Shown here one piece after another: positions 1 through 64,000 of a stretch of 64,000 nucleotides of DNA (positions are counted from its first letter, which is position 1; every line of letters begins with the position of its first letter). The notes under the pieces are model-generated. The model saw nothing but the letters and a program-made list of their open reading frames with translations. It did no database searches and was not told the DNA's origin. The stretch spans positions 12,100,759 through 12,164,758 of the forward strand of contig OY783204.1 of NCBI GenBank assembly GCA_963678705.1, read 5' to 3'. A program made the translations under genes and the position numbers. The stretch is from Panorpa germanica (Eukaryota; Arthropoda; Insecta; Mecoptera; Panorpidae).

Positions 1-1912
1 GAATAATAAACTTGTAACACACCTTGCGCGTGTCACAAGGACGGAATGAAGCTTAAACTCGGCAACTATGTCGACACTATACAAGGAGGCATTTATGCTA
101 ATAGTTGTGTATTGTGCTTCAGCATGGTATTACAGGATCAATCTTCCAGATCTTCTATGCAAAGAACTATGTTATTGACGATGACGCGTTGTTGCAGAAC
201 TGTATCTACAGAAGTGGTGCAAGTGATATTGGGGACAATTCCTTTAGATTTAAAAATCACTCATGCACTTACTCAAGTACAAATTACGCTAGAACTGAAA
301 AAATCAAATTTTGATGATTTAAAATTAATGCGACAAATTTCGAGGATTTAAAGTTAATGCGGCTGTAGGATAAAAGTCTGGAGACGATACCAAATATATT
401 GCCAAAGAGATGAATGCATATATGCATAAGCTCTGGCAAGACAGATGGGACTTAATACAAAAAGAAAGACCTACGTATTGGTTTACAAGGACAAATTTCG
501 AGGATTTAAAGTTAATGCGGCTGTAAGATAAAAGTCTGGTTACGATACTAAATATATTGCTAAAGAGATGAATGAATATATGCATAAGCTCTGGAGACGA
601 TACCAAATATATTGCCAAAGAGATGAATGCATATATGCATAAGCTCTGGCAAGACAGATGGGACTTAATACAAAAAGGAAGACCTACGTATTGGTTTACA
701 AGGACGTTATTATTGCTTTGCAACACAAGTGGTTCCTATCTACTATCGGCATGGTATTACAGGATTAATCTTTCAGATCTTCCATGCATAGAACTATGTT
801 ATTGACGATGACGCGTTGTTGCAGAACTGTATCTACAGAAGTGGTGCAAGTGATATTGGGGACAATTCCTTTAGATTTAAAAATCACTGATGCACTTACT
901 CAAGTACAAATTACGCTAGAACTGAAAAAATCAAATTTTGATGATTTAAAATTAATGCGACAAATTTCGAGGATTTAAAGTTAATGCGGCTGTAAGATAA
1001 AAGTCTGGTTACGATACTTAATATATTGCTAAAGAGATGAATGCATATATGCATAAGCTCTGGCAAAACAGATGGGACTCAATACAAAAAGGAAGACCTT
1101 CGTATTGGTTTACAAGGACTTTAATATTGCTTTGCAACACAAGAGGTTTCTATCTACTATGTGTGTGATCGGCTCCTGCTACTTTAGGTGAAAAAAAAGA
1201 TTAAAAGTGAGAAATTAATTATGGAAAAAAATTAAATAAATTATATTAATACTTTTTCAAACGAAAAGTATTTAAGTTTGTTTTAAATTTGTGTTAATTT
1301 ACCCTAAACAAAGTGTTTTTACAAAAGTTTGACAGTTGGAAACCAGTGTTAAAAACGAATTTTTTATTACGCGTACACGCGGTCTTATAAACATAACCTC
1401 AAATTTGTAACTTTGATGTTTGATATAAGACATTAATAAGTGCGATAGACAAAAAAAGTGATAATAATTAGGTAAGTGTTAGTGCTAAAACTTCAAGTGG
1501 TTTAAAATTCATGAAATCTGTAGAGATATATAAGGAAGACCTCATATAAACACTACAAATATACGGAAGACAAAAGGTTGCCGCCCACTATCAAGTAAGT
1601 CAAATAACATTAACTATAAATAATATTAAAACACAAGAATTAGTTTATATAAATGCGTGTTTTAAATAATAATGAGAGTGTTATAATTGTTATAAGTGAT
1701 TAAGTAAACAATATATGCGGTTTTCTTGGAAATAGTGATTGATCGTTCATGAACATTCAATGGTAACAAACAAATGGTAAGTAAGTAGGCATAAGTACAA
1801 GTATGAATATGAGATATTTATAGAAATTCAGTGTGCCTTTGTTGATGTCCGGTGGCCAAGTGACCTTCAAAGAATTAGACCGGCAAAAACCTATAGGTAC
1901 GTCTACTGAGCT
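1..1912 (+). repeat. Satellite unit, partial, tail of a 2213-bp composite unit
   Basis: The window opens just before the second small ORF (46-351). The C-terminal RT region is then partly tripled: blocks beginning near 325, 488 and 590 repeat the same segment. At about 743 the sequence jumps back into the thumb region (784-978). A normal spacer follows from about 1160. Confidence 0.9.
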
Positions 1913-3498
1913 ATGGAGAACTATTTTCATTGTCGAACATTATTTTACAAACCGATTACCGTTCCATGAAAAGGCAACTATCTAAAGGTTGTCCTGAGCG
2001 ATCTGTAATAAGGCCTGAGCTCTGGTTCATGGTATTCGACGAGAACTGTGTTTCTCACTCGAAAGGTTGTGTAGACATATGTTTTGCCAACGATAATGTG
2101 ATCCTTATCGGTGCAAATAGTACAGAATCCCTAGAAAGCCGTTCTCGACCTGCTATATATAAAAACTGTAGTTTCTTAAAGCTACAAAGCTACGAAACAA
2201 ATACAGTAACAACGAATGATAAACTTGTAACACACCTTGCGCGTGTCACAAGGACGGAATGAAGCCTAAACTCGGCAACTATGCCGTCACTATACAAGAG
2301 GGCATTTATGCTAATAGTTGTGTATTGTGCTTCGGCATGGTATTACAGGATCAATCTTCCAGATCTTCCATGCAAAGAACTATGTTATTGACGATGACGC
2401 GTTGTTGCAGAACTGTATCTACAGAAGTGGTGCAAGTGATATTAGGGACAATTCCTTTAGATTTAAAAATCACTCATGCACTTACTCAAGTACAAATTAC
2501 GCTAGAACTAAAAAAATCAAATTTTTTATGATTTAAAATTAATGCGACAAATTTCGAGGATTTAAAGTTAATGCGGCTGTAGGATAAAAGTCTGGAGACG
2601 ATACCAAATATATTGCCAAAGAGATGAATGCATATATGCATAAGCTCTGGCAAGACAGATGGGACTTAATACAAAAAGGAAGACCTCCGTTTTGGTTAAC
2701 AAGGACGTTAATATTGCTTTGCAACACAAGTGGTTCCTATCTACTATGTGTGTGATCGGCTCCTGCTACTTTAGGTGAAAAAAGTGATTAAAAGTCAGAA
2801 ATTAATTATGGAAAAAAATTAAATAAATTATATGAATACTTTTTCAAACGTAAAGTATTGAAGTTTGTTTTAAATTTGTGTTAATTTACCCTAAAGAAAG
2901 TGTTTTTACAAAAGTTTGACAGTTGGAAACCAGTGTTAAAAACGAATTATTCATTACGCGTACACGCGGTCTTATAAACATAACCTCAAATTTGTAACTT
3001 TGATGTTTGATATAAGACATTAATAAGTACGATAGACAAAAAAGTGATAATAATTAGGTTAGTGTTAGTGCTAAAACATCAAGTGGTTTAAAATTCAAGA
3101 AATCTGTAGAGAAATATAAGGAAGACCTTATATAAACACTACAAATATACGGAAGACAAAAGGTTGCCGCCCACTATCAAGTAAGTCGAATAACAATAAC
3201 TATAAATAATATTAAAACACAAGAATTAGTTTATATAAATGCGTGTTTTAAATAATAATGAGTGTGTATTAATTGTTATAAGTGATTAAGTGAACAATAT
3301 ATGCGGTTTTCTTGGAAATAGTGATTGATCGTTCATGAACATTCAATGGTAACAAACAAATGGTAAGTAAGTAGGCATAAGTACAAGTATGAATATGAGA
3401 TATTTATAGAAATTCAGTGTGCATTTGTTTATGTCCGCTAACCAAGTGACCTTCAAAGAATTAGGCCGGCAAAAACCTATAGGTACTTCTACTGCGCT
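1913..3498 (+). repeat. Satellite unit, 1586 bp
   Basis: First small ORF is 1930-2262 (variant residues ER...IRP in place of QR...MGP around the GCPQ motif). Second small ORF is 2259-2531, shortened by an extended T run near 2521. Identical in appearance to 7289-8874. Confidence 0.9.
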
Positions 3499-5075
3499 AT
3501 GGAGAACTATTTTCATTGTCAAACATTATTTTACAAACCGATTACCGTTCCATGAAAAGGCAACTATCTAAAGGTTGTCCTCAGCGATCTGTAATGGGGC
3601 CTGAGCTCTGGAACATGGTATTCGACGAGAACAGTATTTCTTACTCGAAAGGTTGTGTAGACATATGTTTTGCCAACGATAATGTGATCCTTATTTGTGA
3701 AAATAGTACAGAAACCCTAGAAAGCCGTTCTCGACCTGCTATATATAAAATCTGTAGTTTCTTAAAGCTACAAAGCTACGAAACAAATACAGTAACAATG
3801 AATTATAAACTTGTAACACACCTTGCGCGTGTCACAAGGACGGAATGAAGCTTAAACTCGGCAACTATGCCAACACTATACAAGGGGGCATTTATGCTAA
3901 TAGTTGTGTATTGTGCTTCGGCATGGTATTACAGGATCAATCTTCCAGATCTTCCATGCAAAGAACTATGTTATTGACGATGACGCGTTGTTGCAGAACT
4001 GTATCTACAGAAGTGGTGCAAGTGATATTGGGGACAATTCCTTTAGATTTAAAAATCACTCATGCACTTACTCAAGTAGAAATTACGCTAAAACTGAAAA
4101 AATCAAATTTTGATGATTTAAAATTAATGCGACAAATTTCGAGGATTTAAAGTTAATGCGGCTGTAGGATAAAAGTCTGGAGACGATACCAAATATATTG
4201 CCAAAGAGATGAATGCATATATGCATAAGCTCTGGCAAGACAGATGGGACTTAATACAAAAAGGAAGACCTACGTATTGGTTTACAAGGACGTTAATATT
4301 GCTTTGCAACATAAGTGGTTCCTATCTACTATGTGTGTGATAGGCTCCTGCTACTTTAGGTGAAAAAAGTGATTAAAAGTGAGAAATTAATTATGGAAAA
4401 AAATTATATGAATACTTTTTCAAACGAAAAGTATTTAAGTTTGTTTTAAATTTGTGTTAATTTACCCTAAACAAAGTGTTTTTACAAAAGTTTGACAGTT
4501 GGAAACCAGTGTTAAAAACGAGTTTTTTATTACGCGTACACGCGGTCTTATAAACATAACCTCAAATTTGTAACTTTGATGTTTGATATAAGACATTAAT
4601 AAGTGCGATAGACAAAAAAAGTGATCATAATTAGGTTAGTGTTAGTGCTAAAACATCAAGTGGTTTAAAATTTAAGAAATCTGTAGAGATATATAAGGAA
4701 GACCTCATATAAACACTACAAATATACGGAAGACAAAATGTTGCCGCCCACTATCAAGTAGGTCAAATAACATTAACTATAAATAATATTAAAACACAAG
4801 AATTAGTTTATATAAATGCGTGTTTTAAATAATAATGAGAGTGTTATAATTGTTATAAGTGATTAAGTAAACAATATATGCGGTTTTCTTGGAAATAGTG
4901 ATTGATCGTTCATGAACATTCAATGGTAACAAACAAATGGTAAGTAAGTAGGCATAAGTACAAGTATGAATATGAGATATTTATAGAAATTCAGTGTGCC
5001 TTTGTTAATGTCCGGTGGCCAAGTGACCTTCAAAGAATTAGACCGGCAAAAACCTATAGGTACGTCTACTGAGCT
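3499..5075 (+). repeat. Satellite unit, 1577 bp
   Basis: First small ORF 3516-3848, second 3845-4150, both open. Carries the QR...MGP variant. A short deletion after the poly-A region at about 4400 explains the lower length. Matches 8875-10451. Confidence 0.9.
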
Positions 5076-7288
5076 ATGGAGAACTATTTTCATTGTCGAA
5101 CATTATTTTACAAACCGATTACCGTTCCATGAAAAGGCAACTATCTAAAGGTTGTCCTGAGCGATCTGTAATAAGGCCTGAGCTCTGGTTCATGGTATTC
5201 GACGAGAACTGTGTTTCTCACTCGAAAGGTTGTGTAGACATATGTTTTGCCAACGATAATGTGATCCTTATCGGTGCAAATAGTACAGAAACCCTAGAAA
5301 GCCGTTCTCGACCTGCTATATATAAAATCTGTAGTTTCTTGAAGCTACAAAGCTACGAAACAAATACAGTAACAACGAATAATAAACTTGTAACACACCT
5401 TGCGCGTGTCACAAGGACGGAATGAAGCTTAAACTCGGCAACTATGTCGACACTATACAAGGAGGCATTTATGCTAATAGTTGTGTATTGTGCTTCAGCA
5501 TGGTATTACAGGATCAATCTTCCAGATCTTCTATGCAAAGAACTATGTTATTGACGATGACGCGTTGTTGCAGAACTGTATCTACAGAAGTGGTGCAAGT
5601 GATATTGGGGACAATTCCTTTAGATTTAAAAATCACTCATGCACTTACTCAAGTACAAATTACGCTAGAACTGAAAAAATCAAATTTTGATGATTTAAAA
5701 TTAATGCGACAAATTTCGAGGATTTAAAGTTAATGCGGCTGTAGGATAAAAGTCTGGAGACGATACCAAATATATTGCCAAAGAGATGAATGCATATATG
5801 CATAAGCTCTGGCAAGACAGATGGGACTTAATACAAAAAGAAAGACCTACGTATTGGTTTACAAGGACAAATTTCGAGGATTTAAAGTTAATGCGGCTGT
5901 AAGATAAAAGTCTGGTTACGATACTAAATATATTGCTAAAGAGATGAATGAATATATGCATAAGCTCTGGAGACGATACCAAATATATTGCCAAAGAGAT
6001 GAATGCATATATGCATAAGCTCTGGCAAGACAGATGGGACTTAATACAAAAAGGAAGACCTACGTATTGGTTTACAAGGACGTTATTATTGCTTTGCAAC
6101 ACAAGTGGTTCCTATCTACTATCGGCATGGTATTACAGGATTAATCTTTCAGATCTTCCATGCATAGAACTATGTTATTGACGATGACGCGTTGTTGCAG
6201 AACTGTATCTACAGAAGTGGTGCAAGTGATATTGGGGACAATTCCTTTAGATTTAAAAATCACTGATGCACTTACTCAAGTACAAATTACGCTAGAACTG
6301 AAAAAATCAAATTTTGATGATTTAAAATTAATGCGACAAATTTCGAGGATTTAAAGTTAATGCGGCTGTAAGATAAAAGTCTGGTTACGATACTTAATAT
6401 ATTGCTAAAGAGATGAATGCATATATGCATAAGCTCTGGCAAAACAGATGGGACTCAATACAAAAAGGAAGACCTTCGTATTGGTTTACAAGGACTTTAA
6501 TATTGCTTTGCAACACAAGAGGTTTCTATCTACTATGTGTGTGATCGGCTCCTGCTACTTTAGGTGAAAAAAAAGATTAAAAGTGAGAAATTAATTATGG
6601 AAAAAAATTAAATAAATTATATTAATACTTTTTCAAACGAAAAGTATTTAAGTTTGTTTTAAATTTGTGTTAATTTACCCTAAACAAAGTGTTTTTACAA
6701 AAGTTTGACAGTTGGAAACCAGTGTTAAAAACGAATTTTTTATTACGCGTACACGCGGTCTTATAAACATAACCTCAAATTTGTAACTTTGATGTTTGAT
6801 ATAAGACATTAATAAGTGCGATAGACAAAAAAAGTGATAATAATTAGGTAAGTGTTAGTGCTAAAACTTCAAGTGGTTTAAAATTCATGAAATCTGTAGA
6901 GATATATAAGGAAGACCTCATATAAACACTACAAATATACGGAAGACAAAAGGTTGCCGCCCACTATCAAGTAAGTCAAATAACATTAACTATAAATAAT
7001 ATTAAAACACAAGAATTAGTTTATATAAATGCGTGTTTTAAATAATAATGAGAGTGTTATAATTGTTATAAGTGATTAAGTAAACAATATATGCGGTTTT
7101 CTTGGAAATAGTGATTGATCGTTCATGAACATTCAATGGTAACAAACAAATGGTAAGTAAGTAGGCATAAGTACAAGTATGAATATGAGATATTTATAGA
7201 AATTCAGTGTGCCTTTGTTGATGTCCGGTGGCCAAGTGACCTTCAAAGAATTAGACCGGCAAAAACCTATAGGTACGTCTACTGAGCT
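5076..7288 (+). repeat. Composite satellite unit, 2213 bp
   Basis: First small ORF 5093-5425, second 5422-5727. The RT C-terminal region is then repeated in pieces (5701, 5864, 5966), and at about 6119 the sequence re-enters the thumb region (6160-6354). The left part matches the unit at 12039 and the right part the unit at 13614, so this looks like a product of unequal crossover between those two types. Confidence 0.9.
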
Positions 7289-8874
7289 ATGGAGAACTAT
7301 TTTCATTGTCGAACATTATTTTACAAACCGATTACCGTTCCATGAAAAGGCAACTATCTAAAGGTTGTCCTGAGCGATCTGTAATAAGGCCTGAGCTCTG
7401 GTTCATGGTATTCGACGAGAACTGTGTTTCTCACTCGAAAGGTTGTGTAGACATATGTTTTGCCAACGATAATGTGATCCTTATCGGTGCAAATAGTACA
7501 GAATCCCTAGAAAGCCGTTCTCGACCTGCTATATATAAAAACTGTAGTTTCTTAAAGCTACAAAGCTACGAAACAAATACAGTAACAACGAATGATAAAC
7601 TTGTAACACACCTTGCGCGTGTCACAAGGACGGAATGAAGCCTAAACTCGGCAACTATGCCGTCACTATACAAGAGGGCATTTATGCTAATAGTTGTGTA
7701 TTGTGCTTCGGCATGGTATTACAGGATCAATCTTCCAGATCTTCCATGCAAAGAACTATGTTATTGACGATGACGCGTTGTTGCAGAACTGTATCTACAG
7801 AAGTGGTGCAAGTGATATTAGGGACAATTCCTTTAGATTTAAAAATCACTCATGCACTTACTCAAGTACAAATTACGCTAGAACTAAAAAAATCAAATTT
7901 TTTATGATTTAAAATTAATGCGACAAATTTCGAGGATTTAAAGTTAATGCGGCTGTAGGATAAAAGTCTGGAGACGATACCAAATATATTGCCAAAGAGA
8001 TGAATGCATATATGCATAAGCTCTGGCAAGACAGATGGGACTTAATACAAAAAGGAAGACCTCCGTTTTGGTTAACAAGGACGTTAATATTGCTTTGCAA
8101 CACAAGTGGTTCCTATCTACTATGTGTGTGATCGGCTCCTGCTACTTTAGGTGAAAAAAGTGATTAAAAGTCAGAAATTAATTATGGAAAAAAATTAAAT
8201 AAATTATATGAATACTTTTTCAAACGTAAAGTATTGAAGTTTGTTTTAAATTTGTGTTAATTTACCCTAAAGAAAGTGTTTTTACAAAAGTTTGACAGTT
8301 GGAAACCAGTGTTAAAAACGAATTATTCATTACGCGTACACGCGGTCTTATAAACATAACCTCAAATTTGTAACTTTGATGTTTGATATAAGACATTAAT
8401 AAGTACGATAGACAAAAAAGTGATAATAATTAGGTTAGTGTTAGTGCTAAAACATCAAGTGGTTTAAAATTCAAGAAATCTGTAGAGAAATATAAGGAAG
8501 ACCTTATATAAACACTACAAATATACGGAAGACAAAAGGTTGCCGCCCACTATCAAGTAAGTCGAATAACAATAACTATAAATAATATTAAAACACAAGA
8601 ATTAGTTTATATAAATGCGTGTTTTAAATAATAATGAGTGTGTATTAATTGTTATAAGTGATTAAGTGAACAATATATGCGGTTTTCTTGGAAATAGTGA
8701 TTGATCGTTCATGAACATTCAATGGTAACAAACAAATGGTAAGTAAGTAGGCATAAGTACAAGTATGAATATGAGATATTTATAGAAATTCAGTGTGCAT
8801 TTGTTTATGTCCGCTAACCAAGTGACCTTCAAAGAATTAGGCCGGCAAAAACCTATAGGTACTTCTACTGCGCT
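7289..8874 (+). repeat. Satellite unit, 1586 bp
   Basis: Copy of 1913-3498. Small ORFs 7306-7638 and 7635-7907. Confidence 0.9.
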
Positions 8875-10451
8875 ATGGAGAACTATTTTCATTGTCAAAC
8901 ATTATTTTACAAACCGATTACCGTTCCATGAAAAGGCAACTATCTAAAGGTTGTCCTCAGCGATCTGTAATGGGGCCTGAGCTCTGGAACATGGTATTCG
9001 ACGAGAACAGTATTTCTTACTCGAAAGGTTGTGTAGACATATGTTTTGCCAACGATAATGTGATCCTTATTTGTGAAAATAGTACAGAAACCCTAGAAAG
9101 CCGTTCTCGACCTGCTATATATAAAATCTGTAGTTTCTTAAAGCTACAAAGCTACGAAACAAATACAGTAACAATGAATTATAAACTTGTAACACACCTT
9201 GCGCGTGTCACAAGGACGGAATGAAGCTTAAACTCGGCAACTATGCCAACACTATACAAGGGGGCATTTATGCTAATAGTTGTGTATTGTGCTTCGGCAT
9301 GGTATTACAGGATCAATCTTCCAGATCTTCCATGCAAAGAACTATGTTATTGACGATGACGCGTTGTTGCAGAACTGTATCTACAGAAGTGGTGCAAGTG
9401 ATATTGGGGACAATTCCTTTAGATTTAAAAATCACTCATGCACTTACTCAAGTAGAAATTACGCTAAAACTGAAAAAATCAAATTTTGATGATTTAAAAT
9501 TAATGCGACAAATTTCGAGGATTTAAAGTTAATGCGGCTGTAGGATAAAAGTCTGGAGACGATACCAAATATATTGCCAAAGAGATGAATGCATATATGC
9601 ATAAGCTCTGGCAAGACAGATGGGACTTAATACAAAAAGGAAGACCTACGTATTGGTTTACAAGGACGTTAATATTGCTTTGCAACATAAGTGGTTCCTA
9701 TCTACTATGTGTGTGATAGGCTCCTGCTACTTTAGGTGAAAAAAGTGATTAAAAGTGAGAAATTAATTATGGAAAAAAATTATATGAATACTTTTTCAAA
9801 CGAAAAGTATTTAAGTTTGTTTTAAATTTGTGTTAATTTACCCTAAACAAAGTGTTTTTACAAAAGTTTGACAGTTGGAAACCAGTGTTAAAAACGAGTT
9901 TTTTATTACGCGTACACGCGGTCTTATAAACATAACCTCAAATTTGTAACTTTGATGTTTGATATAAGACATTAATAAGTGCGATAGACAAAAAAAGTGA
10001 TCATAATTAGGTTAGTGTTAGTGCTAAAACATCAAGTGGTTTAAAATTTAAGAAATCTGTAGAGATATATAAGGAAGACCTCATATAAACACTACAAATA
10101 TACGGAAGACAAAATGTTGCCGCCCACTATCAAGTAGGTCAAATAACATTAACTATAAATAATATTAAAACACAAGAATTAGTTTATATAAATGCGTGTT
10201 TTAAATAATAATGAGAGTGTTATAATTGTTATAAGTGATTAAGTAAACAATATATGCGGTTTTCTTGGAAATAGTGATTGATCGTTCATGAACATTCAAT
10301 GGTAACAAACAAATGGTAAGTAAGTAGGCATAAGTACAAGTATGAATATGAGATATTTATAGAAATTCAGTGTGCCTTTGTTAATGTCCGGTGGCCAAGT
10401 GACCTTCAAAGAATTAGACCGGCAAAAACCTATAGGTACGTCTACTGAGCT
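8875..10451 (+). repeat. Satellite unit, 1577 bp
   Basis: Copy of 3499-5075. Small ORFs 8892-9224 and 9221-9526, both open. Confidence 0.9.
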
Positions 10452-12038
10452 ATGGAGAACTATTTTCATTGTCGAACATTATTTTACAAACCGATTACCG
10501 TTCCATGAAAAGGCAACTATCTAAAGGTTGTCCTGAGCGATCTGTAATAAGGCCTGAGCTCTGGTTCATGGTATTCGACGAGAACTGTGTTTCTCACTCG
10601 AAAGGTTGTGTAGACATATGTTTTGCCAACGATAATGTGATCCTTATCGGTGCAAATAGTACAGAAACCCTAGAAAGCCGTTCTCGACCTGCTATATATA
10701 AAATCTGTAGTTTCTTAAAGCTACAAAGCTACGAAACAAATACAGTAACAACGAATGATAAACTTGTAACACACCTTGCGCGTGTCACAAGGACGGAATG
10801 AAGCTTAAACTCGGCAACTATGCCGTCACTATACAAGAGGGCATTTATGCTAATAGTTGTGTATTGTGCTTCGGCATGGTATTACAGGATCAATCATCCA
10901 GATCTTCCATGCAAAGAACTATGTTATTGACGATGACGCGTTGTTGCAGAACTGTATCTACAGAAGTGGTGCAAGTGATATTAGGGACAATTCCTTTAGA
11001 TTTTAAAATCACTCATGCACTTACTCAAGTACAAATTACGCTAGAACTTAAAAAATCAAATTTTTTATGATTTAAAATTAATGCGACAAATTTCGAGGAT
11101 TTAAAGTTAATGCGGCTGTAGGATAAAAGTCTGGAGACGATACCAAATATATTGCCAAAGAGATGAATGCATATATGCATAAGCTCTGGCAAGACAGATG
11201 GGACTTAATACAAAAAGGAAGACCTACGTATTGGTTTACAAGGACGTTAATATTGCTTTGCAACATAAGTGGTTCCTATCTACTATGTGTGTGATAGGCT
11301 CCTGCTACTTTAGGTGAAAAAAGTAATTAAAAGTGAGAAATTAATTATGGAAAAAAATTAAATAAATTATATAAATACTTTTTCAAACGAAAAGTATTTA
11401 AGTTTGTTTTAAATTTGTGTTAATTTACCCTAAACAAAGTGTTTTTACAAAAGTTTGACAGTTGGAAACCAGTGTTAAAAACGAGTTTTTTATTACGCGT
11501 ACACGCGGTCTTATAAACATAACCTCAAATTTGTAACTTTGATGTATGATATAAGACATTAATAAGTGCGATAGACAAAAAAAGTGATAATAATTAGGTT
11601 AGTGTTAGTGCTAAAACATCAAGTGGTTTAAAATTCAAGAAATCTGTAGAGATATATAAGGAAGACCTCATATAAACACTACAAATATACGGAAGACAAA
11701 AGGTTGCCGCCCACTATCAAGTAAGTCGAATAACATTAACTATAAATAATATTAAAACACAACAATTAGTTTATATAAATGCGTGTTTTAAATAATAATG
11801 AGAGTGTATTAATTGTTATAAGTGAATAAGTGAACAATATATGCGGTTTTCTTGGAAATAGTGATTGATCGTTCATGAACATTCAATGGTAACAAACAAA
11901 TGGTAAGTAAGTAGGCATAAGTACAAGTATGTATATGAGATATTTATAGAAATTCAGTGTGCCTTTGTTGATGTCCGGTGGCCAAGTGACCTTCAAAGAA
12001 TTAGACCGGCAAAAACCTATAGGTACGTCTACTGCGCT
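10452..12038 (+). repeat. Satellite unit, 1587 bp
   Basis: Starts like 5076 but is a simple unit without the internal duplication. Small ORFs 10469-10801 and 10798-11070. This is where the 5376-bp periodicity stops. Confidence 0.9.
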
Positions 12039-13613
12039 ATGGAGAACTATTTTCATTGTCGAACATTATTTTACAAACCGATTACCGTTCCATGAAAAGG
12101 CAACTATCTAAAGGTTGTCCTCAGCTATCTGTAATGGGGCCTGAGCTCTGGAACATGGTATTCAACGAGAACTGTGTTTCTCACTCGAAAGGTTGTGTAG
12201 ACATATGTTTTGCCAACGATAATGTGATTCTTATCGGTGCAAATAGTACAGAAACCCTAGAAAGCCGTTCTCGACCTGCTATATATAAAATCTGTAGTTT
12301 CTTGAAGCTACAAAGATACGAAACAAATACAGTAACAACGAATGATAAACTTGTAACACACCTTGCGCGTGTCACAAGGACGGAATGAAGCTTAAACTCG
12401 GCAACTATGTCGACACTATACAAGGAGGCATTTATGCTAATAGTTGTGTATTGTGCTTCAGCATGGTATAACAGGATCAATCTTCCAGATCTTCCATGCA
12501 AAGAACTATGTTATTGACGATGACGCGTTGTTGCAGAACTGTATCTACAGAAGTGGTGCAAGTGATATTGGGGACAATTCCTTTAGATTTAAAAATCACT
12601 GATGCACTTACTCAAGTACAAATTACGCTAGAACTGAAAAAATCAAATTTTGATGATTTAAAATTAATGCGACAAATTTCGAGGATTTAAAGTTAATGCG
12701 GCTGTAGGATAAAAGTCTGGAGACGATACCAAATATATTGCCAAAGAGATGAATGCATATATGCATAAGCTCTGGCAAGACAGATGGGACTTTATACAAA
12801 AAGGAAGACCTACGTATTGGTTTACAAGGACGTTATTATTGCTTTGCAACACAAGTGGTTCCTATCTACTATGTGTGTGATCGGCTCCTGCTACTTTAGG
12901 TGAAAAAAGTGATTAAAAGTGAGAAATTAATTATAGAAAAAAATTAAATAAATTATATGAATACTTTTTCAAACGAAAAGTATTTAAGTTTGTGTTAATT
13001 TACCCTAAACAAAGTGTTTTTACAAAAGTTTGACAGTTGGAAACCAGTGTTAAAAACGAATTTTTCATTACGCTTACACGCGGTCTTATAAACATAACCT
13101 CAAATTTGTAACTTTGATGTTTGATATAAGACATTAATAAGTGCGATAGACAAAAAAAGTGATAATAATTAGGTTAGTGTTAGTGCTAAAACATCAAGTG
13201 GTTTAAAATTCAAAAAATCTGTAGAGATATATAAGGAAGACCTCATATAAACACTACAAATATACGGAAGACAAAAGGTTGCCGCCCACTATTAAGTAAG
13301 TCGAATAACATTTACTATAAATAATATTAAAACACAAGAATGAGTTTATATAGATGCGTGTTTTAAATAATAATAAGAGTGTATTAATTGTTATAAGTGA
13401 ATAAGTGAACAATATATGCGGTTTTCTTGGAAATAGTGATTGATCGTTCATAAACATTCAATGGTAACAAACAAATGGTAAGTAAGTCGGCATAAGTACA
13501 AGTATGTATATGAGATATTTATAGAAATTCAGTGTGTTTTTGTTGATGTCCGGTGGCCAAGTGACCTTCAAAGAATTAGACCGGCAAAAACCTATAGGTA
13601 CGTCAACTGCGCT
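12039..13613 (+). repeat. Satellite unit, 1575 bp
   Basis: First small ORF 12056-12388 open. The second starts at 12385 but is cut by a TAA near 12470. Thumb-region frame reopens at 12496-12690. Its left half resembles the left half of the 2213-bp composite units. Confidence 0.9.
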
Positions 13614-15199
13614 ATGGAGAACTATTTTCATTGTCGAACATTACTTTACAAACCGATTACCGTTCCATGAAAATGCAACTATCTAAAGGTTGTCCTTAGC
13701 GATCTGTAATGGGGCCTGAGCTCTGGAACATGGTATTCGACGAGAACAGTATTTCTCACTCGAAAGGTTGTGTAGACATATGTTTTGCCAACGATAATGT
13801 GATCCTTATCGGTGAAAATAGTACAGAAACCCTAGAAAGCCGTTCTCGACCTGCTATATATAAAATCTGTAGTTTCTTGAAGCTACAAAGCTAAGAAACA
13901 AATACAGTAACAACGAATGATAAACTTGTAACACACCTTGCGCGTGTCACAAGGACGAAATGAAGCTTAAACTCGGCAACTATGCCGACACTATACAAGG
14001 GAGCATTTATGCTAATAGTTGTGTATTGTGCTTCGGCATGGTATTACAGGATTAATCTTTCAGATCTTCCATGCATAGAACTATGTTATTGACGATGACG
14101 CGTTGTTGCAGAACTGTATCTACAGAAGTGGTGCAAGTGATATTGGGGACAATTCCTTTAGATTTAAAAATCACTGATGCACTTACTCAAGTACAAATTA
14201 CGCTAGAACTGAAAAAATCAAATTTTGATGATTTAAAATTAATGCGACAAATTTCGAGGATTTAAAGTTAATGCGGCTGTAAGATAAAAGTCTGGTTACG
14301 ATACTAAATATATTGCTAAAGAGATGAATGCATATATGCATAAGCTCTGGCAAGACAGATGGGACTTAATACAAAAAGGAAGACCTTCGTATTGGTTTAC
14401 AAGGACGTTAATATTGCTTTGCAACACAAGAGGTTCCTATCTACTATGTGTGTGATCGGCTCCTGCTACTTTAGGTAAAAAAAAAGATTAAAAGTGAGAA
14501 ATTAATTATGGAAAAAAATTAAATAAATTATATTAATACTTTTTCAAACGAAAAGTATTTAAGTTTGTTTTAAATTTGTGTTAATTTACCCTAAACAAAG
14601 TGTTTTTACAAAAGTTTGACAGTTGGAAACCAGTGTTAAAAACGAATTTTTTATTACGCGTACACGCGGTCTTATAAACATAACCTCAAATTTGTAACTT
14701 TGATGTTTGATGTAAGACATTAATAAGTGCGATAGACAAAAAAAGTGATAATAATTAGGTAAGTGTTAGTGCTAAAACTTCAAGTGGTTTAAAATTCATG
14801 AAATCTGTAGAGATATATAAGGAAGACCTCATATAAACACTACAAATATACGGAAGACAAAAGGTTGCCGCCCACTATCAAGTAAGTCAAATAACATTAA
14901 CTATAAATAATATTAAAACACAAGAATTAGTTTATATAAATGCGTGTTTTAAATAATAATGAGAGTGTTATAATTGTTATAAGTGATTAAGTAAACAATA
15001 TATGCGGTTTTCTTGGAAATAGTGATTGATCGTTCATGAACATTCAATGGTAACAAACAAATGGTAAGTAAGTAGGCATAAGTACAAGTATGAATATGAG
15101 ATATTTATAGAAATTCAGTGTGCCTTTGTTGATGTCCGGTGGCCAAGTGACCTTCAAAGAATTAGACCGGCAAAAACCTATAGGTACGTCTACTGCGCT
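13614..15199 (+). repeat. Satellite unit, 1586 bp
   Basis: First small ORF is broken by CAG-to-TAG at 13697 and again by a TAA near 13893. The second is broken by TAA near 14053. Its right half (from about 14033) matches the right part of the composite units. Confidence 0.9.
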
Positions 15200-16120
15200 A
15201 TGGAGAACTATTTTCATTGTCGAACATTATTTTACAAACCGATTACCGTTCCATGAAAAGGCAACTATTTAAAGGTTGTCCTCAGCGATCTGTAATGGGG
15301 CCTGAGCTCTGGAACATGGTATTCGACGAGAACAGTATTTCTCACTCAAAAGGTTGTGTAGACATATGTTTTGCCAACGATAATGTGATCTTTATCGGTG
15401 AAAATAGTACAGAAACCCTAGAAAGCCGTTCTCGACCTGCTATATATAAAATCTGTAGTTTCTTAAAGCTTTAAAGCTACGAAACAAATACAGTAACAAC
15501 GAATGATAAACTTGTAACACACCTTGCGCGTGTCACAAGGACGGAATGAAGCTTAAACTCGGCAACTATGCCGACACTATACAAGGGGGCATTTATGCTA
15601 ATAGTTGTGTATTGTGCTTTGGCATGGTATTACAGGATCAATTTCCAGATCTTCCATGCAAAGAACTATGTTATTGACGATGACGCGTTGTTGCAGAACT
15701 GTATCTACAGAAGTGGTGCAAGTGATATTAGGGACAATTCCTTTAGATTTAAAAATCACTCATGCACTTACTCAAGTACAAATTACGCTAGAACTAAAAA
15801 AATCAAATTTTTTATGATTTAAAATTAATGCGACAAATTTCGAGGATTTAAAGTTAATGCGGCTGTAGGATAAAAGTCTGGAGACGATACCAAATATATT
15901 GCCAAAGAGATAAATGCATATATGCATAAGCTCTGGCAAGACAGATGGGACTTAATACAAAAAGGAAGACCTACGTATTGGTTAACAAGGACGTTAATAT
16001 TGCTTTGCAACACAAGTGGTTCCTATCTACTATGTGTGTGATCGGCTCCTGCTACTTTAGGTGAAAAAAGTGATTAAAAGTGAGAAATTAATTATGGAAA
16101 AAAATTAAATAAATTATATG

Positions 16121-16145
16121 AATACTTTTTCAAACAAAAAGTATT
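16121..16145 (+). other. Conserved hairpin in the spacer (representative)
   Basis: AATACTTTTT and AAAAAGTATT form a 10-bp inverted repeat with a 5-nt loop. Most units have the 9-bp form with loop TCAAACG; some have one mismatch (for example near 2843). It directly follows an AATAAA-containing A-rich stretch. Function unknown. Confidence 0.6.
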
Positions 16146-16399
16146 TAAGTTTGTTTTAAATTTGTGTTAATTTACCCTAAACAAAGTGTTTTTACAAAAG
16201 TTTGACAGTTGGAAAACAGTGTTAAAAACGAATTTTTCATTACGCGTACACGCGGTCTTATAAACATAACCTCAAATTTGTAACTTTGATGTTTGATAAA
16301 AGACATTAATAAGTGCGATAAACAAAAAAAGTGATAATAATTAGGTTAGTGTTAGTGCTAAAACATCAAGTGGTTTGAAATTCAAAAAATCTGTAGAGA

Positions 16400-16407
16400 T
16401 ATATAAG
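16400..16407 (+). promoter_or_regulatory. TATA-like box in the satellite spacer (representative)
   Basis: TATATAAG lies about 390 bp upstream of the next unit start, followed after about 60 bp by a GTAAGT. The motif is present in nearly all units, as GATATATAAG or GCTATATAAG. It may serve RNA polymerase II transcription of the array, but AT-rich DNA produces such motifs by chance. No transcript evidence can be seen here. Confidence 0.3.
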
Positions 16408-16467
16408 GAAGACCTCATATAAACACTACAAATATACGGAAGACAAAAGGTTGCCGCCCACTATCAA

Positions 16468-16473
16468 GTAAGT
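16468..16473 (+). promoter_or_regulatory. Candidate 5' splice donor in the spacer (representative)
   Basis: CAA|GTAAGT matches the donor consensus and sits about 65 bp downstream of the TATA-like box. A second donor-like GGTAAGT is at 16649-16655. Both are kept in most units. No matching acceptor is clear. Confidence 0.2.
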
Positions 16474-16785
16474 CGAATAACATTAACTATAAATAATATT
16501 AAAACACAAGAATTAGTTTATATAAATGCGTGTTTTAAATAATAATGAGAGTGTATTAATTGTTATAAGTGATTAAGTGAACAATATATGCGGTTTTCTT
16601 CGAAATAGTAATTGATCGTTCATGAACAATCAATAGTAACAAACAAATGGTAAGTAAGTAGGCATAAGTACAAGTATGTATATGAGATATTTATAGAAAT
16701 TCAGTGTGCCTTTGTTGATGTCCGATGGTTAAGTGACCTTTAAAGAATTAGACCGGCAAAAACCTCTAGGTACGTCTACTGCGCT

Positions 16786-18374
16786 ATGGAGAACTATTTT
16801 CAATGTCGAACATTATTTTACAAACCGATTACCGTTCCATGAAAAGGCAACTATCTAAAGGTTGTCCTCAGCGATCTGTAATGGGGCCTGAGCTCTGGAA
16901 CATGGTATTCGACGAGAACTGTGTTTCTTACTCGAAAGGTTTTGTAAACGTATGTTTTGCCAACGATAATGTGATCCTTATCGGTGCAAATAGTACAGAA
17001 CAACTAGAAAGCCGTTCTCGACCTGCTATAGATAAAATCTGTAGTTTCTTGAAGCTACAAAGCTACGAAACAAATACGGTAACAACGAATGATAAACTTG
17101 TAACACACCTTGCGCGTGTTACCAGGACTGAATGAAGCTTAAACTCGGCAACTATGCCGACACTATACAAGGGGGCATTTATGCCAATGGTTGTGTATTG
17201 TGCTTTGGCATGGTATTACAGGATCAATCTTCCAGATCTTCCATGCAAAGAACTATGTTATTGACGATGACGCGTTGTTGCAGAACTGTATCTACAGAAG
17301 TAGTGCAGGTGATATTGGGGACAATTCCTTTAGATTTAAAAATCACTCATGCACTTACTCAAGTACAAATTACGCTAGAACTGAAAAAATCAAATTTTGA
17401 TGATTTAAAATTAATGCGACAAATTTTGAGGATTTAAAGTTAATGCGGCTGTAGGATAAAAGTCTGAAGACGATACCAAATATATTGCCAAAGAGATGAA
17501 TGCATATATGCATAAGCACTGGCAAGACAGATGGGACTTAATACAAAAAGGAAGACCTACGTATTGGTTTACAAGGACGTTAATATTGCTTTGCAACACA
17601 AGTCGTTCCTATCTACTATGTGTGTGATCGGCTCCTGCTACTTTAGGTGAAAAAAGTGATTAAAAGTGAGAAATTAATTACGGAAAAAAATTAAATAAAT
17701 TATATGAATACTTTTTCAAACGAAAAGTATTTTAGTTTGTTTTAAATTTGTGTTAATTTACCCTAAACAAAGTGTTTTTACAAAAGTTTGACAGTTGGAA
17801 ACCAGTGTTAAAAACGAATTTTTCATTACGCGTACACGCGGTCTTATAAACATAACATCAAATTTGTAACTTTGATGTTTGATATAAGACATTAATAAGT
17901 GCGATAGACAAAAAAAGTGATAATTATTAGGTTAATGTTAGTGCTAAAACATCAAGTGGTTTAAAATTCAAGAAATCTGTAGAGATATATAAGGAAGACC
18001 TCATATAAACACTACAAATATACGGAAGACAAAAGGTTGCCGCTTACTATCAAGTAAGTCGAATAACATTAACTATAAATAATATTAAAACACAAGAATT
18101 AGTTTATATAAATGCGTGTTTTAAATAATAATAATAAGAGTGTATTAATTGTTATAAGTGATTAAGTGAACAATATTTGCGGTTTTCTTAAAAATAGTGA
18201 TTGATCGTTCATGAACATTCAATGGTAACAAACAAATGGTAAGTAAGTAGGCATAAGTACAAGTATGTACATGAGATATTTATAGAAATTTAGTGAGCCT
18301 TTGATAATGTCTGGTGGCCAAGTGACCTTCAAAGAATTAGACCGGCAAAAACCTCTAGGTACGTCTACTGCGCT
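16786..18374 (+). repeat. Satellite unit, 1589 bp
   Basis: Small ORFs 16803-17135 and 17132-17437, both open. This is the last unit with the 1-bp deletion that removes the in-frame ATG of the first ORF. The replacement of ETLESRS by EQLESRS starts here, so the unit is transitional between the two subfamilies. Confidence 0.9.
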
Positions 18375-19953
18375 ATGGAGAACTATTTTTATTGTCGAAC
18401 AGTAATTTTACAAACCGATTACCGTTCCATGAAAAGGCAACTATCTAAAGGTTGTCCTCAGCGATCTGTAATGGGGCCTGAGCTCTGGAACATGGTATTC
18501 GACAAAAACTGTGTTTCTCACTCGAAAGGTTGTGTAGACGTATGTTTTGCAAACGATAATGTGATCCTTATCGGTGCAAATAGTACAGAACAACTAGAAA
18601 GCCGTTCTCGACCTGCTATATATAAAATCTGTAGTTTCTTGAAGCTACAAAGCTACGAAATAAATACAGTAACAACGAATGATAAACTTGTAACACACCT
18701 TGCGCGTGTCACAAGGACGGAATGAAGCTTAAACTCGGCAACTATGGCGACACTATACAAGTGGGCATTTATGCTAATAGTAGTGTATTGTGCTTCGGCA
18801 TGGTATTACAGGATCAATCTTCCATTCAAAGAACTATGTTATTGACAATGACGCGTTGTTGCAGAACTGTATCTACAGAAGTAGTGCAGGTGATATTGAG
18901 GACAATTCCTTTAGATTTAAATATCACTCATGCACTTACTCAAGTACAAATTACGCTAGAACTGAAAAAATCAAATTTTGATGAATTAAAATTAATGCGA
19001 CAAATTTCGAGGATTTAAAGTTATTGCGGCTGTAGGATAAAAGTCTGGAGACGATACCAAATATATTGCCAAAGAGATGAATGCATATATGCATAAGCTC
19101 TGGCAAGACAGATGGGACTTAATTCAAAAAGAAAGACGTACGTATTGCTTTACAAGGACGTTAATATAGCTTTGCAACACAAGTGGTTCCTTTCTACTAT
19201 GTGTGTGATCGGCTCCTGCTACTGTAGGTAAAAAAATTGATTAAAAGTAAGAAAATAATTACGGAAAAAAATTAAATAAATTACATGAATACTTTTTCAA
19301 ATGAAAAGTATTTTAGTTTGTTTTAAATTTGTGTTAATTTACCCTAAACAAAGTGTTTTTACAAAAGTTTGACAGTTGGAAACCAGTGTTAAAAACGAAT
19401 TTTTCATTACGCGTACACGCGGTCTTATAAACATAACCTCAAAATTGTAACTTTAATGTTTGATATAAGACATTGATAAGTGCGATAGACAAAGAAAGTG
19501 ATAATAATTAGGTTAGCGTTAAAGCTAAAACATTAAGTGGTTAAGAAATTCAAGAAATCTGTAGAGATATATAAGGAAGACCTCATATAAACAATACAAA
19601 TATACGGAAGACAAAAGGTTGCCGCCCACTATCAAGTAAGTCGATAAACATTAACTATAAATAATATTAAAACATAAGAATTAGTTTATATAAATGCGTG
19701 TTTTAAATAATACAGAGAGTGTATTAATTGGTATAAGTGATTAAGAGAACAATATATGCGGTTTTCTTGGAAATAGTGATTGATCGTTCATGAACATTCA
19801 ATGGTAACAAACAAATGGTAAGTAAGTAGGCATAAGTACAAGTATGTACATGAGATATTTATAGAAATTTAGTGAGCCTTTGATAATGTCTGGTGGCCAA
19901 GTGACCTTCAAAGAATTAGACCGGCAAAAACCTCTAGGTACGTCTACTGCGCT
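18375..19953 (+). repeat. Satellite unit, 1579 bp
   Basis: First unit in which the first small ORF runs from ATG for 116 codons (18375-18725). The second ORF, 18722-19018, lacks 9 bp near 18823. Confidence 0.9.
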
Positions 19954-21530
19954 ATGGAGAACTATTTTCATTGTCGAACAGTAATTTTACAAACCGATTA
20001 CCGTTTCATGAAAAGGCAACTATCTAAAGGTTGTCCTCAGCGATCTGTAATGGGGCCTGAGCTCTGGAACATGGTATTCTACAAAAACTGTGTTTCTCAC
20101 TCGAAAGGTTGTGTAGACGTATGTTTTGCAAACGATAATGTGATCCTTATCGGTGCAAATAGTACAGAACAACTAGAAAGCCGTTCTCGACCTGCTATAT
20201 ATAAAATCTGTAGTTTCTTGAAGCTACAAAGCTACGAAATAAATACAGTAACAACGAATGATAAACTTGTAACACACCTTGCGCGTGTCACAAGGACGGA
20301 ATGAAGCTTAAACTCGGCAACTATGGCGACACTATACAAGTGGGCATTTATGCTAATAGTAGTGTATTGTGCTTCGGCATGGTATTACAGGATCAATCTT
20401 CCATTCAAAGAACTATGTTATTGACAATGACGCGTTGTTGCAGAACTGTATCTACAGAAGTAGTGCAGGTGATATTGAGGACAATTCCTTTAGATTTAAA
20501 TATCACTCATGCACTTACTCAAGTACAAATTACGCTAGAACTGAAAAAATCAAATTTTGATGAATTAAAACTAATGCGACAAATTTCGAGGATTTAAAGT
20601 TAATGCGGCTGTAGGATAATAGTCTAGAGACGATACTAAATATATTGCCAAAGAGATGAATGCATATATGCATAAGCTCTGGCAAGACAGATAGGACTTA
20701 ATACAAAAAGGAAGACCTACGTATTGGTTTACAAGAACGTTAATATTGCTTTGCAACACAAGAGGTTCCTATCTACTATGTGTGTGATCGGCTCCTGCTG
20801 CTTTAGGTGAAAAAAGTAATTAAAAGTGAGAAATTAATTACGGAAAAAAATTAAATAAATTATATGAATACTTTTTCAAACGTAAAGTATTTAAGTTTGT
20901 TTTAAATTTGTGTTAATTTACCCTAAACAAAGTGTTTTTACAAAAGTTTGACAGTTGGAAACCAGTGTTAAAAACGAATTTTTCATTACGCGTACACGCG
21001 GTCTTATAAACATAACCTCAAAATTGTAACTTTGATGTTTGATATAAGACATTAATAAGTGCGATAGACAAAAGAGTGATAATAATTAGGTTAGTGTTAG
21101 TGCTAAAACAGCAAGTGGTTAAGAAATTTAAGAACTCTGTAGAGCTATATAAGAAGACCTCATATAAACACTACAAATATACGGAAGACAAAAGGTTGCC
21201 GCCCACTATCATGTAAGTCGATTAACATTAACTATAAATAATATTAAAACATAAGAATTAGTTTATATAAATGCGTGTTTTAAATAATACAGAGAGTGTA
21301 TTAATTGTTATAAGTGATTAAGAGAACAATATTTGCGGTTTTCTTGGAAATAGTGATTGATCGTTCATGAACATTCAATGGTAACAAACAAATGGTAAGT
21401 AAGTAGGCATAAGTACAAGTATGTACATGAGATATTTATAGAAATTTAGTGAGCCTTTGATAATGTCTGGTGGCCAAGTGACCTTCAAAGAATTAGACCG
21501 GAAAAAACCTCTAGGTACGTCTACTGCGCT
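19954..21530 (+). repeat. Satellite unit, 1577 bp
   Basis: Small ORFs 19954-20304 and 20301-20597. Shares the 9-bp deletion with the preceding unit, so the two are sister copies. Confidence 0.9.
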
Positions 21531-23118
21531 ATGGAGAACTATTTTTATTGTCGAACAGTAATTTTACAAACCGATTACCGTTTCATGAAAAGGCAACTAT
21601 CTAAAGGTTGTCCTCAGCGATCTGTAATGGGGCCTGAGCTCTGGAACATGGTATTCGACAAAAACTGTGTTTCTCACTCGAAAGGTTGTGTAGACGTATG
21701 TTTTGCAAACGATAATGTGATCCTTATCGGTGCAAATAGTACAGAACAATTAGAAAGCCGTTCTCGACCTGCTATATATAAAATCTGTAGTTTCTTGAAG
21801 CTACAAAGCTACGAAATAAATACAGTATCAACGAATGATAAACTTGTAACACACCTTGCGCGTGTCACAAGGACGGAATGAAGCTTAAACTCGGCAACTA
21901 TGCCGACACTATGCAAGGGAACATTTATGCTAATGGTTGTGTATTGTGCTTTGGCATAATATTACAGGATTAATCTTCCAGATCTTCCATGCAAAGAACT
22001 ATGTCATTGACGATGACGCGTTGTTGCAGAACTGTATCTACAGAAGTGGTGCAGGTGATATTGGGACAATTCCTTTAGATTTAAAAATCACTCATGCACT
22101 TACTCAAGTTCAAATTACGCTAGAACTGAAAAAATCAAATTTTGATGATTTAAAATTAATGCGACAAATTTCGAGGATTTAAAGTTAATGCGGCTTTAGG
22201 ATAAAAGTCTGGAGACGATACCATATATATTGCCAAAGAGATGAATGCATATATGCATAAGCTCTGGCAAGACAGATGGGACTTAATACAAAAAGGAAGA
22301 CCTACGTATTGGTTTTCAAGGACGTTAATATTGCTTTGCAACACAAGTGGTTCCTATCTACTATGTGTGTGATCGGCTCCTGCTACTTTAGGTGAAAAAA
22401 GTGATTAAAAGTGAGAAATTAATTATGGAAAAAAATTAAATAAATTATATGAATACTTTTTCAAACGAAAAGTATTTAAGTTTGTTTTAAATTTGTGTTA
22501 ATTTACCCTAAACAAAGTGTTTTTACAAAAGTTTGACAGTTGGAGTAACCAGTGTTAAAAACGAATTTTTCATTACGCGTACACGCGGTCTTATAAACAT
22601 AACCTCAAAATTGTTACTTTGATGTTTGATATAAGACATTAATAAGTGCGATAGACAAAAAAGTAATAATAATTAGGTTAGTGTTAGTGCTAAAACATCA
22701 AGTGGTTAAGAAGTTCAAGAAATCTGTAGAGCTATATAAGGAAGACCTCATATAAACACCACAAATATACGGAAGACAGAAGGTTGCCGCCCACTATCAA
22801 GTAAGTCGATTAACATCAACTATAAATAATATTAAAACATAAGAATTAGTTTATATAAATGCGTGTTTTAAATAATAAAGAGAGTGTATTAATTGTTATA
22901 AGTGATTAAGTGAACAATATATGCGGTTTTCTTGGAAATAGTGATTGATCGTTTATGAACAGTCAATGGTAACAAACAAATAGTAAGTAAGTAGGCATAA
23001 GTACAAGTATGTACATGAGATATTTATAAAAATTCAGTGTGCCTTTGATAATGTCTGGTGGCTAAGTGAAATTCAAAGAATTAGACCGGCAAAAACCTCT
23101 AGGTACGTCTACTGCGCT
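21531..23118 (+). repeat. Satellite unit, 1588 bp
   Basis: First small ORF 21531-21881 open. The second is interrupted near 21971 by a TAA and a 1-bp loss near 22063. Confidence 0.9.
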
Positions 23119-24705
23119 ATGGAGAACTATTTTTATTGTCGAACATTAATTTTACAAACCGATTACCGTTCCATGAAAAGGCAACTATCTAAAGGTTGTC
23201 CTTAGCGTTTCGTAATGGGGCCTGAGCTCTGGAACATGGTATTCGACGAGAACTGTGTTTCTCACTCGAAAGGATGTGTAAACGTATGTTTTGCCAACGA
23301 TAATGTGATCCTTATCGGTGCAAATAGTACAGAACAACTAGAAAGCTGTTTTCGACCTGCTATAGATAAAATCTGTAGTTTCTTGAAGCTACAAAGCTAC
23401 GAAACAAATACGGTAACAACGAATGATAAACTTGTAACACACCTTGCGCTTGTCACAAGGACGAAATGAAGCTTAAACTCGGCAACTATGCCCACACTAT
23501 ACAAGGAAGCATTTATGCCAATGATTGTGTATTGTGCTTCGGCATGGTATTACATGATCAATCTTCCAGATCTTCCATGCAAAGAACTATGTTATTGACG
23601 ATGACGCGTTGTTGCAGAACTGTATCTACAGAAGTGGTGCAGGTGATATTGGGGACAATTCCTTTAGATTTAAATATTACTCATGCACTTACTCAAGTAC
23701 AAATTACGCTAGAACTGAAAAAATCAAATTTTGATGATTTAAAATAATGTGACAAATTTCGAGGATTTAAAGTTAATGCGGCTGTAGGATACCAGTCTGG
23801 AGACGATACCAAATATATTGCCAAAGAGATGAATGCATATATGCATAAGCTCTGGCAAGACAGATGGGACTTAATACAAATAGAAAGACCTACGTATTGG
23901 TTTACAAGGACGTTAATATTGCTTTGCAACACAAGTGGTTTCTATCTACTATGTGTGTGATCGGCTCCTGCTACTTTAGGTGAAAAAAGTGATTAAAAGT
24001 GAAAAATTAATTAAGAAACAAAATTAAATAATTTATATGAATACTTTTTCAAACGAAAAGTATTTAAGTTTGTTTTAAATTTGTGTTAATTTACCCTAAA
24101 CAAAGTGTTTTTACAAACGTTTGACAGTTGGAAACCAGTGTTAAAAACGAATTTTTCATTACGCGTACACGCGATCTTATAAACATAACCTCAAAATTGT
24201 AACTCTGATGTTTGATATAAAACAATAATAAGTGCGATAGACAAAAAAAGTGATAATAATTAGGTTAGTGTTAGTGCTAAAACATCAAGTGGTTAAGAAA
24301 TTCAAACAATCTGTAGAGCTATATAAGGAAGACCTCATATAAACACCACAAATATACGGAAGACAGAAGGTTGCCGCCCACTATCAAGTAAGTCGATTAA
24401 CATCAACTATAAATAATATTAAAACATAAGAATTAGTTTATATAAATGCGTGTTTTAAATAATAAAGAGAGTGTATTAATTGTTATAAGTGATTAAGTGA
24501 ACAATATATGCGGTTTTCTTGGAAATAGTGATTGATCGTTTATGAACATTCAATGGTAACAAACAAATAGTAAGTAAGTAGGCATAAGTACAAGTATGTA
24601 CATGAGATATTTATAGAAATTCAGTGTGCCTTTGATAATGTCTGGTGGCCAAGTGACCTTCAAAGAATTAGACCGGCAAAAACCTTTAGGTACGTCTACT
24701 GCGCT
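23119..24705 (+). repeat. Satellite unit, 1587 bp
   Basis: First small ORF broken by CAG-to-TAG at 23203; the frame reopens at 23215-23469. Second small ORF 23466-23747. Confidence 0.9.
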
Positions 24706-25604
24706 ATGGAGAACTATTTTCATTGTCGAACATTAATTTTACAAACCGATTACCGTTCCATGAAAAGGCAACTATCTAAAGGTTGTCCTCAGCGTTTCGT
24801 AATGGGGCCTGAGCTCTGGAACATGCTACGAAACAAATACGGTAACAACGAATGATAAACTTATAACACACCTTGCGCGTTACAAAAGGACGGAATGAAG
24901 CTTAAAATTGGCAACTATGCCGACACTATACAAGGGGGCATTTATGCTAATGGTTGTGTTTTGTGCTTCAACATGGTATTACATGATCAATCTTCCAGAT
25001 CTTCCATGCATAGAACTATGTTATTGACGATGACGCGTTGTTGCAGAACTGTATCTACAGAAGTGGTGCAGGTGATATTGGGGACAATTCCTTTAGATTT
25101 AAAAATCACTCATGCACTTACTCAAGTACTAATTACGCTAGAACTGAAAATATCAAATTTTGATGATTTAAAATTATTGCGACAAAATTCGAGGATTGAA
25201 AGTAAATGCGGCTGTAGGATAAAAGACTGGAGACGATACCAAATATATTGCCAAAGAGATGAATGCATATATGCATAAGCTCTGGCAAGACAGATGGGAC
25301 TTAATACAAAAAGGAAGACCTACGTATTGGTTTACAAGGACGTTAATATTGCTTTGCAACACAAGTGGTTATTATCTACTATGTGTGTGATCGGCTCCTG
25401 CTACTTTAGGTGAAAAAAGTGATTAAAAGTGAGAAATTTATTACGGAAAAAAATTAAATAAATTATATGAATACTTTTTCAAACGAAAAGTATTTAAGTT
25501 TGTTTTAAATTTGTTTTAATTTACCCTAAACAAAGTGTTTTTACAAAAGTTAAACAGTTGGAAACCAGAGTTAGAAACGAATTTTTCATTACGCGTACAC
25601 GCGA
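24706..25604 (+). repeat. Satellite unit, truncated, with ~159-bp internal deletion
   Basis: The RT palm, including the FAND motif, is deleted; the junction is at about 24825. The second small ORF is 24895-25278. The unit is cut at 25604, directly after the CGCGTACACGCG inverted repeat, by the start of the Polinton-like element. Confidence 0.9.
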
Positions 25605-26263
25605 GTAGTGTTACAAAGCCGGTTCTGAGACAGTTTAGAAGTTGAGTTGGAAATTATTTGGGTGGGGATGCATTTAGATCACGATATGAAGAGGGGGCGT
25701 GGCTAGAATTATAAGAATGTGAAAGGGGTGTAAGGGTGGGGATGCATTAAGGTCATATGATCAAATGTCATGTATGGGATGTATTGCTATTGGTTTAGAA
25801 GATGATGACGTCATTACAGCTTTTATCTGTTGGTACATTCTCTACAATACCCAAGGTTGTGAGTGAGAAAGCAGTAGTGGTAAAGAGTGAGATAGCGATT
25901 GTAATAATTATGTATGTGTTGGTATTGGTGTAGAAGATATGCCGTAATTATTGCATTCTTCGTCAATTTCCGGAAGCCAATCGTTTATGTTCGTATCCTC
26001 GATGTAGCTGTGGATGCAGTCAGTGTAAGATCATATTAGCATATTTCTTATTATTGGTTATAAGATGATGACGTTAATATATATTCTCACTTATGCATTT
26101 TTATGCATGTATGCATATGTAAGGAGATTCTGTTGTCGGAGGTGGTATTTAATATGGAGTGGTAGATATGGTAAATTAATGCATAAATGTCATTTAAATA
26201 GAGATGATAATGAGATGTAATTACAGAGTAATGTTTTCTTAGTTCAAGCTAAAGTTTAATAGT
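25605..26263. repeat. Candidate Polinton left terminal region, non-coding
   Basis: Starts AGTAGTGTTACAAAGCC at the satellite junction. It contains two copies of GGTGGGGATGCATT (25661, 25735) and three copies of an ATTGGT..AAGAT motif (25789, 25924, 26053). Two of the three are followed by TGACGT, the first as the perfect palindrome TGACGTCA (25806-25813). The inverted partner at the other end is missing, so its true length as a terminal inverted repeat cannot be set. No coding signal. Confidence 0.55.
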
Positions 26264-26620
26264 ATGAACATATTTAAGAATATTACAGGCGTAACATGGT
26301 TATTGGATTCGGGGGATATACGCGTCGGCATTGACAGTGAAGATAAATATTATGTGCAATATATAACTGACGATTTTGATATAGATGACTGTGATCCAAA
26401 GGATATGACGGATGAAGAAAAGAAGACATACGAGAAAATTATAGAGAGTTATGCTGATTAAATAATAATAGGTCACGAAGAAATTAAAATACAGAAAGAA
26501 GATTCTGATGTGAAAATCATAGAATTATTTGACGATGATAATAAAGTTATTGAAATATTAGACTCTGACGATGAAATTGTAGAAGTGTTAGACTCTGATG
26601 ACGAAATTGTAAAAGTATAA
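26264..26620 (+). pseudogene. Acidic 118-codon ORF with one nonsense codon, Polinton-like element
   Basis: I do not recognise the family. The frame starts at ATG 26264 and would run to TAA at 26618-26620, but is cut by TAA at 26459-26461 (codon 66). The first part is mixed, with an acidic DIDDCD stretch. The part after the stop is strongly acidic, with three hydrophobic-acidic blocks: KIIELFDDD, VIEILDSDDE and VEVLDSDDE. The last two are a tandem duplication. Such hydrophobic cores followed by acidic/Ser residues resemble SUMO-interacting motifs; that reading is inference. It lies between the terminal region and the polymerase, in the same orientation. There is no signal peptide or membrane segment. 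Confidence 0.55.
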
Positions 26621-26729
26621 CATAGTGATTAATGCATATTTTTTTTATGTAAAATTATATAAATAAATGAACTTTAAAAAACAATTGTGATTTATATTTT
26701 GATTTTGAAACTGAAATATATAAGTTACA

Positions 26730-29700
26730 ATGGATAGCGGTTGTAAAATTATTAAGCATATGAGAAAAATTATTAAACACTTAAATAGTTCAAATTATTC
26801 AGTGGAAAAAGTGGTGTGATTATAATAAAATTAATATAAGATTATTAAATAAGTTATTAAAAAATAATAATAAGAATACCTATTCAATTGGATTTAAACG
26901 AAGTGTTGAAAGCAATATAAGTGTATTAAAATATTTTCAAACATTGTTAGAAAATAAAGAAAAAATTGGAAGAGGAACTATAAATACTTCAAAACGTAGT
27001 TATCGAATTAAATAGCAGGAAATAAATTCATCATTTAAAGGACGTGTTAGAACATGAGTGTTAATTAATTTAAGTCACATTGATCCATTACAATTTTTAA
27101 ATGATGCATTTTATATGTTTGCATCTAGAATTAAAAATGCTCTTAAAAAACATAGTGCTTTAAAAGTTAATGTAATTTTTTGTGGTGAATTTGTTTAACC
27201 ATCAGCTAAAGAAGAAGAACATATATTTGAATACAATTATTTTAATACTAAAAATAATGAAATTTTTGTATCAACAGAATTAAAACATTGGTATAAAAAA
27301 AATGTTATTGATGTTGTATTAAAATATTTAGAAACTTTTCAAGAAAATCAAAGTGGATGGGCTCTATGTAAAATAGTAAATATGATAGTAAATATAAATC
27401 AATTTGTTCCATTTTATTGTTTATCATTTATTGACTTACTAGTTGAAATAAGACGAAAAAAGGCTGTAATAAATGTTCAGAATGAAGATGATAAATGTTT
27501 TGTATGGGCAGTATTATCAGCACTTTATCCATCAAAAATTCATGGCGACAGAGTATCATCTTATAAGAAATATATAAATTGTTTTAATTTAAATGGTATT
27601 AAATTTCCAATGACGTTATCACAAGTTTTAAAATTTTAAAAACTAAATAATATATCAATCAATGTGTATATTTTAAAAAAGAGCAAGAAAACATTTGTAA
27701 CTATTCCTGTATATGTTAGTAAAATATATGAAAGTAAACATATTCATTTATTAATGATTCAAAGTGATTATGAATTTGAAGAAGAAGAAGAAGAAGAAGA
27801 GGATGAACAAGATGTTGTTGAAAGTAATAATGAGGAATGCGACAATAAAATAAAATTTCATTTTTGTTGGATAAAGAATTTATCAAGACTTGTAAGTAAT
27901 CAACTTTCAAAAACAAATTGTAAGAAATTTATATGTGATCGATGTTTACATTTCTTTAGAGATTAGTGCAAGTTTAAGGAACATTTACAAGACTGTGTTA
28001 GATTAGGACTGAGACCAGTTAAACCGATAATGCCAGTTGAAAATTCTAATATACTTGAGTTTAAAAACTTTAAGAGAAACATTAGAAATGCATGTGTTAT
28101 TTATGCAGACTTTGAAAGTATATTGGATAGTAATGTGACAAATATTGAAACCAAGGGGGTATATCAAACACATATTGCACATAGCGTTGGATATTATGTA
28201 AAATATTCATATGATGACTCTAAATCTTATTATAATAGTTATCGTGGTGAAGATTGCGTTCAGTGGTTTGTAAATGAATTAAAAGAGATTGCTTATAATG
28301 TTTAGGATATAATAAAAAATGTATTACCAATGAAAACATTGACGGCTCAACAAAAGATGGAATATTTAAATGCAATAAATTGTCATATATGTGAAAAACC
28401 GTTCCAACAAGACCGTGTTCGAGATCATTGTCATTTAACAGGAAATTATAGAGGACCAGCTCATAATGAATGTAATTTAAATTATAATGAAAGTTATGTG
28501 ATTCCAATAATTTTTCACAATTTATCATCTTATGATTCACATTTTATAATAATTGATTTAGCTACTGGAATAAGTGGAAGAACCTCTGTGCTACCAATTA
28601 ATAAATAAAAATATATTTCATTTACGAAATATGTGTATGGAACTAATATTTCATTAAGATTTATTGATTCATATCGATTTATGGCTAGTTCTTTAAATAA
28701 TTTGGCATCATATTTACCAAATAATAAACTTAAAATTTTAAAATTAGAATTTAACATGTAAAGCAATGAAAAATTTAGTATGTTAAGTAAAAAAAGTGTA
28801 TTTCCTTATGATTATATAAATTCCTGGGAAAAGTTAAATGAGACAGCTTTACCACCTCAGGATAATTTTTTTAATTTATTAAAAAAGCACAAGATGTATG
28901 GAATACATTTCATATCAAAACACTTGGTGAATATTCCGATTTGTACTTAAAAACCGATGTGTTATTACTTTGTGACATATTTGAAAATTTTCGAGATAAT
29001 TGTTTAGACAAGTATAAATTCGATCCGGTGCATTATGTTTCTGCTCCTAGCTTAGCATGGGATTCTATGTCTAAAATTACAAAAATTAAACTTGAATTGT
29101 TTACTGATATAAATATGTGGCTATTTATAGAGAAGGGTATCAGAGGTGGTATAAGTCAATGTTCAAACAGATATGCAGAGGCCAATAACAAATATATGAC
29201 TGACAAGTATAAACCTGAATTACCTTTAAAATATCTAATGTATTTTGATGTAAATAACTTATACGGTCATGCAATGTCTCAATTCCTACCATATGGAAAT
29301 ATTAAATGGTTAAACAACCAGGAAAAATTGGAAATAAGTAATACTATATGCAATTTGTCAGAAACTGGTAACAACTGGTAACTGGTAAATACTGGTAACA
29401 TTTTAGAAGTAGATTAAACTTATCCTCAAAGTTTACATAATCTCCATAAAGATTAATTGCTTTGTCCTGAGCATTGTATTGCACCAGGAAGTAAACATAA
29501 AAAACTTTTAACTACTTTATATGATAAGGGGAAATATATAATTCATTATAGTAATTTAAAGCAATGTATACATTTAGGAATGCAAGTATCAAAAATACAT
29601 CTAGTTTTAAAATTTAGTCAATCACCGTGGCTAAAAAACTATATCGATTTAAATACAGAAAAAAGAAAAATGGCTACCAATGATTTTGAAAAAAACTTGT

Positions 29701-30509
29701 ATAAATTAATGAATAATAGTGTATTTGGTAAGACAATGGAAAATGTTAGAAAACATCGTAATATAAAATTAAAAACAAATTGGGGTGGTCGATATGGAGT
29801 AAAAAGTTTAATAGCACGACCTAATTTTCATAGCCGAACAATTTTTAATAAAAATGTTGTAGCCATTAAACTTTTAAAACCTAATATTACATTTAATAAA
29901 CCTATATATGTTGGCTTTTCAATATTAGATTTATCTAAAACAGTAATGTATGATTTTCATTATAATTATATGCAAAAAGAATTTTTTAATAATAATTTAA
30001 AGTTATTATATATTGATATTGACTCGTTAATTTATGAAATTATTACATCAGATATTTATGAAATTATAAAACGCGATATAAGTAAGTTTGATACAAGTGA
30101 TTATAAAGAAAACAATCAATATAATATTCCCCGTGTAAATAAAAAGGTATTGGGTTTAATGAAGGATGAAAATACCGGTAAAATTATAACTCACTTTTTA
30201 GGACTAAGATCGAAAATGTATACAATGAAGGTTAATAATAATGACATTATAAAAAAAATAAAAGGAATAAAGACAAGTGTAGTAAGAAACCATATTTCTT
30301 TTGAAGATTATAAAAATTGTTTGAGAACTTTTAATAAAAAAAATTGTACTCAGAGAGGAATAGTTTCAAAATTGCATAATGTGTACTCCATTAAAAAAAC
30401 AAAAATTGCTTTAAGTCCTTTTTATGATAAACGGTGTTTTATAAAAGACAGTACAGATACTTTGCCTTGGGGTTTCGATAATTTAAGTGATAGCGATTTA
30501 TTGTTATAA
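26730..30509 (+). pseudogene. polB: Protein-primed family-B DNA polymerase, Polinton type, decayed
   Basis: In Polintons this enzyme replicates the element from a terminal protein. Recognisable parts in order: N-terminal region to 27380; KCFVWAVLSALYP block (about 27490-27530); C2H2-like CDRCLHFF (27940); exonuclease motif YADFES (about 28102); Cys/His block CHIC...RDHCHLTG (28384-28440); NLSSYDSHF (about 28520); polymerase motif A DVNNLYG (29247); motif B KLMNNSVFG (about 29704); motif C YIDIDS (about 30012; usual form YxDTDS). The chain is broken by in-frame stops at 27013, 27055, 27196, 27637, 27964, 28303, 28606, 28759, 29379, 29415 and 29454, and by frame changes near 26810 and 28880. 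ATG 26730 is only a possible start. The last 350 codons (29457-30509) are uninterrupted. Confidence 0.9.
29361..29400 (+). repeat. Short tandem duplication of ACTGGTAA inside the polymerase pseudogene
   Basis: ACTGGTAA occurs repeatedly within 40 bp and adds an in-frame TAA at 29379-29381. It looks like replication slippage after the gene lost function. Confidence 0.6.
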
Positions 30510-30573
30510 GTATATTTTTATTGTAAAATAAATACATATTTATAATAACCAGTAGATTTATTTATTTAAAATG

Positions 30574-31503
30574 TTATACAATATTTTTAGCATCTATCCA
30601 ACTGTTATGAGATTTATCTAAACCTAACCACTTTACAAAAACTTTTTTTCCTTTTTTCTGTAAAACTTTCTCAACTAGATATATATCTGTATATTTTGTT
30701 TTTTGTAGTTCTTGTTCGTAAAACACGCCTGCAATTGATTGGCCATGAGAATCATTAAGTAAATATGTGACTGGATTAGTTAGTTGTACTTTTGATATAG
30801 TAAATATTTCGGTACCCCAGTTAGGAGTATACCCTTTTGCAAATAATGATTTTGTTTTGCTTAAGCGAACATAATCTCCAACTTTATAGTGACCTAAACC
30901 GACCCTATTTATCCTATTTTATACATTTCCTAATAATTTTTTTTCATTTCTCATTGATACTTGAGATGGCTTTATAATAATTGTTGAATGATGAGTATTA
31001 TTATATTTGTTAAAAAGTGCATCAATGTTATTAATCCAATTATAGTTGCCTTTTATACTAAAATCTTTCCACATAGCATTCTTTTGAAATCTATTAAATC
31101 TTTCAACTATGGATGCTTTCATATTACTAAATGTACTATAATGGTTTATGTCATAATAATTTGTTACTTTTTTAAATTCAGAGTTATAAATTTTTTTTCC
31201 GTTATCTGTTTGTAAGTTTTTCGGAACCTTATTTTTATTTTTTATTAAAATATTTTCAAATGCAACAGTAACGTCTTTTGCAGATTTTGATTTTACTGGA
31301 ACTGCCCATGCATATTTAGAAAATATGTCAATTACTGTGAGTAAATACTTGTAACCTTTGTTTTCTTTTGCATTCGGAATCATTTCTACTAAATCAGCTT
31401 TCCAACTTTCATTTAGACCTTTTATGATTACATGTCTTCGCTTATAGTTTTTACGTGCAGGTTTATGTAACTCATTAATTATACCTATTTTTGTTTTGCT
31501 CAT
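30574..31503 (-). pseudogene. Polinton integrase (retroviral-type, DDE) with chromo-like C-terminus
   Basis: The product would join the element ends to target DNA. The core (30919-31503, 194 codons) shows WKADLVEM with the first Asp, LLTVIDIFSKYAW, LQTDNG with the second Asp, and IVERFNR with the Glu; 33 residues separate the second Asp and the Glu, close to the family D-35-E. After an in-frame TAA at 30919-30921 the same frame continues to 30574 with the VGDYVRLSK...GYTPNW block and a chromo-like end (VEKVLQKKGKKVFVKWLG). The stop is the only break I see. The N-terminal zinc-binding region is short or missing upstream of 31503. It converges with polB, with 64 bp between the stop codons. Confidence 0.85.
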
Positions 31504-31559
31504 ACTTATTATTATTACACAAAATTTATCAAGAACTAATATCTAAACTATGTTTTGTT

Positions 31560-31757
31560 TTAAATTCTGTAATTAGTGTTGCAATTTTTTTTATTTACTT
31601 CAATAATGTTTAGAAAGTTATTAATATAAGCATCATAAATATATTTCTCTGCAGCATTTAAACGTCTATCTATAATAATTAAATCATTTTTTGATACTGT
31701 TTCGTGCCGAGTAATTTTATTCTTATGTATGTGTACTCCAAATTTGTTAATAGTCAT
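31560..31757 (-). CDS. Small ORF of the Polinton-like element, 65 codons, unrecognised
   Basis: It begins MTINKFGVHIHKN and is rich in Lys, Asn and Ile. Orientation matches the integrase, 56 bp further along its strand. No domain is recognised. It may be the N-terminal remnant of a longer Polinton protein. Nothing else is seen in 31504-31559. Confidence 0.35.
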   Translation of the reverse strand: MTINKFGVHIHKNKITRHETVSKNDLIIIDRRLNAAEKYIYDAYINNFLNIIEVNKKNCNTNYRI

Positions 31758-31812
31758 GTTACTTACATGAGTAGTTATAAATTAATGAAAAAGAGGGAAT
31801 GTGTTTAAGTAT

Positions 31813-32133
31813 TTATATAATAATAATATTAGCTTCTTTTAATTCTTCAACTATTGAAATAATTTCATTGTCATGTGATGTATTGCCAGCCCTTTTTGAA
31901 CTTATTAGTAATTTTAGTCTATCAACTAATTCGTTTGGATTATCCCAATAAATGTAATCTTTTGGATTTTTATTGCAAGTCATATAATTTGGAATAAGAT
32001 TTTTGAAACCTTTACCAAAACGTTTATTATTTAGTAAACCAACTAAGGACGTACGCTGCAAAAGTCTTGATCGAACCTTTTGCAATTTTTTTAGAGAATA
32101 TGGTGTTGAAGACGCTGGGGCACCTAATTTTGT
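31813..32133 (-). CDS. Polinton-associated conserved small protein, 107 codons, partial or complete
   Basis: The frame is open from 32133 after a stop at 32134-32136, with no ATG at its start. It reads through SSTPYSLKKLQKVRSRL, then YWDNPNELVDRLKLL and HDNEIISIVEELKEA. I recognise the PNELVDRL...HDNEI...EEL pattern as a conserved small protein next to the integrase in insect Polinton-type elements; its function is not known to me. The upstream end coincides with the junction to the gypsy element, so the true N-terminus may be lost. Confidence 0.6.
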   Translation of the reverse strand, partial: TKLGAPASSTPYSLKKLQKVRSRLLQRTSLVGLLNNKRFGKGFKNLIPNYMTCNKNPKDYIYWDNPNELVDRLKLLISSKRAGNTSHDNEIISIVEELKEANIIII

Positions 32134-32160
32134 TTAAGGAGGAAATAATAACGATATAAT

Positions 32161-34539
32161 TTATATATTCGGTACCATTCGTGTTGGTGCTACTACATAG
32201 TCATTTTTATCTGTTTTTTCATTACTTTTCTTATACAGTATACCCCTATCATCTAAATAATAATCATTTTTCTCCCCATACTTAGTTTGCGTTATTAATT
32301 GTTTAATATCGGAATCACTAGCTTGTTCATTTTTAATTTGACACCAATCCCAATATGGAACTTCTTCAGCTGCTACGGCTGCAATACTCTCTGTTTCTAT
32401 TTTACTTAATGCATCGACATTACCGTGTTTTACCCCTGGCCTATAAATAATATCAAAATCGTAATCTGCTAAAGTTAAAGCCCACCGTGCTAATCTACTT
32501 TTCATTGGATCTTTCATAGTCATTAACCAACATAATGATCGGTGATCTGTTTGAATCTTAAATTTCTTACCATATAAATACGTACAAAAATGTGATAAAC
32601 TCCATTAAATCGCTAAACATTCCCTTTCTGTGGTTGAGTAATTTTTCTTACATTTATTTAATTTACGAGAAGCGTATGCGATAGGACGTTCTACTCCATC
32701 CTGAACTTGGCTTAGGATTGCTCCTAATGCGATTCCTGATGCATCTGTACCTAATATAAATTCTTGACTAAAATCTGGGTAAGCTAAAACTGGCTCAAAA
32801 CATAACGCGTTTTTTATTGCTTCAAAACTTTTGTTTTGTTCAGGTCCCTAAATAAATGTCTCATTTTTGCTTTAAGTCAGTTTTGTTAGGCTTGATGATA
32901 TTTCTGAAAAATTCTTTATAAATCGTCTATAAAATGAAGCTAACCCTATAAAAGATCGGATTTGTTTAACTGTTTTCGGACGCGGATAGTTTCTAATTAC
33001 TTCTGCTTTTTCTGGATCTGCCTTTACACCATCACTAGAAATAATATGACCAAGATATTGCGTTTCTTCATTCATAAATTCACATTTGCTAGGCTTCAAT
33101 GTCAAACTTGCTTCTCTCAAGCGATCGAAAACCTCTTTAATTCTCTAAATATGCGAATCTACATCAACGTTACTAAATATTATAATATCATCTAGGTAAA
33201 CTAAACAATGTACTCCGGTTAAGCCTGCTAACACTGCATACATAAGTGTCTGAAATGTAGCAGGAGCTGATAATAACCCAAACGGCATAACATTAAATTG
33301 AAGGTGTAAATCAGGTGTTGAAAATGCTGTTAATTCTTTAGATTTTTCGTCCATTTCAATTTGCCAAAATCCCGATGCTTAATCTAATTTGGTAAATAAA
33401 CTTGCTTTGCCTAATTTATCAAGAGTGTCTACTAAGTGTGGTAATGGAAAGTAATCTCTTTTTGTTATTGCGTTAAGACCCCTGTAATCTATGCAAACTC
33501 TAACCTTGTTTTTTCTATTTTCTGCTTTCTTATTTACAAGAACAACATTACTGAAACACATTGATGGTTCTTCTATGCCATCTTCAAGCATTTGATCTAT
33601 CTGTTCTCTCAGTACTTGTAACTGCGCGTGTGGAACTCTATATGGTTGTTTAGTTATAGGAGGAACATCTTGAATTATTATCTTATGTTTAACTATCGAG
33701 GTAGTTTTCAATTCTTGACCTTCTGTTAAGAATATGTCGCGATATTCGTAAATTAAATTTTCTATTTTACTTTGGTCTCTAGCACTTAGATGATTTAACT
33801 TTATTTTACTAAAAAGTTCCGTTATTCTCTGTGTTTTATTAATCTCTTCATTTTTATGACTTTTTTGCGTCCACTGATTTGTAACTTCATGTATAATTTT
33901 ATCTTTTTTAGCTGTTAAATTATTAAAACTTATTTCATCAAATAATTTTATATTTTCAATCTCTGTGTTTGCTTCTGTTGATTGTACAGCACCAATTAAA
34001 ATATTTTTAATTCTATGTCGGACGTGTTCTCTTAATAATTTAACTGTTTCAGTATATTCGTTATCATATGGCTCTATTATACCTATCTTAGTATTTATTG
34101 GTATATTTATAATCTTTTGCCCCTTACATATTGAATTTACACTTCTAGCTACTAATACTCCATCTGCGGTCAATTCTGGGTTAAAAATCCCATAACCTTC
34201 CTTAATGTCTTTTTGAAATGCATGAACATTCATTTTACATCGAGGCGGAAGAGTTACTTGCTCTAATAACCTAACACTACACCGATTACTACTACACGTA
34301 TGTGCGTCTGTTCGCTTTCGAATGGTTTCAGATTTTTTATTCATATTTATGTTTATTTTTTCAACTCGCTCAGCTGTGTTTATTCTTTTTAACCACTTTG
34401 TTTGTAAATTCTTCCATTTCTTTACCTGTTCTTGGACTTTAATATTCTTTCCGTCAATGTTATCTTTTAAATCTTTATCATTTTTATTTATTAAACAGTT
34501 CATATATGTTTTTTTTATCTTTTTCCGATTCGCCATCAT
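32161..34539 (-). pseudogene. pol: Ty3/gypsy reverse transcriptase - RNase H region of pol
   Basis: One continuous frame of 793 codons with five internal stops: 33379, 33145, 32872, 32848 and 32605. Residues 1-260 are a basic linker and the beta-rich post-protease segment (LPPRCKMNV, GVLVARSVN). RT follows with VRVCIDYRGLN (346-356), FTKLD with the first catalytic Asp (386, just before the first stop), FGLLSAPATFQ, the intact catalytic YLDD (33187-33198), and LKPSKCEF...YLGHIIS. RNase H shows GTDASG, ERECLAI, QTDHRSL and GNVDALS. The frame ends at 32161 shortly after the first residues of the integrase zinc region (VVAPTRMVP). ATGATG at 34539 lies inside the macro ORF, in another frame. Confidence 0.9.
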
Positions 34540-35221
34540 AGAATGTTATCTTTATTTTACATTCCGAAAATATATATTCAATCATTTTACTCACTATTTT
34601 AAAATCTAATTTATCCAGCCCACATGCTATGTATGGTAATGCAATAAATTTCACTTTATTTTCTAACATATGATCCCTTAATTTAATTATTGACGAATAT
34701 AAATCTGCGTAGAGGGGTTTCTCGTTACTCCTCTTCTTTGTTACTAAATAATATATAAAACGATTTTCATCTTTTAATATAGCTAATCCTCCCTTTTTCT
34801 GTTTCTGTTTCAAAAGCTGCTCAACTCTACCAAATCTTTCTTTAAATTCAACTGCTATTCCTTGTGACATACGTAAATCTGAGGCTATACAATGACCCAA
34901 TGCATACTTGCTAAATGCATTAAACAAATCTCCCTTATTCAAATTTATTTTGCACAACGTCTCTTTTGTTGGAAATCTACTAATTTTCCATTTTAGAAAA
35001 TCATCAAAACTTTTATAGTCATGCCCTATCTTATCAATTCGCTGAATATTTACTTCTCTTTTTTCGTCAATATTTTCCGTTTCAGTACAACCAATATTTC
35101 TACCATTTCTATTCTTTTCTACGATTTTCCCTGACTTTGATATAATACGCTTTTGCTTTCTAACGATACGATTTACATTTTCTCTAATTATATTATTTAT
35201 ATTTATCTCTCTGAAAATCAT
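34484..35221 (-). CDS. Macro domain, TARG1/OARD1-like ADP-ribosyl hydrolase, inside a gypsy element
   Basis: 245 codons from ATG, no internal stop. Residues 1-89 are basic and unrecognised. Residues 90-230 match the TARG1/OARD1 class of macro domains: KGDLF (96-100), GHCIASDLRMSQGIAVEFK (109-127), FIYYLVTKKR (155-164), LPYIACGLD (195-203) and a C-terminal KITFYDG. In human TARG1 the catalytic residues are Lys84 (ITKKR) and Asp125 (CGLD); the equivalents here are Lys162 and Asp203. Known members remove mono-ADP-ribose from Glu/Asp side chains and from related acylated ADP-ribose. It overlaps the end of the protease frame by 29 bp and the start of the RT frame by 56 bp, each in a different frame. 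Capture from a host gene is inference. Activity in this copy is untested. Confidence 0.88.
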   Translation of the reverse strand: MIFREININNIIRENVNRIVRKQKRIISKSGKIVEKNRNGRNIGCTETENIDEKREVNIQRIDKIGHDYKSFDDFLKWKISRFPTKETLCKINLNKGDLFNAFSKYALGHCIASDLRMSQGIAVEFKERFGRVEQLLKQKQKKGGLAILKDENRFIYYLVTKKRSNEKPLYADLYSSIIKLRDHMLENKVKFIALPYIACGLDKLDFKIVSKMIEYIFSECKIKITFYDGESEKDKKNIYELFNK

Positions 35222-35675
35222 GTACAGTATTACGATTAATGTCGTAAATAACGTTTCTATATATTAAAATATCCTTTCCAAAGTCTTCAATTATCCCAAA
35301 TTCACGAAGAAAGTCTAACCCAATTATCCCTGTCGAATTTTCCATATTTTCTACAATTTCAAAATAAAAAGTCACATTATCCCCAAATAAATCTAACTTT
35401 AATTTGCTTTTACCAAGTGTATGTATTTTATTATTTTGTGCATCTCGCAAAATATTTTGCGATTCTGTAATTTTGTTCGTTTTTTAACATTCTCTAGTTA
35501 GTAGGCTGGCGCCTGCACCACTATCTATAAGAACGTTGCAATTTTGACCATTAATTATTAAATTAGGAAACCATTGATTATCATGAAATGCCGGTACATA
35601 CAGAGGTGTAAGATTACCCTTTTTACTTATTGAATGGCTTCTACGTCTCGGGTAGTTAGTGAAGCCATCAATTCG
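35193..35675 (-). pseudogene. pol: Ty3/gypsy aspartic protease region of pol
   Basis: The frame is entered by -1 frameshift from gag at 35675-35681 and is open through VLIDSGAGASLL, the retropepsin active-site loop (D-S/T-G). A TAA at 35487-35489 interrupts it. The same frame then gives FYFEIVENM...GIIGLDFLREFG, the second conserved retropepsin block, and ends at 35193. Without the one stop the region would make a full-length protease of normal size. The downstream macro ORF starts within its last 29 bp. Confidence 0.85.
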
Positions 35676-35681
35676 TTTAAA
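35615..35681 (-). promoter_or_regulatory. gag-pol -1 ribosomal frameshift signal with stem-loop or pseudoknot
   Basis: TTTAAAC at 35681-35675 is in phase T TTA AAC with gag. After a 6-nt spacer, ATGGCTTC (35668-35661) pairs perfectly with GAAGCCAT (35641-35634). The loop holds TACCC (35654-35650), complementary to GGGTA (35619-35615) just after the gag stop (TAA 35629-35627), so an H-type pseudoknot is possible. The -1 frame is open into the protease. Structures were folded by eye. Confidence 0.8.
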
Positions 35682-36771
35682 TTATCTTCATAATTATTGG
35701 ACGCGCGTAAATTTCTTTCTTCAACTTCGCTTGGCTTATTTTCGATGCTTCGAATATTCCTATTACTTTGGAAAGTAACTTGTCGCTGATTTCTCGCAGG
35801 ACTACGGCTATCATTATACACTTGCAGGACTCTTACTCTCCCTAATCGGTCATTACTTTGCTTACGGTTTTCATACCTACTTGAACTGCGATTTCTTTGA
35901 AATCGATCTCTTTCGTCCTGAACGGGACGTCTCTCTGAAAATGTCCTAATCTGTTACAATTGTAGCACCTTACTCCATCTCTTTGACTATTATTAAACCT
36001 TCGGCTTTGTGAACCGCTACGCGAGTTGCTAGGTCGCATAAACGATTGATTATTTTGAGATGCGCGATTTACATAATAGTGGTCGGCTCTGTTTATTCGG
36101 TTAGTTCCACCTGTAGTAATCTCTGCTACTTAGCCTTGCTTCGATGAGATTAAATCATCGGTTTCTACCCATTCCGCAATTTCAACGGCGTTATTAAAAC
36201 TCTTGGGATCCGCGGCCAAAATAAACTTAGAATATCTCTGCGATATCCCTTCTTTAAACCTTTTTAAAACGGCTACTTGTAACTCAACTGAAAGCTTCTT
36301 TTCTTGCTGTTTATCAGTTGCTTCTGGTACACAATTTGACCCTAATGCCCATAACCTTTGTGAAAATTCATAAACAGTCTCGCCATGTCTTTGTTTACAA
36401 CCCCCGAACTCAATTTCTGCTTGTCTCAGAGCAGATGGCCCTTTTCTGCTGTATCTAAACAATAATGCATTACGAATACTCATATAACTACGGTTCTCAC
36501 TTTGAACCTTCGAATTAGACTAAAGATATTCAGCTACATCAAGCGACACTTTTGCAAATACGGTAACTGATTGCACCTTATCGGTCCAATCCAACAATTC
36601 TGCCATTTGATCCACCGCATTTAAAAATGTTGCTATGCTACCTGTACCGTCAAAGAATGGTATATAATTTAATCCTTTTAATTTAGGAATTTCTGGGGCA
36701 ATATCTACGTTTGTTTCATTAGTTGTCTTTTTAACTATTTGGAATAAACTTTCAATCAAATAAAAACCTTA
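35627..36771 (-). pseudogene. gag: Ty3/gypsy gag with zinc knuckle, decayed
   Basis: Gag forms the particle and packages the RNA. The frame opens after a stop at about 36772-36774 without an ATG, so the start is unclear. It shows a capsid-like segment, including the ALRQAEIEFGGCKQRHGETV region and EFSQRLWALG (about 36430-36340), broken by stops at 36520 and 36130. A zinc knuckle CYNCNRLGHFQRD (about 35975-35938) has three of four CCHC ligands; the fourth position is Val. Next to it, at about 35930, the reading frame changes. The new frame runs through a Ser/Arg/Asn-rich tail to TAA 35627-35629. A small deletion at the knuckle would explain both the lost Cys and the shift. Confidence 0.8.
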
Positions 36772-36774
36772 AAT

Positions 36775-37877
36775 AAGCTTCAATAAACTACTACAAATAT
36801 TTTAAAATCTTGGACGTTAAAAGAAAGAGAGAAAAAATAATCTATTTTTAAAAGTAAACAATACCTTACACTGTCTTAGTTATTTTTACAAACTGTACTC
36901 TTGTGATTTACTTTTTGAAACGAAATGGAACGTCTAGTTGTTTATATACATAAAAATAAACAAACAAATTATTTTTAAGTAGGTCAAAAAAATGCTAGTA
37001 TATTTAATATAGACTGTTTTAGAACAATAAAAACCAAAATAAAAATTATAACAAACAATATTTATGACAAAAGTATATTAACGAATTGTAAATTGATAAA
37101 ATTATTTTTTAATTATTATTGAAATAAAATAAAATAAATTTTTTTATGCAATACTCAATATTTTCTCATATGAACTAAAAACAAATTCAAAATAATTTTA
37201 AATAAGTTGTGTTACAAATTTTTTTCATCGTTCCAATCACTTAATAAAATTACGATAAAACAAAACTATTAATTTTTTTTTTATTCCTGTTACAATGACT
37301 CTACACTTTATACTTTATAAAAACGTGCCACTTTACTTGTGAATTACAAAACTATTTTAAACAAATATCCCTTATTTAGTTACGGTTAAAACAAAAATAT
37401 TCAACTTTAATAAGTTATGGTTTAGAAAAATTATATACTGTTTAGTTCCTTAAATTTATTCCCTTTTATAAAAACTTAAAATACCCCGTTCTTTAATTAT
37501 TTAAATTTTCCCTTTTCTTTCATTATGCTGATATCTTTTCTTTTTCTAATTATTAATATGCATTTGCTAGTTGCAATTAATAAACTATATTCCTTTTTCC
37601 AATTAATACAATTTTATCCTTTTTTCTAAATTATTAAAATTTATCCTTTTTTACCAATTGATAAAATTTATTCTTATTTCTATTTCCCAGTTACTTAAAT
37701 TTCCCTTTATTTTCTCAAATTAAATTTTCCATTTAATGCCCTTTTTCCCAATTAATCAAATTTCTGCCTTTTTTAACATCCCACAATTTTAATACCCCTT
37801 TTTAACATATCCCACAATTTTAATATCCCTTTTTTAAAGGACCTCTTTTTTAACACACCCCACACCTGACACCAAAA
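36775..37877 (-). other. Gypsy leader, AT-rich, with degenerate T-rich tandem repeats
   Basis: No gene is visible on either strand. From about 37480 to 37850 (+ strand) a motif of the form CCTTTTT..AATTAATAAAATTT recurs irregularly. Near 37780-37840 a ~29-bp unit with CCCACAATTTTAATA is repeated in tandem. The rest is AT-rich sequence. It is unusually long for a gypsy 5' leader. Confidence 0.55.
37857..37874 (-). other. Candidate tRNA primer-binding site
   Basis: On the - strand TGGTGTCAGGTGTGGGG starts 3 nt after the LTR end. It begins with TGG, complementary to the CCA end of tRNAs. I cannot name the primer tRNA. Confidence 0.55.
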
Positions 37878-38615
37878 TGTAACCCTACCCCTTATATCTA
37901 CTATCTATATATAAGGGTAGTTACTTATTTTAAGAGAGCGATTCTACAATCCTCTCTAACGATAGGTTCTTTAATAGTGATCTGGCTCACCTTGAGTCAA
38001 ATGACCTGAGCTAATTGTGGATGTCTTATTTATCTATCAGGACTTAGTACTTCTTCTAATAATATTACATAAATATATTAGGTTTTACTTACTTTTTGTG
38101 TTCTGCAGGCTGCTTTCTCTGCTTTTGAACAATCACTTTATTTTAACGCGACACGACCGTTAAATCTAAGTACTTTACAATTAAAACAATGTATTCATTT
38201 ACACTTATTTTCTTTATTGAACAATCAATTATTTAATACAATTCTTAAGTAATTCTTTTAGTAACTTTATAATCTTTAAATTGAAGCGACTGACTATTAC
38301 CCGAACCACCGACTGAGGGGCGCTACTCCCTATTTGACGGGGTCTGATTAGACTGACCTTTCGACTGGGTCTCGACGTACTAACTGGGCTGATCAAAATG
38401 GACTGATTCTGGAATACCCTTTTTCTTAGGTTTATATAGCTTAAAAAGTCTTTGTTTAAATATATGAACTCATTTGAACTCTAGCTATGTTTATCTTAAA
38501 TCCAAAAGTCATTTCGTCATCATTTCTTTGAATATTAGTATTTGGTTTTAATATAAACTATATTTGAAACTTTACGTGCTTTGAATAAAGGATTAGTTAC
38601 TTAATATTTCGGACA
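37878..38615 (-). repeat. 5' LTR of the gypsy element (sole LTR)
   Basis: On the + strand it runs TGTAACCC...GGACA, so on the - strand it is TG...CA, about 738 bp. The outer edge (38615 or 38617) is inferred. A TATA-like TATATAAA (- strand) is at 38431-38439 and AATAAA (- strand) at 38137-38142, in the expected U3-then-R order. The part at 38285-38411 contains five GACTG(A/G) motifs. With no second LTR, the limits cannot be checked by comparison. Confidence 0.6.
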
Positions 38616-38640
38616 CAAGGACGCGTTATACGCGTTATAA
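38616..38640. repeat. ACGCGTTAT mini-repeat at the right junction
   Basis: ACGCGTTAT occurs at 38621-38629 and again, overlapping ATACGCG motifs, to 38645. It is not part of the normal unit, which has CTTGCGCGTGTC here. Probably a junction rearrangement. Confidence 0.5.
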
Positions 38641-39906
38641 TACGCGTGTCACAAGGACGGAATGAAGCTTAAACTCGGCAACTATGCCAACACTATACAA
38701 GGGGGCATTTATGCCAATGGTTGTGTATTGTGCTTCGGCATGGTATTACAGGATCAATTTTCCAGATCTTCCATGCAAAGAAATATGTTATTTACGATGA
38801 CGCGTTGTTGCAAAACTGTATCTACAGAAGTGGTGCAGGTGATATTGGGAACAATTCCTTTAGATTTAAATATCACTCATGCTAAGTGCTTACTCAAGTA
38901 CAAATTACGCTACAACTGAAAAAATCAAATTTTGATGATTTAAAATTAATGCGACAAATTTCGAGGATTTAAAGTTAATGTGGCTGTAGCATAAAAGTCT
39001 GGAGACAATACCAACTATATTGCCAAAGAGATGAATGCATATATGCATAAGCTCTGGCAAGACAGATGGGACTTAATACAAAAAGGAAGACCTACGTATT
39101 GATTTACAATGACGAAAAAATTGCTTTGCAACACAAGTGGTTTCTATCTACTATGTGTGTGATCGGATCCTGTTACTTTAATTGAAAAAAGTGATTAAAA
39201 GTGAGAAATTAATTATGGAAAAAAATTAAATAAATTATATGAATACTTTTTCAAACAAAAAGTATTTAAGTTTGTTTTAAATTTGTGTTAATTTACCCTA
39301 AACAAAGAGTTTTTACAAAAGTTTGACAGTTGGAAACCAGTGTTAAAAACGAATTTTTTATTACGCGTACACGCAGTCTTATATACATAACCTCAAAATT
39401 GTAACTTTGATGTTTGATATAAGACATTAATAAGTGCGATAGACAAAAAAAGTGATAATAATTAGGTTAGTGTTAGTGCTAAAACATCAAGTGGTTTAAA
39501 ATTTAAGAAATCTGTAGAGCTATATAAGGAAGACCTCATATAAACACTACAAATATACGGAAGACAAAAGGTTGCCGCCCACTATCAAGTAAGTCGATTA
39601 ACATTAACTATAAATAATATTAAAACATAAGAATTAGTTTATATAAATGCGTGTTTTAAATAATAAACAGAGTGTATTAATTGTTATAATTGATTAAGTG
39701 AGCAATATGTGCGGTTTTCTTGGAAATAGTGATTGTTCGTTCATGAACATTCAATAGTAACAAACAATTGGTAAGTAAGTAGGCATAAGTACAAGTATGT
39801 ACTTGAGATATTTATAGAAATTTAGTGTGCCTTTGATAATGTCTGGTGGCCAAGTGACCTTCAAAGAATTAGACCGGTAAAAACCTCTAGGTACGTCAAC
39901 TGCGCT
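38641..39906 (+). repeat. Satellite unit, partial, first after the transposon block
   Basis: Satellite sequence resumes in phase at about 38641 with the short ORF 38662-38919. The stretch 38616-38640 is a degenerate ACGCGTTAT repeat and not a normal unit. Confidence 0.85.
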
Positions 39907-40852
39907 ATGGAGAACTATTTTCATTGTCGAATATTAATTTTACAAACCGATTACCGTTCCATGAAAAGGCAATTATCTAAAGGTTGTCCTCAGCGATCCG
40001 TAATGGGGCCTGAGCTCTGGAACATGGTATTCTACGAGAACTAAGTTTCTCACTCGAAAGGTTGTGTTAACGTATGTTTTGCTAACGATAATGTAATCCT
40101 TATCGGTGCAAATAGTACAGAACAACTAGAAAGCCGTTCTCGACCTGCTATAGATAAAATCTGTAGTTTTTTAAAACTACAAAGCTACAAAACAAATACG
40201 GTAACAACAAATGATAAACTTGTAACACACCTTGCGCGTGTCACAAGGACGGAATGAAGCTTAAACTCGGCAACTATGCCGATACTATACAAGGGGGCAT
40301 TTATGCCAATGGTTTTGTATTGTGCTTCGGCATGGTATTACAGGATCAATCTTCCAAATCTTCCATGCAAAGAACTATGTTATTGACGATGACGCGTTGT
40401 TGCAGAACTGTATCTACAGAAGTGGTGCAGGTGATATTGGGGACAATTCCTTTAGATTTAAATATCACTTATGCACTTACTCAAGTACAAATTACGCTTG
40501 GAATGGAAAAATCAAATTTTGATGATTTAAAATTAATGCGACAAAATTCAAAGATTTAAAGTTAATGCGGGTGTAGGATAAAAGACTGGAGACGATACCA
40601 AATATATTGCCAAAGAGATGAATGCATATATGCATAAGCTCTGGCAAGACAGATGGGACTTAATACAAAAAGGAAGACCTACGTATTGGTTTACAAGGAC
40701 GTTAATATTGCTTTGCAACACAAGTGGTTCCTTTCTACTATGTGTGTGATCGGCTCCTGCTACTTTATGTGAAAAAAGTAATTAAAAGTGAGAAATTAAT
40801 TACGGAAAAAAATTAAATAAATTATATGAATACTTTTTCAAACGAAAAGTAT

Positions 40853-40863
40853 TTAAGTTTGTT
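40853..40863 (+). repeat. Target-site duplication, left copy (11 bp)
   Basis: TTAAGTTTGTT, repeated at 41557-41567, flanks the LINE. Uninterrupted units have the sequence once. Confidence 0.85.
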
Positions 40864-40880
40864 ATTTATATATTAATTGT

Positions 40881-40899
40881 GTAAGCCTTTCGGCTTTAC
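40881..40899 (-). other. 3' UTR hairpin of the LINE with GAAA loop
   Basis: On the - strand GTAAAGCC-GAAA-GGCTTAC folds into a stem with one bulged A and a GNRA-type GAAA loop, about 17 bp from the 3' end. Many LINEs use a 3' stem-loop for recognition by their RT; that role is inferred. Confidence 0.6.
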
Positions 40900-41061
40900 A
40901 ATTTACAGTATTATATTTCTAATACATTTCATTCCTATATACATTCCAAACTTAAAACTAAACTTAAAATAAACTTAAAATCTTCTCGACTTTTACTACT
41001 TTCAGAAGTGCTTTCTGCTTGTTCTTCTTTTGACCCTCTCTATTATTCTCCACCATCTTAT

Positions 41062-41550
41062 TTATTCTCCTGTTTTTCCTTTCCTTCTTACTATTTCCGC
41101 CATCCACCTCTTTCCTTCACTGCCTCCCTTTAATAGCTGGCCAATATTCCTTTCGCTTGCTACTTTTTCCTTACACTTAAACTTAATGTGCTTCAGTGTT
41201 TCGTCCTCAGCTCCACACATTCTACACTTTCTTTCCTCACTCTTTTCCCAGTATCTGTTTCCATTTTCCTCATTTCCCAATCTAAACCTTGCTGTTCTTC
41301 TTATGTGTTTTATGTCTTTTTCTATAAGGTACTGAGGCACATTATTTTCCCATAACCTCTTATATCTTTTATTGTAGTTACTTTTTTCTATTTTGCCCAT
41401 TCTCTCCTGCTGCTGTGTCTCCTTATCCCTTCTCCTTAGCTCCTCTGCCAAACTTGCGCCACCTTCTCTTCTCCTCTCTGCCTCCTCGATCGCCATTCCA
41501 TTCCTTTCAAAGTATTTTTTTCTCTTTTTTGGACCTCCTCCCCCCCCCAT
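41062..41550 (-). pseudogene. LINE ORF2 C-terminus with CCHC-type zinc motif
   Basis: 162 open codons. It begins with a Gly run encoded by a 9-G tract at the truncation point, so the ATG is fortuitous. A highly charged Lys/Arg/Glu segment follows, then ARFRLGNE...RYWEKSEERKCRMCG and a zinc motif of the form C-x2-C-x8-H-x4-C. This charged region plus RFRLGN...RYW pattern is common in LINEs of ants and wasps; the exact clade (I/Jockey/R1 group) is not decided. The RT and endonuclease domains are lost by truncation. Confidence 0.75.
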
Positions 41551-41556
41551 TCTTTA

Positions 41557-41567
41557 TTAAGTTTGTT
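41557..41567 (+). repeat. Target-site duplication, right copy (11 bp)
   Basis: TTAAGTTTGTT, identical to 40853-40863. Confidence 0.85.
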
Positions 41568-42197
41568 TTAAATTTGTGTTAATTTACCCTAAACAAAGAG
41601 TTTTTACAAAAGTTAGACAGTTGGAAACCAGTGTTAAAAACGAATTTTTCATTACGCGTACACGCGGTCTTATAAACATAACCTCAAAATTGTAACTTTG
41701 ATGTTTGAAATAAGACATTAATAAGTGCGATAGACAAAAAAAGTGATAATAATTAGGTTAGTGTTAGTGCTAAAACTTCAAGTGGTTAAGAAATTTAAGA
41801 AATCTGTAGAGATATATAAGGAAGACCTCATATAAACACTACAAATATACGGAAGACAAAAGGTTGCCGCCCACTATCAAGTAAGTCGATTAACATTAAC
41901 TATAAATATTATTAAAACATAAGAATTAGTTTATATAAATGCGTGTTTGAAATAATAAAGAGAGTGTATTATTTGTTATAAGTGATTAAGTAAACAATAT
42001 ATGCGGTTTTCTGGAAATAGTGATTGATCGTTCATGAACATTCAATGGTACCAAACAAATGGTAAGTAAGTAGGCATAAGTCCAAGTATGTACATGAGAT
42101 ATTTATAGAAATTCAGTGTGCCTTTGATAATGTCCGGTGGCCAAGTGGCCTTCAAAAAATTAGAGCGGCAAAAACCTCTAGGTACGTCTACTGCGCT

Positions 42198-43774
42198 ATG
42201 GAGAACTATTTTCATTGTCGAACATTAATTTTACAAACCGATTACCGTTCCATGAAAAGGCAACTATCTTGAGGTTGTTCTCAGCGATCCGTATTGGAGC
42301 CTGAGCTCTGGAACATGGTATTCGACGAGAACTGTGTTTCTCTTGTGTAAACGTATATTTTGTCAACGATAATGTGATCCTTATCAGTGCAAATAGTACA
42401 GAACAACTAGAAAGCAGTTCTCGACCTGCTATAGATAAAATCTGTAGTTTTTTGAAGCTACAAAGCTACGAAACAAATACGGTAACAACGAATGATAAAC
42501 TTGTAACACACCTTGCGCGTGTCACAAGGACGGAATGAAGCTTAAACTCGGCAACTATGCCGACACTATACAAGGGGGCATTTATGCCAATGGTTGTGTA
42601 TTGTGCTTCGGCATGGTATGACAGGATCAATCTTCTAGATCTTCCATGCAAAGAACTATATTATTAACGATGACGCGTTGTTGCAGAACTGTATCTACAG
42701 AAGTGGTGCAGGTGATATTTGGGACAATTCCTTTAGATTTAAAAATCACTCATGCACTTTCTTAAGTACAAATTACGCTAGAACTAAAAAAATCAAATTT
42801 TGATTATTTAAAATTAATGCGACAAATTTCGAGGATTTAATGTTAATGCGGCTGTAGGATAAAAGTCTGGAGACGATACCAAATATATTGCGAAAGAGAT
42901 GAATGCATATATGCATAAGCTCTGGCAAACAGATTGGACTTAATACATAAAGGAAGACCTACGTATTGGTTTACAAGGACGTTAATATTGTTATGCAACA
43001 CAAATGGTTCCTATCTACTATGTGTGTGATCGGCTCCTGCTACTTTAGGTGAAAAAAGTGATTAAAAGTGAGAAATTAATTATAGAAAAAAATTGAATAA
43101 TTTATATGAATACTTTTTCAAACGAAAAGTATTTAAGTTTGTTTTAAATTTGTGTTAATTTACCCTAAACAAAGTGTTTTTACAAAAGTTTGACAGTTGG
43201 AAACCAGTGTTAAAAACGAATTTTTCATTACGCGTACACGCGGTCTTATAAACATAACCTCTAAATTGTAACTTTAATGTTTGATATAAGACATTAATAA
43301 GTGCGATAGACAAAAAAAGTGATAATAATTAGGTTAGTGTTAGTGCTAAAACATCAAGTGGTTAGGAAATTCAAGAAATCTGTAGAGATATATAAGGAAG
43401 ACCTCATATAAACACTACAAATATACGGAAGACAAAAGGTTGCCGCCCACTATCAAGTAAGTCGATTAACATTAACTATAAATATTATTAAAACATAAGA
43501 ATTAGTTTATATAAATGCGTGTTTGAAATAATAAAGAGAGTGTATTATTTGTTATAAGTGATTAAGTAAACAATATATGCGGTTTTCTTGGAAATAGTGA
43601 TTGATCGTTCATGAACATTCAATGGTAACAAACAAATGGTAAGTAAGTAGGCATAAGTCCAAGTATGTACATGAGATATTTATAGAAATTCAGTGTGCCT
43701 TTGATAATGTCTGGTGGTCAAGTGGCCTTCAAAAAATTAGAGCGGCAAAAACCTCTAGGTACGTCTACTGCGCT
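42198..43774 (+). repeat. Satellite unit, 1577 bp
   Basis: First small ORF is broken by a TGA near 42270 and a ~10-bp deletion near 42344. The second starts at 42535 and is cut by a TGA near 42619. Confidence 0.9.
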
Positions 43775-45361
43775 ATGGAGAACTATTTTCATTGTCGAAC
43801 ATTAATTTTACAAACCGATTACCGTTCCATGAAATGGCAACTATCTTGAGGTTATCCTCAGCGATCCGTATTGGAGCCTGAGCTCTGGAACATGGTATTC
43901 GACGAGAACTGTGTTTCTCACTCGCAAGTTTGTGTAAACGTATGTTTTGCCAACGATAATGTGATCCTTATCAGTGCAAATAGTACAGAACAACTAGAAA
44001 GCAGTTCTCGACCTGCTATAGATAAAATCTGTAGTTTTTTGAAGCTACAAAGCTACGAAACAAATACGGTAACAACGAATGATAAACTTGTAACACACCT
44101 TGCGCGTGTCACAAGGACGGAATGAAGCTTAAACTCGGCAACTATGCCGACACTATACAAGGGGGCATTTATGCCAATGGTTGTGTATTGTGCTTCGGCA
44201 TGGTATTACAGGATCAATCTTCTAGATCTTCCATGCAAAAAACTATATTATTGACGATGACGCGTTGTTGCAGAACTGTATCTACAGAAGTGGTGCAGGT
44301 GATATTTGGGACAATTCCTTTAGATTTAAAAATCACTCATGCACTTTCTTAAGTACAAATTACGCTAGAACTAAAAAAATCAAATTTTAATTATTTAAAA
44401 TTAATGCGACAAATTTCGAGGATTTAATGTTAATGCGGCTGTAGGATAAAAGTCTGGAGACGATACCAAATATATTGCCAAAGAGATGAATGCATATATG
44501 CATAAGCTCTGGCAAACAGATGGGACTTAATACAAAAAGGAAGACCTACGTATTGGTTTACAAGGACGTTAATATTGTTATGCAACACAAGTGGTTCCTA
44601 TCTACTATGTGTGTGATCGGCTCCTGCTACTTTAGGTAAAAAAAGTGATTAAAAGTGAGAAATTAATTATGGAAAAAAATTGAATAAATTATATGAATAC
44701 TTTTTCAAACGAAAAGTATTTAAGTTTGTTTTAAATTTGTGTTAATTTACCCTAAACAAAGTGTTTTTACAAAAGTTTGACAGTTGGAAACCAGTGTTAA
44801 AAACGAATTATTCATTACGCGTACACGCGGTCTTATAACCATAACCTCAAAATTGTAACTTTGATGTTTGATATAAGACATTAATAAGTGCGATAGACAA
44901 AAAAAGTGATAATAATAAGGTTAGTGTTAGTGCTATAACATCAAGTGGTTAAGAAATATAAGAAATCTGTAGAGCTATATAAGGAAGACCTCATATAAAC
45001 ACTACAAATATACGGAAGACAAAAGGTTGCCGCCCACTATCAAGTAAGTCGATTAACATTAACTATAAATATTATTAAAACATAAGAATTAGTTTATATA
45101 AATGCGTGTTTGAAATAATAAAGAGAGTGTATTATTTGTTATAAGTGATTAAGTAAACAATATATGCGGTTTTCTTGGAAATAGTGATTGATCGTTCATG
45201 AACATTCAATGGTAACAAACAAATGGTAAGTAAGTAGGCATAAGTCCAAGTATGTACATGAGATATTTATAGAAATTCAGTGTGCCTTTGATAATGTCTG
45301 GTGGTCAAGTGGCCTTCAAAAAATTAGAGCGGCAAAAACCTCTAGGTACGTCTACTGCGCT
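43775..45361 (+). repeat. Satellite unit, 1587 bp
   Basis: First ORF broken near 43847, open again 43871-44125. Second ORF 44122-44352. Nearly identical to the following unit. Confidence 0.9.
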
Positions 45362-46948
45362 ATGGAGAACTATTTTCATTGTCGAACATTAATTTTACAA
45401 ACCGATTACCGTTCCATGAAATGGCAACTATCTTGAGGTTATCCTCAGCGATCCGTATTGGAGCCTGAGCTCTGGAACATGGTATTCGACGAGAACTGTG
45501 TTTCTCACTCGCAAGTTTGTGTAAACGTATGTTTTGCCAACGATAATGTGATCCTTATCAGTGCAAATAGTACAGAACAACTAGAAAGCAGTTCTCGACC
45601 TGCTATAGATAAAATCTGTAGTTTTTTGAAGCTACAAAGCTACGAAACAAATACGGTAACAACGAATGATAAACTTGTAACACACCTTGCGCGTGTCACA
45701 AGGACGGAATGAAGCTTAAACTCGGCAACTATGCCGACACTATACAAGGGGGCATTTATGCCAATGGTTGTGTATTGTGCTTCGGCATGGTATTACAGGA
45801 TCAATCTTCTAGATCTTCCATGCAAAGAACTATATTATTGACGATGACGCGTTGTTGCAGAACTGTATCTACAGAAGTGGTGCAGGTGATATTTGGGACA
45901 ATTCCTTTAGATTTAAAAATCACTCATGCACTTTCTTAAGTACAAATTACGCTAGAACTAAAAAAATCAAATTTTAATTATTTAAAATTAATGCGACAAA
46001 TTTCGAGGATTTAATGTTAATGCGGCTGTAGGATAAAAGTCTGGAGACGATACCAAATATATTGCCAAAGAGATGAATGCATATATGCATAAGCTCTGGC
46101 AAACAGATGGGACTTAATACAAAAAGGAAGACCTACGTATTGGTTTACAAGGACGTTAATATTGTTATGCAACACAAGTGGTTCCTATCTACTATGTGTG
46201 TGATCGGCTCCTGCTACTTTAGGTAAAAAAAGTGATTAAAAGTGAGAAATTAATTATGGAAAAAAATTGAATAAATTATATGAATACTTTTTCAAACGAA
46301 AAGTATTTAAGTTTGTTTTAAATTTGTGTTAATTTACCCTAAACAAAGTGTTTTTACAAAAGTTTGACAGTTGGAAACCAGTGTTAAAAACGAATTATTC
46401 ATTACGCGTACACGCGGTCTTATAACCATAACCTCAATATTGTAACTTTGATGTTTGATATAAGACATTAATAAGTGCGATAGACAAAAAAAGTGATAAT
46501 AATAAGGTTAGTGTTAGTGCTATAACATCAAGTGGTTAAGAAATTTAAGAAATCTGTAGAGCTATATAAGGAAGACCTCATATAAACACTACAAATATAC
46601 GGAAGACAAAAGGTTGCCGCCCACTATCAAGTAAGTCGATTAACATTAACTATAAATAATATTAAAACATAAAAATTAGTTTATATAAATGCGTATTTTA
46701 AATAATAAAGAGAGTGTAATAATTGTTACAAGTGATTAAGTGAACAATATATGCGGTTTTCTTGGAAATAGTGATTGATCGTTCATGAACATTCAATGGT
46801 AACAAACAAATGGTAAGTAAGTAGGCATAAGTACAAGTATGTACATGAGATATTAATAGAAATTTAGTGTGCCTTTGATAATGTCTGGTGGCCAAGTGAC
46901 CTTCAAAGAATTAAACCGGCAAAAACCTCTATGTACGTCTACTGCGCT
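45362..46948 (+). repeat. Satellite unit, 1587 bp
   Basis: Near-copy of 43775-45361 with the same disruptions. ORFs 45458-45712 and 45709-45939. Confidence 0.9.
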
Positions 46949-48538
46949 ATGGAGAACTATTTTTATTGTCAAACATTAATTTTACAAACCGATTACCGTT
47001 CCATGAAAAGGCAACTATCTAAAGGTTGTCCTCAGCGATCCGTAAAGGTGCCTGAGCTCTGAAACATGGTATTCGACGAGAACTGTGTTTCTCACTCGAA
47101 AGGTTGTGTAAACGTATGTTTTGCCAACGATAATGTGATCCTTATCGGTGCAAACAGTACAGAACAACTAGAAAGCCGTTTTCGACCTAGTATAGATAAA
47201 ATCTGTAGTTTCTTGAAGCTACAAAGCTACGAAACAAATACGGTAACAACGAATGATAAACTTGTAACACACCTTGCGCGTGTCACAAAGACGGAATGAA
47301 GCTTAAACTCGGCAACTATGCCGACACTATACAAAAGGGCATTTATGCCAATGGTTGTGTATTTTGCTTCGGCATGGTATTACAGGATCAATCTTCCAGA
47401 TCTTTCATGCAAAGAACTATGTTATTGACGATGACGCGTTGTTGCAGAACTGTATCTACAGAAGTGGTGCAGGTGATATTGGGGACAATTCCTTTAGATT
47501 TAAATATCACTCATGCACTTACTCAAGTACAAATTACGCTAGAACTGAAAAAATCAAATTTTGATGATTTAAAATTAATGCAACAAATTTCGAGGATTTA
47601 AAGTTAATGCAGCTGTAGGATAAAAGTCTGGAGACGATATCAAATATATTGCCAAAGAGATGAATGCATATATGCATAAGCTCTGGCAAGACAGATGGTA
47701 CTTAATACAAAAAGGAAGACCTACGTATTGGTTTACAAGGACGTTAATATTGCTTTGCAACACAAGTGGTTCCTATCTACTATGTGTGTGATCGGCTCCT
47801 GCTACTTTAGGTGAAAAAAGTGATTAAAAGTGAGAAATTAATTACGGAAAAAAATTAAATAAATTAAATGAATACTTTTTCAAACGAAAAGTATTTTTAA
47901 GTTTGTTTTAAATTTGTGTTAATTTACCCTAAACAAAGTGTTTTTACAAAAGTTTGACAGTTGGAAACCAGTGTTAAAAACGAATTTTTCATTACGCGTA
48001 CACGCGGTCTTATAAACATAACCTCTAAATTGTAACTTTGATGTTTGATATAAGACACTAATAAGTGCGATACACAAAAAAAGTGATAATAATTAGGTTA
48101 GTGTTAGTGCTAAAACATCAAGTGGTTAAGAAATTCAAGAAATCTGTAGCGCTATATAAGGAAGACCTCACATATACACTACATATATACGGAAGACAAA
48201 AGGTTGCCGCCCACTATTAAGTAAGTCGATTAACATTAACTATAAATAATATTAAAACATAAGAATTAGTTTATATAAATGCGTGTATTAAATAATAAAC
48301 AGAGTGTATTAATTGTTATAAGTGATTAAGAGAACAATATATGCGGTTTTCTTTAAAATAGTGATTGATCGTTTATGAACATTCAATGGTAACAAACAAA
48401 TGGTAAGTAAAAAGGCATAAGTACAAGTATGTACATGATATATTTAAAGAAATTCAGTGTGCCTTTGATAATGTCTGGTGGCCAAGTGACCTTCAAAGAA
48501 TTAGACCGGCAAAAACCTCTAGGTACGTCTACTGCGCT
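46949..48538 (+). repeat. Satellite unit, 1590 bp
   Basis: First ORF has a Trp-to-stop change near 47060 and reopens at 47066-47299. Second ORF 47296-47601. Confidence 0.9.
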
Positions 48539-50124
48539 ATGGAGAACTATTTTCATTGTCGAACATTAATTTTACAAACCGATTACCGTTCCATGAGAAG
48601 GCAACTATCTAAAGGTTGTTCTCTGCGATCTGTAATGGGGCCTGAGCTTTGGAACATGGTATTTGACAAAAACTGTGTTTCTCACTCGAAAGGTTGTGTA
48701 AACGTATGTTTTGCCAACGATAATGTCATCCTTATCGGTGCAAATAGTACAGAACAACTAGAAAGCCGTTCTCGACCTGCTATAGATAAAATCTGTAGTT
48801 TTTGAAGCTACAAAGCTACAAAACAAATACGGTAACAACGAATGATAAACTTGTAACACACCTTGCGCGTGTCACAAGGACAAAATAAGGCTTAAACTCG
48901 GCAACTATGCCGACACTATACAAGGGGGCATTTAGGCCAATGGTTGTGTATTGTGCTTCGGCATGGTATTACAGGATCAATCTTGCAGATCTTCCATGCA
49001 ATGAACTATGTTATTGACGATGACGCGTTGTTGCAGAACTGTATCTACAGAAGTGGTGCAGGTGATATTGGGGACAATTCCTTTAGATTTAAATATCACT
49101 CATGCACTTACTCAAGTACAAATTACGCTAGAACTGAAAAAATCAAATTTTGATGATTTAAAATTAATGCGACAAATTTCAAGGATTTAAAGTTAATGCG
49201 GCTGTAGGATAAAAGTCTGGAGACGATATCAAATATATTGCCAAAGAGATAAATGCATATATGCATAAGCTCTGGCAAGACAGATCGGACTTAATACAAA
49301 AAGGAAAACCTACGTATTGGTTTACAAGGACGTTAATATTGCTTTGCAACACAAGTGGTTCCTATCTACTATGTGTGTGATCGGCTCCTGCTACTTTAGG
49401 TGAAAAAAGTGATTAAAAGTGAGAAATTTTTTACGGAAAAAAATTAAATAAATTATATGAATACCTTTTTAAACGAAAAGTATTTAAGTTTGTTTTAAAT
49501 TTGTGTTAATTTACCCTAAACAAAGTGTTTTTACAAAAGTTTGACAGTTGGAAACCAGTGTTAAAAACGAATTTTTCATTACGCGTACACGCGGTCTTAT
49601 AACCATAACCTCAAAATTGTAACTTTGATGTTTGATATAAGACATTAATAAGTGCGATAGACAAAAAAATGATAATAATTAGGTCAGTGTTAGTGCTATA
49701 ACATCAAGTGGTTAAGAAATTTAAGAAATCTGTAGAGCTATATAAGAAAGACCTCATATAAACACTACAAATATACGGAAGACAAAAGGTTGCCGCTCAC
49801 TATCACGTAAGTCGATTAACATTAACTATAAATAATATTAAAACATAAAAATTAGTTTATATAAATGCGTGTTTTAAATGATAAAGAGAGTGTAATAATT
49901 GTTATAAGTGATTAAGTGAACAATATATACGGTTTTCTTGGAAATAGTGATTGATCGTTCATGAACATTCAATGGTAACAAACAAATAATAAGTAAGTAG
50001 GCATAAGTACAAGTATGTACATGAGATATTAATAGAAATTAAGTGTGCCTTTGATAATGTCTGGTGGCCAAGTGACCTTTAAAGAATTAAACCGGCAAAA
50101 ACCTCTAGGTACGTCTACTGCGCT
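48539..50124 (+). repeat. Satellite unit, 1586 bp
   Basis: First ORF 48539-48805, ended by a 1-bp loss near 48800. The start codon of the second ORF is lost (ATG to ATA near 48886). Confidence 0.9.
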
Positions 50125-51714
50125 ATGGAGAACTATTTTTATTGTCGAACATTAATTTTACAAACCGATTACCGTTCCATGAAAAGGCAACTATCTAAAG
50201 GTTGTCCTTAGCGATCCGTAATGGTGCCTGAGCTCTGCAACATAATATTCGACGAGAACTGTGTTTCTCACTCGAAAGGTTGTGTAAACGTATGTTTTGC
50301 CAACGATAATGTGATCCTTATCGGTGCAAACAGTACAGAACAACTAGAAAGCCGTTTTCGACCTGGTATAGATAAAATCTGTAGTTTCTTGAAGCTATAA
50401 AGCTACGAAACAAATACGGTAACAACGAATGATAAACTTGTAACACACCTTGCGCGTGTCACAAAGACGGAATGAAGCTTAAACTCGGCAACTATGCCGA
50501 CACTATACAAAAGGGCATTCATGCCAATGGTTGTGTATTTTGCTTCGGCATGGTATTACAGGATCAATCTTCCAGATCTTCCATGCAAAGAACTATGTTA
50601 TTGACGATGACGCGTTGTTGCAGAACTGTATCTACAGAAGTAGTGCAGGTGATATTGGGTACAATTCCTTTAGATTTAAAAATCACTTATGCACCTACTC
50701 AAATACAAATTACGCTAGAACTTAAAAATTTAAATTTTGATGATTTATAACTAATGCGACAAATTTCGAGGATTTAAAGTTAATGCTGCTGTAGGATAAA
50801 AGTCTAAATACGATACCAAATATATTGCTAAAGAGATGAATGCATATATGCATAAGCTCTGGCAAGACAGATGGGACTAAATACAAAAAAGAAGACCTAC
50901 GTATTGGTTTACAAGGACGTTAATATTGCTTTGCAACACAAGTGGTTCCTATCTACTATGTGTGTGATCGGCTCCTGCTACTTTAGGTGAAAAAAGTGAT
51001 TAAAAGTGAGAAATTAATTACGGAAAAAAATTTAATAAACTATATATGAATACTTTTTCAAACGAAAAGTATTTAAGTTTGTTTTAAATTTGTGTTAATT
51101 TACCCTAAACAAAGTGTTTTTACAAAAGTTTGACAGTTGGAAACCAGTGTTAAAAACGAATTATTCATTAAGCGTACACGCGGTCTTATAACCATAACCT
51201 CAAAATTGTAACTTTGATGTTTGATATAAGACATTAATAAGTGCGATAGACAAAAAAAGTGATAATAATAAGGTTAGTGTTAGTGCTATAACATCAAGTG
51301 GTTAAGAAATTTAAGAAATCTGTAGAGCTATATAAGGAAGACCTCATATAAACACTACAAATATACGGAAGACAAAAGGTTGCCGCCCACTATCAAGTAA
51401 GTCGATTAACATTAACTATAAATAATATTAAAACATAAAAATTAGTTTATATAAATGCGTATTTTAAATAATAAAGAGAGTGTAATAATTGTTACAAGTG
51501 ATTAAGTGAACAATATATGCGGTTTTCTTGGAAATAGTGATTGATCGTTAATGAAAATTCAATGGTAACAAACAAATGGTAAGTAAGTAGGCATAAGTAC
51601 AAGTATGTACATGAGATATTAATAGAAATTCAGTGTGCCTTTGATAATGTCTGGTGGCCAAGTGACCTTCAAAGAATTAAACCGGCGAAAACCTCTAGGT
51701 ACGTCTACTGCGCT
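50125..51714 (+). repeat. Satellite unit, 1590 bp (dimer type B)
   Basis: First ORF broken by CAG-to-TAG at 50209 and a further stop near 50398. Second ORF 50472-50750. Shares diagnostic changes with 53302. Confidence 0.9.
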
Positions 51715-52535
51715 ATGGAGAACTATTTTTATTGTCGAACATTAATTTTACAAACCGATTACAGTTCCATGAAAAGGCAACTATCTAAAGGTTGTCCTCA
51801 GCGATCCGTAATGGTGCCTGAGCTCTGGAACATGGTATTCGACGAGAACTGTGTTTCTCACTCGAAAGGTTGTGTAAACGTATGTTTTGCCAACGATAAT
51901 GTGATCCTTATCGGTGCAAACAGTACAGAACAACTAGAAAGCCGTTTTCGACCTGGTATAGATAAAATCTGTAGTTTCTTGAAGCTACAAAGCTACGAAA
52001 CAAATACGGTAACAACGAATGATAAACTTGTAACACACCTTGCGCGTGTCACAAAGACGGAATGAAGCTTAAACTCGGCAACTATGCCGACACTATACAA
52101 AAGGGCATTCATGCCAATGGTTGTGTATTTTGCTTCGGCATGGTATTACAGGATCAATCTTCCAGATCTTCCATGCAAAGAACTATGTTATTAACGATGA
52201 CGCGTTGTTGCAGAACTGTATCTACAGAAGTGGTGCAGGTGATATTGGGGACAATTCCTTTAGATTTAAATATCACTCATGCACTTACTCAAGTACAAAT
52301 TACGCTAGAACTGAAAAAATCTAATTTTGATGATTTAAAATTAATGCAACAAATTTCGAGGATTTAAAGTAAATGCAGCTGTAGGATAAAAGTCTGGAGA
52401 CGATATCAAATATATTGCCAAAGAGATGAATGCATATATGCATAAGCTCTGGAAAGACAGATGGTACTTAATACAAAAAGAAAGACCTACGTATTGGTTT
52501 ACAAGGACGTTAATATTGCTTTGCAACACAAGTGG
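51715..52535 (+). pseudogene. R1-like reverse transcriptase fragment (representative unit)
   Basis: This is the best-preserved RT module and stands for all units. The 116-codon frame (51715-52065) opens with the stretch seen before the RT B motif in R1-clade elements, then shows GCPQRSV (residues 26-32; family GCPQGSV) and FAND (58-61; family YADD or FADD). FAND has lost the first catalytic Asp, so no polymerase activity is expected. The next frame (52062-52367, overlapping by ATGA) carries the thumb signature MQRTMLL...RTVSTE...PLDL (residues 38-69). A third frame to about 52535 holds the W-Q-x-R-W motif near the R1 C-terminus. The endonuclease, the N-terminal RT motifs and the CCHC finger are absent. 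Assignment to R1 is by recognition of motifs, not by alignment. Confidence 0.75.
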
Positions 52536-53301
52536 TTCCTATCTACTATGTGTGTGATCGGCTCCTGCTACTTTAGGTGAAAAAAGTGATTGAAAGTGAG
52601 AAATTATGTACAGAAAAAAATTAAATAAATTATATGAATACTTTTTCAAACAAAAAGTATTTAAGTTTGTTTTAAATTTGTGTTAATTTACCCTAAACAA
52701 AGTGTTTTTACAAAAGTTTGACAGTTGGAAACCAGTGTTAAAAACGAATTTTTCATTACGCGTACACGCGGTCTTATAACCATAACCTCAAAATTGTAAC
52801 TTTGATGTTTGATATAAGACATTAATAAGTGCGATAGACAAAAAAATGATAATAATTAGGTCAGTGTTAGTGCTATAACATCAAGTGGTTAAGAAATTTA
52901 AGAAATCTGTAGAGCTATATAAGAAAGACCTCATATAAACACTACAAATATACGGAAGACAAAAGGTTGCCGCTCACTATCACGTAAGTCGATTAACATT
53001 AACTATAAATAATATTAAAACATAAAAATTAGTTTATATAAATGCGTGTTTTAAATAATAAAGAGAGTGTAATAATTGTTATAAGTGATTAAGTGAACAA
53101 TATATACGGTTTTCTTGGAAATAGTGATTGATCGTTCATGAACATTCAATGGTAACAAACAAATGGTAAGTAAGTAGGCATAAGTACAAGTATGTACATG
53201 AGATATTAATAGAAATTCAGTGTGCCTTTGATAATGTCTGGTGGCCAAGTGACCTTCAAAGAATTAAACCGGCGAAAACCTCTAGGTACGTCTACTGCGC
53301 T
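51715..53301 (+). repeat. Satellite unit, 1587 bp (dimer type A)
   Basis: Both ORFs open: 51715-52065 and 52062-52367. Same type as 54891 and 57563. Confidence 0.9.
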
Positions 53302-54890
53302 ATGGAGAACTATTTTTATTGTCGAACATTAATTTTACAAACCGATTACCGTTCCATGAAAAGGCAACTATCTAAAGGTTGTCCTCAGCGATCCGTAATG
53401 GTGCCTGAGCTCTGCAACATAATATTCGACGAGAACTGTGTTTCTCACTCGAAAGGTTGTGTAAACGTATGTTTTGCCAACGATAATGTGATCCTTATCG
53501 GTGCAAACAGTACAGAACAACTAGAAAGCCGTTTTCGACCTGGTATAGATAAAATCTGTAGTTTCTTGAAGCTACAAAGCTACGAAACAAATACGGTAAC
53601 AACGAATGATAAACTTGTAACACACCTTGCGCGTGTCACAAAGACGGAATGAAGCTTAAACTCGGCAACTATGCCGACACTATACAAAAGGGCATTCATG
53701 CCAATGGTTGTGTATTTTGCTTCGGCATGGTATTACAGGATCAATCTTCCAGATCTTCCATGCAAAGAACTATGTTATTGACGATGACGCGTTGTTGCAG
53801 AACTGTATCTACAGAAGTAGTGCAGGTGATATTAGGTATAATTCCTTTAGATTTAAAAATCACTTATGCACCTACTCAAATACAAATTACGCTAGAACTT
53901 AAAAATTTAAATTTTGATGATTTATAACTAATGCGACAAATTTCGAGGATTTAAAGTTAATGCTGCTGTAGGATAAAAGTCTAAATACGATACCAAATAT
54001 ATTGCTAAAGAGATGAATGCATATATGCATAAGCTCTGGCAAGACAGATGGGACTAAATACAAAAAAGAAGACCTACGTATTGGTTAACAAGGACGTTAA
54101 TATTGCTTTGCAACACAAGTGGTTCCTATCTACTATGTGTGTGATCGGCTCCTGCTACTTTAGGTAAAAAAAGTGATTAAAAGTGAGAAATTAATTACGG
54201 AAAAAAATCTAAATAAATTATATGAATACTTTTTTAAACGAAAAGTATTTAAGTTTGTTTTAAATTTGTGTTAATTTACCCTAAACAAAGTGTTTTTACA
54301 AAAGTTTGACAGTTGGAAACCAGTGTTAAAAACGAATTATTCATTAAGCGTACACGCGGTCTTATAACCATAACCTCAAAATTGTAACTTTGATGTTTGA
54401 TATAAGACATTAATAAGTGCGATAGACAAAAAAAGTGATAATAATAAGGTTAGTGTTAGTGCTATAACATCAAGTGGTTAAGAAATTTAAGAAATCTGTA
54501 GAGCTATATAAGGAAGACCTCATATAAACACTACAAATATACGGAAGACAAAAGGTTGCCGCCCACTATCAAGTAAGTCGATTAACATTAACTATAAATA
54601 ATATTAAAACATAAAAATTAGTTTATATAAATGCGTATTTTAAATAATAAAGAGAGTGTAATAATTGTTACAAGTGATTAAGTGAACAATATATACGGTT
54701 TTCTTGGAAATAGTGATTGATCGTTCATGAAAATTCAATGGTAACAAACAAATGGTAAGTAAGTAGGCATAAGTACAAGTATGTACATGAGATATTTATA
54801 GAAATTCAGTGTGCCTTTGATAATGTCTGGTGGCCAAGTGACCTTCAAAGAATTAAACCGGCGAAAACCTCTAGGTACGTCTACTGCGCT
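53302..54890 (+). repeat. Satellite unit, 1589 bp (dimer type B)
   Basis: Both ORFs open: 53302-53652 and 53649-53927. Same type as 50125 but without the TAG, so that nonsense change is not fixed within the type. Confidence 0.9.
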
Positions 54891-56477
54891 ATGGAGAACT
54901 ATTTTTATTGTCGAACATTAATTTTACAAACCGATTACCGTTCCATGAAAAGGCAACTATCTAAAGGTTGTCCTCAGCGATCCGTAATGGTGCCTGAGCT
55001 CTGGAACATGGTATTCGACGAGAACTGTGTTTCTCACTCGAAAGGTTGTGTAAACGTATGTTTTGCCAACGATAATGTGATCCTTATCGGTGCAAACAGT
55101 ACAGAACCACTAGAAAGCCGTTTTCGACCTGGTATAGATAAAATCTGTAGTTTCTTGAAGCTACAAAGCTACGAAACAAATACGGTAACAACGAATGATA
55201 AACTTGTAACACACCTTGCGCGTGTCACAAAGACGGAATGAAGCTTAAACTCGGCAACTATGCCGACACTATACAAAAGAGCATTCATGCCAATGGTTGT
55301 GTATTTTGCTTCGGCATGGTATTACAGGATCAATCTTCCAGATCTTCCATGCAAAGAACTATGTTATTAACGATGACGCGTTGTTGCAGAACTGTATCTA
55401 CAGAAGTGGTGCAGGTGATATTGGGGACAATTCCTTTAGATTTAAATATCACTCATGCACTTACTCAAGTACAAATTACGCTAGAACTGAAAAAATCTAA
55501 TTTTGATGATTTAAAATTAATGCAACAAATTTCGAGGATTTAAAGTAAATGCAGCTGTAGGATAAAAGTCTGGAGACGATATCAAATATATTGCCAAAGA
55601 GATGAATGCATATATGCATAAGCTCTGGAAAGACAGATGGTACTTAATACAAAAAGAAAGACCTACGTATTGGTTTACAAGGACGTTAATATTGCTTTGC
55701 AACACAAGTGGTTCCTATCTACTATGTGTGTGATCGGCTCCTGCTACTTTAGGTGAAAAAAGTGATTGAAAGTGAGAAATTATGTACAGAAAAAAATTAA
55801 ATAAATTATATGAATACTTTTTCAAACAAAAAGTATTTAAGTTTGTTTTAAATTTGTGTTAATTTACCCTAAACAAAGTGTTTTTACAAAAGTTTGACAG
55901 TTGGAAACCAGTGTTAAAAACGAATTTTTCATTACGCGTACACGCGGTCTTATAACCATAACCTCAAAATTGTAACTTTGATGTTTGATATAAGACATTA
56001 ATAAGTGCGATAGACAAAAAAATGATAATAATTAGGTCAGTGTTAGTGCTATAACATCAAGTGGTTAAGAAATTTAAGAAATCTGTAGAGCTATATAAGA
56101 TAGACCTCATATAAACACTACAAATATACGGAAGACAAAAGGTTGCAGCTCACTATCACGTAAGTCGATTAACATTAACTATAAATAATATTAAAACATA
56201 AAAATTAGTTTATATAAATGCGTGTTTTAAATAATAAAGAGAGTGTAATAATTGTTATAAGTGATTAAGTGAACAATATATACGGTTTTCTTGGAAATAG
56301 TGATTGATCGTTCATGAACATTCAATGGTAACAAACAAATGGTAAGTAAGTAGGCATAAGTACAAGTATGTACATGAGATATTAATAGAAATTCAGTGTG
56401 CCTTTGATAATGTCTGGTGGCCAAGTGACCTTTAAAGAATTAAACCGGCAAAAACCTCTAGGTACGTCTACTGCGCT
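54891..56477 (+). repeat. Satellite unit, 1587 bp (dimer type A)
   Basis: Both ORFs open: 54891-55241 and 55238-55543. Confidence 0.9.
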
Positions 56478-57562
56478 ATGGAGAACTATTTTTATTGTCG
56501 AACATTAATTTTACAAACCGATTACCGTTCCATGAAAAGGCAACTATCTAAAGGTTGTCCTTAGCGATCCGTAATGGTGCCTGAGCTCTGCAACATAATA
56601 TTCGACGAGAACTGTGTTTCTCACTCGAAAGGTTGTGTAAACGTATGTTTTGCCAACGATAATGTGATCCTTATCGGTGCAAACAGTACAGAATATATGC
56701 ATAAGCTCTGGCAAGACAGATGGGACTAAATACAAAAAAGAAGACCTACGTATTGGTTTACAAGGACGTTAATATTGCTTTGCAACACAAGTGGTTCCTA
56801 TCTACTATGTGTGTGATCGGCTCCTGCTACTTTAGGTGAAAAAAGTGATTAAAAGTGAGAAATTAATTACGGAAAAAAATTTAATAAACTATATATGAAT
56901 ACTTTTTCAAACGAAAATTATTTAAGTTTGTTTTAAATTTGTGTTAATTTACCCTAAACAAAGTGTTTTTACAAAAGTTTGACAGTTGGAAACCAGTGTT
57001 AAAAACGAATTATTCATTAAGCGTACACGCGGTCTTATAACCATAACCTCAAAATTGTAACTTTGATGTTTGATATAAGACATTAATAAGTGCGATAGAC
57101 AAAAAAAGTGATAATAATAAGGTTAGTGTTAGTGCTATAACATCAAGTGGTTAAGAAATTTAAGAAATCTGTAGAGCTATATAAGGAAGACCTCATATAA
57201 ACACTACAAATATACGGAAGACAAAAGGTTGCCGCCCACTATCAAGTAAGTCGATTAACATTAACTATAAATAATATTAAAACATAAAAATTAGTTTATA
57301 TAAATGCGTATTTTAATAATAAAGAGAGTGTAATAATTGTTACAAGTGATTAAGTGAACAATATATGCGGTTTTCTTGGAAATAGTGATTGATCGTTCAT
57401 GAAAATTCAATGGTAACAAACAAATGGTAAGTAAGTAGGCATAAGTACAAGTATGTACATGAGATATTAATAGAAATTCAGTGTGCCTTTGATAATGTCT
57501 GGTGGCCAAGTGACCTTCAAAGAATTAAACCGGCGAAAACCTCTAGGTACGTCTACTGCGCT
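56478..57562 (+). repeat. Satellite unit with ~500-bp internal deletion, 1085 bp (dimer type B)
   Basis: Carries CAG-to-TAG at 56562. At about 56693 the sequence jumps from just after the FAND region into the C-terminal RT region, removing the thumb and the whole second ORF. Confidence 0.9.
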
Positions 57563-59150
57563 ATGGAGAACTATTTTTATTGTCGAACATTAATTTTACA
57601 AACCGATTACAGTTCCATGAAAAGGCAACTATCTAAAGGTTGTCCTCAGCGATCCGTAATGGTGCCTGAGCTCTGGAACATGGTATTCGACGAGAACTGT
57701 GTTTCTCACTCGAAAGGTTGTGTAAACGTATGTTTTGCCAACGATAATGTGATCCTTATCGGTGCAAACAGTACAGAACAACTAGAAAGCCGTTTTCGAC
57801 CTGGTATAGATAAAATCTGTAGTTTCTTGAAGCTACAAAGCTACGAAACAAATACGGTAACAACGAATGATAAACTTGTAACACACCTTGCGCGTGTCAC
57901 AAAGACGGAATGAAGCTTAAACTCGGCAACTATGCCGACACTATACAAAAGGGCATTCATGCCAATGGTTGTGTATTTTGCTTCGGCATGGTATTACAGG
58001 ATCAATCTACCAGATCTTCCATGCAAAGAACTATGTTATTAACGATGACGCGTTGTTGCAGAACTGTATCTACAGAAGTGGTGCAGGTGATATTGGGGAC
58101 AATTCCTTTAGATTTAAATATCACTCATGCACTTACTCAAGTACAAATTACGCTAGAACTGAAAACATCTAATTTTGATGATTTAAAATTAATGCAACAA
58201 ATTTCGAGGATTTAAAGTAAATGCAGCTGTAGGATAAAAGTCTGGAGACGATATCAAATATATTGCCAAAGAGATGAATGCATATATGCATAAGCTCTGG
58301 AAAGACAGATGGTACTTAATACAAAAAGAAAGACCTACGTATTGGTTTACAAGGACGTTAATATTGCTTTGCAACACAAGTGGTTCCTATCTACTATGTG
58401 TGTGATCGGCTCCTGCTACTTTAGGTGAAAAAAGTGATTGAAAGTGAGAAATTATGTACAGAAAAAAATTAAATAAATTATATGAATACTTTTTCAAACA
58501 AAAAGTATTTAAGTTTGTTTTAAATTTGTGTTAATTTACCCTAAACAAAGTGTTTTTACAAAAGTTTAAAAGTTGGAAACCAGTGTTAAAAACGAATTTT
58601 TCATTACGCGTACACGCGGTCTTATAAACATAACCTTAAAATTGTGACTTTGATGTTTGATATAAGACATTAATAAGAGCGATAGACAAAAAAGTGATAA
58701 TAATTAGGTTAGTGTTAGTGCTAAAACATTAAGTGGTTAAGAAATTCAAGAAATCTGTAGAGCTTTATAAGGAAGACCTCATATAAACACTACAAATATA
58801 CGGAAGACAAAAGGTTGCTGCCCATTATCAAGTAAGTCGATTAAAATTAACTATAAATAATAATAAAACATAAAAAATTAGTTTATATAAATGCGTGTTT
58901 TAAATAATAAAGAGAGTGTAATAATTGTTATAAGTGATTAAGTAAACAATATATGCGGTTTTCTTGGAAATAGTGATTGATCGTTCATGAACATTCAATG
59001 GTAACAAACAAATGGTAAGTAAGTAGGCATTAGTGCAAGTATGTACATGAGATATTAATAGAAATTCAGTGTGCCTTTGATAATGTCTGGTGGCCAAGTG
59101 ACCTTCAAAGAATTAAACCGGCAAAAACCTCTAGGTACGTCTACTGCGCT
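57563..59150 (+). repeat. Satellite unit, 1588 bp (dimer type A)
   Basis: Both ORFs open: 57563-57913 and 57910-58215. Confidence 0.9.
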
Positions 59151-60736
59151 ATGGAGAACTATTTTTATTGTCGAACATTAATTTTACAAACCGATTACCG
59201 TTCCATGAAAAGGCAACTATCTAAAGGTTGTCCTCAGCGATCCGTAATGGTGCCTGAGCTCTGGAACATGGTATTCGACGAGAACTGTGCTTCTCACTCG
59301 AAAGGTTGTGTAAACGTATGTTTTGCCAACGATAATGTGATCCTTATCGGTGCAAACAGTACAGAACAACTAGAAAGACGTTTTTGACCTGGTATAGATA
59401 AAATCTGTAGTTTCTTGAAGCTACAAAGCTACGAAACAAATACGGTAACAACGAATGATAAACTTGTAACACACCTTGCGCGTGTCACAAAGACGGAATA
59501 AAGCTTAAACTCGGCAACTATGCCGACACTATACAAAGAGCATTTATGCCAATGGTTGTGTATTTTGCTTCGGCATGGTATTACAGGATCAATCTTCCAG
59601 ATCTTCCATGCAAAGAACTATGTTATTGACGATAACGCGTTGTTGCAGAACTGTATCTACAGAAGTGGTGCAGGTGATATTGGGGACAATTCCTTTAGAT
59701 TTAAAAAGCACTCATGCACTTACTAAAGTTCAAATTACGCTTGAACTGAAAAAATCAAATTTTGATGATTTAAAATAAATGCGACAAATTTCGAGGATTT
59801 AAAGTTAATGCGGCTGTAGGATAAAAGTCTAAATACGATACCAAATATATTGCTAAAGAGATGAATGCATATATGCATAAGCTCTGGCAAGACAGATGGG
59901 ACTTAATACAAAAAAGAAGACCTACGTATTGGTTTACAAGGACGTTAATATTGCTTTGCAACACAAGTGGTTCCTATCTACTATGTGTGTGATCGGCTCC
60001 TGCTACTTTAGGTGAAAAAAGTGATTAAAAGTGAGAAATTAATTACGGAAAAAAATTAAATAAATTATATGAATACTTTTTTAAACGAAAGGTATTTAAG
60101 TTTGTTTTAAATTTGTGTTAATTTACCCTAAACAAAGTGTTTTTACAAAAGTTTGACAGTTGGAAACCAGTGTTAAAAACGAATTTTTCATTACGCTTAC
60201 ACGCGGTCTTATAAACATAACCTCAAATTTGTAACTTTGATGTTTGATATAAGACATTAATAAGTGCGATAGACAAAAAAGTGATAATAATTAGGTTAGT
60301 GTTAGTGCTAAAACATCAAGTGGTTAAGAAATTCAAGAAATCTGTAGAGCTATATAAGGAAGACCTCATATAAACACTACAAATATACGGAAGACAAAAG
60401 GTTGCTGCCCATTATCAAGTAAGTCGATTAAAATTAACTATAAATAATAATAAAACATAAAAATTAGTTTATATAAATGCGTGTTTTAAATAATAAAGAG
60501 AGTGTAATAATTGTTATAAGTGATTAAGTAAACAATATATGCGGTTTTCTTGGAAATAGTGATTGATCGTTCATGAACATTCAATGGTAACAAACAAATG
60601 GTAAGTAAGTAGGCATTAGTACAAGTATGTACATGAGATATTAATAGAAATTCAGTGTGCCTTTGATAATGTCTGGTGGCCAAGTGACCTTCAAAGAATT
60701 AAACCGGCAAAAACCTCTAGGTACGTCTACTGCGCT
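59151..60736 (+). repeat. Satellite unit, 1586 bp
   Basis: First ORF 59151-59387 ends at a CGA-to-TGA change. The start codon of the second is lost; thumb-region frame 59575-59778 remains open. Confidence 0.9.
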
Positions 60737-62321
60737 ATGGAGAACTATTTTTATTGTCGAACATTAATTTTACAAACCGATTACCGTTCCATGAAAAGGC
60801 AACTATCTAAAGGTTGTCCTCAGCGATCCGTAATGGTGCCTGAGCTCTGGAACATGGTATTCGACGAGAACTGTGCTTCTCACTCAAAAGGTTGTGTAAA
60901 CGTATGTTTTGCCAACGATAATGTGATCCTTATCGGTGCAAACAGTACAGAACAATTAGAAAGACGTTTTCGACCTGGTATAGATAAAATCTGTAGTTTC
61001 TTGAAGCTACAAAGCTACGAAACAAATACGGTAACAACGAATGATAAACTTGTAACACACCTTGCGCGTGTCACAAAGAAGGAATGAAGCTTAAACTCGT
61101 CAACTATGCCGACACTATACAAAGAACATTTATGCCAATGGTTGTGTATTTTGCTTCGGCATGGTATTACAGGATCAATCTTCCAGATCTTCCATGCAAA
61201 GAACTATGTTATTGACGATAACGCGTTGTTGCAGAACTGTATCTACAGAAGTGGTGCAGGTGATATTGGGGACAATTCCTTTAGATTTAAAAAGCACTCA
61301 TGCACTTACTCAAGTTCAAATTACGGTTGAACTGAAAAAATCAAATTTTGATGATTTAAAATAAATGCGACAAATTTCGAGGATTTAAAGTTAATGCGGC
61401 TGTAAGATAAAAGTCTGGAGACGATACCAAATATATTGCCAAAGAGATGAATGTATATATGCATAAGCTCTGGCAAGACAGATAAGACTTAATACAAAAA
61501 GGAAGACCTACGTATTGGTTTACAAGGACGATAATATTGCTTTGCACACAAGTGGTTCCTATATACTATGTGTGTGATCGGCTCCTGCTACTATAGGTGA
61601 AAAAAGTGATTGAAAGTGAGAAATTAATTACAGAAAAAAATTAAATAAATTATATGAATACTTTTTCAAACGAAAAGTATTTAAGTTTGTTTTAAATTTG
61701 TGTTAATTTACCCTAAACAAAGTGTTTTTACAAAAGTTTGACAGTTGGAAACCAGTGTTAAAAACGAATTATTCATTACGCGTACACGCGGTCTTATAAA
61801 CATAACCTTAAATTTGTGACTTTTATGTTTGATATAAGACATTAATAAGAGCGATAGACAAAAAAGTGATAATAATTAGGTTAGTGTTAGTGCTAAAACA
61901 TCAAGTGGTTAAGAAATTCAAGAAATCTGTAGAGCTATATAAGGAAGACCTCATATAAACACTACAAATATACGGAAGACAAAAGGTTGCTGCCCATTAT
62001 CAAGTAAGTCGATTAAAATTAACTATAAATAATAATAAAACATAAAAATTAGTTTATATAAATGCGTGTTTTAAATAATAAAGAGAGTGTAATAATTGTT
62101 ATAAGTGATTAAGTAAACAATATATGCGGTTTTCTTGGAAATAGTGATTGATCGTTCATGAACATTCAATGGTAACAAACAAATGGTAAGTAAGTAGGCA
62201 TTAGTACAAGTATGTACATGAGATATTAATAGAAATTCAGTGTGCCTTTGATAATGTCTGGTGGCCAAGTGACCTTCAAAGAATTAAACCGGCAAAAACC
62301 TCTAGGTACGTCTACTGCGCT
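60737..62321 (+). repeat. Satellite unit, 1585 bp
   Basis: First ORF 60737-61087 is open. A small deletion near 61124 puts the second in another frame; the thumb frame is 61161-61364. Confidence 0.9.
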
Positions 62322-63906
62322 ATGGAGAACTATTTTTATTGTCGAACATTAATTTTACAAACCGATTACCGTTCTATGAAAAGGCAACTATCTAAAGGTT
62401 GTCCTCAGCGATCCGTAATGGTGCCTGAGCTCTGGAACATGGTATTCGACGAGAACTGTGCTTCTCACTCAAAAGGTTGTGTAAACTAATGTTTTGCCAA
62501 CGATAATGTGATCCTTATCGGTGCAAACAGTACAGAACAATTAGAAAGACGTTTTCGACCTGGTATAGATAAAATCTGTAGTTTCTTGAAGCTACAAAGC
62601 TACGAAACAAATACGGTAACAACGAATGATAAACTTGTAACACACCTTGCGCGTGTCACAAAAAAGGAATGAAGCTTAAACTCGTCAACTATGCCGACAC
62701 TATACAAAGGGCATTTATGCCAATGGTTGTGTATTTTGCTTCGGCATGGTATTACAGGATCAATCTTCCAGATCTTCCATGCAAAGAACTATGTTATTGA
62801 CGATAACGCGTTGTTGCAGAACTGTATCTACAGAAGTGGTGCAGGTGATATTGGGGACAATTCCTTTAGATTTAAAAAGCACTCATGCACTTACTCAAGT
62901 TCAAATTACGGTTGAACTGAAAAAATCAAATTTTGATGATTTAAAATAAATGCGACAAATTTCGAGGATTTAAAGTTAATGCGGCTGTAAGATAAAAGTC
63001 TGGAGACGATACCAAATATATTGCCAAAGAGATGAATGTATATATGCATAAGCTCTGGCAAGACAGATAAGACTTAATACAAAAAGGAAGACCTACGTAT
63101 TGGTTTACAAGGACGATAATATTGCTTTGCACACAAGTGGTTCCTATATACTATGTGTGTGATCGGCTCCTGCTACTATAGGTGAAAAAAGTGATTGAAA
63201 GTGAGAAATTAATTACAGAAAAAAATTAAATAAATTATATGAATACTTTTTCAAACGAAAAGTATTTAAGTTTGTTTTAAATTTGTGTTAATTTACCCTA
63301 AACAAAGTGTTTTTACAAAAGTTTGAAAGTTGAAAACCAGTGTTAAAAACGAATTTTTTATTACGCGTACACGCGGTCTTATAAACATAACCTTAAAATT
63401 GTAACTTTGATGTTTGATATAAGACATTAATAAGTGCGATAGACAAAAAAGTGATAATAATTAGGTTAGTGTTAGTGCTAAAACATCAAGTGGTTAAGAA
63501 ATTCAAGAAATCTGTAGAGCTATATAAAGAAGACCTTATATAAACACTACAAATATACGGAAGACAAAAGGTTGCCGCCCATTATCAAGTAAGTCGATTA
63601 ACATTAACTATAAATAATAATAAAACATAAAAATTAGTTTATATAAATGCGTGTTTTAAATAATAAAGAGAGTGTAATAATTGTTATAAGTGATTAAGTG
63701 AACAATATATGCGGTTTTCTTGGAAATAGTAATTGATCGTTCATGAACATTCAATAATAACAAACAAATGGTAAGTAAGTAGGCATAAGTACAAGTATGT
63801 ACATGAGATATTAATAGAAATTCAGTGTGCCTTTGATAATGTCTGGTGGCCAAGTGACCTTTAAAGAATTAAACCGGCAAAAACCTCTAGGTACGTCTAC
63901 TGCGCT
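62322..63906 (+). repeat. Satellite unit, 1585 bp
   Basis: Near-copy of 60737-62321. The first ORF is broken by a TAA near 62487. Thumb frame 62746-62949. Confidence 0.9.
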
Positions 63907-64000
63907 ATGGAGAACTATTTTTATTGTCGAACATTAATTTTACAAACCGATTACCGTTCCATGAAAAGGCAACTATCTAAAGGTTGTCCTTAGCGATCCG
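63907..64000 (+). repeat. Satellite unit, partial at window end
   Basis: Opens like the other units and already carries the CAG-to-TAG change at 63991. Continues beyond the window. Confidence 0.85.

What the first reader, a model, noticed from the sequence alone, without database searches (positions are those of the whole stretch)
34484..35221. TARG1-like macro domain embedded in the pol region of a Ty3/gypsy retrotransposon
Seen: an open 245-codon ORF between protease and RT, with all main macro-domain motifs and both residues equivalent to the catalytic Lys and Asp of human TARG1/OARD1. Known: macro domains are carried by several RNA viruses and there reverse ADP-ribosylation, part of antiviral defence; retroviruses carry dUTPase in comparable accessory positions. 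Inferred: this retroelement lineage captured a host hydrolase, perhaps to counter PARP-based control. I do not know of an established gypsy lineage with this domain, but cannot search.
Basis: partly seen in the sequence, partly recalled or inferred. Interest (0 to 1): 0.92.

Follow-up and report, generated by a model that had tools for sequence, protein, structure and literature searches.

The report
ADP-ribose-removing enzyme inside jumping genes
Several kinds of virus-like jumping genes (Ty3/gypsy retrotransposons) in this genome carry, inside their own replication protein, a relative of TARG1, a cell enzyme that removes ADP-ribose tags, which suggests they may use it to undo a mark set by the host.

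Summary
On the minus strand, 34484-35263 encodes a macro domain 48% identical to human TARG1 (E about 1e-37) with the catalytic Lys and Asp kept; the AlphaFold model fits TARG1 crystal chains at 0.8-0.9 Å.

It is not an accident of one copy. Of 20 loci of the same family (A) fetched from the window's own genome, mostly chosen for long frames, 8 have one frame of 1636-1638 codons running protease-macro-RT-RNase H-integrase. Lys and Asp are kept in 26 of 26 places read. Macro dN/dS is 0.32 (24 copies). Both LTR pairs tested are identical, so the family moved recently.

Four other gypsy families carry the domain at a mapped place: C between protease and RT with the dyad lost; B, D and F between RNase H and integrase, dyad kept in B and D. 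D also has a baculovirus-F-like envelope match. The carriers are not one RT clade, so repeated capture or exchange is needed.

Macro domains in fish retroviruses are in print; ten literature searches gave me none for Ty3/gypsy. Enzyme activity and a role against host PARPs are inferred. The window's own copy is broken.

The parts
34484..35263 (-). Macro-domain frame of pol (259 open codons; 245 from the ATG at 35221)
34538..34951 (-). TARG1-type macro domain (frame residues 105-242)
34736..34738 (-). Lys aligned with TARG1 K84 (frame residue 176)
34613..34615 (-). Asp aligned with TARG1 D125 (frame residue 217)
   Evidence: D125 recalled
35193..35681 (-). Protease remains in two open pieces, broken by a stop; upstream piece holds the DSGAG-type motif
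   Evidence: motif label recalled; the counterpart in copy L044 matches Pfam protease models
35627..36768 (-). Gag remains with a CCHC zinc knuckle, broken by stops and frame changes
33690..34483 (-). Spacer between macro and RT, no Pfam family above cut-off
32872..33690 (-). Reverse transcriptase, Ty3-like, with in-frame stops
32161..32847 (-). RNase H region, broken by a stop; the element is cut off after it and has no integrase here

Best explanation
A family of Ty3/gypsy elements carries a TARG1-type ADP-ribosylhydrolase as an extra module of Pol, between protease and RT. It is made in frame as part of Pol, presumably released by the element's own protease, carried in the particle with RT and integrase, and removes ADP-ribose that host transferases attach to element proteins (Asp/Glu links) or to the cDNA, so that reverse transcription or integration can go on. 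Shown here: the domain, its predicted fold and dyad, its place in one open frame with protease and integrase, its retention in recently moved copies, signs of purifying selection, and its recurrence in other gypsy families at a second junction of pol. Inferred: cleavage, packaging, enzyme activity, substrate, and benefit to the element.
For: TARG1 match about 1e-37, 48% identity; model pLDDT 83.3, eight best PDB matches all TARG1. Eight of 20 fetched A loci have one frame of 1636-1638 codons with the macro in it, a ninth 1571; domain order by Pfam on L044. LTR pairs of both copies tested identical over 973 and 828 bp. Dyad kept in 27 of 27 A rows = 26 places, 8 of 8 B rows and 3 of 3 D rows. 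dN/dS of the macro: A 0.32 (0.15-0.69, 24 copies), B 0.24 (0.14-0.41, 10 copies). Recurrence between RNase H and integrase in B, D and F. Host PARP-domain matches present. TARG1 acts on Glu/Asp-linked ADP-ribose and on thymidine-linked ADP-ribose in DNA (PMC10238386 section 7; PMC8501950 passages).
Against: No activity, expression or phenotype data. Family C (7 of 7 rows) and F (1 row) have lost dyad residues, so catalysis is not always kept. L079 has lost or never had the domain and is still present in the genome. In the 9 A copies with the longest frames the dN/dS interval reaches 1 (0.34, 0.11-1.21), and the macro is less constrained than RT (0.14), RNase H (0.06) and integrase (0.07), about like the spacer (0.37). 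The window's copy is broken. Insects are said to lack most vertebrate PARPs (PMC10221186 passage), if the host is an insect.
Confidence: 0.6

Rival explanations
1. The domain is an ADP-ribose reader or a structural piece of Pol, for example tethering the particle or integrase to ADP-ribosylated chromatin; hydrolysis is incidental and is lost without cost in some families.
For: C and F keep a macro-like domain in open pol frames with dyad residues replaced. The place next to integrase in B, D and F fits a tether.
Against: Dyad kept in all A, B and D rows read. In C the dN/dS is 0.62 with an interval reaching past 1 (0.24-2.49, 7 copies), so constraint on the dyad-less domain is not shown, and the loop before the dyad is shortened.
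Confidence: 0.22
2. The hydrolase serves the element's nucleic acids or another ADP-ribose compound independently of PARP defence, for example cleaning ADP-ribose from cDNA ends or bases.
For: TARG1 removes thymidine-linked ADP-ribose and is said to share removal from terminal phosphates of nucleic acids with other hydrolases (PMC8501950 passages).
Against: Nothing here separates the substrates; PARP-domain genes are present.
Confidence: 0.1
3. A passenger: a host gene or gene fragment that landed by chance in this one copy.
For: In the window the macro frame is out of frame with both protease and RT, and the copy is broken.
Against: Same domain at the same place, in frame with pol, in other copies; no flanking direct repeat of 9 or more bases and no A tail beyond an A8 run; purifying selection in A and B.
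Confidence: 0.02

Closest known systems
Human TARG1 / OARD1 / C6orf130 (cellular terminal ADP-ribose protein glycohydrolase)
   Same: Fold (4j5s, TM 0.97 by target length, rmsd 0.9 Å), 48% identity and both dyad residues
   Different: TARG1 is a small single-domain protein; here the domain is a module in retrotransposon Pol with an added N-terminal stretch of about 100 residues
Macro domain ORFs of fish epsilon-like endogenous retroviruses (Basta et al. 2009, known to me only through the review PMC4977317, passages; primary paper not held)
   Same: A retroelement that carries a macro domain of presumed cellular origin
   Different: There: Retroviridae and additional ORFs. Here: Ty3/gypsy and inside the pol frame, at two different junctions. 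Whether the fish domains are TARG1-type could not be checked
Macro domains of alphaviruses and coronaviruses
   Same: Macro fold in a viral polyprotein
   Different: Far in sequence: 11-14% identity, TM 0.53-0.59 by query length for the rows listed
Phage TARG1-like proteins (LP65, G, LpeD, LC76P1, Fnu1)
   Same: Both dyad columns shared
   Different: Separate small genes, 30-34% identical to the window domain
dUTPase carried in pol of some retroviruses (recalled)
   Same: A captured cellular enzyme placed at a junction of pol
   Different: Another enzyme; comparison from memory, not tested

Membership tests
TARG1-type macro domain | Sequence closest to TARG1 among solved structures | tested here: met
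   five TARG1 chains at about 1e-37, next 0.22
TARG1-type macro domain | Macro fold matching TARG1 | tested here: met
TARG1-type macro domain | Catalytic Lys and Asp | tested here: met
   window and A, B, D rows: met. C and F: not met
TARG1-type macro domain | Removes ADP-ribose | not testable with these tools
   needs an assay
Pfam PF01661 Macro | Score at or above the gathering cut-off | tested here: not met
   18.1 of 22 bits, 19 bits for the shorter piece
Ty3/gypsy element | RT related to Ty3 | tested here: met
   window RT: Ty3 RT 2.9e-10; L044: RVT_1, RNase H
Ty3/gypsy element | Order protease-RT-RNase H-integrase | tested here: met
   in copy L044; the window's copy lacks integrase
Ty3/gypsy element | Flanking LTRs | tested here: met
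   in the two A copies tested; no LTR pair found in the window's island
Macro-bearing fish endogenous retroviruses | Belongs to Retroviridae (epsilon-like) | tested here: inconclusive
   RT matches Ty3 best among solved structures; no retroviral RT set was compared in a tree

The most novel reading that the evidence does not exclude
Gypsy elements of this host lineage have taken up a TARG1-type hydrolase as a Pol subunit more than once, at the protease-RT and the RNase H-integrase junctions, and are in a running conflict with host ADP-ribosylation: active-looking domains in A, B and D, worn-out ones in C and F, a relic in L080, none in L079, and several PARP-domain genes on one host chromosome-sized contig. 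ADP-ribosylation would then be a defence against retrotransposons in animals.
Probability: 0.35. Interest if true: 0.92.

Novelty: new variant of a known kind. Interest (0 to 1): 0.78.

Why it matters
A TARG1-type domain fixed inside the Pol of recently moving gypsy families points to ADP-ribosylation as a mark that retrotransposons may have to deal with. Families with intact, decayed and absent macro domains sit side by side in one genome, so the question can be tested directly. The two places used in pol also suggest that junctions of the polyprotein are preferred landing places for captured enzymes.

Tried and rejected
Chance frame: rejected by shuffles and the TARG1 match. One-copy insertion: rejected by other copies; flanks searched for direct repeats of 9 or more bases, none found, only an A8 run at 34516. 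Two 162-codon frames on C2 that I first took for host TARG1 genes (L062, L063) are broken B elements, about 96% identical to L064 over their whole length. A first macro tree held the window row in a wrong frame and a long relic row; not used. Labels 'nomacro' for L077 and L078 were premature: only the part before RT had been read. The lineage of L077 (F) has a macro before integrase. L078 has a wide RNase H-integrase gap with a very weak profile match (7-8 bits): undecided. Folding without an alignment failed (pLDDT 43.7). Viral contigs gave no close relative of the macro frame, the RT stretch or the B macro; with alignments it gave viral homologues, and no RT match lay beside them (tblastn over the loci then held, hit only in L010). 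Genome contigs gave none. Host identity by telomere repeat did not complete. Literature: ten searches. No listing or passage that I saw describes a macro domain in a Ty3/gypsy element. One search listed 20 of 46 papers and one search listed 20 of 61, so unlisted ones were not seen; six papers were opened (PMC10221186, PMC10238386, PMC8501950, PMC4245714, PMC4977317, PMC11642819), for passages or single sections only.

Full report
What is there. The finding's coordinates hold an open frame on the minus strand: 259 open codons at 34484-35263, 245 from the first ATG at 35221. Shuffles that keep dinucleotides never gave more than 178 open codons in 1000 trials. Residues 105-242 match human TARG1 at about 1e-37, 48% identity. 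Pfam Macro stays below its cut-off (18.1 of 22 bits); NCBIfam matches DarG at 5e-10, far below that model's cut-off (39.2 of 250 bits). A model of 196 residues built on the window sequence and 19 viral homologues (A3) has pLDDT 83.3 and pTM 0.78. Its eight best PDB matches are all TARG1, 4j5s first (TM 0.97 by target length, rmsd 0.9 Å). K176 and D217 align with TARG1 K84 and D125; both columns are invariant among the window, human TARG1 and five phage proteins.

Surroundings. On the same strand lie gag remains with a CCHC knuckle, protease pieces, the macro frame, a spacer, RT and RNase H. The copy is broken: stops in gag, protease, RT and RNase H; the macro frame is out of step with protease and RT; integrase is missing where a Maverick-like piece begins (31813-32133; label recalled, no Pfam match). 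The island of about 13 kb lies in a satellite array with a unit of about 1.59 kb.

Other copies. The window is C1:12100759-12164758 of a 464 Mb assembly. A search with the macro frame looked at 649 candidates, scored 147 and reported 147 matches, so counts are lower bounds. Family A (mostly 87-96% identical) was sampled with 20 loci of 9.8 kb, picked mostly for long frames plus two old copies, so they are not a random sample. Eight have one frame of 1636-1638 codons and one has 1571, with the macro in frame; the other 11 have shorter frames. Pfam on pieces of L044 gives protease, then RVT_1, RNase H, Integrase_H2C2, rve and Integrase_p58_C, the macro lying between protease and RVT_1. In both copies whose 3' side was fetched the LTR pair is identical (973 and 828 bp). 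The dyad is kept in 27 of 27 A rows read, which are 26 places including the window's (L035 and L057 are one place); L061 has 2 stops in the macro part, the other rows none. dN/dS of the macro is 0.32 (bootstrap over codons 0.15-0.69) in 24 copies, the two old copies L060 and L061 left out. In the 9 copies with the longest frames alone it is 0.34 with an interval that reaches past 1 (0.11-1.21). In 18 copies protease has 0.36, linker 0.45, macro 0.30, spacer 0.37, RT 0.14, RNase H 0.06, integrase 0.07 (15-18 copies by region). So the macro is constrained, but less than RT and integrase.

More families in the same genome. B (L064): RVT_1 end, RNase H, macro, Integrase_H2C2, rve, so the macro lies between RNase H and integrase; protease and RVT_1 lie upstream (L082). 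One search lists 18 B rows with frames of 1389 codons. The dyad is kept in 8 of 8 rows; dN/dS 0.24 (0.14-0.41, 10 copies). C (L067): protease, macro, RVT_1, RNase H as in A, but Lys and Asp are replaced in 7 of 7 rows; dN/dS 0.62 (0.24-2.49, 7 copies). D (L068): RVT_1, RNase H, macro, dyad kept in 3 of 3 rows, two of them identical; further downstream an integrase end, then Baculo_F and Gypsy env matches (L076), so D looks like an envelope-bearing, errantivirus-like element, with several frame changes in this copy. F (L097), beside an RT row with a frame of 1652 codons: macro profile 67 bits, directly before Integrase_H2C2; Lys kept, Asp gone (one copy read). E (L098, 118 bits) and D2 (L099, 135 bits) keep Lys and Asp, E with a changed Gly loop, and join D in the macro tree (100/99); their domain neighbours were not read.

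Gain and loss. In RT trees A, C, L079 and L080 form one group (95/95 with 11 rows; 94/92 with 9 rows). L080 has a macro relic between protease and RT (16-20 bits; tblastn 1e-7). L079, 88% identical to it in RT, has none before RT and none between RNase H and integrase. The simplest reading is one old gain at the protease-RT junction, then decay and loss. B groups with a moth gypsy element, filed as a Wolbachia plasmid record (L010), in which no macro was found: 99/98. D groups with L078 (95/96; 93/92). Holding A with B is rejected (p-AU 3.3e-5), and so is holding A, B, C, D, F and L080 against L078, L079 and the moth element (3.7e-45); these groups were named after the first tree was seen, and L078 may hold a relic. 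Repeated capture, or exchange of the domain between elements, is needed. With C left out the A and B macros join at 91/95, which speaks for a common source of those two.

Source. Among viral homologues the window domain joins human TARG1 (98/94); with all families the deep branches are open. No stand-alone host TARG1 gene was recognised: the search with human TARG1 scored 150 of 579 candidates and put B copies first; a gene split by introns could hide among the partial matches, which I did not read. TARG1 is sporadic in invertebrates (PMC4245714, section 15 read).

How it may work. See Best explanation. PARP-domain matches in this genome: 10, of which three adjacent pieces on C9 and five on C21. 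In the paper's assays human TARG1 did not remove ADP-ribose from a Ser-modified peptide, and the Drosophila TARG homologues did not remove Ser-linked mono-ADP-ribose; TARG1 is called specific for Glu/Asp links (PMC10238386, section 7 read). TARG1 also removes thymidine-linked ADP-ribose from DNA (PMC8501950, passages). Protein and cDNA are both possible substrates.

What is known. A review says that some epsilon-like retroviral sequences of ray-finned fish carry extra ORFs for CNPase or macro domain proteins (PMC4977317, passages; primary paper not held). My ten searches gave no paper on a macro domain in Ty3/gypsy (see Tried and rejected for their limits). Repbase, protein databases and most subscription journals were not searched, so it may have been noted elsewhere. 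I therefore rate it a new variant of a known kind.

Noticed in passing
window 1-25602 and 38643-64000: Satellite array with a unit of about 1.59 kb, copies mostly 94-97% identical, interrupted by the 13 kb island that holds the element.
   Followed up: partly
window 29457-32133: Maverick/Polinton-like pieces next to the gypsy copy: integrase and chromodomain matches on the minus strand and a polymerase-like frame on the plus strand (label recalled, no Pfam match).
   Followed up: no
G000 contig C21: Five of the 10 PARP-domain matches lie on C21, four of them in frames of 361-521 codons without internal stops, which hints at an expansion of PARP genes.
   Followed up: no
L076 (G000:C2:3410900-3413500): Macro-bearing family D has Baculo_F and Gypsy env matches after integrase.
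   Followed up: partly
L010 (NZ_CP087956.1): A record filed as a Wolbachia plasmid from a moth holds protease, RT and RNase H of a gypsy-type element, so it may be host DNA.
   Followed up: partly
L074 1-1368 with the end of L044: Family A has about 2.1 kb between the end of pol and the 3' LTR; in the L074 part before the LTR no frame of 90 codons or more was found.
   Followed up: no
L095 (G000:C7:16737250-16738250): The L078 family has a wide gap between RNase H and integrase with a very weak macro match, perhaps a relic.
   Followed up: no
BFVD A0A8E0KJF2: The best viral structure match is a putative VP8 of Kadipiro virus, 36% identity, so TARG1-type domains may also occur in a quite different virus.
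   Followed up: no
L023, L024, L025: Large viral contigs with two TARG1-like frames about 5.6 kb apart.
   Followed up: no
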